Shown here: positions 1-64,000 of the stretch, piece after piece
Position numbering within the stretch: position 1 is the first letter of the stretch
How the letters are laid out: each line of letters opens with the position of its first letter
NCBI RefSeq assembly: GCF_001484195.1
Contig: NZ_LLYW01000023.1
Span: 1-64,000 of the forward strand
Direction of reading: 5' to 3'
DNA from: Thermococcus celericrescens
Lineage (GTDB): Archaea > Methanobacteriota_B > Thermococci > Thermococcales > Thermococcaceae
DNA length: 64,000 bases
The notes under the pieces: generated by a model
Seen by the model: only the letters and a program-made list of their open reading frames with translations
Database searches by the model: none
What the model was told of the DNA's origin: nothing
Made by a program: the position numbers and the translations under genes

Positions 1-2
1 GG

Positions 3-605
3 GCTTCCCTCGCCCTCGGGCTGCCGGTTGACTGGGGGACGGTCGGCAGGATAGCATCGGCGTGGGTTCTCTCACCAATCGTCGCCGCGCTCTTTGCGGT
101 GGCGGTCTACAGGCTCTACAAGCCCCTGCTGAGAAGGATAAAGTGTCTGCGGAACCTTGAACTGACTCAGAAATGGCTTGTCTTCACGGCGGCGGCCTTT
201 TCAGCCTTCAACCTCGGCGCCAACGAGCTTTCGAACGTGGCCGGACTGATGGAAGGCCTCGGCGTGGACGGTCCGTTTAAGCTTATTCTAGCACTCATCC
301 TTACCCTGGGGGCGCTGACCTTCAGCTACGACGTGATGATGACGGTCGGGAGGGACATCTCCCCTCTTGGGCCAACTTCTGCCTTTTCAAGTCAGTTCGG
401 AGCATCTTTGGCCGTCAGCGCGGCCAACCTAATAGGCCTGCCGGTCAGCTCGGGTCAGGCCATAGTTGGGGCCATAAGTGGTCTGGGCCTCTACAAGGGC
501 GAGCACGTGAACCTCAAACTCCTCACGGGAATCGTGAAGGGCTGGGTAATAGCCCCGGTTTTCGCGGGTGCGATATCTTACGTTCTCATCACGTTTCTGG
601 CTTAG
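3..605 (+). CDS. PiT-family inorganic phosphate permease (C-terminal part)
   Basis: C-terminal part of an inorganic phosphate transporter of the PiT (Pho-4) family, which imports phosphate through the cytoplasmic membrane driven by a cation gradient. The frame is open from base 3, so the start lies left of the window. The family signature of the second internal repeat is visible as GANELSNVAG, followed by hydrophobic stretches and the conserved-looking segment SYDVMMTVGRDIS. The protein ends in a hydrophobic helix (YVLITFLA). The family call is firm; the coupling ion cannot be told from the sequence. The next gene follows after about 40 bp on the same strand but has its own TATA-like CTTTTAAAC upstream, so co-transcription is not required. 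Confidence 0.9.
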   Translation, partial: ASLALGLPVDWGTVGRIASAWVLSPIVAALFAVAVYRLYKPLLRRIKCLRNLELTQKWLVFTAAAFSAFNLGANELSNVAGLMEGLGVDGPFKLILALILTLGALTFSYDVMMTVGRDISPLGPTSAFSSQFGASLAVSAANLIGLPVSSGQAIVGAISGLGLYKGEHVNLKLLTGIVKGWVIAPVFAGAISYVLITFLA

Positions 606-646
606 GCTTTTAAACCGACCGCCGAAGGGCTTAGCGGTGTTGAGAG

Positions 647-2389
647 ATGGTCGAGTTCAAGTTTGAGATCAAGGCGAGAGACGCCGCTGGAAGAATAGGA
701 AAGCTGACCGTTAACGGAAAAACGATAGAGACCCCCGCCATAATGCCGGTCATCAACCCGAAGCAGCTGATAGTGACGCCGAAGGAACTCAAGGAAATGG
801 GCTTTGGAATGGTGATCACCAACTCCTACATCATCTACAAGACGCTCGAACTCAGAGAGAAAGCCCTCGATGTGGGAATCCACAGGCTTCTCGACTACGA
901 CGGTATCATCGAGGTCGATTCCGGCTCCTTCCAGCTCATGCGCTACGGCGGCGTGGACGTTACGAACAGGGAGATAATCGAGTTTCAGGAAAGGATAGGC
1001 GTCGACATAGGCACGTTCCTCGACATCCCGACTCCACCAGATGCTCCGAGAGAAAAGGCCGAGGAAGACCTCAGGATAACGCTGGAGAGGGCGAAGGAAG
1101 CCGAGGAAGTCAAGAACATCGCGATGAACGCTGCCGTGCAGGGCTCCACATACCCCGACCTGAGAACCTACGCCGCTAAAAAGCTCAGCGAGATGAACTT
1201 CGAGATTCACCCGGTGGGAGCCGTCGTCCCTCTGATGGAGGGCTACCGATACAGAGACCTGGTGGACGTGGTGATAGCTTCAAAGCTCGGTTTAAGGCCC
1301 GACAGGCCGGTTCACCTGTTCGGTGCCGGTCACCCAATGATTTTCGCCCTTGCTGTAGCGATGGGGATTGACCTCTTCGACTCAGCCAGCTACGCCCTCT
1401 ACGCCAAGGACGACCGCTACCTGACGCCCGAAGGCACCAAGAGGCTTGAAGAGCTGGAGTACTTCCCGTGCTCCTGCCCGGTGTGCTCACGCTACACGCC
1501 TCAGGAACTCCGCGAGATGCCGAAGGAAGAGAGGACGAGGCTTCTGGCTCTGCACAACCTCTGGGTAATCCGCGAGGAGCTCAACCGGGTCAAGCAGGCG
1601 ATAAAGGAGGGAACACTCTGGGAGCTCGTCGATGAGAGGGCGAGAAGCCATCCAAAAATGTTCGCCGCCTACAAGAGACTGCTGGAGTACAGGGACTACC
1701 TTGAGAAGAACGAGCCAGTGACCAAGGCGAGTGCCTTCTTCAAGGTCAGCGAGGAAGCGATGAGCTGGCCTCTCGCTCACCGCGCCAAAACGAGGGCCGA
1801 GCGCGTTGCCCGGAAGTTCCCGGAGAGAGTGAACCACCCAATCTTCGGCGAGATTCCGAGGTACCTTAGCCTCAGCTACCCCTTCGCCCAGAGCGAGGGC
1901 GAGGAGGACTTCACCATAACCAAGCCCACCAAAGGAGAGGCGAGGAGCTACATCATGGCCATAGCCGAGTACCAGTTCGGAGAGGGCGCGGGGGAAGCCT
2001 TCAAGGATGCCTTCGTCGAGCTTTCAAGGAAGACGGGCATGCCGAGACAGATAAAGGCCAAGGGCAAGCACCTCGCGACCTTCAGGGCTGAGGACGGTCT
2101 CTTAACCCTTGGCATCGAGGGTGCCAAGAGACTCCACGAGGTTCTGCCGTTCCCGAGGATGAGGGTAGTGGTCAATTCAGATGCGGAGCCGTTCGCGAAG
2201 CGCGGAAAAAACGTCTTCGCCAAGTTCGTGGTGGACGCCGATCCGGAGATAAGGCCCTACGACGAGGTTTTGGTGGTGAACGAAAAAGACGAACTCCTCG
2301 CGACCGGCCAGAGCCTACTGAACGGCGAGGAGATGAAGGTCTTCCAGAGCGGTTTAGCCGTGAAGGTTCGCAGGGGAGTTGAGAAGTAG
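647..2389 (+). CDS. tgtA: archaeosine tRNA-guanine transglycosylase (ArcTGT)
   Basis: Exchanges guanine for preQ0 at position 15 in the D-arm of archaeal tRNAs, the first step of archaeosine formation. At 580 aa it has the full family length: an N-terminal TIM-barrel with the catalytic Asp in EVDSGSFQ (D91), a zinc site made by the CSCPVC cluster plus a downstream His (LALHN, about 275-310), and a C-terminal half ending in a PUA RNA-binding domain (about residues 505-580, MRVVVNSDAEPF to VRRG). ATG start at 647 behind a weak GGTG-type site. It sits immediately upstream of tRNA-Val, which is transcribed the same way. Assignment is secure. Confidence 0.97.
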   Translation: MVEFKFEIKARDAAGRIGKLTVNGKTIETPAIMPVINPKQLIVTPKELKEMGFGMVITNSYIIYKTLELREKALDVGIHRLLDYDGIIEVDSGSFQLMRYGGVDVTNREIIEFQERIGVDIGTFLDIPTPPDAPREKAEEDLRITLERAKEAEEVKNIAMNAAVQGSTYPDLRTYAAKKLSEMNFEIHPVGAVVPLMEGYRYRDLVDVVIASKLGLRPDRPVHLFGAGHPMIFALAVAMGIDLFDSASYALYAKDDRYLTPEGTKRLEELEYFPCSCPVCSRYTPQELREMPKEERTRLLALHNLWVIREELNRVKQAIKEGTLWELVDERARSHPKMFAAYKRLLEYRDYLEKNEPVTKASAFFKVSEEAMSWPLAHRAKTRAERVARKFPERVNHPIFGEIPRYLSLSYPFAQSEGEEDFTITKPTKGEARSYIMAIAEYQFGEGAGEAFKDAFVELSRKTGMPRQIKAKGKHLATFRAEDGLLTLGIEGAKRLHEVLPFPRMRVVVNSDAEPFAKRGKNVFAKFVVDADPEIRPYDEVLVVNEKDELLATGQSLLNGEEMKVFQSGLAVKVRRGVEK

Positions 2390-2393
2390 AAAA

Positions 2394-2401
2394 TTTTATA
2401 A
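2394..2401 (+). promoter_or_regulatory. TATA box of tRNA-Val
   Basis: TTTTATAA about 30 bp upstream of the tRNA-Val gene, the usual archaeal TATA spacing. It starts directly after the tgtA stop codon. Confidence 0.6.
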
Positions 2402-2427
2402 CGTCCCTCCCTTCTCCTATTTCGGGC

Positions 2428-2504
2428 GGGCCCGTGGTCTAGATGGTTATGACGCCACCCTTACAAGGTGGAGGTCCGGGGTTCGAATCCCCGCGGGCCC
2501 ACCA
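2428..2504 (+). tRNA. tRNA-Val (anticodon UAC)
   Basis: Acceptor stem GGGCCCG/CGGGCCC, anticodon stem-loop CCACC-CTTACAA-GGTGG giving anticodon TAC, T-arm CGGGG-TTCGAAT-CCCCG, discriminator A and an encoded CCA at 2502-2504. No intron. An AT-rich accessory island starts right behind it. Confidence 0.95.
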
Positions 2505-2507
2505 TAA

Positions 2508-2531
2508 GAAACTTTGCCTGCGCAAAGTTTC
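2508..2531 (+). repeat. 10-bp hairpin just behind tRNA-Val
   Basis: Perfect inverted repeat GAAACTTTGC-CTGC-GCAAAGTTTC starting four bases after the tRNA CCA. It could fold in the tRNA primary transcript, or belong to the hairpin-rich segment that follows. Its right arm overlaps the left terminal inverted repeat of that segment. Confidence 0.6.
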
Positions 2532-3169
2532 ATCAAAGTTCGTAGCTCCTTCTTGAAATGCTGGTTTTCAGGGGGTTTCTTATTATTGGAGCGGTTTAGC
2601 GTGGAGAATTGCTTTAAAAGCCTCTTTGTGTAGGGTTTGCTTTCTTTTGATGCCCTTCGGGCATCTTTTTGAAGTCAAACCCCTTTGCAAGGAATCTTTG
2701 GAGGTTCTCATAAGAAAAGTTGGCCTTGAGTTTAGAAACCCACCCTCAGAGTGCAACACTATAAAGAGCTACCAACTTTTGGTCAAGCTTTGTTAAAGCT
2801 TGCTCTGTACTCTTAAACCTCTGGGGGGCTCTCCCACACCCCCGAAAACTTCTCCTGTGCAATGTCGAGCTTTGCTCGACGCGAGGGATGATAGTCCCAC
2901 AGAGTTTGACCAAGGTTGGTGATTCTTCTTGTGAGTGCTTCTCATTGAAGGTTTGCTCTTGTTTGGGAACTTTTGAACGGGGAATTCACTTGAGTGTGCT
3001 TCTTTTTTTGTGGGTTTACTTCTCCCGCGCTCCTTTGGAGCGCTTTAATGGTTTAAACCCTTGTTTTGAGGCTTGTGAAATGCGAATTCCAGCTTAAAAT
3101 GGCAGTTTGGTAGTGCAAACCCATTTCAACTGCACCTTTGGGGAGAAGAATCACAAACTTTGATGAAAC
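2527..3169. repeat. hairpin-rich non-coding segment bounded by 17-bp inverted repeats
   Basis: About 640 bp with no convincing gene. The ends are inverted repeats of GTTTCATCAAAGTTYGT (2527-2543, and reversed at 3153-3169, one mismatch). Inside are four perfect short hairpins with 7-8 bp stems and 3-nt loops: 2649-2665 (GATGCCC-TTC-GGGCATC), 2784-2802 (CAAGCTTT-GTT-AAAGCTTG), 2864-2880 (GTCGAGC-TTT-GCTCGAC) and 3027-3043 (GCGCTCC-TTT-GGAGCGC). Base composition is more AT-rich than the flanking genes. It resembles a non-autonomous mobile segment or remnant placed 3' of a tRNA gene. No target duplication or copy of the tRNA 3' end was found on the far side. Confidence 0.5.
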
Positions 3170-3203
3170 CTCACTCAGAGAATCACTAAGGAGGCATTTG
3201 GCA

Positions 3204-4435
3204 TTAGTGCTTAGTTGGGATTAGGAATATCTCAAAATCATCGAGAAACACTCTTACACTAGCATGTCCTGAACCCGCAATAATACCATCATAAGTGTAG
3301 TATCTGGCTCCAAATTTGTTTATTGGGATATCTGTTCCAACTTTCTCTCCGTTAATGTACACATCAAAAACACCCTTTTGCCAGTTCATTATAATCCTAA
3401 CATGATACCATTTTCTTGGTTCCCATTTGCTTATTAACACTCCATTTGCATAAATCCCACCGTCTCGTTTAAACACGACAAGTACGTAGTATTTTTTGTC
3501 ATGCGAATTCCAGAATCTAGGAGACCTGTTGTAGCATTATCCTCGAACTTATCGCCGCATTTTGGATTCCCGTATCCTTCAATTCCAATGTATGTCTCGA
3601 ATCCAATACTACTGTTCATTTTTCGGAGTTGTAGATATTTGCCATCAAAATACAGATACCTGTGATATCCAGCACTCCTACAGGAATCACCCCACAACTG
3701 GAAAGACTTATTCCCCGATACTGAAACATCTGCCACAACTTTTTGCTCAAACGATTTTCCACTCCAGCCCCATATTGGAAACCACCCATTCTGCTGGCCC
3801 ATAGTGTAATCAGTTTCATATTTTTCAAAGTTATCAAAAAATAGGACGGTTCTATTTGGAATTTCCAGTATCTCATAGGTTGGCAACAACAATTTAAGCT
3901 GTTCCTGTTCAGGGACCTGGGTCGTATTTGTACTTGTTATCAGATTATCCGGTACTTTTGGCATGGAAAAGTATAACACAAGAACTAGGAACAAAATAAC
4001 TGAAATCTTGGCAAGCTCCAAGTATGGGCTAACATACGAGCCATAATCGTTGTGAGGGAGGTATTCTTCTATTACTACTTCTTCTGCCTCTCTTTTCTTA
4101 TCACCACTAGCTACTAATTCATCTGCGTGTATTAGTTTCACATTGGCTCTGTCTGCTAACTCCCATGCATTCCTTGTAAATCCAGATTTCGAAACTACCC
4201 ATGCTTCATGGCACTTGTAATATTCTTTTCCACCCAAAACCTCTTGGATAGCTTTTACTCCTACCTTGTCCTTAGTATTTTTTACTTGTATCGCTATTTT
4301 TCTTCCATCTTTTTCTGCAATGATGTCTGCTCCAAAATCTCCACTTGCGGGAGTCAGTATAACTTTAAACCCCTTATTTTGCAGGGCCTCTGCAACTGCC
4401 CTTTCGAGAGAATATCCCTTCTTTTGAGGATTCAT
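3204..4435 (-). pseudogene. Mrr-type nuclease domain, membrane segment and lectin-like domain; frameshifted
   Basis: The first 333 codons (4435 down to 3434) start with an Mrr/PD-(D/E)XK restriction-endonuclease-like domain: FGADIIAEKDGRKIAIQVK supplies the Asp (D37) and a QxK pair (Q50, K52). A single hydrophobic helix follows near residues 143-158 (ISVILFLVLVLYFSM). Next comes an extracellular-looking, Trp/Tyr-rich beta domain resembling a LamG/concanavalin-like sandwich. Near 3515-3535 the frame shifts by one; the rest of the beta domain (RFWNSHDKKYY to FEIFLIPTKH, ending 3204) continues in another frame. Either a natural frameshift or a sequence error. AT-rich codon use unlike neighbours suggests transfer. 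A nuclease domain joined through one helix to a lectin-like domain is unusual; substrate unknown. Confidence 0.7.
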
Positions 4436-4615
4436 TAATGTCCTCTCCTTGATGTATGGTGGTCTTTATGTTTTGGCTATGTTACGTTCACTAAGTTTGA
4501 AATTTAAATATTTTTGATTTGTTATGTCGTGCTGTTGTGGTATAAATGCTCTAGTATCTAACTACCAGGGTGATAGTATACTATTGGGGCGATAGTTGTG
4601 CACAGGGTTGTATAT

Positions 4616-4897
4616 TCAAGTCGCCCTCTTCTCTTCCTCTGGGAACTTCCAGTCCTTCGTTATTCTTGTCACTTTTCTCACAAGGGCCTTCTCCTCAGGA
4701 TGCCTTGAGACGAGCTCCTCAAGGAAGGAAATTGAAGGGATCGGACAGGTCTCCAGAGGACTGTTAAGAAGAGCGATGCGGTCTGAATATGGGTTGAGAT
4801 AGAGGGCAACGACCCGGTCGTCACCATCTACCTGCCACTCAATAGCGGTAATCGTGGGAGTAGCCGTCGGAGTAGTTTCTCCTTCTGCTTCTTCCAC
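4616..4897 (-). CDS. small uncharacterised protein overlapping the helicase 3' end
   Basis: 93 codons from a GTG at 4897, overlapping the last 59 bp of the DEAD-box helicase gene in another frame. An AAGGAG sequence lies just upstream of the GTG. The first 18 residues (Glu/Thr/Pro-rich) are in the overlap and look artificial. The remainder, from about IEWQVDGDD to KFPEEEKRAT, has the composition of a real soluble protein, but no family is recognised. There is no ATG, GTG or TTG inside the non-overlapping part, so the start is unsure. It could be a genuine downstream gene translated by coupling, or a remnant. Confidence 0.4.
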   Translation of the reverse strand: MEEAEGETTPTATPTITAIEWQVDGDDRVVALYLNPYSDRIALLNSPLETCPIPSISFLEELVSRHPEEKALVRKVTRITKDWKFPEEEKRAT

Positions 4898-6131
4898 CCT
4901 TCTTGCTCCTTCCGTCCCTGCCGTAGCTCCTCGAGCGGCCCGAGTTTCTGGAGTAGCCTCTTGAACCGTGGTTCCTCTGATTCTCCTTCTCGTACCTCTC
5001 GCGGTACTCGCGCGGAATTTCCTCGCTCAGCTCGGACTTGCGTATCTCAACACCCGCAGTCTGGGCGATGTAGCGGAGCCTCCTGAACTCGCCGGGCATT
5101 ATGAAGGTCATCGCCTTTCCTTTCTTTCCCATCCTGCCGGTTCTGCCTATCCTGTGGACGTAGTCCTCGGCCGTCATGGGCAGGGAGTAGTTCACGACGT
5201 AGTTTATGTCCTGCACATCGAGGCCCCTGGCGGCGACGTCAGTCGCAACGAGAACCCTGGTTTTTTTGGTCTTGAAGCGCCAGAAAGTTCTCTCACGTGC
5301 GGCCTGGCTCATGTCACCGTTGAGTGCCTCGGCGCTGTAGCCAGCCCTCCTGAGCTTCTCACTGAGCTCCCGGGTTTCCCTCTTGGTGGCGCAGAAGACT
5401 ATCCCGTAGAAGTCCCCGGCGCCATCGAGTATCTTCCTGAGCATCGTGAGCTTCCTCGCCGGGACAACCTCTATGTACTCCTGATCCACCATCTCCGGGA
5501 CGAGCTCGTCGCTGCTGACGCTTACCACCTCGTAGTCACCCATGTAGCGCCTCGCGAGCCTCTTTATCTCCGGCGGCATCGTAGCGGAGAACATCAGCAC
5601 ACGCTTCTTTCTCGGCGTCTCCCTGAAAATCGCCTCTATATCGTCTATGAATCCCATGTCGAGCATCCTGTCGGCCTCATCGAGGATGAAGAACTTTACG
5701 GAGCTCAGGTCGAGGGTTCCGCGCCTTATGTGGTCGAGAACTCTGCCAGGGGTTCCAACTACGACATGAGTCCCCCGCTCAAGGGCCCTTATCTGCGGTC
5801 CTATCGGCTGGCCGCCGTAGACGGCGTAAACGTAAACCCTCTTCCTCCCGCGGAGGCTTTTGATTTCATCCGCCACCTGGAGGGCAAGCTCCCTTGTGGG
5901 CGTGAGGATTATCGCCTGAACGGCCTTTATCTTCGGGTCAATCGCCTCGATTATCGGGAGCGCAAATGCCGCTGTTTTTCCCGTCCCTGTCTGGGACTGG
6001 CCGATTATATCGACGTCGCCAGATAGAAGGCGCGGGATTACCTCCCTTTGAATATCCGTCGGACTTGAGAAGCCCTTCTGCCTGACGGCCACTAACGTGG
6101 CCTCGGATAAGCCTAAGCTTTCAAAACTCAT
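4839..6131 (-). CDS. DEAD-box ATP-dependent RNA helicase
   Basis: 430-aa DEAD-box helicase that unwinds RNA duplexes using ATP. All motifs are visible in order: Q motif region, SQTGTGKT (I), PTRELALQ (Ia), GTPGR (Ib), DEAD (II), SAT (III), then RGLD (V) and HRIGRTGR (VI) in the second RecA domain. The last 60 residues are a low-complexity, Arg/Ser/Gly/Tyr-rich tail (RSRSYGRDGRSKKGGRSRRR) expected to bind RNA non-specifically, like the tails of bacterial cold-shock helicases. ATG start at 6131. It is read away from the tRNA-Lys gene just upstream. Exact RNA target unknown. Confidence 0.95.
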   Translation of the reverse strand: MSFESLGLSEATLVAVRQKGFSSPTDIQREVIPRLLSGDVDIIGQSQTGTGKTAAFALPIIEAIDPKIKAVQAIILTPTRELALQVADEIKSLRGRKRVYVYAVYGGQPIGPQIRALERGTHVVVGTPGRVLDHIRRGTLDLSSVKFFILDEADRMLDMGFIDDIEAIFRETPRKKRVLMFSATMPPEIKRLARRYMGDYEVVSVSSDELVPEMVDQEYIEVVPARKLTMLRKILDGAGDFYGIVFCATKRETRELSEKLRRAGYSAEALNGDMSQAARERTFWRFKTKKTRVLVATDVAARGLDVQDINYVVNYSLPMTAEDYVHRIGRTGRMGKKGKAMTFIMPGEFRRLRYIAQTAGVEIRKSELSEEIPREYRERYEKENQRNHGSRGYSRNSGRSRSYGRDGRSKKGGRSRRRNYSDGYSHDYRY

Positions 6132-6200
6132 TTTCCTAACTCCTTACGTTACTCAAACGCATCCCTTCTCAAACGGAACGCGTCGAGAAGAAACGCGGTC

Positions 6201-6278
6201 TGGCGGGCCGGGGGGGATTCGAACCCCCGACCACGGGATTAAGAGTCCCGCGCTCTAACCATGCTGAGCTACCGGCCC
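6201..6278 (-). tRNA. tRNA-Lys (anticodon CUU)
   Basis: On the minus strand: acceptor GGGCCGG, D-arm with GCTCAGCATGGTTAGAGC, anticodon stem-loop CGGGA-CTCTTAA-TCCCG with anticodon CTT, T-arm with GTTCGAAT, discriminator G and encoded CCA (6201-6203). No intron. Confidence 0.95.
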
Positions 6279-6307
6279 TCAACCCGAAACCATAGACGGG
6301 AGGTGGC

Positions 6308-6315
6308 TTTATAAA
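6308..6315 (-). promoter_or_regulatory. TATA box of tRNA-Lys
   Basis: Palindromic TTTATAAA about 30 bp upstream of the tRNA-Lys 5' end on the minus strand. The DUF835 gene read the other way has its own TATA-like ATATAAAC at about 6362-6369. Confidence 0.55.
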
Positions 6316-6390
6316 TTTTTCGGTAGGGCTTCAAAAGCCACATCTTACCCTCACGAAAAGGATATAAACCCTGACCCTCATGTTGAAACG

Positions 6391-7137
6391 ATGATCACTT
6401 ACGAATATGTGAAACTTGCGGCAGAGGTTGTGGCATTTGTTGCGGTGATGGGGGCGATTTACTCCTTCATGGCTGTACGGAGGGTTATCAGAGACACCCT
6501 TGGTGAGGGCGTTTTTCGTGCCCTTGTCTTCGGAAGCCTGCTACTTCTGCTGGGTTATGGGGTCAACGTGCTTAATGATGTAGTATCCTCGGAGTTTCTG
6601 AAGATCCTGGACGACGTCCTAGTTGCCCTCGGTATGGGCATTGTCATGGTGTGTTCCATCACCACGAGGCGGGCAATTGCAACACACGTCGAGCCCCACG
6701 TTGTTTTTGACGGCACGTCTACCATCTCACCCGGGCCGTACCTCGTAAGATCGATGTCGGTTGCCTCGGTTTTACGCCTCCTCTCCGGCAAGAAAATTCT
6801 CGGCGTTACCCGCCTCCCGGAGGTATACATGCGCTGTGGTGCCTCCTACATCTGGATCAGCAACGTTGGGGGATCGAATGTGGTGTCTCCCACTGCCCTC
6901 GCACCGCTCCTCCATGCGGTAACAACGAGCGTTGACAGAGATACCTTTGTTATACTGGACAGTGTGGATTATCTTGTGCTGCACAATGGGGAGGAGGCTG
7001 TTCTGCGCTTTGTTCTCCACATGAAGGATATACTGCTGACTAAAGGTGCCGGGCTGGTTATAATCGCTTCCCCCGAGACGCTGGGCGAAAAGATGGTAAC
7101 CCTGCTTGAGAGGGAGTTCAGAAAGCTCCCCATGTGA
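6391..7137 (+). CDS. membrane protein with DUF835 domain
   Basis: 248 aa. The N-terminal ~95 residues contain three hydrophobic stretches (VVAFVAVMGAIYSFMAV, ALVFGSLLLLLGYGV, VLVALGMGIVMVCSI). The C-terminal ~145 residues match the archaeal DUF835 pattern: PYLVRS, VTRLPEVYMRCG, a predicted beta strand ending in ILDSVDYLVLHNG, then FVLHMKDILLTKGAGLVIIASPETL. DUF835 proteins are common in Thermococcales and often membrane-anchored; their function is unknown, with a signalling role suggested only by architecture. A second, membrane-free DUF835 gene lies at 40089-40514. ATG start at 6391, about 25 bp behind a TATA-like sequence. Confidence 0.8.
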   Translation: MITYEYVKLAAEVVAFVAVMGAIYSFMAVRRVIRDTLGEGVFRALVFGSLLLLLGYGVNVLNDVVSSEFLKILDDVLVALGMGIVMVCSITTRRAIATHVEPHVVFDGTSTISPGPYLVRSMSVASVLRLLSGKKILGVTRLPEVYMRCGASYIWISNVGGSNVVSPTALAPLLHAVTTSVDRDTFVILDSVDYLVLHNGEEAVLRFVLHMKDILLTKGAGLVIIASPETLGEKMVTLLEREFRKLPM

Positions 7138-7145
7138 CCGTAAAA

Positions 7146-7153
7146 TTTATAAA
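7146..7153 (+). promoter_or_regulatory. TATA box of tRNA-Leu
   Basis: TTTATAAA about 32 bp upstream of the tRNA-Leu gene. Confidence 0.55.
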
Positions 7154-7181
7154 GGCTCCCCGAGCCTTATAGTTTGGCGAC

Positions 7182-7269
7182 GCGGGGGTTGCCAAGCCTG
7201 GTCAAAGGCGCGGGATTGAGGGTCCCGTCCCGTAGGGGTTCCGGGGTTCAAATCCCCGCCCCCGCACCA
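7182..7269 (+). tRNA. tRNA-Leu (anticodon GAG)
   Basis: 88-nt class II tRNA: acceptor GCGGGGG/CCCCCGC, anticodon stem-loop CGGGA-TTGAGGG-TCCCG with anticodon GAG, long variable arm (CCCGTAGGGG), T-arm CGGGG-TTCAAAT-CCCCG, discriminator A and encoded CCA. The decayed tnpB element begins 100 bp downstream. Confidence 0.95.
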
Positions 7270-7368
7270 AACGGCGCTTTTCTGGTTCTGGGGAATCTTC
7301 ACCTGGAGTTTAAGCGTCGGTACGGTTGTTTCAGGTTGTACGGCAGAAAGAACTCCTGAGAATGTGTA

Positions 7369-8839
7369 TGACCTCCTCTCGCCCTAAAGGGTGGGGTTTC
7401 CGTCGGGGAAACCCCCTAACTCAAGGACAGGGAGGTTTGAGGGGTAACCCTCATCACCCCCTTTGAAAGGGGTTCGGAGAACCCCTCCGGGAGGGTCTTC
7501 CCCCAATTACCCCTACCCGCCGACAAACCCGGCAGGCTCGGGGTTATCTTTTCCACAACCTTCCTCAAAATGTTGAAGGCCCCGACCAAGTCCGCATTCA
7601 TGACAACGCCCTCTTCACGGCACTTAAATAAACCCCTGAAAATCCTACCATTAGAATGGCGCTGGCCGCAGAGAGGGCAAAGCTGGGAAGTGAAAGCCTC
7701 ATCAACATCCTCAACGAGAATACCATACTCTTCCGCAACTTCCTTGAGCCTTTGAATCACCGTGTTGAACCGCCAGACGTGGGAGAGGAGAAAATTCTGC
7801 CTTCTGCCCTTATCAGGGTTCCTGCTAATGCCCTTTGGATAACCAAAGAGGATTCTCGAAACCCCGAGTGATACAGCCTCTCAACAGTCTGCCTCACCGC
7901 AGTGTTAATGTAGTGTTTCGCCTGAAGTTTGGCCTCCTCGTGCATTCTCCTGAGCTTCTTACTTTTCTTCGCTCCAGATTTATTGAGTTTGGACTGATAA
8001 TCGGCTATTCTCCTCCGCCAGTGGAAGGCTATGCTCTTCAACGGTCTCCCGTTCACGAGGAAACCCTCGCCGTTCTCGACGTAAACGGCCATTAAGTTAT
8101 TCACTCCCAGGTCTATTCCAGCCGAAAGGTTGCCCAAGGGTTGTTTTGGAACTTTAACCCACTCGTCGTTGATTAGCTTCTCTTCTACAGTGAAGCTCAC
8201 GTGAGCGTACCATTTGCGCCTTATTGGATTGTAGTGTATCTCAAGCCTTCCCTGCTTGCCTTTGAGGTAAACCATACCCTAGAACCTTGAATTGGATTCT
8301 CAGCCTTCCAAACTTTCCGAGGTGCCTCAACTCAATGACATTCCCATGGATTCTGTACTGGTCGTTCCGGAGGGGGATGATGAATAGTTTCCTCCCGTTC
8401 TCTTCCCTGATAAACCCGGTGGTTTTGGCTTGAACCATTCTGGTAATTCCCCATTCCGCTTATTTCTCAAAAGAGAAAAGAAACTCCGCCAGCTTTCGGC
8501 ATTCTTCCTCGCCAACTGTTGAACGGTCGAACCACCAATCCAGTTTTTGAACTCTTGGTACGCCTCTTTTTCCGTCCCGTTAAAGTCAATTTTGTCGAAT
8601 TCCTTGAATTGCTTGAGCCTCTCGTAGTTCAGCCTGTTCCAGATTACTGCGGTGGCGCGAGCTAACTCGAAGAGTGCTTTTTCCTGCTCCTTGCTTGGCT
8701 GGAGTTTTACCGTTACCGTTCGCTTCATTTCAAGGTGTGGTATGTTCTCAGACTTTAAAATAGTTTGCTTTCCTGTTTAACGGCTTTTTGGGCGGTGATT
8801 GTACCCTACCATGAAGGGAGAGGCTTGTTAAAGAAAAAA
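7369..8839 (-). mobile_element. IS200/IS605-type element with decayed tnpB, both ends present
   Basis: The right end at low coordinates is TGACCTCC (GGAGGTCA read with tnpB), followed inward by a GGGGTTTCC/GGAAACCCC hairpin. The left end at 8811-8839 reads AAGGGAGAGGCTTG then AAAGAAAAAA and is bordered by GTCA (TGAC on the tnpB strand, 8840-8843), matching three tnpB-less copies elsewhere in the window. No tnpA gene is present, so movement would need a transposase in trans. A further 50 bp beyond 8839 leads to the TATA region of the next gene. Confidence 0.8.
7416..8728 (-). pseudogene. tnpB: tnpB RNA-guided nuclease gene, three frameshifts
   Basis: Close relative of the intact tnpB at 24301-25608, but broken. 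Homology runs from MKRTVTVKLQPSKEQE at 8728 to PEWFKPKPPG, shifts frame near 8413 (continuing as ENGRKLFIIPLRNDQYR), shifts again near 8280 (continuing YLKGKQGRLEIHY through the RuvC segment SAGIDLGVNN), and again near 7870 (continuing GVSRILFGYPKG to the zinc-finger QLCPLCG and the last RuvC motif MNADLVGAFN). No premature stop inside the homologous frames was noticed, which suggests recent decay. The 3' part overlaps the expected omega-RNA region. Confidence 0.9.
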
Positions 8840-8895
8840 GTCAAAATTTGTGTGTACCGAAACATTTATCGTTAGAAACACATCATTTAGTAGCG

Positions 8896-9258
8896 ATGAA
8901 GATAATAAAAATCCCCAGTAAGGACAGTGTGGGCGTCATAACCGTTGGAACTCCCCTAGAGGTTGAGCCGGACATCGAGGTTAAACCGCGCAAAGGGGAA
9001 CTGGTTCTCTGGGTATCCAACCCGAACACGGTAAAGGTTGAGATTGACAATGAGATTGAGCTGTATGAGTACATCGGATTTTGGCAGAAGCTGGATCCGG
9101 AAATAGTTTTTTTGAACCGGAGGATTGTTTTAATTCCCGGCGAGACCATCGAACAGCGCATCCCCGTCGATCTGCCTCCCGGACGCTACAAGGTCGTTAA
9201 GTTTGCGTACGTGAAGGGCGCCAAAATTGGGGTGGAGAAGGAGTTCACAGTTAGGTAG
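8896..9258 (+). CDS. uncharacterised 120-aa protein
   Basis: No family recognised. The sequence is rich in alternating hydrophobic/charged residues and Val/Ile/Pro turns (VKPRKGELVLWVSNPNTVKVEIDNEIELYEY, in pieces), suggesting an all-beta, immunoglobulin-like fold, with no signal peptide or membrane segment. ATG at 8896 is preferred over an upstream in-frame ATG at 8848, because that would start within the AT-rich promoter (ACATTTATCG at about 8862). The 3' end overlaps the convergent XPD-type helicase gene by 8 bp. Confidence 0.65.
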   Translation: MKIIKIPSKDSVGVITVGTPLEVEPDIEVKPRKGELVLWVSNPNTVKVEIDNEIELYEYIGFWQKLDPEIVFLNRRIVLIPGETIEQRIPVDLPPGRYKVVKFAYVKGAKIGVEKEFTVR

Positions 9259-11158
9259 CCCAGAACCTCTTGAGGTAGAGTCTCATTCTTCCCAGATCAA
9301 CTGGTCTCACAGTTTCCACCATCCAGTCCGGCAGGTCTTTTTTTATGCCCCTCCAGAGCAGGCGGTAGTCGAGGACCACTATTGAACCCTTCTCCTCCGC
9401 TGAACGGTGCACCCTTCCCGCAGCCTGAACGAGCTTCCTGTGGGCCGGCAGGTAGTAGCCGTAGTACCTGCCCTTCTCCGGGAACTTGCGTTCGAAGTAC
9501 CTTATCCTGGCCTGAACCCTCGGCGTTGGCCTCGCGTAAGGGATTCCGACGAGCACCACGCCGTTCATTTCGTCCCCGCTGTAGTCCTGTCCCTCGCTGT
9601 TCCTGCCGCCCATCACGCCGAGCAGGACTGCCCCGTTGCCCCTCGCGTGGGCCTTGAACTGGGCGACCATGAGGTCGTTCTCAGCCGAAGAGACGCCCTG
9701 CTTCTCGATGAAGACTGCCTTTCCCGTCTCCTCCAGCCTAACCTGGAGGTTCGCCGATAGAAGACCCTGGAGAACCTCGTAGGATGCCGCGAAAACCCCG
9801 ACGTTCTTCGGGATTATCCTTGCCGCTTCCACTATGTAGTCCACCATCTTCCTGTAAACCTGGAGCGAGCGCTCATCGCCCCTCGTCGAGACGTCTTTGG
9901 CTACCAGAACCTGGGCGTTCTCGCGCTTTACCATCCTCGGGAACTTCTTCAGGCGGGCGTTCTCCACGCCCATGACATCGCGGAAGGCCTCAAGCGGGGT
10001 GAGTGTTCCGGACATGAATATCGCGCTCTGGACATCTTTTATGAAGCCCAGAGCCTTGGATGGATCGAGGGCAACGAGCTCGAGGCTCAGCCCCCTGTCC
10101 CTGCTCATGAGGAACAGGTAGTCCTCCCTTCCGATGAGGGAGAGCCACAGGAGAAGGAACTCGCCGACGCGCCCGATGTAGGAGCGGGGAGGTTTGCCCT
10201 TTTCTATCCTGTCCTCCCTTATCGAATCCCCGACCGCCACCATGTCGTTGAGTGTCTTGACGAGCCACCTGGTGTCCAATCCAAGGACATCGACAACGTG
10301 AGAGAACACCAGCTCCGGCTGGATGGCGGTCTCCTGGACGTCCCTGCCCGCCAGTTTTTCCTGGAACAGTATCTCCAGCCCCCTGCTTAGGATGCTCAGG
10401 AAGTTTGCTATCTCGTGCTCGTTGTACTCGTCGGCCTCTTTTATTGCCCTGTTGATTGTGTTTATGCTTATTTTATCGCTGAGTGCTGAAATCGCCTGAT
10501 CCGGGAGGTTGTGGGCCTCGTCAAAGACGACTATGAGGTCGGAGTAATCGAGGTCCAGGGAGCTTATGAAGTTCTCCCGTATGGTGGGGCTGAGGAGATA
10601 GAGGTAGCTGGCGACTATCACGTCCGCCTTCTCCGCTATCCTCTTGGTTAAATCGTAGGGGCACAGCTCCAGGGTCTGAGAGTAGTCGAGTATCTCCGCG
10701 GGGTGACTCGGCTCCCCGAGGAAGAAGCGCACCAGCTCGTCGAACTCCGCCTTTTTCTTCTTTTCGTTCTCGTAGAACTCGCACTTGCCCATCTTCTTGA
10801 GGTTCTTGCAGACGACCATGGCGGTGTAGGCGTCGCTCGTGAACTGGGTGAGGTACGTGTGCAGGCAGAGGTCCTTCCTGCTCCTGAGCTCAACGCCGGA
10901 AACGGGGCTCTTCCTGCTTATCGCCTTCAGCTCCTCTATGACCCTGTCCATCTGCCTGTGGGTTCTGGCCAGGTAGAGCACCTTGTAGCCCATTTCCTTG
11001 GCGTGGGGGAGTACTCCAGCCAGAACGCTCACGGTCTTTCCGAATCCTGTGGGCGCCTCGATGATGACGTTTTCTCCGTTTTCAACTGCCTTTGAGACCA
11101 GTTCTATGAAATCGCGCTGGTTTGGTCGCAGGTTTTCGTATGGAAAGTAGTCGGTCAT
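9251..11158 (-). CDS. XPD/Rad3-type superfamily 2 DNA helicase with Fe-S cluster domain
   Basis: About 635 aa. ATP-dependent 5'-3' DNA helicase of the XPD/Rad3/DinG group. Walker A is APTGFGKT, motif II is DEAH (VVFDEAHNLPD), and the C-terminal motifs include GGRNSEGQDYSG and QAAGRVHRS. Between motifs Ia and II are four cysteines in XPD spacing (KDLCLH, VVCKNL, GKCEFY, LELCPY) that bind the 4Fe-4S cluster. Start taken at ATG 11158 (MTDYFPYENLRPNQRDF), where family members begin; the longer open frame to 11242 would run into the divergent gene. Role in repair or transcription-linked repair is inferred from family only. Confidence 0.9.
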   Translation of the reverse strand: MTDYFPYENLRPNQRDFIELVSKAVENGENVIIEAPTGFGKTVSVLAGVLPHAKEMGYKVLYLARTHRQMDRVIEELKAISRKSPVSGVELRSRKDLCLHTYLTQFTSDAYTAMVVCKNLKKMGKCEFYENEKKKKAEFDELVRFFLGEPSHPAEILDYSQTLELCPYDLTKRIAEKADVIVASYLYLLSPTIRENFISSLDLDYSDLIVVFDEAHNLPDQAISALSDKISINTINRAIKEADEYNEHEIANFLSILSRGLEILFQEKLAGRDVQETAIQPELVFSHVVDVLGLDTRWLVKTLNDMVAVGDSIREDRIEKGKPPRSYIGRVGEFLLLWLSLIGREDYLFLMSRDRGLSLELVALDPSKALGFIKDVQSAIFMSGTLTPLEAFRDVMGVENARLKKFPRMVKRENAQVLVAKDVSTRGDERSLQVYRKMVDYIVEAARIIPKNVGVFAASYEVLQGLLSANLQVRLEETGKAVFIEKQGVSSAENDLMVAQFKAHARGNGAVLLGVMGGRNSEGQDYSGDEMNGVVLVGIPYARPTPRVQARIRYFERKFPEKGRYYGYYLPAHRKLVQAAGRVHRSAEEKGSIVVLDYRLLWRGIKKDLPDWMVETVRPVDLGRMRLYLKRFWAT

Positions 11159-11207
11159 GGGAAAGAGTTTTAACGGCTCGCTTTTAACTTTTCCCCAGGT
11201 GACAGTA

Positions 11208-11558
11208 ATGGACGAAAAGACGAGCAGGCTCATTGAATACACTGTCGAGGCCCTCGTGGTGACATGGCTGGGATACCTGTTCCTCTATCAGAACTACCTG
11301 CTCTACCGGTGGCACCGTGGGCTCCCGTTGCCCTCCAGATCCCCGTTCATCCTCATCGGAGTGATTCTTGGGATTCTGTTCTTCTGGTACGAGTGGAACA
11401 AGTTCGAGAAAGAGCTCGCTAGGAGGGAGGAAGCCGCCAGTGAGCCTGCGATCCCCGTGGTTTCCAGAAGCTCGAATCCAGAGACCGAAGCCGGCTCCCC
11501 CGAGGAGCCCTCCGAAAGGACCTCGGAGACGGAAGAAAGCGAAGGGGCTACTCCCTGA
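11208..11558 (+). CDS. small uncharacterised membrane protein
   Basis: 116 aa from ATG 11208 behind AGGTGA. Two hydrophobic segments (VEALVVTWLGYLFLYQNYLLY and FILIGVILGILFFWYEW) are followed by a charged, disordered C-terminal tail rich in Glu, Ser, Pro and Thr. No family recognised. It is divergent from the XPD-type helicase (49 bp apart) and overlaps the convergent next gene by 11 bp. Confidence 0.65.
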   Translation: MDEKTSRLIEYTVEALVVTWLGYLFLYQNYLLYRWHRGLPLPSRSPFILIGVILGILFFWYEWNKFEKELARREEAASEPAIPVVSRSSNPETEAGSPEEPSERTSETEESEGATP

Positions 11559-12246
11559 TCCTGATGACGTACTCTCCCCTCGCATCTATCCCCTCAAAAT
11601 CCTCCGTCCCCACGTTTAGAATCTCCTTCTCCACCTCAATGATCGAACTTCCGGAATCCGACCCGTACTCGACCCTTTTCACGATGTCATTCTCCACCAT
11701 GACCGTGAACCACTCCCCTCCGTTCTCACCCCTGAGGGTGAACGAGGGGCTTCCGATATTGAATCGGACGTACCTTATCGCGTGTGCCATTAGGAAAGGC
11801 TCAAAGTTTCTTATTATGAAGTTCCGGGGGGAGCCAAAGGCCCTGGCGGCTATCGTGTGGTGGCTCTCCGCCATTCTGGCCAGGGCGGTGCCGGAGCCCT
11901 TTGCCAGAAACTCAAGCTTCTTGCCCAGCATTCTCTCACCGGGGATGTCGGCGGAGGCCTTCGCGATGAGTCCCCCGTCTGCGGCGAAGGAGAGTATCAG
12001 AAGCCCCCTGGGTCCTTTCACGACGTAGGTGACGTGGGGTTCGTTAAAGGTGAACTCGAGAACTCCCTCAAACTCGAACCTGAGCAGAAACTTCCTGATG
12101 GCAAACCTGGCAAAAACCTTCTCGCCCCTCTGGGTTACCCCGGCCTCATACGGGAACATCGAGAAAACCCTCTCCTGCCTTGAAGCTGCCCCCACAAGCG
12201 CTTCCCATCCTGCCGAGAAGGGCACCTCTGCCGTCCTTGACTCCAT
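11548..12246 (-). CDS. uncharacterised soluble protein
   Basis: 232 aa from ATG 12246, with GGGTG seven bases upstream; an in-frame GTG at 12255 is less likely. Predominantly beta pattern in the first half (FARFAIRKFLLRFEFEG, HVTYVVKGPRGLLIL) and again at the end (FTVMVENDIVKRVEYG), with a helical middle (GERMLGKKLEFLAKGSGTAL). No signal peptide or catalytic motif recognised. Probably a Thermococcales-specific family; function unknown. Confidence 0.65.
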   Translation of the reverse strand: MESRTAEVPFSAGWEALVGAASRQERVFSMFPYEAGVTQRGEKVFARFAIRKFLLRFEFEGVLEFTFNEPHVTYVVKGPRGLLILSFAADGGLIAKASADIPGERMLGKKLEFLAKGSGTALARMAESHHTIAARAFGSPRNFIIRNFEPFLMAHAIRYVRFNIGSPSFTLRGENGGEWFTVMVENDIVKRVEYGSDSGSSIIEVEKEILNVGTEDFEGIDARGEYVIRIRE

Positions 12247-12336
12247 GGGGCGCACCCTTGTACATTTGTCCCCAGAATGTACTCGAACGAGTTTTTAAAG
12301 TTGGCGATGGAAAACGATGAAAAAACGGAGGAAAGC

Positions 12337-13401
<1,065 letters not shown>

Positions 13402-13492
13402 TTAGATTTCCATCTAAATGGTCATGCCAGGGATATTTAAGGTTTTAGGTGCCATCCCAAAGACTTTTTAGCTTCGGGGAGGAACATCCCAC

Positions 13493-14197
13493 ATGGAGTT
13501 GCTTAGGCTTAACGTAGTCCCCTGCATCTTCCGCAAAAGGCTCAACCGCTTCGTGGCGCTGGTCGAGGTTGATGGTGATGAGAGGAGAGCCCTGGTAACC
13601 AACACGGGTCGATTGGAGGAGTTCCTGGTTCCGGGCAGGAAAGCCTTCTGCACGCCCAAGACTGGCGGAAAGACGGACTTCGTTCTGGTCGCCTTTGAGG
13701 ATTTTGATGAAAGGGGGGCGGTGATAGACACGCGAACCCAGGCCAAAGCCTTCGAGCGGGCGGTGGAGCTTGGTTTGATACCATGGCTGGAGAACTGCCG
13801 GCTAAAGCGGAAGGAAATCACGGTCGGCAAATCGCGCCTTGATTACCTCTTCGAGTGCCCGGAGGGTGAGGTCTACGCCGAGATGAAGAGCGCGGTTTTG
13901 AGGGGAGGTGAAAGGGGAGAGTACGCGATGTATCCCGATTGCCCCAGCGTGAGGGGGCAGAAGCACATAAGGGAGCTGATAGGACTCTCAAAGGCGGGGA
14001 AGAGGGCTATGATATTTTTCATCGGGGCGATGCCCGGTGTCGAGAAGTTCAGGCCCTATGAGATGGGCGATCCCGAGATAGCGAGGCTCATTAAAGAGGC
14101 AGTCAATGTAGGCGTTGAAATCCACGCGCTCAGCATCTCCCTCCTGCCCGATGGGAGGGTCGTTCTTGAGAGGCCGAGCCTTGAAATCGAGCTCTAA
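13493..14197 (+). CDS. sfsA: SfsA-family nuclease/DNA-binding protein
   Basis: 234 aa, normal length for the SfsA family (named after sugar fermentation stimulation in E. coli). It has an N-terminal OB-like domain (RFVALVEVDGDERRALVTNTG) and a C-terminal PD-(D/E)XK-type fold: RLDYLFECPEGEVYAEMKSA supplies the D, E and K of the nuclease-like site, followed by YPDCPSVRGQKHI typical of the family. The physiological role is unsettled; the name is by homology. Its last 4 bp overlap the convergent glycosyltransferase gene. Confidence 0.92.
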   Translation: MELLRLNVVPCIFRKRLNRFVALVEVDGDERRALVTNTGRLEEFLVPGRKAFCTPKTGGKTDFVLVAFEDFDERGAVIDTRTQAKAFERAVELGLIPWLENCRLKRKEITVGKSRLDYLFECPEGEVYAEMKSAVLRGGERGEYAMYPDCPSVRGQKHIRELIGLSKAGKRAMIFFIGAMPGVEKFRPYEMGDPEIARLIKEAVNVGVEIHALSISLLPDGRVVLERPSLEIEL

Positions 14198-15441
14198 ACC
14201 GCCGTCCGCGGGGTCTTGTACCACACCTTCTTGGCCTTTCTGCCCTCCCATAGGCCCGCGAGGGATATAAGCACCCAAATCTGGGAGTAGGTGTAGTACA
14301 TGAACGGGGCGAGGAGCCAGCAGCTGAGACTCTTTATCCCCCCATCGTAGAGACCTGCGAATATCTCAAGGAGGAACGCAAGATAAACGAAGCTGAGAAT
14401 AAGCCCCGTGAACCAGGTTATGTTCCCAAAGGTCAAAAAGAGGGCCACAAAGGCCACATCGGCAACTATAACCGCTATGGCGAGGAGGTAGTATATCATC
14501 AGCGTGAGGAAGAGGTCGATTCTTAGTCCCCAACCCGGTATCTCTCCGAGGTGTTTGATGTGCGTGGCAACCGTATAGACGTTTCCAGCCGCCCACCTGA
14601 CCCTCTGGCGGAACCAGACGCGCCAGCTCTCGGGTTCTTGTTCCCAAGTTACCGCGAGTGGGTTGTAGGCTATCCTCTTGCCCATCGCGATTATCCTGAA
14701 GGAAAGCTCTAGATCCTCAGCCATGGCCCTCTCGTCCCAACCGCCAAGTTCCCCGAGGAAGGACTTTTTGATTATGAAGTTCGTACCTGGGAGAACTGCG
14801 GTTTTGTACAGCCTGCTCTTTCCACTCTGCCCTGCCAGCTGGAAGTAGAGGTACTCCATACAGATGAACCTCGTGAGGACGTTCTTTCCCCAGTTGAGCG
14901 TCCTGACCTTCCCCGTAACCGCAGGGGTTTCATCGTCCAGCATCGAGACGAGCCTCTTAAGCGCGTCCGGTTTCGGCCGATTGTCCGCGTCGTAGACAGC
15001 TATAACTTCGCCCTTCGCGAGCTTTAGTCCGTAGTTGAGGACGTAGCCCTTGCCCCTTCCGCCGCCTTCGACGCTGACCACCTTTATGAACGGGTACTCC
15101 GCGGCCACTTCCCTGGCCCGCTCAAGGGTGTCATCCGTTGAACCATCGTCCAGAAGGAGAACCTCGAGCCTGTCCTTGGGGTAGTCGAGGTTTGCCATCG
15201 CCAGAAGGGTCTCCCGTATCACCATTCCCTCGTTTCTGGCGGGTATCATTATCGTGACGAAGGGTAGCTCGTCGTCAGGGGGAATTGGGGGCTGAATGAA
15301 CCTGGAGTTGTACCTCAGCCCGGTAAAGGTGAGCGTGAGGTAGTACAGGAAAATCGGATATATGACCACTCCCGCAAATATCCAGATGATGTAGAGGATG
15401 GAAATTACGATCTCTGCGGCCGTGTTAAGGAGCACGGCCAT
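14194..15441 (-). CDS. membrane-bound family 2 glycosyltransferase
   Basis: 415 aa; processive-type GT2 enzyme of the cellulose-synthase / poly-N-acetylglucosamine-synthase shape. An N-terminal membrane segment (IVISILYIIWIFAGVVIYPIF) is followed by a cytosolic GT-A domain with IPARNEG, DDGSTDDT, YDADNRP (DxD), the acceptor-site MAEDLELSFR, and QRVRW (Q/RxxRW). About four C-terminal membrane segments follow. ATG 15441 is chosen because GGGGTG lies just upstream; the open frame to 15498 overlaps the promoter. It likely adds sugar units to a surface polysaccharide or glycolipid; product unknown. Confidence 0.88.
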   Translation of the reverse strand: MAVLLNTAAEIVISILYIIWIFAGVVIYPIFLYYLTLTFTGLRYNSRFIQPPIPPDDELPFVTIMIPARNEGMVIRETLLAMANLDYPKDRLEVLLLDDGSTDDTLERAREVAAEYPFIKVVSVEGGGRGKGYVLNYGLKLAKGEVIAVYDADNRPKPDALKRLVSMLDDETPAVTGKVRTLNWGKNVLTRFICMEYLYFQLAGQSGKSRLYKTAVLPGTNFIIKKSFLGELGGWDERAMAEDLELSFRIIAMGKRIAYNPLAVTWEQEPESWRVWFRQRVRWAAGNVYTVATHIKHLGEIPGWGLRIDLFLTLMIYYLLAIAVIVADVAFVALFLTFGNITWFTGLILSFVYLAFLLEIFAGLYDGGIKSLSCWLLAPFMYYTYSQIWVLISLAGLWEGRKAKKVWYKTPRTAV

Positions 15442-15543
15442 ACACCCCACCACACTACGCGCCTTTTTCTTATAAGGGTACTCCCGACCAATATGCACGG
15501 AAGCGTTTTAAACCCGGAGTGGAAGAAGTGTTAGGTGGTAGGA

Positions 15544-16440
15544 ATGGCGATAGTCGATGTTAGAATCCTCGTGGAAGGTGCGAGCGACGTTGAGGTTGTA
15601 AGTAAGGCCCTTCAGGGCTTGGCTTTGGGAAGCGAGTACAACATCACGATTTCCGCGATAATCCCGACGACCAACGTTGAGATAGCGAAGAGCGCCGCCG
15701 CCGGAGCCGACCTGCTCATCATAGCAACCGACGCAGACAGGGTCGGAAGGGACCTCGCGGAGAGGCTCTACAGCGAGCTGAACGAGATGGTCGGACACGT
15801 TGAGAGGATGAAGCTGCCCCTCGGCCACGATCTTGAGCACGTTGACGTTGAGCTCGTCAGGAAGGAGCTCAAGAACACCCTCGTCCGGGCGGGGTTGAAG
15901 ACCCTCCAGCTTCTCCCCGGATACGTGGAGCTGAGGAAACAGCTGCTGGATGTGAAGGGACAGTACGACCTGCTGGCTCAGGAATACGAGAACCTTGAAA
16001 AGGAGCATGGGGAGCTCCAGGAAAAGTATGAGGAGCTTCACGCCGAATACGTTAGGGTTAGAAACGAGAACGAGGGATTGAGAGAACTGCTGGAGAAAAA
16101 GAGCAGACCCCGCAGAATAGATGATGCCTGGAAGTCTCTCTTCCCTGCGGAGCCGGTTCCGGACGAGGGGGTCATAGCCCTGGCCGTGAAGAAGCTCGGC
16201 CTGGCGGGTAAGGTGATAGTCGGACAGGGCTACATCTTCGCCGAAGAGAAGGAACTCGTGGAGGAACTGCTGAAGACGGTCTACCTAAGCCTGAGTATAA
16301 AAGAGGAGCTTCCCAAGCCGCCCAAGCCACCGGTTGAAGAGCCACCGAAAACCCTCGAGCCCAAGCGAAGCGAGCCGGAGGTCGTTGAGAACGCCGAAGT
16401 AAAGCCCGAGGACATTGAGGGGCTTCTGAAGGGGCTGTGA
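15544..16440 (+). CDS. TOPRIM domain protein with central coiled coil
   Basis: 298 aa. The first ~100 residues form a TOPRIM domain: the metal-binding Glu in [10 protein letters not shown] and the DxD in [11 protein letters not shown], as in topoisomerase IA, primases and OLD-type nucleases. Residues about 130-190 form a heptad-like coiled coil ([19 protein letters not shown]), then a small globular part and a Pro/Glu-rich tail ([18 protein letters not shown]). ATG 15544 with AGGTGG upstream; GTG 15535 lies within that site. The stop is one base before the xerA start, so the two genes are almost certainly one operon. Biochemical role unknown. Confidence 0.8.
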
Positions 16441-16441
16441 G

Positions 16442-17284
16442 ATGGAAGTCCCCGAGCTGATGGAGGAGTACGAGACATACCTCGACCTCGAGGGGAAGAG
16501 TCCGAACACGATTAGGATGTACTCCTACTACGTGCGCCGGTATCTGGAGTGGGGCGGCTCCCCAAACGCCCGCTCCGCCCTCCGTTTTCTTGCGAGGCTT
16601 AGAAAGGAAGGCTACTCCAACAGGAGCCTCAACCTCGTGGTTCAGGCCCTGCGCTCCTACTTCCGCTTCGAGGGCTACGACGAAGAGGCCGAGAAGCTCA
16701 AGCCCCCAAAGGTCCCCAGGAGTCTTCCAAAGGCTCTGACGCGCGATGAAGTTAAGAGGCTTCTCTCCGCCATTCCGCCGACGAGAAAGCGCGATAGACT
16801 CATAATTCTCCTCCTCTACGGCGCCGGTCTGCGCGTCAGCGAGCTGTGTAACCTCAAGAGGCGCGACGTTGACCTGGAACGCTCCACCATTGTGGTTCGC
16901 GGCGGCAAGGGTGCCAAGGACCGCGTCATACCCATTCCGGAGTTCCTTGCGAAGGAGATACGGGCATACCTTGAAACGCGCTCCGACGACAGCGAGTACC
17001 TAATCGTTGAGGACAGGCGCAGGAAAAAGGACAGGCTCTCCACCAAAACCGTGTGGTATCTCCTGAAGCGCTACGGCGTCAGGGCCGGCGTTGATGTCAC
17101 GCCCCACAAGCTCCGCCACAGCTTCGCGACTCACATGCTCGAAAACGGCGTCGACATAAGGGCCATTCAGGAGCTCCTCGGCCACTCGAACCTCTCGACG
17201 ACGCAGATTTACACCAAGGTTACCGTCGAACATCTCAGGAAGGCGCAGGAGAAGGCGAGGCTGATAGAGGGGCTGATGGAGTAG
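16442..17284 (+). CDS. xerA: XerA site-specific tyrosine recombinase
   Basis: 280 aa. Resolves chromosome dimers at dif in archaea. An N-terminal SAM-like core-binding domain ([23 protein letters not shown]) precedes the catalytic domain with the tyrosine-recombinase residues: R in [11 protein letters not shown] in the beta-hairpin ([11 protein letters not shown]), HxxR in [13 protein letters not shown] in [10 protein letters not shown] and the nucleophile Y in QIYTKVT. Start ATG 16442, one base after the TOPRIM gene. Archaeal XerA works alone, without an FtsK partner, in vitro. No full dif site was recognised in this window. Confidence 0.96.
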
Positions 17285-17321
17285 AAAACGGTACGCTATG
17301 CTGTACAAAAAAATTGGATAT

Positions 17322-18701
17322 TCAAAGCTCCCCCTTCTTCCTCAGCATCGCGAGGTAGCACGTGAAGGCCCCCGCAGAGATGGTGTCGCCCAGGCCGACC
17401 GTTGAGACCGGGTTCTTGACGAGCCTCGTCGGGATTATGACGACCTTGTACTCCCTGGTTCTCAGGCGCCTCTTCGCCTCCTCGAAGCGCAGTTTGACGT
17501 ACTCTCCGCGCTCGTTGTACGGTACGCTGGTACCCACCTTGAAGTCCTCGGGCGAGCGGATTTCCCCAAGGGACGCGCGGGCAGCGGCCAGAGTTGTTGC
17601 GAGCTCAAGACTGCTCCTCAGCTCGTCCTCGCTCAGCGGGTTGTCCGCGTGGGTGATGTACATGATGTAGTAAATCGTGTGTATCTGGAGCACCTCTAGG
17701 TTCATCTCATCTATGAGGATTTTTCCGCCGAGAACCGTGTCCTCAATGCGGTTGTAGGTAAAAATCCTGTCGGAGAGCTTGGAGTAGCCGAGGGCGTTGA
17801 GGACGTGGGCTATCTCGGCCTCGTCCATGCCGACGCTGTCAACGAGGGGGAAGAGGTTGTAGATAACCTTCTTCCTGAGCTCGCGGTTCTGTATCGAGGC
17901 GAACTCGAGGTGAACCTTAACGTCCCTCTCCCGCTTGAGCAGGAGTATGTCCTTTTTGGCCTCCCTGAGGTAGTGGTTCGCATCCTTGCCGTCCGAATAG
18001 CGGAGCTTTATTCCCTGGTAGCCAGACAGAATAGCCCCATCAACCTGAAGGCCTATCTCTGGCAAGAACCGCTTCAGCTCGGGCTCGGTGTAAATCCTTA
18101 TGCTCTCGAAGCGGGCGGAGACTATGAACCTGCCAGAGAAGGGAACCTGTATAGTCTCGTCCCCGAGTCTGAAAGTCGTCCCGGCGCGGAATTCAAAAAT
18201 GCGGTTCACCTTTATCGGGTCGCCCTCCCTGTAGGCCTCGCGGGGGTGTTTGAAGGTCAACCTGCCATCCTCGACGACCGGGTATGCGAGGTTGGGCCTG
18301 TCCACGAACATCTCGGCCTGCTTCCTCGCGAGGTGGGGGGTGTAAACCATCACCCGCCTGAAATCCAGATTCGCCAGGAGGTTGGCTATGATTCCGGCCT
18401 GGCCGCCCATCCTCTCAACGTCGTATTTGAAGTGGGAGTCGAACCACGTGTGGAGCTCCTCGTTGACGAGGGGCACTGCCATCGGCTTGCCGGTCTTGAG
18501 GGCATGTACCAGCCTGGCAACGAAGTCCAAGGGCTCGTTTATCTCTCTGGGATAGTCGTCCATCCTTTTCCTGACCGCCTCGGCCCCAAACTCGTCTATG
18601 AGCCTCTGCACTATCTCCCCTTTCAGAAAGGTTATCGCATCGACGTTCGTGTTGTAGGCCGTGTATACCGAAAGCTTCCTTGCCTCGTCCAGGAGCCCCA
18701 T
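17322..18701 (-). CDS. pfkC: ADP-dependent phosphofructokinase
   Basis: 459 aa. Phosphorylates fructose 6-phosphate with ADP instead of ATP in the modified Embden-Meyerhof pathway of Thermococcales. The ribokinase-like fold is marked by YTAYNTNVDAI at the N-terminus, RMGGQAGIIANLL, SARFESIRI and the C-terminal anion-hole/catalytic motif STVGLGDTISAGAF. The N-terminal sequence and overall match favour phosphofructokinase over the paralogous ADP-glucokinase. Start ATG 18701 (MGLLDEARKL) behind GAGGGTGAT; the GTG three codons upstream lies in that site. Confidence 0.95.
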   Translation of the reverse strand: MGLLDEARKLSVYTAYNTNVDAITFLKGEIVQRLIDEFGAEAVRKRMDDYPREINEPLDFVARLVHALKTGKPMAVPLVNEELHTWFDSHFKYDVERMGGQAGIIANLLANLDFRRVMVYTPHLARKQAEMFVDRPNLAYPVVEDGRLTFKHPREAYREGDPIKVNRIFEFRAGTTFRLGDETIQVPFSGRFIVSARFESIRIYTEPELKRFLPEIGLQVDGAILSGYQGIKLRYSDGKDANHYLREAKKDILLLKRERDVKVHLEFASIQNRELRKKVIYNLFPLVDSVGMDEAEIAHVLNALGYSKLSDRIFTYNRIEDTVLGGKILIDEMNLEVLQIHTIYYIMYITHADNPLSEDELRSSLELATTLAAARASLGEIRSPEDFKVGTSVPYNERGEYVKLRFEEAKRRLRTREYKVVIIPTRLVKNPVSTVGLGDTISAGAFTCYLAMLRKKGEL

Positions 18702-18785
18702 ATGTATCACCCTCAGTGACTAACACCTAAGAAATGCGGGGAGTTCTTAAAAGGATTTCGGAATGAAGGGGTGGAAAGAAGAGGG

Positions 18786-19499
18786 TCAGAAATCGATGAA
18801 TAGCTTCCCCAATCCGGGGATCCGCTCCATAACGTCCATCTGGCGGAGGGCCAGCCACAGCGAGGCCTGGTTGCTCGTAACGACCGGAACGCCGAGGTCC
18901 TCCTCGAGAACTTCGATTATCTCGAAGGTTCTGAGGTTGGTGCAGCTGATAAAGATCGCGTCCGCCTCGTCCATGAAGCTCGCCTTGGCGAGGCGGTAGG
19001 CCTCGTGGGGTTCGAGCTTTCCAATCTGGGTATTGTCCTCTATTCCCAGCCCCCGGATGTCAAGGACCTCGAAGTCATTGGCCTCGAGAAACTCCCTCTC
19101 CCGCGCGTTTATCTCGTCCGTGTATGGGGTTATCACGAGTACCGCCTGGGCATCGAGTATCCTGAGGGCCTCGACAACGGCCGTACTCGTGCTGACCACG
19201 GGGACGTTTACCTCCTCCTCGACGTTCGCCTCGATCTCCTTTTCGTAGTCCTTCCCCCCGATGAAGGAGCCGCTCGTGCAGCCGTAGAGGATAAGCTCAA
19301 CGCCCGCGTCACGCAGAAGCCTGGCGCTCTCAACGGCCATGGCGTTCATCTTGACCAGTTCTTCCTCCGTGACATTCTTAAGCGGAACCCTCGCCGTGTG
19401 AAGGGAGACACCCTCCGGGAGCGCGGAGTGAAGCTCCATCTCCATCGTGATGTTCGATGATGGGACGATAAGACCAAGCCTTCCTCTCCAGCCGTACAT
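18786..19499 (-). CDS. maleate isomerase / arylmalonate decarboxylase-like protein (Asp/Glu racemase superfamily)
   Basis: 237 aa of the Asp/Glu/hydantoin racemase superfamily, closest in pattern to maleate cis-trans isomerases. The two active-site cysteines stand in the usual places: LYGCTSGSF (C74) and FISCTNLRT (C186). The N-terminal GLIVPSSNITME is the family phosphate/carboxylate-binding start. The substrate in Thermococcales is not known; maleate isomerisation is a family label. Stands alone, with a short gap to pfkC on the same strand. Confidence 0.82.
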   Translation of the reverse strand: MYGWRGRLGLIVPSSNITMEMELHSALPEGVSLHTARVPLKNVTEEELVKMNAMAVESARLLRDAGVELILYGCTSGSFIGGKDYEKEIEANVEEEVNVPVVSTSTAVVEALRILDAQAVLVITPYTDEINAREREFLEANDFEVLDIRGLGIEDNTQIGKLEPHEAYRLAKASFMDEADAIFISCTNLRTFEIIEVLEEDLGVPVVTSNQASLWLALRQMDVMERIPGLGKLFIDF

Positions 19500-19594
19500 G
19501 CTTTCACCTCTTTGAGATTACTCCGGAGTTCTCTTAAACCTTTGGTTTCGGAAAGGCTGATTAAGGTCGGCGAGAAATCCCTGGGGGTGATAGC

Positions 19595-20203
19595 GTGGAG
19601 CTCGACGACGCGATATTGAACAGGACTTCCGTGAGGTATTTTGAGGAGAAGAACGTCCCTGAGGAGCACGTTAGAGCGCTTGTGGAGGCCGCGGTGAGGG
19701 CACCGACCGCGAGCGGTCTGGAGAACTGGAAGTTCGTGATTTTCAGGAGTGAAAACGCGAGGGAGAGGCTCTACAACCTCATAGCGGAGGGCATGATCAG
19801 ATACTACCGCGCCGTGAACCTGCCCGATGAGAAGATAGAGAAGCTCAAGAAACGCATGTACGAAAGCGGGATGTACCGTGCACCGGTTTACGTGGCGGTC
19901 TTCATTGACAGGCGCGTCCGCTTCCTCAAGGGGCGCGAGTTCGACGAGCCTGAGTTCATCTGGAGTGTGGAAAGCGCGGCGATGGCGATAGAGAACCTCA
20001 TGCTCAAGGCCGTTGAGCTCGGCCTCGGAACGGTCTACATAGGCGTTACGAATTTTCAGGGCATAGAGGAGGAAGTCAGGGAGCTTGCGGGCCTCGACGG
20101 GAACCACTATCTCGTTGGGGTCATCCCGGTCGGCTATCCGCGGGAGGAGACACGGCCTAGAAGACGGAGAAAAAGCATTGACGAGGTGCTCAGGTTCGTC
20201 TGA
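19595..20203 (+). CDS. nitroreductase-family FMN oxidoreductase
   Basis: 202 aa; FMN-dependent NAD(P)H oxidoreductase fold. Conserved nitroreductase elements: LNRTSVRYFEEKNV at the N-terminus (FMN phosphate), RAPTASGLENWKFV, AAMAIENLMLKAVELGLGTVYIG in the middle, and IPVGYPREETRPR near the end. GTG start at 19595 with GGGGGTGAT upstream. Physiological substrate unknown; related Thermococcales enzymes act as flavin-dependent redox proteins. Confidence 0.88.
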   Translation: MELDDAILNRTSVRYFEEKNVPEEHVRALVEAAVRAPTASGLENWKFVIFRSENARERLYNLIAEGMIRYYRAVNLPDEKIEKLKKRMYESGMYRAPVYVAVFIDRRVRFLKGREFDEPEFIWSVESAAMAIENLMLKAVELGLGTVYIGVTNFQGIEEEVRELAGLDGNHYLVGVIPVGYPREETRPRRRRKSIDEVLRFV

Positions 20204-20247
20204 GTTACCTTTTTATTCCCCCCACCTTACCAACCTCCGGTGGGACG

Positions 20248-20574
20248 ATGATAGAGTTCGTGATACTGCTCGGGGTCATAGGCGGCTGGATAATAGTGGC
20301 CTCGACGCTTTTCCTGATGCTTGCGCTGGGCCAGACGTGGGGCCTGATCGGCGTCGCCCTGCTCATCGGGTTCATCCTGGTCAACCACTCCCTCAAGAGG
20401 AAGTACATGAGCACGATAGTCGATGCGACGCCCGGGGCCAAGGCCATAGCGGCGCACATCTTTGAGATGAACGAGCTCATCCTGCTGTCCTCATATCTAG
20501 TTTCCCTGCTCCTCTACGAGGGCATACAGAAGTACGTGGAGATAATCATCAAGTTCCCGGGTACGGTGGGGTGA
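20248..20574 (+). CDS. small membrane protein
   Basis: 108 aa. Two hydrophobic segments at the N-terminus (FVILLGVIGGWIIVASTLFLML, GLIGVALLIGFILV), a polar middle and a third hydrophobic region (ELILLSSYLVSLLLYEGIQ). No family recognised. The stop is 4 bp before thiI, so it is probably co-transcribed with it. ATG 20248 behind CCGGTGGG. Confidence 0.7.
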   Translation: MIEFVILLGVIGGWIIVASTLFLMLALGQTWGLIGVALLIGFILVNHSLKRKYMSTIVDATPGAKAIAAHIFEMNELILLSSYLVSLLLYEGIQKYVEIIIKFPGTVG

Positions 20575-20578
20575 TTCT

Positions 20579-21724
20579 ATGTTCAACGTGGTGATCGTCA
20601 GATACGGTGAGATAGGAACCAAATCCCGGCAGACCAGGAGATGGTTCGAGAGCATACTCATGAACAACATCCGCGAGGCACTGGTGAGCGAGGGGATTGA
20701 GTTCAAAAAGGTCGAGGCGAAGCACGGGAGGGTTCTCGTGAAGACGAACAAGGCGAGGGAGGCCGTTGACGTTCTTGGGCGAGTCTTTGGCATAGTGTCG
20801 CTCTCCCCTGCGATGGAAATTGACGCCGAGCTGGATAAGATTAACCGGACGGCCCTGAAGCTCTTCAGAAGGAAGAAGAGGGAGCTCGGCCTTGAAAGGC
20901 CCCGCTTCAAGGTCACCGCCAGGAGGATAACGAAGGAGTTTCCGCTCAAGAGCCCCGAGGTTCAGGCCAAGGTCGGTGAGTACATCCTTGGGAAGGAGGA
21001 GAGCGAGGTTGACCTGCACAACTACGACATCGAGGTCGGCGTTGAGCTGATGGAGGGTAAAGCCTACGTCTTCGTTGATAAAATCTACTCCTGGGGCGGT
21101 CTGCCGATTGGCACCCAGGGCAAGGTCGTTGCCCTCCTCAGTGGGGGCATCGATTCCCCGGTAGCGGCGTTCCTCATGATGAAGCGCGGTGTCGAGGTCA
21201 TCCCGGTTCACATCTACATGGGCGAGAAGACCCTTGACAAGGTCAGGAGGATATGGAACCAGCTTAGGCGGTACGGCTATGGCGGAAAGGGTGAGTTGAT
21301 AGTCGTCAAGCCCAAAGAGCGCGAGAGAATCCTTGAGAAGCTGCGCGAGATGAAGAAGGAGAAGTACACCTGCGTCTTCTGCAAGTACATGATGGTGAGG
21401 CACGCGGATAGAATAGCGAGGGAGTTCGGGGCGAAGGGCATCGTCATGGGTGATTCCCTTGGACAGGTCGCTTCGCAGACCCTTGAGAACATGTACATAG
21501 TCAGCCAGGCGACGGACCTGCCGATATACCGTCCGCTCGTGGGGCTCGACAAGGAGGAAATCGTCAGGATAGCGAAGGAGATAGGAACCTTCGAGCTCTC
21601 AACCCTGCCGGAGGACGAGATTCCATTCATACCAAAGCATCCGGTTATAAGGGGCTCTTGGGAGGAGTTCAGGAAACTCTACAGGGCTGTTTTTGGAGAA
21701 GAACCTCGGAAAAGGCAGTGCTGA
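20579..21724 (+). CDS. thiI: tRNA 4-thiouridine synthase ThiI (archaeal type)
   Basis: 381 aa. Adenylates U8 of tRNA and exchanges it for 4-thiouridine; in many organisms also feeds sulfur to thiazole synthesis. Order: N-terminal ferredoxin-like region, THUMP RNA-binding domain (about 60-165), then a PP-loop ATPase domain with LLSGGIDSPVAAF. No rhodanese domain follows, as is normal for archaea. A conserved CxxC (YTCVFCKYMM), reported as essential in a methanogen ThiI, is present. ATG 20579. A second PP-loop-only paralogue lies 600 bp downstream. Confidence 0.95.
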   Translation: MFNVVIVRYGEIGTKSRQTRRWFESILMNNIREALVSEGIEFKKVEAKHGRVLVKTNKAREAVDVLGRVFGIVSLSPAMEIDAELDKINRTALKLFRRKKRELGLERPRFKVTARRITKEFPLKSPEVQAKVGEYILGKEESEVDLHNYDIEVGVELMEGKAYVFVDKIYSWGGLPIGTQGKVVALLSGGIDSPVAAFLMMKRGVEVIPVHIYMGEKTLDKVRRIWNQLRRYGYGGKGELIVVKPKERERILEKLREMKKEKYTCVFCKYMMVRHADRIAREFGAKGIVMGDSLGQVASQTLENMYIVSQATDLPIYRPLVGLDKEEIVRIAKEIGTFELSTLPEDEIPFIPKHPVIRGSWEEFRKLYRAVFGEEPRKRQC

Positions 21725-21733
21725 GGTGGTTCT

Positions 21734-22288
21734 ATGGACTTCGCCAAGCTGTCCGCGTACATCAGCCTCTCCCTCCCCATTATCTTTATCGTGGGACTGC
21801 TCATCGTTGTGAGCCAGAACCCATGGTTCTCCTTCAAGGGAAACGCCCTGAGCGACATGGGGTCGATAAAAAATCCGATTAACTACTACTTCAACGGCTT
21901 TCTGATGGTCTTCGCGGTTCTCGGTTTCATAGCCGCCATCGGGGCCCTCAGGCGTGGTCTCGCCTACCTGATGCCCCTCGCGATGGTTTTCCTGTTCCTC
22001 GTTGGAGTTTTTCCTGAGGAGTACGCGCCGCACGCCCCGGCGGCGGTCTTCTTCTACGTTCTGGCCCTGGCGGATATAGCGATCATCGGCCTGAAGCTCG
22101 GGAGAAACGGACTTTCGGCCGGCTACGCCTGGAGCGTTCTGGCGGTTCTCACCTTCGCCCTGATGATCTACCTCGTGAAGGCTGGGGTCTTTAAGGGGCT
22201 CGCGATTCCAGAGCTGGTTGGCGCCGCCACGATACTTGCGTGGTTCACATACATCGGCCTGCTCCAGCTCAAGGGTTTCAAACTCTGA
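21734..22288 (+). CDS. DUF998-type integral membrane protein
   Basis: 184 aa, six predicted membrane helices with short loops. The N-terminal region (NPWFSFKGNALSDMGSIKNPINYYFNG) carries the pattern seen in DUF998 proteins, a widespread family of unknown function. It sits 9 bp after thiI and upstream of the ThiI paralogue, so all three may share a transcript. No catalytic residues can be assigned. Confidence 0.8.
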   Translation: MDFAKLSAYISLSLPIIFIVGLLIVVSQNPWFSFKGNALSDMGSIKNPINYYFNGFLMVFAVLGFIAAIGALRRGLAYLMPLAMVFLFLVGVFPEEYAPHAPAAVFFYVLALADIAIIGLKLGRNGLSAGYAWSVLAVLTFALMIYLVKAGVFKGLAIPELVGAATILAWFTYIGLLQLKGFKL

Positions 22289-22330
22289 GTTGAGGAAAGC
22301 TTCATATATTCTTCCCCGCTTTCCTCAATC

Positions 22331-22921
22331 ATGAAGGCAGTGGCGCTCTTAAGTTCGGGCATTGACTCGCCGGTGGCGATCTACCTCATGCTTAGAAAGG
22401 GCTTTGAAGTGACCCCCGTTCACTTCAGACAGAGCGGTACGAAGGAGTCCAAGGTTTTTGAGCTCTGCGAGGTTCTCGGAAAGTACGGAAAGCTGAATGA
22501 GCCGGTTATAGTAGATGCCTACGAGGAACAGGCACCGGTTTTTTCGAAGCTGGCAGAGATTGGAAAGGGAAAGTGGACGTGCCTCTTCTGCAAGTGGACG
22601 ATGCTGAGGAAGGCCTGCCGGATCGGGCATGAAATCGGGGCGGAGGCCATAGTAACCGGGGACTCCCTCGGCCAGGTGGCAAGTCAGACCCTCGACAACC
22701 TCATGATAATAAGCTCCGCCAGCGACCTGCCGATTCTGAGGCCGCTCATAGGGATGGACAAGGAGGAGATAGTTGGAATCGCCAGGGAGATAGGGACGTT
22801 CGAGGTGAGCATCGAGCCTGAGGAGCCATGCCCCTTCGTGCCGAGGTATCCTGTTGTCAGGGGCTCGCTCGGTGAGTTCGAGAGGATAAAGGAACGGCTC
22901 ATGGAGGAAAGTGCCCTCTGA
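22331..22921 (+). CDS. THUMP-less ThiI-like PP-loop protein
   Basis: 196 aa corresponding only to the C-terminal ATPase domain of ThiI. Conserved: LLSSGIDSPVAIYLML, where the PP-loop has SSGxDS instead of SGGxDS; the CxxC in WTCLFCKWTM; GDSLGQVASQTLDN; LRPLIGMDKEEIV; PCPFVPRYPVVRG. Lacking THUMP, it cannot hold tRNA like ThiI itself. It may thiolate a different substrate or act with a partner. A short promoter-like region (TTCATATATTCTT) precedes the ATG at 22331. Confidence 0.85.
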   Translation: MKAVALLSSGIDSPVAIYLMLRKGFEVTPVHFRQSGTKESKVFELCEVLGKYGKLNEPVIVDAYEEQAPVFSKLAEIGKGKWTCLFCKWTMLRKACRIGHEIGAEAIVTGDSLGQVASQTLDNLMIISSASDLPILRPLIGMDKEEIVGIAREIGTFEVSIEPEEPCPFVPRYPVVRGSLGEFERIKERLMEESAL

Positions 22922-22999
22922 TTACACATTTCTGTGTATAACTGTTCGTTTACGGAAAGCTTTTAAATGGCCACCCTAAGTTCTTCCCGGTGATTGCAG

Positions 23000-23900
23000 G
23001 TGAACGTGTTCAACAGCACGATGGAGCTATACGAGAAGTACAAACCCACCCCCCTGGTCAGGCTTTCCTTTGAGAGGGGGGATGTATTTTGCCAAGTTGG
23101 AGTTCTTTAATCCCTTCAGCAGGAGCATAAAGGACAGAACGGCTTTTAACATGCTTTTAAAGGCCCTTGAACGCGGGGACATCAACGGCACGGCCCTTTT
23201 TGAGGCAAGCTCCGGCAACACCAGCGTCTCCCTCGCTGCCCTGAGCAACGTTCTCGGCATAGACTTCAGGGCGTACCTCCCGAGACCAACACCGAAAGCA
23301 ACTCAAGTTCTCCTGAGGGTTCTAGGGGCAGAGGTCGTTGTCACCGACTTCGAGACCATCAACACGGAGATGGTCGAGTTCGTCAAAGGGGGGGCTAGGA
23401 AAGCAGGGGCCGCGAACCTCAACCAGTTCGAGAACGACGACAACTTCGACGCCCACTACCGCTTCACCGCCAGGGAGATCGAGGAACAGCTGAGGAGCAT
23501 AGGGAAAACGCCCGACGTCATAATAGCCGGCATCGGAACTTCCGGACACATAGCTGGCATAGCGAGCTACTTCAAGGAGCGCTACGACACGCAGGTTATC
23601 GGCGTCGTGCCGGCGAAGGGCGAGAAGATACCCGGCATCAAGAGGCTTGAGACAAGGCCCAAGTGGTACTTCCAGGTCGAGATAGACAGAGTCGTGGAGA
23701 TAACGAGAAAAGAGGCCATCGAAGGAGCCATCCGCGTTGCCAGAAGCGACGGCCTTCTCATAGGCCTCAGCTCCGGTGCCGTTGTTAAGGGTTATGAGAA
23801 AGTCGTCGGAGAGCTAGGCGAGGGGACGTACGTTCTCATATTCCCCGACGATGGGTTTAAATACGTCGAGGTATTTGAGAGCTATCTGGGGATGACATGA
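23000..23900 (+). CDS. cysteine-synthase-like PLP enzyme, frameshift near residue 28
   Basis: PLP-dependent beta-family enzyme (cysteine synthase / O-acetyl- or O-phosphoserine sulfhydrylase type). The main frame reads FAKLEFFNPFSRSIKDRTAF (PLP lysine in SIKDR), ASSGNTSVSLAAL, AGIGTSGHIAG (phosphate loop) and IGLSSGAVV. The natural N-terminus is in another frame: GTG 23000 gives VNVFNSTMELYEKYKPTPLVRLS and then ERGDVF. The two frames meet at the runs GGGGGG/TTTT at 23076-23090, where one extra base breaks the gene. A protein could start at ATG 23082 or TTG 23070 but would lack the TPLVRL segment. Likely one-base insertion or sequencing error. The 3' end overlaps the next gene by 4 bp. Confidence 0.75.
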
Positions 23901-24238
23901 AGCGACTTGCCCTTGCCACTCTCCTTCTTTCAATCAATGGAGTACTACTACTGTATTACGCCTATTCTTGGGGGTCCCTGGTTTACCTGGCCTTTGCCCT
24001 CCTGAGCTTGGTCCTTGCATACGGTGTGGGAGCGGAGAACAGAACCGCGGTAAAGGTGGCGCTCATCTACTCGGCCATCGAGTTTTTCTTCGCCCTGCTG
24101 TTCCTTATCGCCGGCAACCTCTTTTCAGCGATCGATGCCGCGATAAGCTTCTTCATACTCCACGACATCCTGGGCTACATCAAAGAGGTGACCCTGGAAG
24201 AGGATGGGGAGAAGCCTGAAGCCGGCGCGGGGGAATGA
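23897..24238 (+). CDS. small membrane protein
   Basis: 113 aa with four hydrophobic helices (LALATLLLSINGVLLLYYAY, LVYLAFALLSLVLAYGVG, VALIYSAIEFFFALLFLIAG, AIDAAISFFILHDILGYI) and an acidic C-terminal tail. No family recognised. Start overlaps the stop of the PLP enzyme gene (ATGA), so the two are translated from one message. The intact tnpB element is inserted 15 bp past its stop codon. Confidence 0.7.
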   Translation: MKRLALATLLLSINGVLLLYYAYSWGSLVYLAFALLSLVLAYGVGAENRTAVKVALIYSAIEFFFALLFLIAGNLFSAIDAAISFFILHDILGYIKEVTLEEDGEKPEAGAGE

Positions 24239-24440
24239 GTGAGTTGTCTCTCATGACCTCCTCCCAGCCTTAAAGGACGGGGTTTCCGCCGAGGAAACCC
24301 CTAACCCAAAGGCGGGGAAGTTTGAGGGGTTCTCATCACCACCCTCTTTGAAGAGGGTTCGGAGAACCCCTCCGGGACGGCCTTGCCCCAATTACCCCTA
24401 CCTCCAGCCAGGGCTGGACGGCTCGGGGTTATCGTTCTCA
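24234..24440 (-). ncRNA. predicted omega RNA (TnpB guide RNA) region of the intact element
   Basis: In IS200/IS605 elements the TnpB guide RNA covers the end of tnpB and the right end, and takes its guide from DNA just outside. Here a helix TAACCCC...GGGGTAA encloses the hairpin CCAGCC-CT-GGCTGG (24391-24432). This same hairpin site is kept, with changed but pairing bases, in the other four elements. The scaffold would end at GGAGGTCA (24254) and the guide would start TGAGAGACAACTCACT. Exact 5' end not determinable. Confidence 0.55.
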
Positions 24441-25665
24441 CCACCCTCTTTAAGATATTAAACGCTCCAACTAAGTCAGCGTTCATTACAACGCCCTCTC
24501 CACGGCACTTAAACAAACCCCTAAAAATCCTCCCATCAGCGTGGCGTTGGCCGCAGAGAGGGCAAAGCTGGGAAGTGAAAGCCTCACCAACAACCTCAAC
24601 GAGAATACCATACTCTTCCGCAACTTCCTTGAGCCTTTGAATCACCGTGTTGAACCGCCAGACGTGGGAGAGGAGAAAATTCTGCCTTCTGCCCTTATCA
24701 GAGTTCCTTGCGATTCCCTTTGGATAACCAACAACAATCCTCGAAACCCCGAGACGGTAAAGCTTTTCCACCGTCTGCCTCACTGCCGTGTTAATGTAAT
24801 GCCTCCCCTGAAGTCTCGCCTTCCCGTGCATTCTTTTGAGTTTCCTGCTCGTTTTGGCTCCGCTTTTGTTGAGTTTGGACTGATAATCCGCAATCCTCTT
24901 CCGCCAGTGGAAGGCGATACTCTTTAAGGGTCTCCCATTAACTAAGAAACTCTCACCGTTCTCGACGTAAACGGCCATTAAGTTGTTCACTCCCAAATCA
25001 ATGCCAGCAGAGAGGTTCCCCATTGGAGTTCTTGGAAGTTTAATCCACTCGTTTCCAATTAGTTTCTCCTCGACGGTGAGGTTGATTTTCGCATACCATT
25101 TGCGCTTTACCTCGTCGTAAGTTATCTCCAAGCGCCCCTGCTTGCCCTTAAGGTGAACCCTCCCCTTGAATTGAATCCTCAATCTTCCAAACTTTCCAAG
25201 TCTTCGCAGTTCGATAACGTTCCCGTTAATCCGATACTGGTCGTTTCGGAGTGGGATAATGAACAGTTTCTTTCCGTTCTCTTTCCCGACGAATCCCGGA
25301 GGTTTCGGCCTGAACCACTCTGGCAATTCTCCACTCTTTTTCTTTCTGTTGAGTGCGAAGAAACTCCTCCAGCTTTCAGCGTTCTTCCTGGCTAATTGCT
25401 GGACTGTTGAGCCGCCAATCCAGTTTTTGAACTCGTGGTAAGCTTCCTTCTCCGTTCCATTAAAGTCGATTTTCCCGAAGTCCTTGAATTGTTTGAGCCT
25501 CTGATAGTTCAGCTTGTTCCAGATTACCGCTGAAGCGTGAGCTAATTCGAAGAGGATTTTCTCTTGGGTTTTGCTTGGCTGGAGTTTGATGGTTACTGAG
25601 CGCTTCATCTCAAAGTATGGTATGACTCTTAGGCTTTAAAAGAGTGTTGCTTTCCCGCTTAAGGG
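24254..25665 (-). mobile_element. IS200/IS605-type element with intact tnpB
   Basis: Right end TGACCTCC at 24254 (GGAGGTCA on the tnpB strand), with the same subterminal GGGGTTTCC/GGAAACCCC hairpin (24279-24301) as the decayed copy. The left end is shorter than in the other copies: homology stops at CTTAAGGGTCA near 25659-25669, which on the tnpB strand is TTGAC followed by CCTTAAG. The outer AGGCTTG/AAAGAAAAA block is absent. There is no tnpA. The MFS transporter start codon lies only about 12 bp beyond the left end. Confidence 0.8.
24301..25608 (-). CDS. tnpB: TnpB RNA-guided DNA endonuclease
   Basis: 435 aa, complete. Nuclease of IS200/IS605-type elements, ancestor-like relative of Cas12, which cuts DNA next to a target-adjacent motif under an omega-RNA guide. 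An N-terminal helix-turn-helix/beta region (MKRSVTIKLQPSKTQEK) precedes the RuvC core: D204 in SAGIDLGVNN and D378 in MNADLVGAFNI. The usual RuvC-II Glu position reads IVVGYPKG (G294). A Glu at E342, in GEAFTSQLCPLCG, could replace it, as proposed for TnpB variants with rearranged sites. The zinc finger has CPLC (C349, C352) but only one later Cys (FKCRGEG). The broken copy at 7416-8728 shares both features. Confidence 0.93.
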   Translation of the reverse strand: MKRSVTIKLQPSKTQEKILFELAHASAVIWNKLNYQRLKQFKDFGKIDFNGTEKEAYHEFKNWIGGSTVQQLARKNAESWRSFFALNRKKKSGELPEWFRPKPPGFVGKENGKKLFIIPLRNDQYRINGNVIELRRLGKFGRLRIQFKGRVHLKGKQGRLEITYDEVKRKWYAKINLTVEEKLIGNEWIKLPRTPMGNLSAGIDLGVNNLMAVYVENGESFLVNGRPLKSIAFHWRKRIADYQSKLNKSGAKTSRKLKRMHGKARLQGRHYINTAVRQTVEKLYRLGVSRIVVGYPKGIARNSDKGRRQNFLLSHVWRFNTVIQRLKEVAEEYGILVEVVGEAFTSQLCPLCGQRHADGRIFRGLFKCRGEGVVMNADLVGAFNILKRVVRTITPSRPALAGGRGNWGKAVPEGFSEPSSKRVVMRTPQTSPPLG

Positions 25666-25678
25666 TCAACGACTGGGG

Positions 25679-26812
25679 ATGCGGGGAGTGAGAACCGACT
25701 CCAAGGCCCTCTATCTCATCCTTATCGCGGGATTCTTCGCGATCCTAGGTTCCACAATGAGCAAGTCCCCCACGCTTCCCCTCTACGCCCAGAGCATCGG
25801 GCTCGGAAAGGGAGAAATCGGCCTCGTGGCTGCCGCCTCGACGGTGACGGGCATCTTCGTAAACTTCGCGTCGGGCCTTCTCAGCGACGTTTACGGACGG
25901 AAGAGGCTCCTCAAGATGAGCGGCTTCGTTTTTCTCAGCGCCCCGCTGATGTACTTTCTCGCGGGCGACGCTTTGACCCTCGCCCTTGTCAGGGTTTACT
26001 ACGGCGTTGCGACGGCCATTTTCGTTCCAGTGTCCTTCGCCCTGGTCAGCGACCTCTATCCGGAGGGGAAGGGCACCTTCATGGGTTTCCTGAGCTCGTC
26101 AACCCTCGTCGGCCGCGCCCTTGCCCCCGTCCTCGCGGGAAGCATCATATACTTCCTTGGCTTTTCCTTGGTCTTCGTCCTCTGCTCACTGACGGGGCTG
26201 GTGGTTTTTGCCCTCACCTTCAGGTTCCCCGAGACAGGGGGCGAGCTCAAGAGGTTTGAGTTCACGTTCAGCGGGGAGCTCCTCCTAATCGGCCTCCTGG
26301 ACGCGGCCGTGTACATGGCTTATCAGGGCATAGAAACCTTCCTGCCCCTCTTCTACTACCTCCAGGACAAGGCCTGGCTCTCCGGACTGATACTGACGGT
26401 GGAAATCGCCATAATGGCGGTCGTTAAACCCTACGCGGGCTATCTCAGCGATAGGATTGGCAGGACGAAGCCAATAGTGGCGGGCATGACCATGGTGGGC
26501 CTGGCGATGTTCATGCTTGCCCTCTCGGATTCCCTTCCTCTGGTGGTTCTGGGTGCGGTGGTCTTCTCGGTGGGCGCCTCGATAAGCGAGGCCTCAACGA
26601 AGCCCCTGGCCACGGAAGTCTCGAAGCTCCGTGGAACGGCATTAGGCTTTTTAGAGAGCGTAAAGGACATCGGCCAGGCGCTGGGGCCGGTTTTGATAGG
26701 ATTTCTCGGGTTTAGAACAGGATTTCTCTTCGTGGGGGTGTTTGGATTGGGGGCATTGGCGGTTTTTCTCCTGCGGGCCAACAGAGGTTTCTCGCGGGGA
26801 ATCAACCGTTGA
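25679..26812 (+). CDS. major facilitator superfamily transporter
   Basis: 377 aa, about 12 membrane helices, MFS drug/sugar exporter type. The loop-2/3 MFS motif reads GLLSDVYGRKRLLKMS (classical G-x3-D-x2-G-R-K/R), repeated in the second half as GYLSDRIGRTKPIV. Substrate unknown. Start given as ATG 25679; GTG 25688 is possible and is preceded by GCGGGGAG. The left end of the tnpB element lies right upstream and may have replaced the native promoter. Confidence 0.85.
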   Translation: MRGVRTDSKALYLILIAGFFAILGSTMSKSPTLPLYAQSIGLGKGEIGLVAAASTVTGIFVNFASGLLSDVYGRKRLLKMSGFVFLSAPLMYFLAGDALTLALVRVYYGVATAIFVPVSFALVSDLYPEGKGTFMGFLSSSTLVGRALAPVLAGSIIYFLGFSLVFVLCSLTGLVVFALTFRFPETGGELKRFEFTFSGELLLIGLLDAAVYMAYQGIETFLPLFYYLQDKAWLSGLILTVEIAIMAVVKPYAGYLSDRIGRTKPIVAGMTMVGLAMFMLALSDSLPLVVLGAVVFSVGASISEASTKPLATEVSKLRGTALGFLESVKDIGQALGPVLIGFLGFRTGFLFVGVFGLGALAVFLLRANRGFSRGINR

Positions 26813-26835
26813 AAATGGTGGGAGAAAAAGGGAAA

Positions 26836-27546
26836 TCAGCCCTTCAGGATTATCCTGGCGTCAACGACGACGGCACCCTTGCCCTTCTCGTAGACGAAGA
26901 CGGGGTTGAGGTCCATCTCCTTGATGTAGTCGTCGAGGTCGTTGACGAGCTCGCTGACCTTGAGGAGGAGGTTGACTATTGCGTCTATGTCCGCCGGCTC
27001 CTCGCCGCGGGCCCCTGCGAGAATCGGGTAGCTCTTTATGTCCCTTATCATCTTCCTGGCATCGCGCTCGGTTATGGGCACTATGCGGAAGGTGACGTCC
27101 TTGAGAACCTCGACGAAGATTCCACCGAGACCGAACATGAGGGCGTGGCCGAACTGCGGGTCTTCGGTGACGCCTATGATGATCTCCCTCCCGACCTTGA
27201 GCATCGGGGCCACGAGAACACCCAGAATTTCAGCGTCCGGGCGGTATTTGCGCGCGTTCTCGTGGATGAGCTCCCACTTCTCCTTCAGCTCCTCTGGAGT
27301 CTTGATGTTGAGAAGGACGACCTTAGCGTCGCTCTTGTGGAGAATCTGCGGGGACATCAGCTTCATGGCAACGGGATAGCCGATTTCCTCGGCGTACTTG
27401 AGTGCCTCGTCCAGGGTCTTGGCGAGCTTTTCCTCTGGAACCGGGAGGCCGTAGGCTTTGAGAACCTGCTTTGCCTCGTACTCAACGAGCGAAGTCCTTC
27501 CGGACTTCAAAACCTCTTCAATAACTTTAAGGGCTTCCTCCTTCAT
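26836..27546 (-). CDS. acdB: ADP-forming acyl/acetyl-CoA synthetase, beta subunit
   Basis: 236-aa ATP-grasp subunit of the ADP-forming CoA ligase that turns acyl-CoA, ADP and phosphate into acid, CoA and ATP, the energy-conserving last step of sugar and peptide fermentation in Thermococcales. Typical features: EYEAKQVLKAYGLPVP at the N-terminus, YPVAMKLMSPQILHKSDA, GREIIIGVTEDPQFGHALMFGLGG and MDLNPVFVYEKG. Start ATG 27546; the longer open frame overlaps the alpha gene. It follows the alpha subunit by 25 bp in the same operon. Confidence 0.93.
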   Translation of the reverse strand: MKEEALKVIEEVLKSGRTSLVEYEAKQVLKAYGLPVPEEKLAKTLDEALKYAEEIGYPVAMKLMSPQILHKSDAKVVLLNIKTPEELKEKWELIHENARKYRPDAEILGVLVAPMLKVGREIIIGVTEDPQFGHALMFGLGGIFVEVLKDVTFRIVPITERDARKMIRDIKSYPILAGARGEEPADIDAIVNLLLKVSELVNDLDDYIKEMDLNPVFVYEKGKGAVVVDARIILKG

Positions 27547-27571
27547 GATACCACCACCAAAAATTGGGGGG

Positions 27572-28990
27572 TCAGGCCCCCCTCCTGAGGTATTCGGCGT
27601 ACTTAACAAGGCCCGCCAGGGCGCGGACACCCCTCTCGGGGGTCGGGTAAACGGGAACTCCCTTGTCCTCGAGGATTCTGGCGTAGTGGTCGGTCTTCTT
27701 ACCGCCCATCGCCACCGCAACGATCGGCTTGTCGCTCTTCTTCTGGTACTCGGCTAGGATGTCGATTATCTTCTCCTCCTCGAGGAGCGGGACCTGGAAG
27801 AGGACTATGACGAGGATAGCGTCAACGTTGGGGTCGTTCACGAAGCCCTCGATGGCGATTCTGTACCTCTCGGCGTCGGTGTCACCGACGACGTCTGTGG
27901 GGTTGCCCGGAACGGCGTGCGGCGGGAAGTTCTCCTTCAGGTACTTGAGGGTCTCCTCGCTGAGGTCGGCCATCTTGAGGCCGAACTTGGCAACGGCATC
28001 GCTGGCCATGACTCCCGCTCCACCGCCGTCGGTGATTATTCCTATCCTGGCCCCCTTCGGAAGCTTGTCCTTGAGCGCAGCGAAGGCCTTCGCGAGGTCG
28101 AACATGTGCTCGAAGTCCTCGGCGCGGATGACACCGGTCTGCTTGAAGACGGCATCGTAAATCGTGTCGGCACCGGCGAGTGAACCGGTGTGGGAAGAGG
28201 CGGCCTTGGCACCGTACTCGGTCCTTCCGCTCTTGAGGGCTATGACCGGCTTGACCTGGGTTATCCTCTTGGCGGCCTCTATGAACTTCCTGCCCTCCTT
28301 GACGCCCTCGATGTAGAAGGTGACGACGTTTATACCCTCATCGTGGATGAAGTAGTCCATAAGGTCGGCGTCGTCAACGTCGAGCTTGTTGCCGTAGCTA
28401 ACCATCTTGCCGATTCCTATCCCCGCCATCGCGGCCCAGTCGAGCATCGCAGCCGCGAAGGCACCGCTCTGGCTGACGAAGGCTATCGGGCCGCTCTTCG
28501 GCCTGTCCATCTTGCTCTCCGGCAGGAAAACGGTGTCAACGCCGGTGTCCGGAACGTAGACGCCGACACAGTTCGGGCCGATAATCCTTATTCCGTTCTC
28601 CCTGGCTATCTCAAGAATCTCGCGCTCCAGCTTCTTTCCTTCCTCACCGAGCTCACCGAAGCCGCCGGTGATGATGATGGCGGACTTTATTCCCTTCTTC
28701 GCTACCTGCCTCATGGTGTCCGGGACGAACGGGGCGGGAATCGAGATGACTGCCAGGTCAGTGTCCTCCGGAAGCTCTTCGACGCTCTTGTAGACTTTGT
28801 AGCCCTCTATCTCGTCGAGCTTGGGGTTCACCGGGTATATGTTGCCCTTGAAGACCCCGCGCTCCTTGTTCATCTTGAAGTTCTCAAAGATGACGTTTCC
28901 AACTTTACCCTTCTTGTTGGTTGCACCGATGATAGCGACCGCCTTCGGGTCGAAGAAGGGCCTCATTTCCTCAACTATCTTTTCCACCAT
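27572..28990 (-). CDS. acdA: ADP-forming acyl/acetyl-CoA synthetase, alpha subunit
   Basis: 472 aa. CoA-binding and phospho-histidine-carrying subunit. CoA-binding domain starts PKAVAIIGATNKKGKVGN; ligase domains contain SQSGAFAAAMLDWA and the catalytic histidine in SSHTGSLAG, which carries phosphate between the subunits. A Gly-rich IGIITDGGGAGVMASDA follows. Start ATG 28990 (MVEKIVEEMRPFF) behind the purine-rich GGAGGGATACC. Which acids it prefers (acetate, branched-chain or aromatic) cannot be judged by sequence alone. Confidence 0.94.
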   Translation of the reverse strand: MVEKIVEEMRPFFDPKAVAIIGATNKKGKVGNVIFENFKMNKERGVFKGNIYPVNPKLDEIEGYKVYKSVEELPEDTDLAVISIPAPFVPDTMRQVAKKGIKSAIIITGGFGELGEEGKKLEREILEIARENGIRIIGPNCVGVYVPDTGVDTVFLPESKMDRPKSGPIAFVSQSGAFAAAMLDWAAMAGIGIGKMVSYGNKLDVDDADLMDYFIHDEGINVVTFYIEGVKEGRKFIEAAKRITQVKPVIALKSGRTEYGAKAASSHTGSLAGADTIYDAVFKQTGVIRAEDFEHMFDLAKAFAALKDKLPKGARIGIITDGGGAGVMASDAVAKFGLKMADLSEETLKYLKENFPPHAVPGNPTDVVGDTDAERYRIAIEGFVNDPNVDAILVIVLFQVPLLEEEKIIDILAEYQKKSDKPIVAVAMGGKKTDHYARILEDKGVPVYPTPERGVRALAGLVKYAEYLRRGA

Positions 28991-29093
28991 TGGTATCCCT
29001 CCGCCAGAAACTGCTTCTCGCAAGAACTTCAGTTTAAATGTATAAAAGAGTTGCGTTTTGTAAAAATAGGACGCCAATGAACTGAAACGTCCA

Positions 29094-29861
29094 TCAATGC
29101 AGATTTCTCAAAAATTCGAGGCTTCTCCTGGCAGATTCGATGTCGCCGACTTCAAGGGCCCACGTCACCCTCGGGAGCTTTGGAAGCACTCTGACCCACG
29201 GGACGATGCCATCGCCCAGGGCCAGGTGCTCGTCCCTCTCGCCGCGGTTGTCGTGGAGGTGAACGTGAACTATTCTGTCCCCGAGAACCTCCAGGAAGCG
29301 CTCGAACTTTCCAGTTGTAGTGTTTAGGTGTCCAACGTCGAAGGTCACCCCTATCTCGACGTCACCGAGTATCTCCCACAGCCTCTCGCACGTCTGGGCA
29401 TCGAGGATTACGAAGCGCGGCATGTTCTCGACGCCGACCCTGACTCCGTACTCGAATCCCCATTCGGCGATTTTCCTCAGGGATTCCCGGTGTATCTCCA
29501 GGTACTTCCTCCGGTTCTTCACGCTGACCGGAGAGCAGTGGCCTGGGTGTATCGTGACGGAGAGGGCGTCGAGCTCGGCCGCCAGTTCGATGGCCTCGTG
29601 GATTACCTCCAGCGATGTTCTCCTCAGCCTGTCGTTGAAAGAGCCTATGTTGACGTCGCTGAACGGCGCATGAACGGTTCTCTTCATGCTCCAGCCGTCA
29701 AGAACCTCCTCGAAGAGGCGGTAGTTGTCCCTCGTCAGGTAGTGGGGCCATTCGCTCAGAATCTCAACGAAATCAAAGCCCAGCTTTTTCGCCCTACCCA
29801 CCCATCCCTCAAATTCAAGAAGGTCCCTTCCGGGATAGGCCGTCATGGAGAGACCTATCAT
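29094..29861 (-). CDS. sugar phosphate isomerase/epimerase-like TIM-barrel protein
   Basis: 255 aa of the xylose-isomerase-like / AP-endonuclease-2 superfamily. Metal-binding residues stand at the barrel strand ends: E in FVEILSEWP, H in RTVHAPF, H in VTIHPGH, E in VGVENMPR, D/H in VTFDVGHLN, H in VHVHLHDNRG, and E in WALEVGD. Such barrels are sugar isomerases, inosose dehydratase-like enzymes or endonuclease IV; the substrate is not identifiable. Its ATG follows directly after the stop of the MgtE-like gene, so translation is coupled. Confidence 0.82.
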   Translation of the reverse strand: MIGLSMTAYPGRDLLEFEGWVGRAKKLGFDFVEILSEWPHYLTRDNYRLFEEVLDGWSMKRTVHAPFSDVNIGSFNDRLRRTSLEVIHEAIELAAELDALSVTIHPGHCSPVSVKNRRKYLEIHRESLRKIAEWGFEYGVRVGVENMPRFVILDAQTCERLWEILGDVEIGVTFDVGHLNTTTGKFERFLEVLGDRIVHVHLHDNRGERDEHLALGDGIVPWVRVLPKLPRVTWALEVGDIESARRSLEFLRNLH

Positions 29862-31055
29862 TCAACCACCCACCATCAGCTTAGCCATGAGCACGACGTA
29901 GATCGTGCCGAATATATCGCTGTTGTTCGAGATGAGCGGTATTGCCACGTGGTCGGGGTCTATGTTCTTTTGAAAGAGGAAGTACGAGACCGTGTACGAG
30001 TAGAGCATGATGAACAGGGCCATGAAGGGGTACGTGAGAAATATGATCCAGGCGGAGCTCGGAACCGCCATCCCGGTCGTCAGCTTCACCAGAGCGATGC
30101 CTATGAGGAGCTTCGTTGTTCCGATGACAGGCGCCGTCGTGAAGAGCGCCAGGATGTCTGTGAGGGGCTTCCAGCAGATGAAGCTCTCTATCTCACCGAG
30201 GTGGAGCTTTGTCGAGGTTTTCGCGGCTATTATGGAGCCGTAGTTACCAAATGAACTAAGTATCGCTGGGTATATGAAGCTCAGTATAACCGACGCCTGG
30301 ATTATCTCGCTGAACCTGGCGAGTATTGAACCCGATACCGTCGAGAGGAGTGCCAGCCCGGTTATCGTCATGAAGACCTGCTTGAGCTCAACGAACTCCG
30401 CCTTCCTGACCCGGCTTATTGCAGCCACGACCGCAAATAGAGCCAGCACCGCGTAGTTGAAGACCCTGAATCCCTTCGGTGAGCACTCTATGAGAAGGAT
30501 GAACAGCACCAGCGAGGGAACCGTCAGGAAATCGCCCATTGAAGCGACCAGCGGGGCCGCAACGCTGTCCGGGTCTGTGCCGCGCCTGAAGGAGAATATC
30601 GTGACGAATGAGGTGAAGTAGCCGAGGATGAAGGACACGAGTATCGTCGAGGTAACGACTATGAGAAGGACGTCGAAGGCGTTCTTCTTTACCCCCGTGG
30701 CAACGCCTATAACCCACAGCAGGACTATCGGGATAAGCGAGATGAGCATTCTCAGGACTATCTCCTTGAGAACCTTCTTATCCCTCATGGAGGGTTCGAG
30801 GTCACCGAGGTAGAGCATCGTGGAGAAGCGCGATGCCATCGAGCCGAAAACGTTCCCGCGGAGGCCCATTATGCCCGGCAGAACCACCAAGAGGCCCGGG
30901 AACTGGGTCCTTATGGTCTCGAAGTACTTACCCAGAAACGTGCCGCCGAATAGGCCGAATATCTGGGAGGTGAACAGGGACGGCAGCGTAACCCTGTAGG
31001 CTTCCTTGATCTTTCCCTTCAGCTCCTCCCTGACCTCTCCGCCGATCACTGCCAT
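29862..31055 (-). CDS. MgtE/SLC41-type divalent cation transporter
   Basis: 397 aa, around ten membrane helices in two homologous MgtE halves without the N-terminal and CBS cytosolic domains of bacterial MgtE, as in SLC41. Duplicated motifs: LPGIMGLRGNVFGSMASR / YPAILSSFGNYGSIIAAKTS and DPDSVAAPLVASMGDF / DPDHVAIPLISNNSDI, the acidic residues that line the ion path. Likely imports Mg2+. Start ATG 31055; a GTG one codon earlier is possible. Divergent from two PhoU/TrkA-C genes with a shared 100-bp promoter region, which suggests a functional link. Confidence 0.88.
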   Translation of the reverse strand: MAVIGGEVREELKGKIKEAYRVTLPSLFTSQIFGLFGGTFLGKYFETIRTQFPGLLVVLPGIMGLRGNVFGSMASRFSTMLYLGDLEPSMRDKKVLKEIVLRMLISLIPIVLLWVIGVATGVKKNAFDVLLIVVTSTILVSFILGYFTSFVTIFSFRRGTDPDSVAAPLVASMGDFLTVPSLVLFILLIECSPKGFRVFNYAVLALFAVVAAISRVRKAEFVELKQVFMTITGLALLSTVSGSILARFSEIIQASVILSFIYPAILSSFGNYGSIIAAKTSTKLHLGEIESFICWKPLTDILALFTTAPVIGTTKLLIGIALVKLTTGMAVPSSAWIIFLTYPFMALFIMLYSYTVSYFLFQKNIDPDHVAIPLISNNSDIFGTIYVVLMAKLMVGG

Positions 31056-31165
31056 CACTCTCCATCGCTCTCACCCCGTAAACGTTGACCTTCGCGGGTA
31101 TTAAACTTTTCGAAGGCGAAAACTAAATAAGATTTCTCCCCTTTCCCCACATCGGTGAGAGCCGG

Positions 31166-31774
31166 GTGGAAGAGTGGGACGAAATCGAGGTTCCTAAAAA
31201 CGTCAAGGACATATTCGTCGAGATGAAGAACACCGCCGAGCTGATGGTTGACCTGGCCTACTCCTCCATACTCTTCAACGAGGAGGAGATGGCCGAGGAG
31301 GTACTCGAACTCGAGGAGTACCTCGATTTGCTCAACTATCACCTCATGGTCCATGCGGTTCTTGCCGCGCGGAGGCCGAAGGAGGCGGAGCAGATAACGT
31401 CCATCCTCCACATGGCGCACGCCATAGACGACATGTCCAACGCGGCGGCGGACCTCGCGAAAATGGTCATCGACGGCGTCGAGCTCCACCCCGTCATAAC
31501 CGAGGCGATCCTCGGCAGCGAGGAGATAATCGGCAAGATTTTTGTCTCGGCCGAGTCTATACTCGTCGGAAAAACGCTGGAGGAGCTGGACCTCGCGGCC
31601 AACACCGGCGTCTGGATAGTGGCGGTGAGGAGGGGCAAACGCTGGATTTTCGACCCCGACGGGGACTTCAAGATATTCCCCGGCGACATTCTCATCGGGC
31701 GCGGGACGAACACCTCGGTGGACTACCTCAAGGAGATAGCCCGGGGCAACATCAAGGTGATGTCCAATGAGTGA
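31166..31774 (+). CDS. PhoU-like / TrkA-C (RCK_C) domain protein 1
   Basis: 202 aa. The first ~100 residues are a three-helix PhoU-like domain (ELMVDLAYSSILFNEEEMAEEV). Residues about 115-195 are an RCK_C/TrkA-C ligand-binding domain (KIFVSAESILVGKTLEELDLAANTGVWIVAVRRG, FKIFPGDILIGRG). No membrane segment, so it is a cytoplasmic regulatory subunit rather than a channel. GTG start at 31166. The 3' end overlaps its paralogue by 8 bp. The partner is probably the divergent MgtE-like transporter; this is inference from context. Confidence 0.83.
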   Translation: MEEWDEIEVPKNVKDIFVEMKNTAELMVDLAYSSILFNEEEMAEEVLELEEYLDLLNYHLMVHAVLAARRPKEAEQITSILHMAHAIDDMSNAAADLAKMVIDGVELHPVITEAILGSEEIIGKIFVSAESILVGKTLEELDLAANTGVWIVAVRRGKRWIFDPDGDFKIFPGDILIGRGTNTSVDYLKEIARGNIKVMSNE

Positions 31775-32345
31775 GCTTGAGGAGATCAGAAACTGCCTCG
31801 TGGAGATGAAGGACCTCTCGTCCCTGATGGTTGACCTGGCGTTCTCCTCCGTCATGTACAACAGCGAGGACATAGCGGAGGAGGTCTACATCCTCGAGGA
31901 GAGGATGGACGAGCTGACGCTCAAGGTCAAGAAGCTCGCCCTTCTGCTCGCCAAGAAGGAAGAAGATCCCCTGAGGCTCCTCAGCGTCATCGACATGGCG
32001 GAGATAAACGAACAGATAAGCGACGCCGCCTACAAGATTTCGGATTTGGTCCTCCGCGACGTCGAGCCGCACCCGATAATCAGGAGGATCATGGAGGACA
32101 CCGAGGAAGAGCTTGGAAGGGTGACCGTTCACCCGGGTTCGATCCTAATAGGGAAGACCCTCGCCCAGCTCAAGCTTCCGAGCAAGATAGGCACGAGGAT
32201 ACTCGCCATAAAGCGCGGGAGCCGGTACATCTACAACCCCGGAAGGAACGACGTTATTAAGGAGGGCGACGTTCTCATAGCGGTTGGCTCCGACCTCGAC
32301 AAGCTGAGGAAGCTCGCCGGCGAGGAAGTGGAAGAGGAGGAGTAG
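31767..32345 (+). CDS. PhoU-like / TrkA-C (RCK_C) domain protein 2
   Basis: 192 aa, tandem paralogue of the preceding gene with the same layout: PhoU-like helices (SLMVDLAFSSVMYNSEDIAEEV), then TrkA-C (VTVHPGSILIGKTLAQLKLPSKIGTRILAIKRG, DVIKEGDVLIAVG). The two products probably form a heteromer. Start ATG 31767 inside the end of the first gene. A candidate H/ACA-type RNA on the other strand begins right after its stop codon. Confidence 0.83.
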   Translation: MSELEEIRNCLVEMKDLSSLMVDLAFSSVMYNSEDIAEEVYILEERMDELTLKVKKLALLLAKKEEDPLRLLSVIDMAEINEQISDAAYKISDLVLRDVEPHPIIRRIMEDTEEELGRVTVHPGSILIGKTLAQLKLPSKIGTRILAIKRGSRYIYNPGRNDVIKEGDVLIAVGSDLDKLRKLAGEEVEEEE

Positions 32346-32346
32346 C

Positions 32347-32419
32347 GGTTGTGCCCCCGGGGAGCGAAGGGAGGTCACGGCTCGCCAAGACGCTCCCTCC
32401 CCGCGGTTTCCGGGGGCAC
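32347..32419 (-). ncRNA. candidate H/ACA-type guide RNA
   Basis: 73 nt between convergent genes. Read on the minus strand: lower stem GCCCCCGG/CCGGGGGC, a left pocket strand AAACCGCGG and a right strand GCTCC, an upper stem GGAGGGAG/CTCCCTTC, an apical part with GA and TGA elements (GGCGAGCCGTGAC) suggestive of a kink-turn/kink-loop, and an ACA trinucleotide (32350-32352) immediately after the lower stem. Top of the pocket to ACA is about 14 nt, as in archaeal H/ACA RNAs. A TATA-like AAATTTAAG lies about 27 bp upstream. It could instead be a bidirectional terminator. Confidence 0.45.
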
Positions 32420-32442
32420 TATCTTGTAATTCCGACGGGAAC

Positions 32443-34776
32443 TTAAATTTTATCCTCCCCTACGTAGGGCGCGGTTATCACCTTCCTTATCTCCCTCGCC
32501 TTCTTCGGACCTATTCCCTCGACCTCCTTCAGCTCCTCCTCCGTTGCAGTGAAAACGCGTTCAACGTTGCCGAAGTGCGTGAGGAGGCGCTTGGCGAGTG
32601 TTGCCGAGACGTTGGGCAGGCCCTCGACTATCAGGCGCTGCCTCTCCGCCAGGGTTAGGGCCTTCTTCTCGCTCCTGAGGCGGACTTCCTTCTTCCGCTC
32701 CTCCTGCTCGCGCTTTGCCATTAGATAGATGAACTGGGCGGTCTCTTCCTTGCCGGAGGAGAAGAGTATCGGCACGCCCCAGTCGAGGGTCACCGCCGCT
32801 ATCGCGCCCCTGATTGCGTTGGGATGGACGTTCCTTATGCCGTATAGCTCGCCCTCGATGATTATGACGGGCTTCTCGTAGGCCCTCTTCAGCCTCTCCA
32901 CCTGGTCAAAGAGCCTCCCATCGATTATCGACTGGATGAAGTCGTTGGCGCTCTTGCGCTCTATGCCGACGTCCTCACTCACCACGTAGTCGGCAACGTC
33001 GAGCGTCCTGACCTCAACCTCGGCGCCAAGCTCGCGGAGGTGCTTCGGCACCCCGCTCCTCAGCTCGCGGCTGTCGGCGTAGATCACTATACCCTTCTGT
33101 TTCTTTACGAAAACGGGGTTCTTCGGAGGCTTTTCAGAAGCCCCGGATTTCTCCTCGGTTTTCTGGACCCCCTTCGGCTTCAGAAACGCATCAAGGGAGG
33201 TTACCTTCCCCCTGCTCATCCCGGCACGCTCCGGAACTTTCTCCCTTATTTCAGCCCTCCTCGGTTTCTCCCTTTCAAGCTCCCTTGCGATTTTCTTTAT
33301 CGCGTCGAACATGCCCTTCTCCTTCCGCTTTGAGGCCCAGTAGTAGGCCTCGTCCCTCGTCCCTCGGGCCATCAGGATTACAACCTTCCCCGGTCTATGC
33401 CTGCCGGTCCTGCCGCGCCTCTGGATGCTCCTTATGGCCGAAGGCACCGGCTCGTAGAAGACGACCAGGTCCACCTCGGGAACGTCCAGTCCTTCCTCGC
33501 CAACGCTTGTAGCGACGAGGACGTTGAACTCAGCGCGGGAGAAGCGGTCGAGGACTTCCTTCTGCTTCTTCTGGCTCATCCCTTTGTCCTTCCCCCTGCT
33601 CGCCTGGCCGATGAACCTCTCGGCCGCGATCCCCATCGCCTCCAGTTCCTCCACTATTCTCCTCCCTGTGTCTCGGTAGTTGGTGAAGACAATTACCTTG
33701 GAGTCCGGCTTTCTTTCGAGCTGCCTTTTGACGAGCTCCTTCAGCCGCTCCATCTTCGGATGGTCCACCCCGCTCTCCTTTGCCTGAACAAGGAGGTAAA
33801 CCACCTTTCTCATGCGCGGGTCTTCCATGAGCTGCTTGCTCGACTTCGTCCGCTTATCCTCCCGAAGCTTCCTGAGGTATGTGCGCAGGGCGGTCAGCCC
33901 CTGAGTCTCGAGGAGCTCGATCGCGTGCTGGAGCTTGACGGCCTTGGCCTGGTGGAGTCTGAGGCGGCCGATCTCATAGTTGCCCCTCGCGACCTCCTGG
34001 TTGATCTTTGACCCCGCTTGAAGCACTTCCCTCTTTGAGATGTCGGGCGAATAAGTCGAGATGAGCTTGAACTGGGCGAGGGGCTTGAGACTCTCCTTCA
34101 GCATCTCGCGGAGGAGTTTTCTAACCTCCTTGTATATCTCAGGCAGCTCGACCTTCACCCACTCAAAGGCGATGCTTTGGACGTAGGGTTTAACGTCGGG
34201 GGAAGCCTCGGTTCTCACCTCGACGTGTTCGATGCCGAGGTTTTCCACTATCTCGCGAATCTTATCGGCGTCGCTCCCTGGGGATGCGGTCAAGCCGAGA
34301 ACCAGCGGGTGCCTGGCGGTTTTGAGGTACTCCCTGGCGATGAAAACGTACGAGTAACCGCCAACGGCCCTGTGGGCCTCGTCGATTACCAGAAGGGAAA
34401 CGTCCTCCAGCGAAATCCTGCCCGTGAGGATGTCGTTCTCGACGGTCTGGGGGGTGGCGGTGATGATCACGCTCTCCTCCCACACCCGTCTGCGCTTTTC
34501 GGGGGAGAGTTCTCCGGTGAGGACGTTTATTCTTTCCTGGGGGAGATTGAAGAGGCGCCTAAAGCTCTCGGCGTGCTGGATGGCCAGGGGTTTGGTTGGC
34601 GCGAGCATGAGGACCTTACCGCCGTACCTGGAGAGCCGGTAATCGGCTATGAGCATCGCTATCAGCGTCTTTCCCAGCCCCGTCGGGAGAACGACGAGGC
34701 AGCTGGTCTCTTTACAGCGGGCGTAGATTACCTCCTGGTAAACGCGGGGCTCGATGAGGTCTCGGCGAAGGTACAT
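32443..34776 (-). CDS. hef: Hef helicase/structure-specific nuclease
   Basis: 777 aa, archaeal relative of FANCM/XPF that processes stalled replication forks and flaps. N-terminal SF2 helicase: VVLPTGLGKTLIAMLIA (I), VIDEAHRAVGG (II), and the C-terminal helicase motif IQRRGRTGRHRPG. A Lys-rich linker (about 505-560) leads to the XPF-type nuclease domain with YADSRE and the GIERKSANDF signature (ERKxxxD), then tandem helix-hairpin-helix motifs (LPNVSATLAKRLL, VEGIGPKKAREI). Full length and intact. ATG at 34776. Confidence 0.95.
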   Translation of the reverse strand: MYLRRDLIEPRVYQEVIYARCKETSCLVVLPTGLGKTLIAMLIADYRLSRYGGKVLMLAPTKPLAIQHAESFRRLFNLPQERINVLTGELSPEKRRRVWEESVIITATPQTVENDILTGRISLEDVSLLVIDEAHRAVGGYSYVFIAREYLKTARHPLVLGLTASPGSDADKIREIVENLGIEHVEVRTEASPDVKPYVQSIAFEWVKVELPEIYKEVRKLLREMLKESLKPLAQFKLISTYSPDISKREVLQAGSKINQEVARGNYEIGRLRLHQAKAVKLQHAIELLETQGLTALRTYLRKLREDKRTKSSKQLMEDPRMRKVVYLLVQAKESGVDHPKMERLKELVKRQLERKPDSKVIVFTNYRDTGRRIVEELEAMGIAAERFIGQASRGKDKGMSQKKQKEVLDRFSRAEFNVLVATSVGEEGLDVPEVDLVVFYEPVPSAIRSIQRRGRTGRHRPGKVVILMARGTRDEAYYWASKRKEKGMFDAIKKIARELEREKPRRAEIREKVPERAGMSRGKVTSLDAFLKPKGVQKTEEKSGASEKPPKNPVFVKKQKGIVIYADSRELRSGVPKHLRELGAEVEVRTLDVADYVVSEDVGIERKSANDFIQSIIDGRLFDQVERLKRAYEKPVIIIEGELYGIRNVHPNAIRGAIAAVTLDWGVPILFSSGKEETAQFIYLMAKREQEERKKEVRLRSEKKALTLAERQRLIVEGLPNVSATLAKRLLTHFGNVERVFTATEEELKEVEGIGPKKAREIRKVITAPYVGEDKI

Positions 34777-34779
34777 AGT

Positions 34780-35196
34780 TTAAGCTTGGAGGGAGCGAAT
34801 AAAAGCTTTCCTGACGTCCCTGGTGGATGCGGGCTTTTCGGACCTAACAATGAGCATTGCCGCGAGAAGAAGCACTGGAACGAAAGGTATCAGGAATCCA
34901 AAGCCGAATAGCAGGTAGAGGTTGTTGACCGCGGGAGCGGCTTTAAGAAGCACAAAGACCGCGGGGAAGTATCCGAAAACACTGGAGATGCCTGTTAAGG
35001 CAGAGGATGCAATGATCAGGGCAACACCCAGGGCCGTGAAGAGGGCGAAGCTTCCGAAGAAAAGGGCGGGGTCTGAGATCCTCTGGGCTATGACAGGATT
35101 TGCCTCGGAGAACCCTCTACTCACGCCAAACCAGGTTGTAAGCATATCAAGAACCGAAAACGCCACAAAAAATCCTGCGTACACTTTGCCTCGCAT
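34780..35196 (-). CDS. uncharacterised membrane protein
   Basis: 138 aa with about four hydrophobic helices (FFVAFSVLDMLTTWFG, FFGSFALFTALGVALIIASSAL, YFPAVFVLLKAAPAVNNLYLLFGFG, FLIPFVPVLLLAAMLIV). The first helix plus SEANPVI resembles small DUF5658-like membrane proteins. ATG 35196 with GGTG upstream is preferred over GTG 35208. Immediately upstream of hef (3 bp gap), so likely co-transcribed with it. Confidence 0.65.
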   Translation of the reverse strand: MRGKVYAGFFVAFSVLDMLTTWFGVSRGFSEANPVIAQRISDPALFFGSFALFTALGVALIIASSALTGISSVFGYFPAVFVLLKAAPAVNNLYLLFGFGFLIPFVPVLLLAAMLIVRSEKPASTRDVRKAFIRSLQA

Positions 35197-35331
35197 CCCC
35201 TTCACCACACTGTTATCTACGTCATTCCCTTTAAATACTTTACTCCGTAGTCAGAACCTACATGTGTACAAACATAGGTACATACACTGGGAACAGGCAA
35301 AGGATTTAAGCGGTTCGCCCCATCGATCACC

Positions 35332-35763
35332 ATGCTCCTCACGAGACACGCAAGGGAAAGGCTGATCAAGAGGCTGGCAAAGAACAGGAACCCCGAGAGA
35401 TTCTACCCCCAGCTGTGGGCCTTCCTGGACCGCTCGAGGAGGATCGATGTAAACGAGAGGATCGTAATCTTCACGGACGGGAGAAAGAGTCTGGTCTGCT
35501 CCAGGCTCGACTGCGAGAGACTTCCACTTGAGGAAATAAAAGAGCGCGTTGGGGGCATCTCTAGAGCCTATGAGTGCGTTTTTCTCGACGGGAGAACCGC
35601 CAGAGAAACCATCCCCCGAAAGTTTCTCGAGTCCGTCCCGGACGGCGAGTACTGCTTCTATATCAACAGGGAGAAGAGGAGCCTTTACATAGGCAGCGCC
35701 CCGCCGCTGCTTGCGATAACCCTGCGGCCGGCGAAGAAAAGCGAGAGGGAATGCGCGGACTAG
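35332..35763 (+). CDS. uncharacterised protein
   Basis: 143 aa. The N-terminal [17 protein letters not shown] is reminiscent of small nuclease/toxin-like families, but no catalytic pattern is clear. The rest is mixed alpha/beta with four Cys residues. It overlaps the convergent scpA gene by 4 bp. A TATA-like GGATTTAAGC lies about 30 bp upstream of the ATG. Confidence 0.6.
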
Positions 35764-36428
35764 GCGCTCTCCCCCACGGGCACGACGAATATCTCCCCGA
35801 AGGGCTCCTCCTGAATGAGGTCCACCTTCCCCATGTTGGAGAGAAACAGGAGGTAGAGGAAGGTTCTGGCTACTATCTTCGGCGTCGGGTCGAAGATCAG
35901 ATCCCAGAACTTTATTGGTTCTCTGCTCTCCCTGTACATCTCAACCACTATCTCGTGGAGCCGATAGACGTGCTTCTCGATGTCAACGCGGAAGTCATCG
36001 ACGACGAAGACCTCCTCCTCTATCTCGACCTTCTTTTTCTTCCGCGGCTTTCTCTTCTCTGCCTCCTCGAGGGCGTCCATGAGGGCATCCAGGAGGTCGT
36101 CGAAGGTGTAGTAGCGCTCCACCCTGCGGAGGGGAGGGGCCAGCGGCTCGACATCAACGTGGAGCTTCTCCTTGTGCTCCTCCTCTTCCTCCTCGTCGCC
36201 GTAGAGCAGGGCCTCGCTCTTCATCCTGACGAGTATGGATGCGGCGAGGATGGCCCTGGCGGAGACGCGGAGGTCGAGCTCCTTCATCTCCCTGAGTCTC
36301 TCGATGTACTTCTCGGTAAGGTCGACGATGTCGATGTTCCAGGGGTCAACCTTCCCCATGGTGACGAGCTGGAGGAGAATGTCAACGGGCGTTATCTCCT
36401 CCTCACGGCGCGATTCCATGGTTATCAC
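35760..36428 (-). CDS. scpA: segregation and condensation protein ScpA
   Basis: 222 aa kleisin subunit of the archaeal Smc-ScpAB condensin. The N-terminal helical part ([35 protein letters not shown], in pieces) contacts the Smc neck, and the C-terminal winged helix ([22 protein letters not shown]) contacts the cap. The middle is acidic ([10 protein letters not shown]) and then Lys-rich. Start overlaps the smc stop by 4 bp, so the genes are translationally coupled. No scpB is seen in the window. Confidence 0.93.
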
Positions 36429-39400
36429 CCGCTCAGATGGCCGAACATCTCCGCGTGCTCGGCCTCACTCCTCTTCCTTGCCTCCTCCAGTATCTTCATG
36501 GCCTTCTCGAGGCTGAGGGCAACGACGCGCGAGACGCCCTTTCTCATGCTGACGCCTATTATCTTGTCCGCGTTGGCCATCATGACGTCCCTCAGGGTAA
36601 CGACTATGAACTGGCTGTTTTGGGAGGCCTCCTTGATGAGGTCGGCAACGCGCTTGACGTTGGCATCGTCCAGGTGGGCATCGATTTCATCGAAGAGATA
36701 GAACGGCGCCGGTTTGTAGCGCTGGATGGCGAACACGAATGCCAGAGCAGTTAAAGCCTTCTCTCCACCACTCATGGCCTCTATGCGCTTAACGTCCTTT
36801 CCGGCAGGCTTGGCCTCGATTTCAAGGCCCCCCGCGAAGGGGTCGTCCTCGTTCTCAAGGATAAGCCTGGCGCTTCCTCCCGGGGAGAGCTTGGCGAAGA
36901 GCTCTGAGAAGTTCTTGGCTATTTCTCCAAGGGTCTGGAGGAAGACCTGTTTCTTCTGCCCCTCTATCTCCTCGATGAACTCCTCTATGCTCTCCTTCTC
37001 GGCAATGACCTGCTCGCGCTTGCTCTTCAGCTCGAGGTAGCGCCTTTCCACGACCTCGAAGTCCTCAATGGCCTTCATGTTGACCGGTTCGAGGGCGCGT
37101 ATCTCCTCCTCCATTTTCTCTATCTGCTCGCTCAGGGCGTCGAGCTCCAGAGGAACCTCCTTGATGCTCTTGATGAGCCTGGAGTCGTAGTGCCTCAGCT
37201 CATCCCTCTTCTCCCCGAGGGTTGCCTCGTACTGGGCCAGCTTTATCTTGAGCGTGTTGGCCTCTATGCGGAGCTCCTGAAGCTTGGAGCTCAGCTCGTC
37301 CTTCTCGGCGCGTAGATCGATGATCTCGTTCTTGAGCCTCTCGCGTCTCTCACGGAGCTCCTTGAGCTCATCCTTGACGTTCTCCTCCGCCTTCTTGAGC
37401 TCCTCCAGCTCGGCCTCAAAGTCGCTTATGGCCCTCTCATTCTCCTCGATGTTGGCCTTGAGAGCGTTTATCCTGTTGATCAGGCCCTCTATCTCCTCCT
37501 CCAGATCCGCCCTCCTCGGAAGCAATTCCTCGTTTATTCTGACGTCGAGGCCCTCCAGTTTGCTCTCGACCTTGCCGAGCTCCTCGCGGAGCTTGCTTAT
37601 CTCGGCCTCGACCTCCCTGATCTTCTGGTTCAGTTCCCTGGCCTCCGGGTTCTCCAGGGCCTTCTTCAGCTTCGTCCTCTTCTTCTCCAGCCGCTCAATC
37701 CTGCCGCGGAGCTTTGCCATCTCGCCCCGGGTATCGTGGATCCTCTTTTCTAGGGCCTCTATGAGGGCCTCGTTCTCTCTGATTTCCCCCCCGAGGGCCC
37801 TGTCCTCCGCAAGGAGGCGATCCATCTCACGCTGGGTCACCTGGAGATCCTTGCTCAGCTCACTCCTCTTCATGCGGAGTTCAAAGAGCTCGTTCTGAAG
37901 ACCCTTGACCTCAACCCTGAGGGCGTTAACGGCCGATTCCAGAGCCTCTTTCTCGCGCTCCAGCTTCTCAACGCGCTTCCGTATCTCATCCACGTTGACC
38001 CCGAGCTTGCCCCGAGGTCTGTAGTGACCACCGGTTATCGCCCCGCTCCGCTCGAGGAGTTCCCCTCCGAGGGTCACCATGCGGACCTTCCCTATGCCGA
38101 CGGCCCTGGCCTCGTCCATGTCGTTCACTATCAGCGTGTCTCCGAGGGCATGGGCCACCGCGTTTCTGAAGCGCGGGTCGTACTGAACGACGTCCAGGGC
38201 CGGAACCCCGAGGGCGGGCTCCCCCTTCATGGAGCGCGGCTTTATCTTGTTGAGAGGGAGAAAAGTCAGCCTGCCGAGCTTCTTCTCCTTGAGCAGCCTT
38301 ATGGCTTTCTCGGCAACGCGGTCGTCCTCCACGACCACGTGGTCGTAGCTTCCACCGAGGGCGACCTCGACGGCCAGGGCGTAGCTCTCATCACGAACGG
38401 TGATCAGCTCACCGAGGGAGCCGTAGAGGCCCGGGATGTTCTGAGCCTTGAGGAATTCTATAGCACGGTTCCCGCGGACCTCGCGCTGCGCCTCGGCTTT
38501 GATAAGCTCCTCCCTAGCTTTCGAGAGTTCACCCTCGATCTTCTTGAGCTTTCTGCTCTTCTCCTCCAGCTCCTTCTCGGCCTTCTTCAGCCTCGCCTCG
38601 GCCCTGCCCATCCTGCCCTCTACCTCTCCAAGCTCCGAGCGTTTGGTCTCGAGGGCGCTTTTGGCCGCACTGATCTTGGACTTGAGCGCAACTTTCTTTG
38701 CGTTGTTCTGGGCTATCCTGCCCTTTGCGCGCTCTATTTCCTCCTCGAACTTCTTGATATCGCTCTCCTTCATGTAGAGCTCCTTTTTGGCCTCCTCCAG
38801 CTCCTCGACCACGCGGTCAAAGTCCTGCTTCGCGATGGCAAAGTCCCTGTCTATCTCGCCCAGTTTAACAACCAGCTCGTTCTTGATGACTTCCTTCTCC
38901 TTTATTTCCACCCTGAGCTTCTCGCGTCTCTTGTTCCAGCGGCTTATGGCATTTCTGCTCTTCTCTATTTCCTCGGAAACCTTCTTGAGCTCCTCCTTTG
39001 CCTTGGCAAGGCGGTGCTGGCCGTCCTCGATTTCCTTCCTGGCCAGCTCGATGTTCTTTCTGGCCATCTCTATCTTGGACTTGACCTCGCTTATCTTCCT
39101 TGTTACCTCAAGGATGCCGTCCTCGCTTTTTTCCTCGAGCTCCCTTTCGATCGTGTTCAGCTCCTTCTCCCTTGCCACGATCTCCCTGGCGATATCCGTG
39201 AGGCGGGCCTCCATGGCGGCTATCTCCGCCTCTATCTCCTTGTCGCGCAGGTTGCTCTCCTCTATCAGGGACTCGAGCTTTCTTATCTCTCCGAGGAGGA
39301 GCGTGACCTTCGCCCTCTCGACGCGGTCCTTGAGGTCAAGGTAGCGGAGCGCGTCGTTTCTCTCCTTCTCAAGCTTGTCAAGCTGGGTTTTGACCTCGCG

Positions 39401-39991
39401 GATGAGCAGATCGACCCTCGCGAGGTTCTCCTCAGCCTGCTTGAGCTCCTTCAGGGCCTTCTCCTTCTTGGCATCGTACTCCGCTATGCCAGAAATTTCG
39501 TCTATGAGCATCCTCCTCTCGGTGGGACTCATCTTGATGAACTTGGTGATGTCTCCCTGCAGAACAAGGTTGTAGCCCTCAGGGGAAATCATCGCCGCGC
39601 TGAGGACGTCGAGGATGTCGCTTCTGCTGCTCCTCTTGCCGTTGAGCCAGTAGGTGCTCCTGCCGTCGGGATAGACGCGCCGCTTTATAACGACCTCGTC
39701 CTCGTCGATGGGAAATCCCCTGTCCTCGTTGTTGAAATACATGGCAACCTCAGCGTACTTTGCCGGCGCTTCCGTCTTGGTGCCTGCGAATATGAGGTCG
39801 CTTATCCTCGTGGCACGCATCGCCTTGGCGGACAGGCCACCGAGAACGAAGAGCACGGCGTCACCGATGTTGCTCTTTCCAGAACCGTTGGCACCGACGA
39901 TCGCTGTGAATCCTTTGGAAAGCGGAACGACGACTTTCCTGTTACCGTAAGATTTGAAGCCTTTCATTTCAATCTTCTCAATGTACGGCAT
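36425..39991 (-). CDS. smc: chromosome segregation ATPase Smc
   Basis: 1188 aa, complete. N-terminal ATPase half with Walker A GANGSGKSN, long coiled coil, hinge domain at about residues 515-640 (IPGLYGSLGELITV to RPRGKLGVNV), second coiled coil, then C-terminal ATPase half with the ABC signature MSGGEKALTALAF and Walker B FYLFDEIDAHLD. Forms the arms of archaeal condensin with ScpA (next gene). A 38-bp mini-remnant of the IS605-like family lies in the promoter region just upstream (40040-40077). Confidence 0.96.
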   Translation of the reverse strand: MPYIEKIEMKGFKSYGNRKVVVPLSKGFTAIVGANGSGKSNIGDAVLFVLGGLSAKAMRATRISDLIFAGTKTEAPAKYAEVAMYFNNEDRGFPIDEDEVVIKRRVYPDGRSTYWLNGKRSSRSDILDVLSAAMISPEGYNLVLQGDITKFIKMSPTERRMLIDEISGIAEYDAKKEKALKELKQAEENLARVDLLIREVKTQLDKLEKERNDALRYLDLKDRVERAKVTLLLGEIRKLESLIEESNLRDKEIEAEIAAMEARLTDIAREIVAREKELNTIERELEEKSEDGILEVTRKISEVKSKIEMARKNIELARKEIEDGQHRLAKAKEELKKVSEEIEKSRNAISRWNKRREKLRVEIKEKEVIKNELVVKLGEIDRDFAIAKQDFDRVVEELEEAKKELYMKESDIKKFEEEIERAKGRIAQNNAKKVALKSKISAAKSALETKRSELGEVEGRMGRAEARLKKAEKELEEKSRKLKKIEGELSKAREELIKAEAQREVRGNRAIEFLKAQNIPGLYGSLGELITVRDESYALAVEVALGGSYDHVVVEDDRVAEKAIRLLKEKKLGRLTFLPLNKIKPRSMKGEPALGVPALDVVQYDPRFRNAVAHALGDTLIVNDMDEARAVGIGKVRMVTLGGELLERSGAITGGHYRPRGKLGVNVDEIRKRVEKLEREKEALESAVNALRVEVKGLQNELFELRMKRSELSKDLQVTQREMDRLLAEDRALGGEIRENEALIEALEKRIHDTRGEMAKLRGRIERLEKKRTKLKKALENPEARELNQKIREVEAEISKLREELGKVESKLEGLDVRINEELLPRRADLEEEIEGLINRINALKANIEENERAISDFEAELEELKKAEENVKDELKELRERRERLKNEIIDLRAEKDELSSKLQELRIEANTLKIKLAQYEATLGEKRDELRHYDSRLIKSIKEVPLELDALSEQIEKMEEEIRALEPVNMKAIEDFEVVERRYLELKSKREQVIAEKESIEEFIEEIEGQKKQVFLQTLGEIAKNFSELFAKLSPGGSARLILENEDDPFAGGLEIEAKPAGKDVKRIEAMSGGEKALTALAFVFAIQRYKPAPFYLFDEIDAHLDDANVKRVADLIKEASQNSQFIVVTLRDVMMANADKIIGVSMRKGVSRVVALSLEKAMKILEEARKRSEAEHAEMFGHLSG

Positions 39992-40035
39992 GCCCTACAC
40001 CTAAACGGGAGAATGGCAAAGAAGGTTATATAACT

Positions 40036-40077
40036 TTACTCCTTTTGAAAGCCCCGTTCCTTGGGGCGAGGAGTACT
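40036..40077 (+). repeat. mini-remnant of the IS605-like element (outer ends only)
   Basis: TTAC target-like bases followed by CTTTTGAAAGCCCCGT and, after a short gap, GGGGCGAGGAG, i.e. the outermost left end fused to right-end sequence with everything between deleted. It includes a GCCCC/GGGGC hairpin. It matches the remnant at 57709-57757 in CTTTTGAAAGCCYCGT. Being short, it could also be a hairpin terminator of the upstream DUF835 gene. Confidence 0.45.
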
Positions 40078-40088
40078 CGGCTGCGTGC

Positions 40089-40514
40089 TCACTCGACTAT
40101 CCTGCGGAGGATGTTCAGAACCCTGCTGTCGAGGCCGTCGCTGACGGTGACGTAAAACTCGGAGTTCGTGAGAAGGGTCATGTCCCGAAGCTTGCTGACG
40201 AACCTGAGCGTCGGCTCGACCCCGTTCTCTATCATGAGGTACTCTATGGCGTCTAGAATGACGTCCACGTCCTCATCCTGGAGTTGCTCCCACACCATCT
40301 GCTCGATGGCATGGAGCTTCGAAGGGGATACTGCGTTAGGGTGGGAGACTTTGGTGATCCACATCAGATAGACGTTGGGACGGCTGACCTCAAAGGGGGG
40401 CCTCCGGGTTATGAGAATCTTTCCTTTGTTGGGGTTTTTCTTCAGAATCTCGTCGAGACGCCGATAATCCAGTATCCTTGAGTCTTTCTTAAGGGGTCGC
40501 CCCCTAAACCGCAT
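40089..40514 (-). CDS. DUF835 domain protein (soluble)
   Basis: 141 aa, essentially a bare DUF835 domain: ILITRRPPFEVSRPNVYLMWITKV, then VDVILDAIEYLMIENGVEPTLRFVSKLRDM and a C-terminal strand/helix. Compared with the paralogue at 6391-7137 it lacks the membrane segments, so it would be cytoplasmic. It lies upstream of smc on the same strand with a 97-bp gap. Function unknown. Confidence 0.75.
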   Translation of the reverse strand: MRFRGRPLKKDSRILDYRRLDEILKKNPNKGKILITRRPPFEVSRPNVYLMWITKVSHPNAVSPSKLHAIEQMVWEQLQDEDVDVILDAIEYLMIENGVEPTLRFVSKLRDMTLLTNSEFYVTVSDGLDSRVLNILRRIVE

Positions 40515-40688
40515 AAGTCATCACTTCGTACGGATTCACTCGATTTTATCTACATCCTATTACGGGGCACAGTAAGTTTGTTAATCCGCTTATAAACGTT
40601 ACTGCGTGAGATTGAACAGACAAATACACGACTCATTGGGTTAAAGGGAAAAGGGGGTAGAGACCTCAAAACCGGGTGGGTTCCTTTA

Positions 40689-41090
40689 TTACTCTTTTCT
40701 CTCACACAGTTCGAGAAGCACACCGGTTACGGCCTTCGGGTGAACGAAGGCTATCCTTGCACCTCCAGCCCCAATCCTGGGCTGTTCATCGATCAGCCTG
40801 TAGCCCTCCCCCTTGAGCTTCTCAAGCTGTCCCTCGATGTCATCAACACCCAGGGCTATGTGGTGTATTCCCTCACCGCGCTTGGCGATGAACTTGGCTA
40901 TAGGCGAGTCCTCAGCGGTCGGCTCGAGGAGCTCAATCCTGCTCTCGCCGACGTGGATTATCGCGGTCCTCACCTTCTGGTCGGGCACCTCTTCGATCTC
41001 CTCCACCTTGAGACCAAGGCCCTCCCAGACTTTGATGGCCTCTTCCAGGTTCTTAACGGCTATACCAACGTGGTCTATCTTCTTTATCAT
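40689..41090 (-). CDS. mce: methylmalonyl-CoA epimerase
   Basis: 133 aa, vicinal-oxygen-chelate fold. Converts (S)- and (R)-methylmalonyl-CoA. Metal ligands visible: H in [10 protein letters not shown] at the N-terminus, H in [12 protein letters not shown] and E in [11 protein letters not shown]. It overlaps the meaB gene by 4 bp at its start. With the B12-domain subunit and the MeaB GTPase upstream it forms the accessory part of the methylmalonyl-CoA mutase pathway; the large catalytic mutase subunit is not in the window. Confidence 0.94.
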
Positions 41091-42046
41091 ACCTTCACCC
41101 CCAGGGCTTTTTCGAGTATCCTATCCGCGGCAGAGTACGGGTCGATCTCGCGTCTCACAACCATCCCTATCAAAGACGAAATCTCTTCCTCGCCGAGCTT
41201 CTCCCCCACTATCCTTGATATCCTCCCCGAGACTATCGTCTTGACTTCCTCCTCGGCCCTGAACTGCCTCTTCCGCTCTATCTCCCCGCTCCCCTCAAGG
41301 AACTCCCTGTGTTCGCTGATCGCATTCCAGAGGTCGCGTATTCCCCGCATGGTCGTCGCGACCGTCTCCACGATTCGCGGCCGCCAGCCCCGTCTCTCCC
41401 AGCGCTCCTTCTCAAGGTCAAGCATCATGTTGAGCTCGAAGTACGTGGCATCGGCCCCCTCCTTGTCGGCCTTGTTGATGACGAATACGTCGGCTATTTC
41501 CATGAGCCCGGCCTTTATTGCCTGTATGTCGTCGCCCAGACCCGGGACCGTGACGAGGACGACCGTGTCGGCGGTCTTAACGATGTCGATCTCAATCTGG
41601 CCGACGCCGACGGTCTCCACAAAGATCACATCGCAGCCGTAGGCATCGAGAACCTTGATGGCATCGGCCGTGGCCTTGGCAAGGCCCCCGAGGGAGCCGC
41701 GCGTCGCCATACTCCTGATGAAGACACCTGGATCGGTCGAATGCCTCTGCATCCTTATCCTGTCTCCGAGAAGGGCGCCGCCGGTGAAGGGTGAGGTGGG
41801 GTCTATAGCTATAACGCCGACGACCTTGCCTTCCTCCCTCGCAACGCGGATGAGCTTGTCGAGAAGGGTGGACTTTCCGGCCCCCGGCGGACCCGTGATG
41901 CCGACGATATAGGCGTTGCCCGTGTGGGGATAGATTTTCGAGATTATCTCCCTCGCCTTTTCCTCATCGTTTTCAACGAGGGTTATGAGGCGCGCAGTGG
42001 CGCGCTTGTCGCCGGTGAGCATCCTCTCTATGAGACCGTCTAACAT
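41087..42046 (-). CDS. meaB: methylmalonyl-CoA mutase-associated GTPase (MeaB/ArgK)
   Basis: 319-aa G3E-type P-loop GTPase that protects and reloads methylmalonyl-CoA mutase with its cobalamin cofactor. Walker [15 protein letters not shown], switch region [32 protein letters not shown] (G3) and [10 protein letters not shown] (NKxD). Start ATG 42046 behind GGTGG; the GTG three codons earlier overlaps that site. Older annotations call this family ArgK (LAO/AO transport ATPase), which is misleading here. Confidence 0.94.
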
Positions 42047-42093
42047 CGCCACCACTAGGACAAATTATCCAGGTAAGAAATTATAAAGTTTGC

Positions 42094-42525
42094 TCAGTTC
42101 TCCCTGAATTTCTTCAGCTTCGGCGCGTTCTCGTCTATGAAGCCGATTATATCCTCAATCGGGCTGCCGGGGCCAAAAACCCTTGCCACGCCCATCTTCT
42201 CGAGCTGTTCGGCGTCGTCGGGCGGGATTATTCCACCGGCTATAACGAGAACGTCCTCGCTGATCTTCAGGCCGCGCTCTTCGAGGAGTCTGAGTATCTT
42301 CGGTATGAGAACCATGTGGGCCCCGGAGAGGATGCTTATTCCAAGGACATCAACGTCCTCCTGAACAACGCTCTCGGCTATCTGCTCGGGGGTCTGCCTG
42401 ATTCCAGTGTAGATGACCTCAAAACCGGCATCGCGCAGGGCCCTGGCGACGACCTTGGCCCCCCTGTCGTGACCGTCAAGTCCCGGCTTCGCAACGAGAA
42501 CCCTAACCTTGGAGCGCTCGACCAT
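42094..42525 (-). CDS. methylmalonyl-CoA mutase small subunit (B12-binding domain)
   Basis: 143 aa, the cobalamin-binding domain as a separate chain, as usual in archaea. The B12 histidine loop is seen as [15 protein letters not shown] (DxHxxG), followed by [13 protein letters not shown] and [14 protein letters not shown]. Pairs with a large TIM-barrel subunit encoded elsewhere. Start ATG 42525 ([15 protein letters not shown]), with GGTGGTGA upstream. First gene of the three-gene operon continuing with meaB and mce. Confidence 0.93.
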
Positions 42526-42646
42526 TTTCACCACCGCCCCACTTTTGTTTCCCGCGGTATTTAAAGATTGTCAAAACTCAAGGTTAAGCTTTACGTTGGA
42601 TATTTTGTCCAGAAGGCTTTATAACGTCCCCACGAGAGGATAGAGC

Positions 42647-43303
42647 ATGCTCAAGTTTCTCCACGATGCCCACACCCACACCGCCTACTCAGACGGCACG
42701 GGATCAATAGCCGACAGCGTGGCCGCGGCGGAGGCGAGGGGGCTGGCGCTGCTCGGGATAACCGACCATAGCCACCACTTCGAACCCGGAACCCTCGGCC
42801 GCTACATCAGGGAGGTCAGGTACTGGGGCGAGGACGCGGAGCTGACGATTCTGGCCGGAGTGGAGGGCAACATAACTGCAGGGGGCGTCGATGTCCCGGG
42901 CTTCATGGCGGAGAAGCTTGACTACGTGATAGCGAGCGTCCACGAGTGGCTCGAGAGGCCGGAGGAATACGTGGAACTGGTGAAACTCGCCCTCGAAGAC
43001 GACAACGTTGACATCATCGGCCATTTCGGAGCCAGCTTCCCCTACATCGGCTTCCCGTCCGCCGACGAGCTGGAGGAAATACTCGATCTGGCGGAGGCGA
43101 GGGGCAAGGCCTTTGAGATAAGCTCCCGCTACCGAGTACCGGACATCGACTTCATCCGTGAATGCATAAGGCGCGGGATAAAGCTCACCTTCGCGAGCGA
43201 TGCCCACTCTCCGGGGGAGGTGGGCGGCGTTTCCTGGAGCGAGAGGATATTCGAGAAGGCGGGCGGGGCGAGGGAAGACCTGCTGTTCGGAGAGTTCCTG
43301 TGA
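42647..43303 (+). CDS. PHP-domain phosphoesterase
   Basis: 218 aa, PHP (polymerase and histidinol phosphatase) trinuclear-metal fold. Metal motifs: HDAHTHTAYSDG, ITDHSHH, AGVEGNI, IASVHEW, DIIGHFGA and FASDAHSPGEVGG. Length and motifs resemble stand-alone PHP phosphatases / histidinol-phosphatase-like enzymes; substrate unknown. ATG 42647, about 30 bp behind a TATA-like CTTTATAACG. A gene-free, repeat-containing kilobase follows. Confidence 0.86.
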   Translation: MLKFLHDAHTHTAYSDGTGSIADSVAAAEARGLALLGITDHSHHFEPGTLGRYIREVRYWGEDAELTILAGVEGNITAGGVDVPGFMAEKLDYVIASVHEWLERPEEYVELVKLALEDDNVDIIGHFGASFPYIGFPSADELEEILDLAEARGKAFEISSRYRVPDIDFIRECIRRGIKLTFASDAHSPGEVGGVSWSERIFEKAGGAREDLLFGEFL

Positions 43304-43367
43304 GACGTCGCCTTTTGGACTGGATTTCCTGCCTGTGACACCGGCAACCTGAGAAAGCGAGACGAAG

Positions 43368-43514
43368 CCGTTGGTTCTCTGGGAGTCTTATTGTCTGGGG
43401 GGACGTCCCGTCCCCCACACCCCCTCAAGATCCACCCAACTCTAGGAAGTATTGCAACGGCTGCCGGTGAGCGTCTCGCTGTTCCTTTCAATTCTCTTGG
43501 AGTCTTATTACAAC
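43368..43514 (+). CRISPR. relic CRISPR array: one good and two degenerate repeats
   Basis: A 30-nt unit at 43485-43514 reads CTTTCAATTCT then CTTGGAGTCTTATTACAAC. On the minus strand it begins GTTGTAATAAGACT and ends with the Thermococcales repeat tag ATTGAAAG, about 25 of 30 positions as in the Pyrococcus furiosus repeat from memory. Degenerate units lie at 43368-43397 (core TTCTCTGGGAGTCTTATTG) and about 43429-43458 (CTCTAGGAAGTATTGCAAC). Spacers would be about 31 and 26 nt, shorter than normal. No leader or cas genes nearby, so probably a decayed array end. Confidence 0.5.
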
Positions 43515-43522
43515 ACATGGGA

Positions 43523-43843
43523 ATTTTCCCAGTTTCGCCCACTGACCTCCTCCCGGCCGTGAGGGGCGAGGGTTCGGCTTACCCCTCGCCAGTGGCGGGA
43601 AGGTTTTCGGGCACTCATTCACCTACTCCCGTCGCCGGTTTCAGCTCAGCCCGAGGGGACGGTCTTGCCCCCGTTACCCCTACCACCAGAGCGGATTGGG
43701 GTTATCACTCAAAGGCCACTCATCAGGTTTCAAACCGCTCAAAGGCGGTTCTTGAAAGGACGCCTTACGGCGTCTTCCTCCCAATGGCGGGAGGACACGT
43801 GAAACCCCTCGTCCCATTAGATTGTTTTCGAGTGGCCCCTCCG
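43523..43843 (-). ncRNA. predicted stand-alone omega-RNA-like transcript, copy A
   Basis: Minus strand. A TATA-like CTTTAAACTT (43862-43871) would start RNA near 43840. Helix GGCCACTC/GAGTGGCC (43830-43837 with 43714-43721) encloses hairpins GACGCC-GTAA-GGCGTC (43759-43774) and AACCGC...GCGGTT (43733-43750). The scaffold hairpin shared with tnpB elements follows (43674-43704), and the right end GGAGGTCA. The expected guide starts GTGGGCGAAACTGGG, drawn from DNA next to the relic CRISPR repeats. Not supported by expression data. Confidence 0.45.
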
Positions 43844-43949
43844 AGGCCTTACTACACCTTGAAGTTTAAAGGGGTTTCGACTGTTGGAATGCTGGATTAC
43901 CGATTACTGCACCCCCGCTCTAAAAGGCGAGACTTTCAGAAGAAAAAAG
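43543..43949 (-). mobile_element. tnpB-less IS605-like mini-element, copy A
   Basis: 407 bp, no convincing ORF. Right end TGACCTCC at 43543 (GGAGGTCA on the minus strand), left end at 43949 bordered by GTAA (TTAC on the minus strand, 43950-43953). Roughly nine in ten bases match copy B by eye over the inner ~270 bp, including identical runs at 43743-43777 and 43875-43911. It contains the same ACCCCTACC...GGGGTTATC block as the tnpB 3' ends. Confidence 0.75.
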
Positions 43950-43953
43950 GTAA

Positions 43954-44377
43954 AGCTTTGAGGAGCTTCCAATATTTAAGTCTTTCTGGAAATCCCTGCT
44001 AGGGGAACCGCGGCAGGCGTTCAATTCTGGCAGTCCGAGGAGTCCCCGGAGCCATTGGATGGGCGGAACGGCCGCAATCCTCGGGCAAACAAAGATGTGC
44101 ACGGGATTTCCCCTGGCTTCAAAGGGCTTGGAATTTAAAATGGGCAAACAAACCATCCTCAAATCAGAAAAGACTGGATTATGGTGGAGATACGCATGTT
44201 CCCGCCCCCGCGCTGCCCGCATTCCAATTTCCGAAAAAATTTCGTTATAATACCGTTGGATAATGGTAACATGTGGGTACAGTTCTTGGCCCCAAACAAT
44301 CGCCTTCCAGGGGATGGAGAAAAGGACTTTTCGAAATTCCAGCAGTTATGGCGGAGAAAACTTAGAACAGCGAAACC
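43954..44377. other. gene-free stretch between mini-element A and maf
   Basis: About 420 bp with several short open frames on both strands but none with a ribosome site, family match or typical codon use. Weakly repetitive (GGGCAAACAAA occurs twice, near 44091 and 44142). No RNA gene or clear inverted repeat recognised. Probably decayed accessory DNA continuous with the relic CRISPR and element A. Confidence 0.5.
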
Positions 44378-44938
44378 TCAACGTGATAGGACCTCAAATC
44401 CCAGCTCCCTCAGCTTCCAGATTATCTCAAGCGGGAATCCGACGACGTTGTAGTAGTCCCCGCGGATCCACTCGACGAAGAGGCCCGCCTTCCCCTGTAT
44501 GCCGTAGGCCCCCGCCTTGTCCATCGGCTCGCCGGTGTCGATGTACGCCCCGATGATATCGTCGTCCAGCTCGCGGAACTTGACCTCCGTGACGGCAACC
44601 CCCGAAATCTCCCGGCCCTCGTGGATTATACAGTAGCCCGTCGTGACCCTGTGGACCCTCCCGCTGAGGAGCCGGAGCATTTCGAAGGCCTCCTCCCTGC
44701 TCCCCGGTTTGCCGAGGATGTGGCCGTCTATGCTGACGACGGTGTCGGCACCGATAACGGTTCCGCTAACGCGGCCGTGCACCTCCCTGGCTTTCCTCCT
44801 CGCCAGCTCGAGCGCGTACTCGGCGGGGTTTTCTATGCTGCACTCCTCGCTCGCATTGCTCGGAATAACCTCGAACTCCCGTATGAACCTGGCGAGTATC
44901 TCCCGCCGCCTCGGTGAAGCAGATGCCAGAACCAGCAT
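44378..44938 (-). CDS. Maf-like nucleotide pyrophosphatase
   Basis: 186 aa. House-cleaning nucleoside triphosphate pyrophosphatase of the Maf/YhdE family (dTTP/UTP or modified nucleotides). The signature SASPRRREIL is at the N-terminus, with VIGADTVVSIDG, LGKPGSREEAFEML and KAGAYGIQGKAGLFVEWIRGDYYNVVG downstream. ATG 44938. The Maf subclass is not decided here. Confidence 0.92.
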   Translation of the reverse strand: MLVLASASPRRREILARFIREFEVIPSNASEECSIENPAEYALELARRKAREVHGRVSGTVIGADTVVSIDGHILGKPGSREEAFEMLRLLSGRVHRVTTGYCIIHEGREISGVAVTEVKFRELDDDIIGAYIDTGEPMDKAGAYGIQGKAGLFVEWIRGDYYNVVGFPLEIIWKLRELGFEVLSR

Positions 44939-45058
44939 GGTATTCCCTTCCGGAAAGGGTTAAAAAATCTTGCGAGACGGAGGAAGAAAGGCCACCGGTT
45001 CACTCCATCCCCTCAACCTTTCTCTCCAGCGCCTTTATCTCGCCCCCAGGTGGAAATC

Positions 45059-45292
45059 TCAGCCATCGGCGGCATTCCCCTGGCCTTTTAGGGATTCCAG
45101 CTCCGTCCTCAGGGATTCGAGCTTCTCGTTGAACTCCCTCCTCATCTCCCCCATCTTCCAGACGACGGTGCCAAAGGCGATGACGAGGAGACCAAGCCCC
45201 AGGGCACGGCCCTCGGTTATCAGAATACCCGCCAGCCCAAGGGCGCTCAAAACGGCACCGAGCGTTTCAAGGGGGTCGTACCTCTCTCCCAC
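45059..45292 (-). CDS. small membrane protein with C-terminal coiled coil
   Basis: 77 aa: a hydrophobic hairpin (LGAVLSALGLAGILITEG, ALGLGLLVIAFGTVVWKM) and a heptad-like tail (MRREFNEKLESLRTELESLKG) that probably oligomerises. Function unknown. It lies between maf and the PIN-ATPase gene on the same strand. Confidence 0.65.
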   Translation of the reverse strand: MGERYDPLETLGAVLSALGLAGILITEGRALGLGLLVIAFGTVVWKMGEMRREFNEKLESLRTELESLKGQGNAADG

Positions 45293-45338
45293 TGCTTACC
45301 ACCATGGAAAAGAAGAAAGCAAACTATAAAAAGTTTGC

Positions 45339-47147
45339 TCAAGCGGTCGCCCAGATGGGTATCCCTGCCTCAAGGAGCCTCTTGAGTTCCTTACCTATGG
45401 GCGTGCTCTTGCTGACCTTCACGAGCCCTTTCTTGCTCGGTGTGGCCGTGAAGACGTACTGCTCGCCGCCGTAGAACTTGAGCGGCCTCTTCGCGTAGTC
45501 CGGCGAGACGCGGAGGACTATGGTTTTCTTCTTCTCCTCGATCTCCACGGGGAGTTTCTCCTTGGGCTTGGCTTCCTCGCGCTCGGTGAAGCTCTTGACG
45601 TCGATGCTTATCCCTATCCTCTTCTCCAGCTCGGTGATTCTCTTGCCCTTCTTTCCGATTATCGCGGGGATGTCGAACTCGTCCGCGTAGATCACCGCCT
45701 TGTGGGGACTGACTATCTCGACCTCCGCATAGACATCGGGCAGGAACTTCTTTATCTCCTGCTTGAGCCTCTTCTCCGCGAGTTTTAGTGCGGGCGCCTT
45801 CTCCTCCTTCTTCACCGGGACGACGCTTATCTCCTCGCCGTAGGTGTATATCTCGTACTCGAGCTCGCCGGTCTCAAAGTCGCGGACTTCGATGACGGGC
45901 CTGGCGAGGTCCTCCTCCCTCATGCCGCTCGGCACCTTGACGAGGTACTCCAGCGTGAGAACCTTCGCGACCCTCCCTGCCTTGATGAAGAGGACTGTGT
46001 CAACTATCTGGGGAATCATTCCCAGCTCGACCCTTCCGATGAACCTCTGGACAGCGTCTATCGGCTTCGTTGCGTGGACGACACCGACCATCCCGACGCC
46101 GGCGAGCCTGAGGTCGGCGTAGATCTTAAAGTCGCTCGTCTTCCTCATCTCGTCGAATATCGTGTAGTCCGGCCTGACGAGGAGCAGTATATCGCCGGTC
46201 AGCTCCATCCTGCCGCTCAGGGCCGTATACTGGGTGATTTCCTCGCCCACCTGAAGATCGCGGGGCTTTTCCATGGTCTTCACTATCTTACCCATGCCCG
46301 CGTACCATTCCGCCAGGGCCTGGGCAAAGGTCGTCTTGCCCTCACCCGGCGCTCCCGCTATGAGTATGCCCTCCGCCTTGTCCGCCAGCCTCTCCAGGAG
46401 CTTTTCACTGAGCTCGTACTCCTCGATGTTCAGCTTCCTGACGGGTCTAACTGCCGTTATCTCTATCCTGTCCGCAAAGGGCGGCTTGGCGATGACTATC
46501 CTGTAGTTGCGGAGCTGGACGACGGTGGCGCCCGGCTCGTCGAGCTCTATGAAGCTCTCGGGGTCGCGCCTAGCCCTCTCCACTATGTCGTCCGCTATCT
46601 CCTCAAGCTCCCTATCGCTCAGAACCTCATCGCGGACGGGCACGAGCCTCCATTCGCCGGGCCGACCCTTCTTTGCGAACGGCCTCATGCCGCCCTTGAG
46701 GTGAACGCTCATTGTGGTCTCATCGAAGAAGTCCTCGAGGCGGTGCTGTACCTCCTTCTTCGCGGTCAGATAGACCACGTCTATGCCCTTGGCGATGGCC
46801 ACGTCCCTCTGAACCCTATCGCCCGTGATGAGCGTCGCTCCGAGGGCCTGTGCGGCCTCACGAACCATGCTGTCTATCTCGCCGGACTTCGCCCTCCGTA
46901 TCTGCCAGAGCTCGGGCCTCTCGCCGTAGAACTCGAGGAGGATTCTGTCACTGTCCGCCATCTCGCGGAGCTTTTTGAGCTCTTCGAGGCCCACGTGGCC
47001 TATGGCCTTTCCCTCGTTTGCCTGGTGCTCTATCTCGGCGATGACGGCTTCGGGAACCACAACCTTGACCTTCTCGCCAAACGACGAAAGGAACTGCGTG
47101 AGCCTGCCATCGACGATAACGCTCGTATCTGCAACGAATACTTTCAT
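45339..47147 (-). CDS. PIN domain - secretion-type ATPase - KH domain protein
   Basis: 602 aa, three-part protein typical of archaea. N-terminal PIN (VapC-like) domain with FVADTSVIVDG, E in IAEIEHQ, GEIDSMVREAA and TLITGDRVQRD, the acidic residues of a PIN ribonuclease. Middle PilT/VirB11-like ATPase domain with Walker A GAPGEGKTTFAQ and TIFDEMRKTSDF. C-terminal KH motif AIIGKKGKRITELEKRIG for RNA binding, then a ~60-residue tail. Likely an RNA-processing motor, but substrate unknown. ATG 47147 behind GGGGTGGGAGAG. Confidence 0.9.
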   Translation of the reverse strand: MKVFVADTSVIVDGRLTQFLSSFGEKVKVVVPEAVIAEIEHQANEGKAIGHVGLEELKKLREMADSDRILLEFYGERPELWQIRRAKSGEIDSMVREAAQALGATLITGDRVQRDVAIAKGIDVVYLTAKKEVQHRLEDFFDETTMSVHLKGGMRPFAKKGRPGEWRLVPVRDEVLSDRELEEIADDIVERARRDPESFIELDEPGATVVQLRNYRIVIAKPPFADRIEITAVRPVRKLNIEEYELSEKLLERLADKAEGILIAGAPGEGKTTFAQALAEWYAGMGKIVKTMEKPRDLQVGEEITQYTALSGRMELTGDILLLVRPDYTIFDEMRKTSDFKIYADLRLAGVGMVGVVHATKPIDAVQRFIGRVELGMIPQIVDTVLFIKAGRVAKVLTLEYLVKVPSGMREEDLARPVIEVRDFETGELEYEIYTYGEEISVVPVKKEEKAPALKLAEKRLKQEIKKFLPDVYAEVEIVSPHKAVIYADEFDIPAIIGKKGKRITELEKRIGISIDVKSFTEREEAKPKEKLPVEIEEKKKTIVLRVSPDYAKRPLKFYGGEQYVFTATPSKKGLVKVSKSTPIGKELKRLLEAGIPIWATA

Positions 47148-47229
47148 CTCTCCCACCCCTTTTCTCTCTCAACGTCCTCTGCGGCTAAAGGTTCATAAAG
47201 GTTTAGCCGAAAATAGGATGGGTGGGACG

Positions 47230-47967
47230 ATGGGAAGGCTTATCTCAATAGCCTCCGGCAAGGGGGGCACCGGAAAAACCACCACGACCGCGAATCTCTC
47301 CATAGCACTTGGTAAAATGGGATACAAGGTCTGTGCAGTTGATGCGGATTTAACCATGGCCAATCTAAGCCTGGTTATGGGAATAGATGACGCTTACACG
47401 ACGATCCATGACGTCCTCTCCGGCAGGACGGATATAAACAACGCCATATACGCCACGACCTACGAGAACGTCCACGTTATTCCCGCCTCTATAGACTGGG
47501 AGCACGTCATCCGGGCGGACCCAAGGAAGCTTCCCGAAACCATAAAACCCCTCAAAAAGAGTTTTGACTTCGTGATAATCGACTCCCCCGCGGGGCTCCA
47601 GATGGACGCCATGAACGCCATGATGAGCGGGGAGGAGGTTCTGCTCGTCACGAACCCCGAGATATCCTGCATCACGGACACGATGAAGGTGGGGATGGTT
47701 CTTAAAAAAGCCGGCCTCGTGGTTCTGGGCTTCGTGCTCAACCGCTACGGCAGGAGCGATAACGACATCCCGCCCGACGTAGCGGAGGAGGTCATGGAGA
47801 TTCCCCTGCTGGCGGTTATCCCGGAGGACCCACCGGTAAGGGAGGCGACGCTTGAGGGCATTCCCGTCGTCGAGTACAGGCCGAACTCTGCCGGTGCCCG
47901 GGCATTCATGGAGCTGGCGGAGAGGATAACCAGGATAGCCGGTCTCAAGGCAAAAGTGATGGTGTGA
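47230..47967 (+). CDS. minD: MinD/ParA-type ATPase
   Basis: 245-aa deviant Walker ATPase of the MinD family, which positions cellular structures. Deviant Walker A ASGKGGTGKTTTT, switch I VDADLTMANL, and switch II/Walker B VIIDSPAGLQMDAMN. The end (LAERITRIAGLKAKVMV) lacks the strong amphipathic membrane helix of bacterial MinD. ATG 47230 with GGGTGGGA upstream is preferred over the ATG at 47218. Divergent from the PIN-ATPase gene. Confidence 0.9.
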   Translation: MGRLISIASGKGGTGKTTTTANLSIALGKMGYKVCAVDADLTMANLSLVMGIDDAYTTIHDVLSGRTDINNAIYATTYENVHVIPASIDWEHVIRADPRKLPETIKPLKKSFDFVIIDSPAGLQMDAMNAMMSGEEVLLVTNPEISCITDTMKVGMVLKKAGLVVLGFVLNRYGRSDNDIPPDVAEEVMEIPLLAVIPEDPPVREATLEGIPVVEYRPNSAGARAFMELAERITRIAGLKAKVMV

Positions 47968-48011
47968 TTGTTCCCTTTCAAACTCGCTGAATTCCATGCG
48001 GAGGTGAGATT

Positions 48012-49016
48012 GTGGGGCCGAAGGTCTTCATCACCCGTGCAATTCCCGAAAACGGCATCGAACTCCTGAGGGAGCACTTTGAGGTCGAGGTCTGGGAGGA
48101 CGAGCACGAGATTCCGAGGGAAGTCCTGCTCGAGAAGGTTCGCGACGTTGATGCACTCGTTACCATGCTGAGCGAGAGGATGGACGCTGAAGTCTTTGAC
48201 AGCGCCCCCAGGTTGAGGATAGTGGCGAACTACGCGGTCGGCTACGACAACATAGACGTTGAGGAGGCAACGAGGCGCGGGATATACGTCACCAATACCC
48301 CCGACGTCCTCACCAACGCCACCGCTGACTTCGCCTGGACGCTTCTGCTCGCCGCCGCAAGGAGGCTCATAGAGGCGGATGGGTTCATCCGCTCAGGCGA
48401 ATGGAAAAAGCGCGGTATAGCCTGGCACCCGAGGATGCTGCTGGGCCACGACGTTTACGGAAAGACCATCGGCATAGTCGGCTTCGGGAGAATCGGCCAG
48501 GCGATAGCAAGGCGCGCCGGGGGCTTCGGGATGAGGATACTCTACAGCTCAAGAGCGAGGAAGCCCGAGGCCGAGAGGGAACTCAACGCGGAGTTCAGGC
48601 CCCTCGACGAGCTCCTGCGCGAGAGCGACTTCGTGGTTCTGGCCGTCCCGCTGACGAAGGAGACCCACTGCATGATAGGCGAACGGGAGCTTAAGCTCAT
48701 GAAGCCCACCGCGATACTCGTAAACATAGCGAGGGGCAAGGTCGTCGACACGGAGGCGCTCGTAAAGGCGCTCAAGGAGGGCTGGATAGCCGGTGCAGGC
48801 TTGGACGTCTACGAGGAGGAGCCGTACTACCACGAGGAGCTCTTCAACCTCGACAACGTGGTTCTGGCCCCCCACATAGGTAGCGCCACCCATGGTGCCA
48901 GAGAAGGAATGGCCGAGCTCGTGGCCAGGAACCTCATAGCCTTCAAAAACGGTGAGGTTCCGCCGACGCTCGTTAATGGAGGAGTGGTGAAAATTAGAAA
49001 GCCCGGATTCGAGTAG
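48012..49016 (+). CDS. gyaR: glyoxylate reductase
   Basis: 334-aa D-2-hydroxyacid dehydrogenase; reduces glyoxylate to glycolate with NADH/NADPH. Rossmann motif [16 protein letters not shown], substrate region [13 protein letters not shown], catalytic Arg in NIARGKVVD, Glu in [11 protein letters not shown] context and His in [11 protein letters not shown] start at 48012 behind GAGGTGAGATT. Closely matches the characterised Thermococcus/Pyrococcus enzymes. Confidence 0.95.
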
Positions 49017-49044
49017 TTCCCGGGCTTCCCCTGGTTTTTGGCCC

Positions 49045-49098
49045 TGCGATGATGATGCTTAACCGGCTGATGGTGATGAACTGGACCCGTGCCCGAGC
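49045..49098 (+). ncRNA. candidate box C/D guide RNA
   Basis: Between gyaR and nurA: C box ATGATGA (49049-49055), 11-nt guide TGCTTAACCGG, D' box CTGA (49067-49070), C' box GTGATGA (49073-49079), a 13-nt second guide ACTGGACCCGTGC, and a D box that would have to be CCGA (49093-49096), one base off consensus. Flanking GC/GC could close the terminal stem. The 2-nt D'-C' spacer is short. The 5' guide would target CCGGUUAAGCA. Confidence 0.4.
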
Positions 49099-49099
49099 C

Positions 49100-50326
49100 T
49101 CACTCCAGCGGCTCCCTCCCGTAGCGCAGGAAGCTCAGGAACCGTTCATCCTCTCCCACCAGCGCGCTCAGCACCGCGCTCACGTATGCGTCGAACTCCT
49201 GCTTTTTGATGACAACGGAATGGTGGGCGTACTCCAAGGGGATGACGTATTCATCCTCCGCGACGGAGAGCATCATCGAGAGTGTTTCAAGGGCATCCCG
49301 CTCGCTCTCACCGGGTACCTCCAGAAGGTATATGACGCCGCCGTCCACGAAGCGGACGTAGAAAGGCTGCACCTTTACTCTGTAGCCGTCTTTGGTCTTG
49401 TCGAGGAGCCTCATGAGGTTCCCAAAGTGCCCCATATCCATAAGTTTCTCCACGACATCCGGGAACTTCCTCTTCTCCTCCCGTGAGTACCTGAACGGTA
49501 CGTAGCCCGCCTCCTTTGAAATCATGTCTAGGACAGGGACGTCGAGCATTGGGGTGCCCGGCCATACCTGCCTCACTATGTCGTCGCGGTAGAAGGTTTT
49601 GGCTATCGCGGCGGTTCTGGCGGCGAGGAGCCTGTCGAGGGCGTGGAGGAACTCAAGGTATTCCAGGAGGATTATCACGTCCTCATAATCGTCCTGCCAG
49701 CGGGTTATCTTGGCCTCCTCGACGCCCCTTTCCTTGAGCAGCGTGAAGATTCCCTTCCTGCCATCCCCCCTCGCAACGAGGGTCGGAGCGTTTATGATGC
49801 CGTCCCTCTCAAGCGTCTCCAGCCAGGACTCCCATTTCTCGTCCAAGAGCTTTAGAAAGCCATCCGCCAGGGCAACCAGCTCGTCGCTGTGCCTCTTGAA
49901 CATTTTATCCGTGTTGCTCCCGATATAGCTGGGGGGACGAATTATCGAGCCGCTTATCGTGCCGTCCATCAGCACCAGCTCGGCCCCCATCTCCGATGCC
50001 ATGGCCCCTATGCGCTTCTCGAGGAGCTCCATGTGAATCCTTATCCTCTCGTCGACGTGCTTGTACGGCGACACGAAGCCGACTTCGCTCCAGTGGTACA
50101 GGTTCTCCCCGATGGCGACCGAGGCGACGCCGTAGATTATCGCCCCGCTGAGGCGCTTCATCATTCTGCTGCCGTCAACGGCGTAAACGCTGGCCCTTTT
50201 GGGCTCGGGGAAGGGCAGCCACTGATAGCTCTTCGATATCTCCCGGGTGAGTTCTTCCATGAGCTCCAGCTGGTTCTTCAGGTAGTCCCTCATCGCCCTT
50301 ACGTGGGCGTCGCTAATACGCTCCAA
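49100..50326 (-). CDS. nurA: DNA end-resection nuclease NurA
   Basis: 408 aa. 5'-3' exonuclease working with HerA to resect DNA ends. Catalytic acids in AVDGSRMMKRLSG and LVLMDGTISGS, plus the C-terminal His-rich motif YAHHSVVIKKQEF. Last gene of the herA-mre11-rad50-nurA operon; its start overlaps the rad50 end by 14 bp. Complete. Confidence 0.94.
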   Translation of the reverse strand: MERISDAHVRAMRDYLKNQLELMEELTREISKSYQWLPFPEPKRASVYAVDGSRMMKRLSGAIIYGVASVAIGENLYHWSEVGFVSPYKHVDERIRIHMELLEKRIGAMASEMGAELVLMDGTISGSIIRPPSYIGSNTDKMFKRHSDELVALADGFLKLLDEKWESWLETLERDGIINAPTLVARGDGRKGIFTLLKERGVEEAKITRWQDDYEDVIILLEYLEFLHALDRLLAARTAAIAKTFYRDDIVRQVWPGTPMLDVPVLDMISKEAGYVPFRYSREEKRKFPDVVEKLMDMGHFGNLMRLLDKTKDGYRVKVQPFYVRFVDGGVIYLLEVPGESERDALETLSMMLSVAEDEYVIPLEYAHHSVVIKKQEFDAYVSAVLSALVGEDERFLSFLRYGREPLE

Positions 50327-52976
50327 TGCTCTCCACCTCCACGCGGCTCTTGCCGCCGACGTTCAGGACCCTTATCACGTAGTCCGCCGCGTCCTTCAGC
50401 TCCTCGTCGTGGGAAACAATTATGACCTGCGGTATCTTCCTCAGCTGGCTCGATATTATCTCCACGAGCTTCTTCCTGCGCTCCTCATCCAGGAAGGGCG
50501 TGGGCTCGTCCAGGATCAGAAGCTCAAGGTTCCCCACCTTGTAGAGCGAGAGCGCCAGGCGGAAGGCCAGGCCGAGCGCTATTCTCTCCCCACCGCTCAG
50601 GAATTCCAGACCGACCTCGTTACCGGCGTAGAGCACCTTCAGCTCTATCCGCTCCTTTCCGAACTTCTTCTCGCGTTTGAGCTTTATCCCCTGGTACTTG
50701 CCCTCCGTCATCTCCGAGAAGGTCTCGCCGGCGAGCTTCTGCACCTCCTCGAGCCCCCTGAGTTCCTCCTCGGCCTTGAGCCTCGCTACCTTCTCCTTGA
50801 AAGCGGTCATGTCTGCCATAGCCTTCTCGACGGTCTCCAGCTCCTTTTCGGCCCCTTCTATCTCCTTCCTCTTTGCCTTCAGCTCGTCGAGGAGCTTCAT
50901 CATCTCGTCCCCCAGCTCTTCGGCACCCTTGAGCTCCGTTCTGGCTTTCTCAAGTTCCCTCGCGGTCGCCATGTACCTCTTCTCGGCCTCGGCGTAGGCT
51001 TCCTCCGAGAACTCCCGCGAGAGTTTTTCCATCTCGGCCCCCAGCTCCTTGAACCCCCCCTCCAGTTTTCTGAGGGCCTCGATGCTCTCATCGAGCCTCT
51101 TCTCCAGGAGGGAGAGCTTCTTCTTCGTCCTCTCAAGCTGGACCGGGACGTCCTTGAGCGAGAGGTACTCGCGGTAAGATGGCTCGAGCTCCTTCATCCT
51201 TTCCTCAACAGCCTCGAACGAGCCGAAGCCCTCGTTCTTCAGCCTTTCCATTATCTCCCCTGTTTCCCTGCCTATCTCCTGGAGCTTTTTCTCTATCCTC
51301 CCCAGCTCGTCTTTTGCTTTCTCAAGCTCCTCAAGCTCCTCTCTGAGGTGCCTCAGCTCCTTCTTTATCTCGATGAGCCTTGCCTTGGCCTTTTCAAACT
51401 CCTCCGCGGCCTTCTCAAGTTCCACCAGGTCGTACTTCGCCAGCTTCTCCTCGACCTCCCTTAGGAGGTCCGCCGTCTTCTTCAGCCTTATGAGCTTTGA
51501 CTCCCTCTTGATAATCCCCTTGAGCTCTATTTCCCGTTCATTGAGTTTTTTGAGCTTCTTTGATAGCTTATTCAGCTTCTTCTCGATGGAGGTTATCTCG
51601 GCGTCGTACTCTGCCTGTATCTCCTCCTCGTCGTGCTCCTCGATGGGCCTCTTGCACAGCGGGCAGACCCTGGCGCCTTCCAGCTTGGAGAGGTTCTCGA
51701 TGAGGCTCTCCTTCAGTCCGTTGAGAGTCGCGATCTCCTCCCTTATCCCGGTCACTTCCTCGCGGAGGTTCTCAAGCTCCTCCTTGGCGTTCTCGACAGC
51801 TTTTAGCTCCTTTTCCAGGCTCTCAGGGGTAACCCCTGCCCGCTCGAGTTCTCTCAGGTACCTCTCCGCCTCGGCCTTCCGCTGGAGGGCGCGCTGGTAG
51901 AGGCCGTTCTTCCTCTTCAGCTCCTCGTAGGTCTCGCGGAGGGACTTTTCCTCCCCTTCGAGCTCCGCTATCTTTGCGGAGACCTCATCGATCCTGGCGG
52001 CTCTCTCCTCAAGGGTCTTTTTCTTTTCCGCCAGTCTTGCTTCGGCGGTTTCAAGCTTTGCCAGCTCGTCTTTGAGGGAGAGGAGCGACTTCAGCTTCAG
52101 GTACTCCTTTTCGAGGGGTTCGAGCTCCTTGAGGCGTGCGAGCTTATCCTCGAGCTCTCCTATCTCCTTCTTTACTTCCTCGATCTGGGCTTCATAGTCC
52201 TCTATTCTACCCCTCTCGGCCTCTATCCTCTGCTCAAGAACTGCCCTCTTCTTCTCCAGGCTCTCAAGCTCTCTCTTCAGGGCCTTGAGGCGCGAGTAAT
52301 CCTCCTCCGCTTTCCTGAAGGCCCCTTCGAGTTCTCCAACTCTCTTCCGGAGCTCGCTTATCCTCCTCAGCGTCTCGGAGAAGCGCCTTTGAGCCTCGCG
52401 GAGGTTCTCCTCCACCTCGGCCTTTCTCTCGATGAGCTTCCTGAGGTACTCCCTCCTCCGCTTGAGTTCCCTTATCACGTCCGCCGCGTTCCTCTCGGCG
52501 TTCTCATAGTCCTCTATGCCCAGAACCTTGCGCAGGACCTTTTCCATTACCTCACGGTTCGTGATTATACCCTCTATCTCACCCTGCCTTATGTAGAGCG
52601 CGTTGGTGAATACCTGGATTGGGTAGACGTTCCTCTCGACCCAGCGCGCCACGTCGGAGCTCTTCTCCGCTATCGTTTCCCTGCCCTCAAGGAGCTCGCT
52701 CTTCTTGGAGTCCCTGACGATTCTGTAGCTCTTCCCGTTGTGCTCGAACTCCAGTGTTAATCCCAGTCCCCCTGTCGAGCCGACGCGGGTGTTTGCCTGA
52801 AGGTAGCCCCTCGGGAAGCTCGGGTGCCCCATGTAGAGGGCCGCGAAAATCGCCTCAAGGATCGAGCTTTTGCCGGCGCCGTTCTGGCCTATCAGCAGGT
52901 TTATGCCGTCGCTGAACTCCACTTCGCCCATCTCGTGTGCCCTGAAGTTCCTGATCTTTATTCTCCTTATCCTCAT
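50313..52976 (-). CDS. rad50: DNA double-strand break repair ATPase Rad50
   Basis: 887 aa. SMC-like ATPase of the Mre11-Rad50 complex. N-terminal Walker A IGQNGAGKSS (about residues 30-38), first coiled coil, zinc hook CPLCK (CxxC) at about residue 440, second coiled coil, then signature LSGGERIALG and Walker B LLILDEPTPF. ATG 52976 (MRIRRIKIRNFRAHE) is chosen because it overlaps the mre11 stop by 4 bp; the longer frame upstream is inside mre11. Confidence 0.96.
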   Translation of the reverse strand: MRIRRIKIRNFRAHEMGEVEFSDGINLLIGQNGAGKSSILEAIFAALYMGHPSFPRGYLQANTRVGSTGGLGLTLEFEHNGKSYRIVRDSKKSELLEGRETIAEKSSDVARWVERNVYPIQVFTNALYIRQGEIEGIITNREVMEKVLRKVLGIEDYENAERNAADVIRELKRRREYLRKLIERKAEVEENLREAQRRFSETLRRISELRKRVGELEGAFRKAEEDYSRLKALKRELESLEKKRAVLEQRIEAERGRIEDYEAQIEEVKKEIGELEDKLARLKELEPLEKEYLKLKSLLSLKDELAKLETAEARLAEKKKTLEERAARIDEVSAKIAELEGEEKSLRETYEELKRKNGLYQRALQRKAEAERYLRELERAGVTPESLEKELKAVENAKEELENLREEVTGIREEIATLNGLKESLIENLSKLEGARVCPLCKRPIEEHDEEEIQAEYDAEITSIEKKLNKLSKKLKKLNEREIELKGIIKRESKLIRLKKTADLLREVEEKLAKYDLVELEKAAEEFEKAKARLIEIKKELRHLREELEELEKAKDELGRIEKKLQEIGRETGEIMERLKNEGFGSFEAVEERMKELEPSYREYLSLKDVPVQLERTKKKLSLLEKRLDESIEALRKLEGGFKELGAEMEKLSREFSEEAYAEAEKRYMATARELEKARTELKGAEELGDEMMKLLDELKAKRKEIEGAEKELETVEKAMADMTAFKEKVARLKAEEELRGLEEVQKLAGETFSEMTEGKYQGIKLKREKKFGKERIELKVLYAGNEVGLEFLSGGERIALGLAFRLALSLYKVGNLELLILDEPTPFLDEERRKKLVEIISSQLRKIPQVIIVSHDEELKDAADYVIRVLNVGGKSRVEVESIGAY

Positions 52977-54379
52977 TGCCCACCCCTCCTGAGCCACGCG
53001 TCGAGGCTCGATGGGTTTTTGGGTTTAGAAACGGGTTTGGGTTTTTTGGGAGGCTCTTTCCCCAGATCTTTTTCCGGTCTGGGCTTCTCCGGCTTGGCGG
53101 TGCTCTCGGACACCTTCTCCTCGGGTTCTTCCTTCCTTTCAGTCTCCAGAACTTTCCGAGCTTTTTCAGGGATTCCCTTCTCGTATCTCCCAATCAGCCA
53201 GGAGACGAACTCGGTGAGCCCCTCGGAGAACTCCTTCGGGGAGACCCTCAGGTTCAGGAGGAGCTCCCGCTCCCATTCTGTGAACAGCTCCTCCTCGCTC
53301 AGCCTCTCCTTGGAAAGCACCGTCTCCCCAACGACCCTGCTCCTGAAGGTGTAGTACGTTATCCCCGAATCTTTAAGGAGGTCGTTGAACTCGGCCAGGC
53401 TCACTCCACCTTTAATCGTCCCTTCGAGCGTTATAACCGCTATCGCGTCCTTCGGGACGAGCGAGGCGGCCTCCTCAACCCTCTTCCTGAGCTGGGACTT
53501 GCTATCCCCCTCCACCCTGATCGAGTAGAACGGCCTCGCATCGACTTCCACGAACTCCGGCCGAAAGTCCTCGACGATGTAGAAACCCTTCGGCCCCTCC
53601 CTGCTCTCCATGACCTTCGGCTTTTTGTCCCTCAGGGAGTAGCGGACTATGTGACTCGCCTCCCTTACCTCCGTCCTCTCCAGCGAGCCCGGATAGACTA
53701 AAGGCCCGCTCAGGCCCGTCTGGGCCGTTTCCGCTATCCTCCTCACGTGGATGTGGCCGAGGGCGTAGTAGGAAAAGCCGTCGGGAAGCTCGTTGAGCTT
53801 CAGGTCAAAGGCGTCCTGGTAGGGCGTGTCCTTGGCGAGGTAATCGACCGCCTGGTGGAGCATCAGGATGCCCTTCTTTCCCTTGAAGAGTGCCTTGAGA
53901 ACGTTTACAGCGCCGTCCTGCCTTATGAGCTGCCAGCGGGTGTGGTGCCTGAGGCCGTGGATTTCAACGTCCCCGACCTGCCCCCAGACGAGGTAGCGGT
54001 TCTCACTTATCTTCCTGCTCCTCTGGAACTCACCCTCCCTCGGCTCCCTCTTCAGCCCGATGGTGTATATCAGCCCGAGATGCTCAAGGAGGTCGAAGAC
54101 CGAGGTTTCCCTTATGGTCTTGTCGTGGTTGCCCTCTATCGCAAAGATCGGGATTCCCTTCCGCCTCGGAAGCTCAAGGACCTCAACCGCGTCGCGTATC
54201 GTCTTTGGGGACGGCCTGCTCACGTGGAAGAGGTCGCCGGCGATGAGTATGAAGTCCACCCTGGCTTTCACGGCCTTCTCGATGGACTCCCTGAAGACCT
54301 TGAGGTAGTCGTCGTAGCGGAAGGGCTGGTTGAACTGCTCCCTGCCGAGGTGGACGTCAGCGATGTGCGCGAACTTCAT
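52973..54379 (-). CDS. mre11: DNA double-strand break repair nuclease Mre11
   Basis: 468 aa. Mn-dependent phosphodiesterase/exonuclease. Motifs: HIADVHLG (I), IAGDLFH (II), EGNHD (III), LMLHQAVD and YALGHIHVR (IV-V). The C-terminal ~90 residues are Pro/Lys/Glu-rich (ESTAKPEKPRPEKD) and should hold the Rad50-binding region. Translation coupled with rad50; 15 bp behind herA. Confidence 0.96.
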   Translation of the reverse strand: MKFAHIADVHLGREQFNQPFRYDDYLKVFRESIEKAVKARVDFILIAGDLFHVSRPSPKTIRDAVEVLELPRRKGIPIFAIEGNHDKTIRETSVFDLLEHLGLIYTIGLKREPREGEFQRSRKISENRYLVWGQVGDVEIHGLRHHTRWQLIRQDGAVNVLKALFKGKKGILMLHQAVDYLAKDTPYQDAFDLKLNELPDGFSYYALGHIHVRRIAETAQTGLSGPLVYPGSLERTEVREASHIVRYSLRDKKPKVMESREGPKGFYIVEDFRPEFVEVDARPFYSIRVEGDSKSQLRKRVEEAASLVPKDAIAVITLEGTIKGGVSLAEFNDLLKDSGITYYTFRSRVVGETVLSKERLSEEELFTEWERELLLNLRVSPKEFSEGLTEFVSWLIGRYEKGIPEKARKVLETERKEEPEEKVSESTAKPEKPRPEKDLGKEPPKKPKPVSKPKNPSSLDAWLRRGGQ

Positions 54380-54394
54380 GGCTCATCACCGGCT

Positions 54395-56065
54395 TTACAG
54401 AGGGAGGGCCTCTATGGCCTCCTCCTCGGTTATCTCCTCTTCCTCGTCCCTCCCCGCGAGCCACTCGCCGACGATGTCTATGTCCCCGCCGCCATAGTGG
54501 CCGTTCATGTCCCTCTCGAAGCTGTATATCTTCACCATCGCCGGGATCGTTATCGCATAGCCCACTAGGACAGCCTCGCCAACGCCGAGGGAGGCAATGT
54601 CGCTCAGCAGATCCTCGCTTATCTGCTCGCTCGCCTGCTGGACGTAGCGCTGGTCGTTCGGCTCGACGAGCTTGAGGATTATCTTGGTGTTCGTCTGGCT
54701 GAGTATGTCGTCGTCCAGCTTCTTCGGCCTCTGCGACACTATTCCGAGGCCCACGCCGAACTTCCTGCCCTCGCGCGCTATCTTGCCGAGCCACAGAGTT
54801 GCGGGGTTCTTCTCGCCCCTCGGCGCGAATATGTGTGCCTCCTCGACTATGATCAGCACGGGCCTCGTTAAAGCAGGATACCTCTCGGAAACCTCCCTGA
54901 CGAGGGCCCTGTCGTTGGTTCTAACACCCTTAACGTAGTCTATCCTGTTCTTGAGGATTCCGCGAAGAACGAAGCTCGCCAGCGTTATCATCTGCTCCTC
55001 TTCCATTCCGCTGAGGTCTATAACGTTCACCATCCCAGGCCTTATCTCGCTCAGCACGTTGACGGGGCTTATGAACTCGCCGAAATTAGCCCTGAGCTCG
55101 CTGAGGTAGTCCTTCAGTCTTATGAGGGCCTCTATGTCCCTTGACTGTATTTTCCTCGGCGTCTCTATGCCCTTCTCGTCGTAGTAGTGGATGATCTTGT
55201 CGTCGGTGTTCTCGTAAACCCTTATCCACTCCTCTATCTTGTCCTCCATCTCGTGAATGAAGGCAATTCCGCCGACGACCTGCCCTTTCCTCCGCATCTC
55301 CTCCCTGACCGTCCTGTAAACCAGCCCCAGGAAGCGCCTCTGCAGACTGGCGTTTTCAGCTATCCCGAGCAGTGTGGCGAACTCGCTGAGCCTTATCCTC
55401 CCCGGATCTATCGTGGCCCTTATCGGGTTCACGCGCGCGCCGGGCCAGCTGAGCCTCTGGTATTCCCCGTGGGGGTCGAGAACAACAACCGTGGCGTTGA
55501 CGCTGCTCACCAGCTCCTTCGTGAGAACCGCTATCGTGTTGGACTTTCCTGCACCCGTGACGGCCAGGACCGCGAAGTGCCTCGAGACGAGCCTGTTGGC
55601 GTCCAGTCCCACCTCTATGTTCTCCCTTGCGATGAGCCTGCCGAGACGTATGTGCCCTTCCGAGAAGATTTTCTGGAGGTCCTCGTCCCTCGCGAGGTAG
55701 ACCTTCTCGCCCGGCTTTATCGGGACGCGGTTCGGGGCGGGCTTCGTCAGAAACTCACCGGCGTGCCTCCTCAGCACACCGAGAACCTTCGCCGTCGCCA
55801 GAATCGCCTCGCTCTTGTCCAGGACTCCCTTTGAGAATACGTTCACGGTCTTCTCGACGTAGTCATAGCTCCCCCTGCCGGCGTCCATCAGCCAGTTTAT
55901 GTTTCTAATTGACTTCAGAAGTGCTAAAACCTCATCACCGTCCCGATTCCTAACGACCAGAAACTCCCCGAAGCGGGGCAGCTCGTTCCTCGGGTTCACT
56001 ATGAACGTGAAGTGATCCGTGCTTGATTCGCCAAAAACTATTCCAACGGCACCGTTTCCGACCAT
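54395..56065 (-). CDS. herA: HerA hexameric DNA-translocating ATPase
   Basis: 556 aa. Bipolar helicase/translocase that forms a hexamer with NurA for end resection. N-terminal HAS-barrel (VGIVFGESSTDHFTFIV), FtsK-like RecA core with Walker A TGAGKSNTIAVL and HPHGEYQRL, Walker B VLIIVEEAHIFAPR, arginine finger region LGIVSQRPKKLDDD, and the acidic C-terminus EEEEITEEEA. Start ATG 56065 with GGTGGTAAT upstream. First gene of the resection operon, divergent from the dihydropteroate-synthase-like gene. Confidence 0.95.
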   Translation of the reverse strand: MVGNGAVGIVFGESSTDHFTFIVNPRNELPRFGEFLVVRNRDGDEVLALLKSIRNINWLMDAGRGSYDYVEKTVNVFSKGVLDKSEAILATAKVLGVLRRHAGEFLTKPAPNRVPIKPGEKVYLARDEDLQKIFSEGHIRLGRLIARENIEVGLDANRLVSRHFAVLAVTGAGKSNTIAVLTKELVSSVNATVVVLDPHGEYQRLSWPGARVNPIRATIDPGRIRLSEFATLLGIAENASLQRRFLGLVYRTVREEMRRKGQVVGGIAFIHEMEDKIEEWIRVYENTDDKIIHYYDEKGIETPRKIQSRDIEALIRLKDYLSELRANFGEFISPVNVLSEIRPGMVNVIDLSGMEEEQMITLASFVLRGILKNRIDYVKGVRTNDRALVREVSERYPALTRPVLIIVEEAHIFAPRGEKNPATLWLGKIAREGRKFGVGLGIVSQRPKKLDDDILSQTNTKIILKLVEPNDQRYVQQASEQISEDLLSDIASLGVGEAVLVGYAITIPAMVKIYSFERDMNGHYGGGDIDIVGEWLAGRDEEEEITEEEAIEALPL

Positions 56066-56152
56066 ATTACCACCCTAAGTTGATTGGAGAGGGATGAACA
56101 AAAACCTTTCGCCGGCCAAAACCCTAAAAGGCCCCGGGTGCTATCTGGTAAC

Positions 56153-57706
56153 ATGAGCGAAATCCCCTGTGAAAGGATTCTCCTGGTTACGGGCAGGCTC
56201 GCGGAACCCCTCGTGAGGAAGTACGGAGAAGGCTGCGACGTCTTCGTTACACCGGTCAGCGTTGCCGCCTTCCTGACTCCCGAGATGATAGCGGGCTATC
56301 TAAAAAAGGCCGGTATAAAGAGTGAGGATTACGACCTAATCCTAATCCCTGGCCTCGTTCGAGGTTCAGCCCGACTTATCGAGGACGAACTCGGAATCCC
56401 CGCCTTCAAGGGCCCGAGGAACGCGATGGACCTTCCCCAGACGCTTAAAGCCCTGGGCGAGGGCTTCAAGCTCAGCAAGGGGGTTCCGGCTGACGAGCTC
56501 TTCTCCTTCGATGCCCTCAAGAGGGTTGAAGACATCAGAAACAAAACGGGGAATCGGCACTACATCGAGAAAGCCCTCAAAAGGCCGTGGAACGTCCTAA
56601 TTGGCAACCTTCCCGCGGGAAGGGACTTTCCGGTGAGGATTCTGGGGGAAGTGGTGGATGCCCCAAGCCTTGGCCTTGATGGTGTGGTTGAGAAAGCCCT
56701 CTACTACCTCCGCGAGGGGGCGGATATAATCGACATTGGCATGGTCGCCGGCGAGACAAACCTGGATTTCATTGATCTGATTCCAGAAGTCCGCGAGAGG
56801 CTGAAGAGAGAGGGCTTCGACGTCCCGATAAGCTTCGACTCCCTCAACGCGAAGGAGCTCGAGAGGGCCTTTGATTATGCGGACATATTCCTGAGCGTTG
56901 ATGAGAGCAACATTGAGGAGCTTGTAACGGAAAAGCCCGTCGTGTTAATCCCGACCAACCAGAGGAAGGGCTTTTTCCCGGCCAAACCGGCTGAGAGGGT
57001 CGAATTCCTGGAAAACCTCAAGGAGAAGGCCCTCGATTTGGGCTACGGAACGGTAATTCCCGACCTAATCCTCGAGCACGTTCCCCATCTGGCGCGCTCA
57101 GTCACGGCCTTCCAGCTCTACCGCGAGAGGAATCCGGACGACGTTCTTTTGGCCGGCGTCGGCAACGTGGTTGAACTCTACGATGCCGACAGTGTCGGAA
57201 TGAACGCCCTCCTTGCCGGAATCTCTAAGGAACTCTCAATAAACCTCCTCCTCACGACGGAGACGAGCGCCAAAGCCCGGGGTTCTGTGAGGGAGCTGAG
57301 GAGAGCAATCGACATGAACCTCTTTGAGATGCCAAAGGATCTGGGCTTCAACCTGCTTCTCCTGAAGGAGAAGAGGGCAGCGGCCTGGCGGTTTGAACCG
57401 ACTGGAGAGGTGGTCGAGGCAGAAAAGAGGCCCGTTGAACTTGAACCCATCTACTTTCGCGTCTGGGTCGAGGAAGGTAAAATCTGGGTGAACGCCCACA
57501 GGGGAACCGAGGCCGTTCTTACGATAGTCGGCGACGAACCGAACGCGATAATCGACACGGTTCTTGAGCGCTTTGAGATAAGCCCGAGGCATGCGTTCTA
57601 TCTCGGCCGGGAGCTTGAGAGGGCTTACACTGCCCTGAAGCTGAGGAGGAGCTACGTTCAGGAGGTTGAGCTTTTCCCCGACTTCTACTGGAACAAATTT
57701 GTATAA
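56153..57706 (+). CDS. dihydropteroate-synthase-like protein
   Basis: 517 aa. The N-terminal ~165 residues (RILLVTGRLAEPLVRKYGE) form a domain found fused to pterin-binding barrels in methanogens and Thermococcales. Residues about 165-400 form a TIM barrel related to dihydropteroate synthase (GADIIDIGMVAGETN, VPISFDSLN, VVLIPTNQRKG). The C-terminal ~115 residues are a further archaeal domain. Probably acts in archaeal pterin (methanopterin-like or tungstopterin-related) chemistry, but the reaction is unproven. ATG 56153 (MSEIPCERILL) preferred; the longer frame starts inside the divergent promoter. Confidence 0.8.
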   Translation: MSEIPCERILLVTGRLAEPLVRKYGEGCDVFVTPVSVAAFLTPEMIAGYLKKAGIKSEDYDLILIPGLVRGSARLIEDELGIPAFKGPRNAMDLPQTLKALGEGFKLSKGVPADELFSFDALKRVEDIRNKTGNRHYIEKALKRPWNVLIGNLPAGRDFPVRILGEVVDAPSLGLDGVVEKALYYLREGADIIDIGMVAGETNLDFIDLIPEVRERLKREGFDVPISFDSLNAKELERAFDYADIFLSVDESNIEELVTEKPVVLIPTNQRKGFFPAKPAERVEFLENLKEKALDLGYGTVIPDLILEHVPHLARSVTAFQLYRERNPDDVLLAGVGNVVELYDADSVGMNALLAGISKELSINLLLTTETSAKARGSVRELRRAIDMNLFEMPKDLGFNLLLLKEKRAAAWRFEPTGEVVEAEKRPVELEPIYFRVWVEEGKIWVNAHRGTEAVLTIVGDEPNAIIDTVLERFEISPRHAFYLGRELERAYTALKLRRSYVQEVELFPDFYWNKFV

Positions 57707-57708
57707 CT

Positions 57709-57757
57709 TTACATTTTTCTTTTGAAAGCCTCGTCCTTCACGGCGGAGAGGAGATCT
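57709..57757 (+). repeat. mini-remnant of the IS605-like element (outer ends fused)
   Basis: TTAC target-like bases (57709-57712) right after the upstream stop codon, then ATTTTTCTTTTGAAAG (left outer end) joined directly to CCTCGTCCTTCACGGCGGAG and AGGAGATC. The second part aligns with the right end of copy B (CCTCATCCTTCACAGCGGGA, AGGAGGTC). So it is an element with nearly all of its interior deleted. It lies about 100 bp from copy B. Confidence 0.55.
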
Positions 57758-57835
57758 GGCCTTGAAAACAGAACTCTGTCCTTTTTTGGCAAAATGGGTT
57801 GGAACTGGCCCTGAAACGGAGTTTAGAAAACATCG

Positions 57836-58155
57836 GGGCAAGAACGGAAAGCGACTGACCTCCTTCCCGCTGTGAAGGATGAGGGTTTCAACGAGTTAAC
57901 CCCTCGCCAGTGACGGGGAGGTTTTTGGGCGCTCATTCGCCTGCTCCCGTCGTCGGTTTCGGTTCAGCCCGAGGGCTTGGCCTTGAACCCGTTACCCCTA
58001 CCGCCCAAGCGGATTGGGGTTATCACCTAAGGCCACTCACGGGTTTTAAACCGCTCGAAGGCGGTTCTTGAAAGGACGCCTTACGGCGTCTTCCCCCCAA
58101 TGGCGGGAGGACACGTTGAAACCCCCTCTCACCGGGTTGTTTTCGAGTGGCCTCT
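57836..58155 (-). ncRNA. predicted stand-alone omega-RNA-like transcript, copy B
   Basis: Minus strand. TATA-like TTTTGAACTTT (58176-58186), weaker than in A and C; helix GGCCACTC/GAGTGGCC (58145-58152 with 58031-58038); the same two inner hairpins as copy A; scaffold hairpin at 57991-58024; right end GGAGGTCA. The expected guide begins GTCGCTTTCCGTTCTT. Confidence 0.4.
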
Positions 58156-58264
58156 CCGAGGCCTTACTACACCCCAAAGTTCAAAAGGGTTTCGACTGTT
58201 GGAATGCTGGATTACCGATTACTGCATCCCCTCCCTAAAGGGCGAGGCTTCCAAAAGAAAAAAA
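57856..58264 (-). mobile_element. tnpB-less IS605-like mini-element, copy B
   Basis: 409 bp. Right end TGACCTCC at 57856 (minus-strand GGAGGTCA). The left end at 58264 is bordered by GTCA (58265-58268), of which TCA is the stop codon of cdc48 on the minus strand. Same internal blocks as copy A. Insertion thus happened directly behind the cdc48 stop codon, after TGAC. Confidence 0.75.
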
Positions 58265-58265
58265 G

Positions 58266-60653
58266 TCACCCACGTGACTGTTTGAACTGCTCCTGAATCT
58301 TCCTGTAGTATTCAATGGTCTCCTCGCCCACGCTCGGGCCTATCTTCTTCATGGCCTCCTCGAAGTCCTTCATCGTTACCTTGACCCTCCCCCTTATCTC
58401 GTCGGCCTTCATGCCCGGCCTTATTACGCCTTCCTGCAGTCCCCTGCGCATGGCGAGCATCGCTGCTTCTCTGACCACTGCCTCGATGTCCGCTCCGGTG
58501 TAGCCCTCCGTCCTCTTCGCCAGCTCCTCCAGCTTGACGTCCTCTGCGAGCGGCACGTTCCTGGTGTGCACCTTGAATATCTCCAGTCTGGCCTTCTCGT
58601 CCGGTGCTGGAACGAGTATGAGTCTGTCGAACCTACCGGGCCTGAGCAGGGCCGGGTCTATGATGTCCGGCCTGTTCGTTGCAGCTATAACGACCACTCC
58701 ACTGTTCTCCTGGATTCCGTCCATCTCGGTGAGGAGCTGGTTGATGAGCCTGTCGGTGACGTGGTTGACATCAGTTCCCCTGCGCGGAGCAATGGCGTCA
58801 ATCTCGTCTATGAATATGACCGTTGGCGCAGCCTGGCGAGCCTTCCTGAATATCTCCCTGATGTTCTTCTCGCTCTCACCAACCCACTTGCTCAGCACCT
58901 CGGGACCCTTGATGGCTATGAAGTTGGCCTCACTCTCGTTCGCTACAGCCTTTGCTAGGAGGGTCTTACCGGTTCCGGGCGGACCGTAGAGGAGTATTCC
59001 CTTCGGCGGGGTTATGCCGAGCCCGAGGAAGGCCTCCGGATACTTGAGCGGCCACTCAACGGCCTCGCGGAGCTCCTCCTTCACGTTCTCAAGGCCGCCT
59101 ATGTCGTCCCAGTGGACGTTCGGAACCTCCAGGAGCACCTCCCTCAGCGCCGACGGCTCGACCATCTTAAGGGCCTCGTAGAAGTCCTTCCTAGTGACCC
59201 TGAGATCCTCAAGGACCTCCTTGGGTATGTGCTCGGCCTCGAAGTCGATCTTGCCCTCCTTGATGAGCCTCCTCAGAGCGGCCATCGCCGCCTCTCTCGC
59301 CAGTGCCGCCAGATCTGCACCAACGAAACCGTGGGTGACTTCAGCCAGCTCCTCCAGCAGGGCATCGATGAGCCTGGCCTTGACCTCGTCGTAGAGCTTC
59401 TCGTCTATGCCCCTGAGTATCTCCGGAATCTCCTCATCCTTCGCTCCTTTGACCTTCATTAGAGCCCTCTCGGCGCTCTCGCGGTAGGCGTCGTTCCTCT
59501 CCAGCTCCTCGAGTATCTCCATGACCCTGCCCTTTCTGAACTCGGGCTCGATGGGCATTCCCCTGGTGTGTATCTGGAGTATCTCCTTCCTGCCGGCCTT
59601 GTCGGGAACACCGACCTCAAGCTCGCGGTCGAACCTTCCAGGTCTCCTAAGGGCCGGGTCGATGGCGTCCGGCCTGTTGGTTGCACCTATGACTATGACC
59701 TTTCCGCGGCTCTTGAGACCGTCCATCAGGGTCAGGAGCTGGCTCACAACCCTCTTCTCGACCTCGCCGTGGGTCTCCTCCCTCTTTGGAGCTATTGCAT
59801 CAATCTCGTCTATGAAGATTATCGCCGGCGCGTTCTCTTCCGCCTCCTTGAAGACCTCTCTAAGGCGCTCCTCGCTCTCGCCGTAGTACTTGCTCATTAT
59901 CTCGGGGCCGTTGATGGCTATGAAGTGCGCGTTGGCTTCGTTTGCCACAGCTTTGGCGAGGAGTGTCTTACCCGTTCCCGGCGGGCCGTAGAGGAGAACT
60001 CCCTTTGGCGGCTCGATGCCGAGCTTCTCGAATATCTCCGGGTGCTTGAGCGGGAGCTCTATCATCTCCCTGACCTTCTGGATGACGTCCTTGAGGCCGC
60101 CGATGTCCTCGTAGGTCACCCCTAGAGCGGCAGTCTTGGAGACCTCCTTGACCGGCTTCTCGCTGACCGTGAACTCGGTGAACTCGGTTATCTGGACTAT
60201 TCCCGCTGGGGTCGTAGCGGTGACCACGAAGGTTAGCTCCTGGCCGAGGATGCCGACCTTGATGTAGTCGCCTCTAACGACGGGCCTGCCAACGAGCCTG
60301 CTGTGGAACCACTCAACGAAGTCATGGCCGAAGCGTATGGGCTCTGTCGGGGCCACGATGACCTTCTTCGCCTCTTTGACCTCAGCCCTCCTCACAGTAA
60401 CCTCGTCACCGAGGCCGACACCGGAGTTCTTCCTTATGGTTCCGTCCATCCTGATGATGCCCAGACCCTCGTCCTCTGGATAGGCCGGCCAGACTACCGC
60501 CGCGGTGTTCTTGGTTCCGATTATCTCGATGATGTCGCCGCTCTGGACACCTATCTCACGCATTGACTTGCGGTCTATTCTAACTATTCCCCTCCCAACG
60601 TCCCTCTGGTAAGCAGAGGCGACCTTGAGCTTAACTTCCCTCTTTTCGGTCAT
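58266..60653 (-). CDS. Cdc48/VCP-like AAA ATPase (VAT)
   Basis: 795 aa. Double-ring AAA+ unfoldase that feeds substrates to the proteasome. N-domain with double-psi barrel ([21 protein letters not shown]), then D1 and D2, each with Walker [18 protein letters not shown] and Walker [11 protein letters not shown]; arginine-finger SRH segments AATNRPD in both. The C-terminal tail ends [11 protein letters not shown]. Start ATG 60653 behind GGAGGTGGTG. The gene is bracketed by mini-elements B (touching the stop codon) and C (28 bp upstream of the start). Confidence 0.95.
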
Positions 60654-60681
60654 CTTTCACCACCTCCAAACTTCTCATGAC

Positions 60682-61077
60682 TTTTTCTTTAAACAAGCCT
60701 TGCCCTTTGGGGCGGGGCAAACTCAACGACCCTTAAACCGCCGGAACCCTTTTAAACTTTGGAGTGTGGTAAGGCCTTGGAGGGGCCACTCGAAGGTTAA
60801 CCCAATGGGACGAGGGGTCTCGTTAAAGCCTATCCGCTCGGATGGGCGACGCCATTAGGCGTCCATCATCCCCACCGTCTGGTGGGGCCGTGAAAACTCG
60901 GAAAGTGGCCTTTGAGTAATAACCCCGAGCCGGCTCTGGCCGGTAGGGGTAATGGGCCCGAGACCGGGCCTTCGGGCTGAGCCGAAACCGGCAACGGGAG
61001 TAGGTGATGGGCCCGTAAACCGAACCGCCAATGGCGAGGGGGTTAAGCCGAACCTCTGCCAGGCGGAGAGGAGGTCA
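60682..61077 (+). mobile_element. tnpB-less IS605-like mini-element, copy C (inverted)
   Basis: 396 bp, oriented opposite to copies A and B. Left end behind TGAC (60678-60681) reads TTTTTCTTTAAACAAGCC, matching the left end of the decayed tnpB element. Right end GGAGGTCA finishes at 61077. More diverged than A and B, but with the same order of promoter-like box, helix, two hairpins and scaffold block. Confidence 0.75.
60688..60693 (-). promoter_or_regulatory. TATA-like box for cdc48 inside mini-element C
   Basis: Minus-strand TTTAAA inside the left end of copy C, about 37 bp upstream of the cdc48 ATG. A start near 60665 would give a leader of about 12 nt containing GGAGGTG. Only 28 bp of non-element DNA lie before the start codon, so the core promoter must be in the element. 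Confidence 0.45.
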
Positions 61078-61097
61078 GCGATGATCGTGAGATTCAA
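60778..61097 (+). ncRNA. predicted stand-alone omega-RNA-like transcript, copy C
   Basis: Plus strand. TATA-like TTTTAAACTTT (60750-60760), RNA start expected near 60779. Helix GGCCACT/AGTGGCC (60784-60790 with 60904-60910), hairpins GACGCC-ATTA-GGCGTC (60848-60863) and CCCCACC-GTCT-GGTGGGG (60870-60887), scaffold helix with CCGGC-TCT-GGCCGG (60919-60952), and right end GGAGGTCA. The expected guide begins GCGATGATCGTGAGATT. Confidence 0.45.
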
Positions 61098-61175
61098 TGT
61101 TTTTATTTTACTTGGGGGGTGTATGGGGCGGAGCCCCACATTGGGTTTGAGTGGCAAATGGAAATAACGAAAGGG

Positions 61176-61658
61176 TTACTCAATCTTGACTTCGAAGCCC
61201 TCCCCCTCCTTCTTGGGGGCCTTCTTGGGTATCTCTATCTCGAGGACGCCGTTGTTGTAGCGGGCCTTGGTCTTCTCCGGGATGACCTCCTCCGGCAGTC
61301 TGATGACCCTCCTGTAACCGCTGTAGTAGCGCTCGATCCTTATGGCTCCCTCGGTTTCAAGCTCCTTCTCGCGCTTCACCTGGGCCTCGAGATAGACGGT
61401 GTCCCCCGTAACGCGGAGCTTGATGTCCTCCTTGCGCACTCCCGGCAGTTCAACCGTTATGACGAATCTATCTCCCCTGTCGAAGATGTCCACGAAGGGC
61501 TCGCGCCAGGTCTCGCTGACGAACTCGTAGTGCTCGGGCTCCCGGGTGCTCCAGAGCCGCGGTCCATGGAAGACGTCCCTAAAGATGGCGTCGATCTCCT
61601 CCTGTATCTCCCTCATCAGGTCAAAGGGGTCCCAGTAGCGGTCCCTCCTCCAGACCAT
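61176..61658 (-). CDS. Hsp20-family small heat shock protein
   Basis: 160 aa. ATP-independent holdase chaperone. N-terminal arm (WRRDRYWDPFDLMREIQEEID), alpha-crystallin domain (about 55-150) with VTVELPGVRKEDIKLRVTG and the hallmark NGVLEIEIPKK, and a short C-terminal extension ending VKIE that provides a V-x-I-like anchor. ATG 61658 behind GAGGAGGTG. Preceded by a site matching the Phr heat-shock repressor consensus. Confidence 0.95.
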   Translation of the reverse strand: MVWRRDRYWDPFDLMREIQEEIDAIFRDVFHGPRLWSTREPEHYEFVSETWREPFVDIFDRGDRFVITVELPGVRKEDIKLRVTGDTVYLEAQVKREKELETEGAIRIERYYSGYRRVIRLPEEVIPEKTKARYNNGVLEIEIPKKAPKKEGEGFEVKIE

Positions 61659-61676
61659 ACTCCCACCTCCTCAACC

Positions 61677-61700
61677 TTTTGGTTACCACTAGTAACTAAA
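61677..61700 (-). promoter_or_regulatory. Phr-type heat-shock operator upstream of hsp20
   Basis: Minus strand: TTTA (61697-61700), TGGTAA (61683-61688) and AAAA (61677-61680), the three blocks described for the Pyrococcus heat-shock repressor Phr, here around the palindrome GTTACTAGTGGTAAC. A TATA-like TTTTTAAA (61711-61718) stands upstream, so Phr would cover the transcription start. Confidence 0.65.
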
Positions 61701-61740
61701 AGGAAGAAGTTTAAAAAGTTTTGTGTTCATAAATGGACAT

Positions 61741-62022
61741 TAAAGAAGAGCCAGAGACATAGCGGGGATGTGGAAAAACTACAACATTATATGGACTGTG
61801 ATTGGAAGAAGTACAAAGAGGGAGGGGGGAAGCTTGGGGCACCACCCCCTTCGTTCTTTCTTGAGGGAGACCTCAAGCTTCCGGGCAGCGGGCGTTCCTA
61901 CCAGGGCCCGCAACGCTGCTACGTACAAACTTAAATGTTGGTCGTCCACTTCTCCTGCACTGTAATGTAGGTGTAGGATATATATTAATCTTTCGTGTTC
62001 TTTATTGTACATGCAACAACGA
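61741..62022. other. gene-free stretch with nested inverted repeats
   Basis: About 280 bp between hsp20 promoter DNA and the next gene's stop. Inverted repeats: GGAAGCTTG (61828-61836) with CAAGCTTCC (61874-61882), and GCGGGC (61888-61893) with GCCCGC (61906-61911). No RNA family recognised. A minus-strand open frame covers the area but lacks a credible start and family match. Might be a small RNA or element remnant. Confidence 0.4.
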
Positions 62023-62907
62023 TTAAAAAGTTTGGTCAAAAAATTTCCAGCACCCCGAGAATGTTGTGGTGGATTCGATAGCCGTTGATTCATATCCAAT
62101 CCCATTAAGAATCCTTGCAAACTCCTCGGCGAAGCCGTAAACTGTGAAAACCCTCTCCGGGTTTACCCTTTCCACGATCCTCATCAGCTCCCAGAAGTCG
62201 GCGTGGTTGCTGAGCTTGAGGGTTCCAAAACCGGAAACCGTCAGCTCCCAGGGCGAGAGGGAGTTCTCAACCTTGGGCGAGCGGTAGGAACGGAGGAGGA
62301 CTTCACCGTCGGCTGAGATGTTGCCGAAGGAAAGGCCGAACTTCGAATAAACGCGCGCCACTTTAACCATCTCCCGCGAGGCCTTGACGGTGTAGCCGTG
62401 AAGATCGAGTATCTTCATGACTTCCTGGGCTTTCCCCATCTGGTTGACGTAAAGAACCGGTTTTTTGCCCCTCTCCAGCGCCTCCTCGACGAAGGCGATT
62501 AGCTTTTTCTCGGCTTCCCGCGGCGTTGGAAACGTGAAGTGCGGAACGCCAAAGGTGGCCTCGATTATCAGAAAGTCCGCCCTCGGGAAGCGGCTTTTCT
62601 CGGCCGTTCTGAGCTTGAACCACTTGGTGTCACCGGTGTAGAACAGCGTCCCGTTTTCGAGCCACAGCTTTATTCCGGCCGAGCCGAGCATATGGCCCGC
62701 CGGGTAGAGCTTCGCCTTGAAATCGCCGAGGTAGAAGGTCTTTCCGAACTCGATTTCCCTGTAGAAGCCGCCCTTTCGGAGGTGGCTGAGGAACTTGGTC
62801 GCCTTGGTGGAGTAGATAACCTCACCGCTGACGAAGTGGTCCGTGTGGGCGTGGCTCTGGAAGGCAAAGCGGGCCGAGCTGTCGAGGCCGACGTTACCTA
62901 TTATCAT
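62023..62907 (-). CDS. metallo-beta-lactamase-fold nuclease-like protein
   Basis: 294 aa. The MBL fold with HAHTDH (HxHxDH) metal motif at residues 19-24, GHMLGSAG, TGDTKW and a late His in LSNHADFWEL. This pattern matches mRNA 3'-end-processing / DNA-ligase-associated exonuclease-like MBL proteins that keep a shortened beta-CASP part. Substrate, DNA or RNA, unknown. ATG 62907, divergent from the ABC transporter operon. Confidence 0.83.
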   Translation of the reverse strand: MIIGNVGLDSSARFAFQSHAHTDHFVSGEVIYSTKATKFLSHLRKGGFYREIEFGKTFYLGDFKAKLYPAGHMLGSAGIKLWLENGTLFYTGDTKWFKLRTAEKSRFPRADFLIIEATFGVPHFTFPTPREAEKKLIAFVEEALERGKKPVLYVNQMGKAQEVMKILDLHGYTVKASREMVKVARVYSKFGLSFGNISADGEVLLRSYRSPKVENSLSPWELTVSGFGTLKLSNHADFWELMRIVERVNPERVFTVYGFAEEFARILNGIGYESTAIESTTTFSGCWKFFDQTF

Positions 62908-62971
62908 TAAATGAATATAAGCTCCCGAAACACTTATTTATCTTCGTTTCGACATTCCTCTGGGTGTTGAG

Positions 62972-63910
62972 ATGTCCACTTACATCATCGAGACTGAGAA
63001 GCTCACCAAATTCTTCGGCAGGATGAACGTTGTGTATCATCTCAACCTTAAGGTTCCTAAAGGTGCAGTCTACGGCTTTCTCGGCCCCAACGGCGCCGGA
63101 AAGACCACCACAATAAAAATGCTTACCGGGGCGCTGAAGCCGACCTACGGCGAGATAAGAATTTTTGGCCTCGATATGCCGAGTGAGAGGGTTGAGATAA
63201 TGCGAAAGGTCGGCTACATGCCCGAGAAGCCCCTTGCGTATGATGACATGACGATTTTCGAGTTCCTGACCTATATGGGCCGTCTCTTAGGTCTTCCCAA
63301 GGAGGAGGCCGTGAAGCAGGCGAGGGAGCTGATGGCCTACACCGGAGTTGGAAAGCTGGCCTTCAACAGGATACGGGAGCTCTCAAGCGGTCAGAGGCAG
63401 AGGGTTACCTTTGCCATGGCCCTTCTCGGGAACCCCGAACTGCTGATCCTCGACGAGCCGACGAGCAACCTCGACCCCCTCGGGAGGATGGAATTCATCG
63501 GCAGGGTTTTGGAGCTGGCCAAGGCTGGAAAGACCATCTTCATAAGCTCCCACATAGTCAGCGAGATAGAGAGGATGTGCAACCACGTCGGCCTGATCAA
63601 GGACGGCCAGCTCATCGAACAGGGGCGCGTTAGAGACCTGGTGAATGTTGAGGGGACAGATTACGACGTTGTTGTCTCGGACAACGGGAAGCTCCTTGAG
63701 TTCCTGAAGGATAAGGTCTACGTAAGGGAAGCCTGGGAAGAGGAGGGAATCCTCCGAGTGAAGCTCGACGAGAGGTTCGCGGAGCGGTTCTTCTTTGAGC
63801 TACCTGCCTTTCTGGCCAAAGAGGGACTCGCTCTCAAGCTCTTCAAGTCCCACACGAGTCCGCTGGAGAGGATCCTGATGAAACGCTTCAACGTGGGGTG
63901 GAAGGAATGA
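62972..63910 (+). CDS. ABC transporter ATP-binding protein
   Basis: 312 aa. ATPase subunit of a DrrA/CcmA-type export ABC transporter. Walker A GPNGAGKTTTIKML, signature LSSGQRQRVTFAMA, Walker B LLILDEPTSNLDP, H-loop FISSHIVSE, and a C-terminal extension (about 215-312) of the kind that regulates drug or lipid exporters. The stop overlaps the start of the next gene (ATGA), so the ATPase and permease are translated together. Cargo unknown. Confidence 0.93.
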   Translation: MSTYIIETEKLTKFFGRMNVVYHLNLKVPKGAVYGFLGPNGAGKTTTIKMLTGALKPTYGEIRIFGLDMPSERVEIMRKVGYMPEKPLAYDDMTIFEFLTYMGRLLGLPKEEAVKQARELMAYTGVGKLAFNRIRELSSGQRQRVTFAMALLGNPELLILDEPTSNLDPLGRMEFIGRVLELAKAGKTIFISSHIVSEIERMCNHVGLIKDGQLIEQGRVRDLVNVEGTDYDVVVSDNGKLLEFLKDKVYVREAWEEEGILRVKLDERFAERFFFELPAFLAKEGLALKLFKSHTSPLERILMKRFNVGWKE

Positions 63911-64000
63911 GCGATAACGGCATGAAGCCCTTCCAGAGCGCCCTCTGGGTGGTCTTTGAGAGCGAGTTTAGGAGATTGATCCGCTCAAGGAAGCTCAAGG
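63907..64000 (+). CDS. ABC transporter permease (N-terminal part)
   Basis: First 31 codons (MSDNGMKPFQSALWVVFESE...) of a gene that runs off the window. The sequence ALWVVFESEFRRLIRSRKLK is typical of the cytosolic start of ABC-2-type permeases, before the first membrane helix. Coupled to the ATPase gene by a 4-bp overlap. Assignment rests mainly on that context. Confidence 0.65.
   Translation, partial: MSDNGMKPFQSALWVVFESEFRRLIRSRKLK

Follow-up and report, generated by a model that had tools for sequence, protein, structure and literature searches.

A Pab160 Box H/ACA Guide RNA Gene in Thermococcus celericrescens and Its Likely 16S rRNA Target

A GC-rich hairpin lies between two convergent genes in the 64,000-nucleotide stretch of Thermococcus celericrescens DNA analyzed here (the window; contig NZ_LLYW01000023.1, positions 1 to 64,000). 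An earlier note on the unannotated letters had read the minus strand of this hairpin as an H/ACA guide RNA. A search with Rfam cmscan provided a full-length match to RF02796 (Pab160, box H/ACA) at 32350–32417 on the minus strand, with a score of 79.6 bits (gathering score of 47.4) and an E value of 2.3e-12. Model positions 1–68 are all covered. In a lenient scan limited to the 171 bases around the hairpin, RF02796 scored 79.6 bits on the minus strand and 26.6 bits on the plus strand. The remaining four rows of that scan were all below their own gathering scores, and no other Rfam H/ACA family was matched at this locus. The feature is almost certainly Pab160 (Pf9 of P. furiosus), a single-hairpin box H/ACA sRNA that is predicted to guide pseudouridylation of 16S rRNA and probably has its own promoter. 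The H/ACA identity claimed beforehand is supported by the full-length Rfam match, the covarying stems, the 12/12 pairing with 16S rRNA, and a conserved TATA-like box.

The predicted fold was compared with that of shuffled sequences. The minimum free energy of the 86 nt segment at 32340–32425 of the minus strand is −46.6 kcal/mol, relative to a value of −33.3 kcal/mol (sd 3.5) for the shuffles (z = −3.76; none of the 200 folded equally well), and a single hairpin with a two-sided pocket at 32347–32419 was borne out. The plus strand is almost equally stable (z = −3.40), so stability alone cannot identify the strand; the covariance model selects the minus strand. All of the following elements are located on that strand. 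The lower stem consists of the 5′ arm GCCCCCGG (32410–32417) and the 3′ arm CCGGGGGC (32353–32360), which were assigned from the fold and the covariation of helix 1. The upper stem consists of GGGGAGG (32396–32402) and CCUCCCU (32368–32374), as assigned from the covariation of helix 2. The pocket contains the 5′ guide AAACCG (32404–32409), which pairs with CGGUUU of the 16S rRNA, and the 3′ guide CGCUCC (32361–32366), which pairs with GGAGCG. Both guides were assigned using the alignment and the target scan, and the 3′ guide additionally using the homolog matches.

A K-turn is located above the pocket, where the GA/GA and GC pairs and a 3-nt bulge can be read in the sequence. One strand of this element is GAGC (32392–32395), found in 64 of the 69 aligned rows, and the other is GCCGUGA (32375–32381), whose GC and UGA are kept in 69/69 rows. 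This conserved element is a predicted L7Ae site. The ACA box at 32352–32350 is present in every one of the 69 rows and directly follows the lower stem. The distance from the base of the pocket that faces the target uridine (32366) to 32353 is 14 nt. The GA/TGA elements of the apical part, the ACA right after the lower stem, and the spacing of about 14 nt had all been listed in the earlier note and are readable in the sequence. In archaea the distance from the site to the box is typically 14–16 nt, according to the available part of PMC7991803, and the spacing found here fits that norm. A continuous 14–15 nt between the ACA and the stem goes with preserved activity in the portion of PMC4652768 that was accessible.

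Conservation was analyzed using an alignment of 69 of the 70 distinct homologs, from which one truncated copy was left out. Within the 17-pair structure, two-sided changes appear at 10 pairs, and 92.7% of the cells are paired. None of 500 shuffles reached any of the five measures, and only 0–3 pairs with two-sided changes were obtained when the structure was slid by 1–3 columns. Helix 1 is paired in 89.9% of the alignment, which is an underestimate because the lower stem is offset by one base in some rows, including that of the window. All 86 matches, and every aligned row, retain the 3′ guide CGCUCC. For the 5′ guide, 57 rows have AAACCG, 11 have CAACCG, and 1 has UGACCG. The 5′ side of the pocket is one base shorter in the copy of the window, and in those of loci L064 and L065, than in most homologs.

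The 16S rRNA of the same genome was used for the target scan, which covers the 1265 nt that remain after truncation by a contig end. AAACCG and CGCUCC together pair 12/12 with a single site, GGAGCG-U-G-CGGUUU, at nucleotide 899 of the partial 16S rRNA as counted from AUUCCGG; the next best site scores 7.5. A score of 12 was reached by none of the 2000 shuffled guides and by none of the 500 shuffled 16S sequences. The search for an rRNA target proposed together with the hairpin yielded this one site in the 1265 nt scanned. The assembly of this genome yielded no 23S rRNA. Since the 16S rRNA is also truncated, competing targets in the missing rRNA parts were checked in relatives only. Two relatives were scanned at their flanked 23S loci; the only 12/12 site is in the flank, which includes the 16S end, and the other sites score 9 or less. 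The exact 18-base target is present in 59 of the 94 genomes of the family, and many of the others are fragmented assemblies.

The target as originally written, GGAGC-UN-CCGCGGUUU, did not hold up, with 0 matches in the genome at up to 1 mismatch. This string is absent because the pocket had been overextended by 3 nt toward the upper stem. The CGG that was counted as guide is mostly upper stem, and the pocket ends before it; the 3′ guide was also ended one base early. The string was rejected on the lack of a genomic match together with the complete pairing of the true guides elsewhere.

By analogy with its family, the RNA is most likely the guide for converting one 16S rRNA uridine to pseudouridine. 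We take the site to correspond to U950 of E. coli 16S rRNA. The crystal structures of Pf9 reportedly used a substrate that resembles the 16S target found here. Our guess is that the site is the published position S922. In the accessible part of PMC4652768, two candidate guides are mentioned for S922.

Transcription, protein binding, and modification are proposed here from what is described for the family. Cbf5 is expected to contact the lower stem and the ACA box, and L7Ae the K-turn, as in other guides of this class (PMC7991803, PMC3726423, and PMC4652768, each in the part available). The open pocket formed by AAACCG and CGCUCC is predicted to clamp the 16S rRNA at GGAGCG-U-G-CGGUUU. The clamped uridine would then be presented to the active site of Cbf5 and be converted to pseudouridine.

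The hairpin is flanked by a PhoU/TrkA_C gene on the plus strand that ends at 32345 and by a helicase/nuclease gene on the minus strand that ends at 32443, and the convergent arrangement described earlier is thus confirmed. The latter gene contains DEAD helicase, ERCC4, and HhH domains, and is presumably Hef; it is located upstream of the RNA on the same strand. Two adjacent genes at 31166–32345 (+) of the window each combine PhoU and TrkA_C domains. A TATA-like box, AAATTTAAG, is found at 32442–32450 on the minus strand, an interval that includes the Hef-like stop codon (32443–32445). Its TTTAAG begins 28 nt upstream of the G at 32419. A box 27 bp upstream had been noted earlier, and it is both present and conserved, since a TATA-like motif starts 24–30 nt upstream of the hairpin in 83 of the loci of 85 relatives. 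At eleven other offsets the motif appears in 0–15 of 84–85 loci, a contrast that leans upward because the motif list was made after the upstream sequences had been viewed. This box probably marks a promoter that belongs to the RNA itself.

An alternative source of a genuine H/ACA RNA would be processing from a read-through transcript of the Hef-like gene, with no promoter of its own. The RNA directly follows the stop codon of that gene on the same strand, and the TATA-like box overlaps this codon. However, only 17/85 loci have the C-terminus of Hef upstream in the same orientation, whereas the box is at the same distance in 83/85, and we regard read-through as unlikely. A decayed or retargeted copy of Pab160 that has lost its guiding role at the 16S site could be suspected from the shorter 5′ side of the pocket, but this is very improbable, given that the 12/12 pairing is kept, the ACA and K-turn bases are intact, and both stems are formed. 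In the available part of PMC4652768, moreover, Pa160 and its ortholog Pf9 are reported to fall into different subfamilies through indels in the pocket.

A GC-rich hairpin of very high stability that sits between the stop codons of convergent genes and folds on both strands could also be only a transcription terminator common to the two genes, but this reading was rejected as scarcely credible, because 0 terminator-like sites (hairpin plus U tract) were detected on either strand of 32250–32550, no U tract was seen beside the hairpin, the guides in the loop are conserved while the stem bases covary, and the hairpin persists where the neighbors differ (the PhoU/TrkA_C gene adjoins it in 2/85 loci and the Hef C-terminus in 17/85). 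An independent RNA gene better explains a TATA-like box that is kept through these changes of neighbors.

Pab160 was detected in 85 of the 94 genomes of the taxonomic family and in 72 of the 74 that are near-complete (completeness of 90% or more and contamination of 5% or less). The Methanocaldococcus jannaschii control was positive in the family search. A search of 115 genomes of the phylum identified Pab160 in 85, the same number as in the family. Two near-complete genomes of the same genus as the window, G034 (a single contig) and G054 (about 70 contigs), contain no recognizable Pab160 and yet keep the exact 16S target, which indicates that they can do without the guide or replace it. Diverged copies were sought in the nine genomes without a match, with the genome of the window as the positive control, and only sub-threshold matches were obtained, in 3 of the nine. 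A strict guide pattern provided no match in these nine genomes, and a looser pattern applied to G034 and G054 provided matches only at the level of the backward control. It is possible, if rather doubtful, that Pab160 is dispensable in Thermococcus-like archaea, where the 16S pseudouridine would be either lost or supplied by another guide or a stand-alone enzyme. Genome G067 has two Pab160 matches (C27:139122-139188 and C43:239996-240064), the second of which may be foreign because the assembly has an estimated contamination of 6%.

Two further features were recorded elsewhere in the window. A lone match to the CRISPR repeat family RF01319 appears at 43485–43514 (−) with 41 bits (gathering score of 39), and no repeat array was found around it in 42500–45500. 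A tRNA-Leu at 7182–7269 (+) was called by ARAGORN and is absent from the Rfam gathering scan.

The outcome is the annotation of a small RNA gene and its likely 16S target. As an archaeal guide RNA, the hairpin belongs to a family that had already been catalogued; the copy found here is real, well conserved, and ordinary, and it leaves knowledge of archaeal pseudouridylation unchanged. A reading of the raw sequence without tools had found a genuine H/ACA guide and described its anatomy nearly correctly. Nothing is new in kind, as the family is catalogued, the class of function is known, and Thermococcus orthologs are already in print in the accessible part of PMC4652768, where the H/ACA guide genes of Thermococcus are orthologs of those of Pyrococcus. 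Pab160 of P. abyssi is given as the functional homolog of Pf9 in the available part of PMC3726423; among the matches listed for "Pab160", the literature beyond that paper appears, by title, to consist of unrelated word matches. Relative to Pab160 (RF02796, Pyrococcus abyssi) and its ortholog Pf9 of P. furiosus, the copy described here shares the full-length model match, the fold, the box, and the K-turn elements. It differs by minor substitutions in the stems and by having one base fewer between the lower stem and AAACCG than most aligned homologs. With the other Pyrococcus and Thermococcus H/ACA sRNAs Pab21, Pab35, Pab40, Pab105, Pab19, and Pab91, it has in common the guide class and the mechanism, as far as the available part of PMC4652768 describes them.
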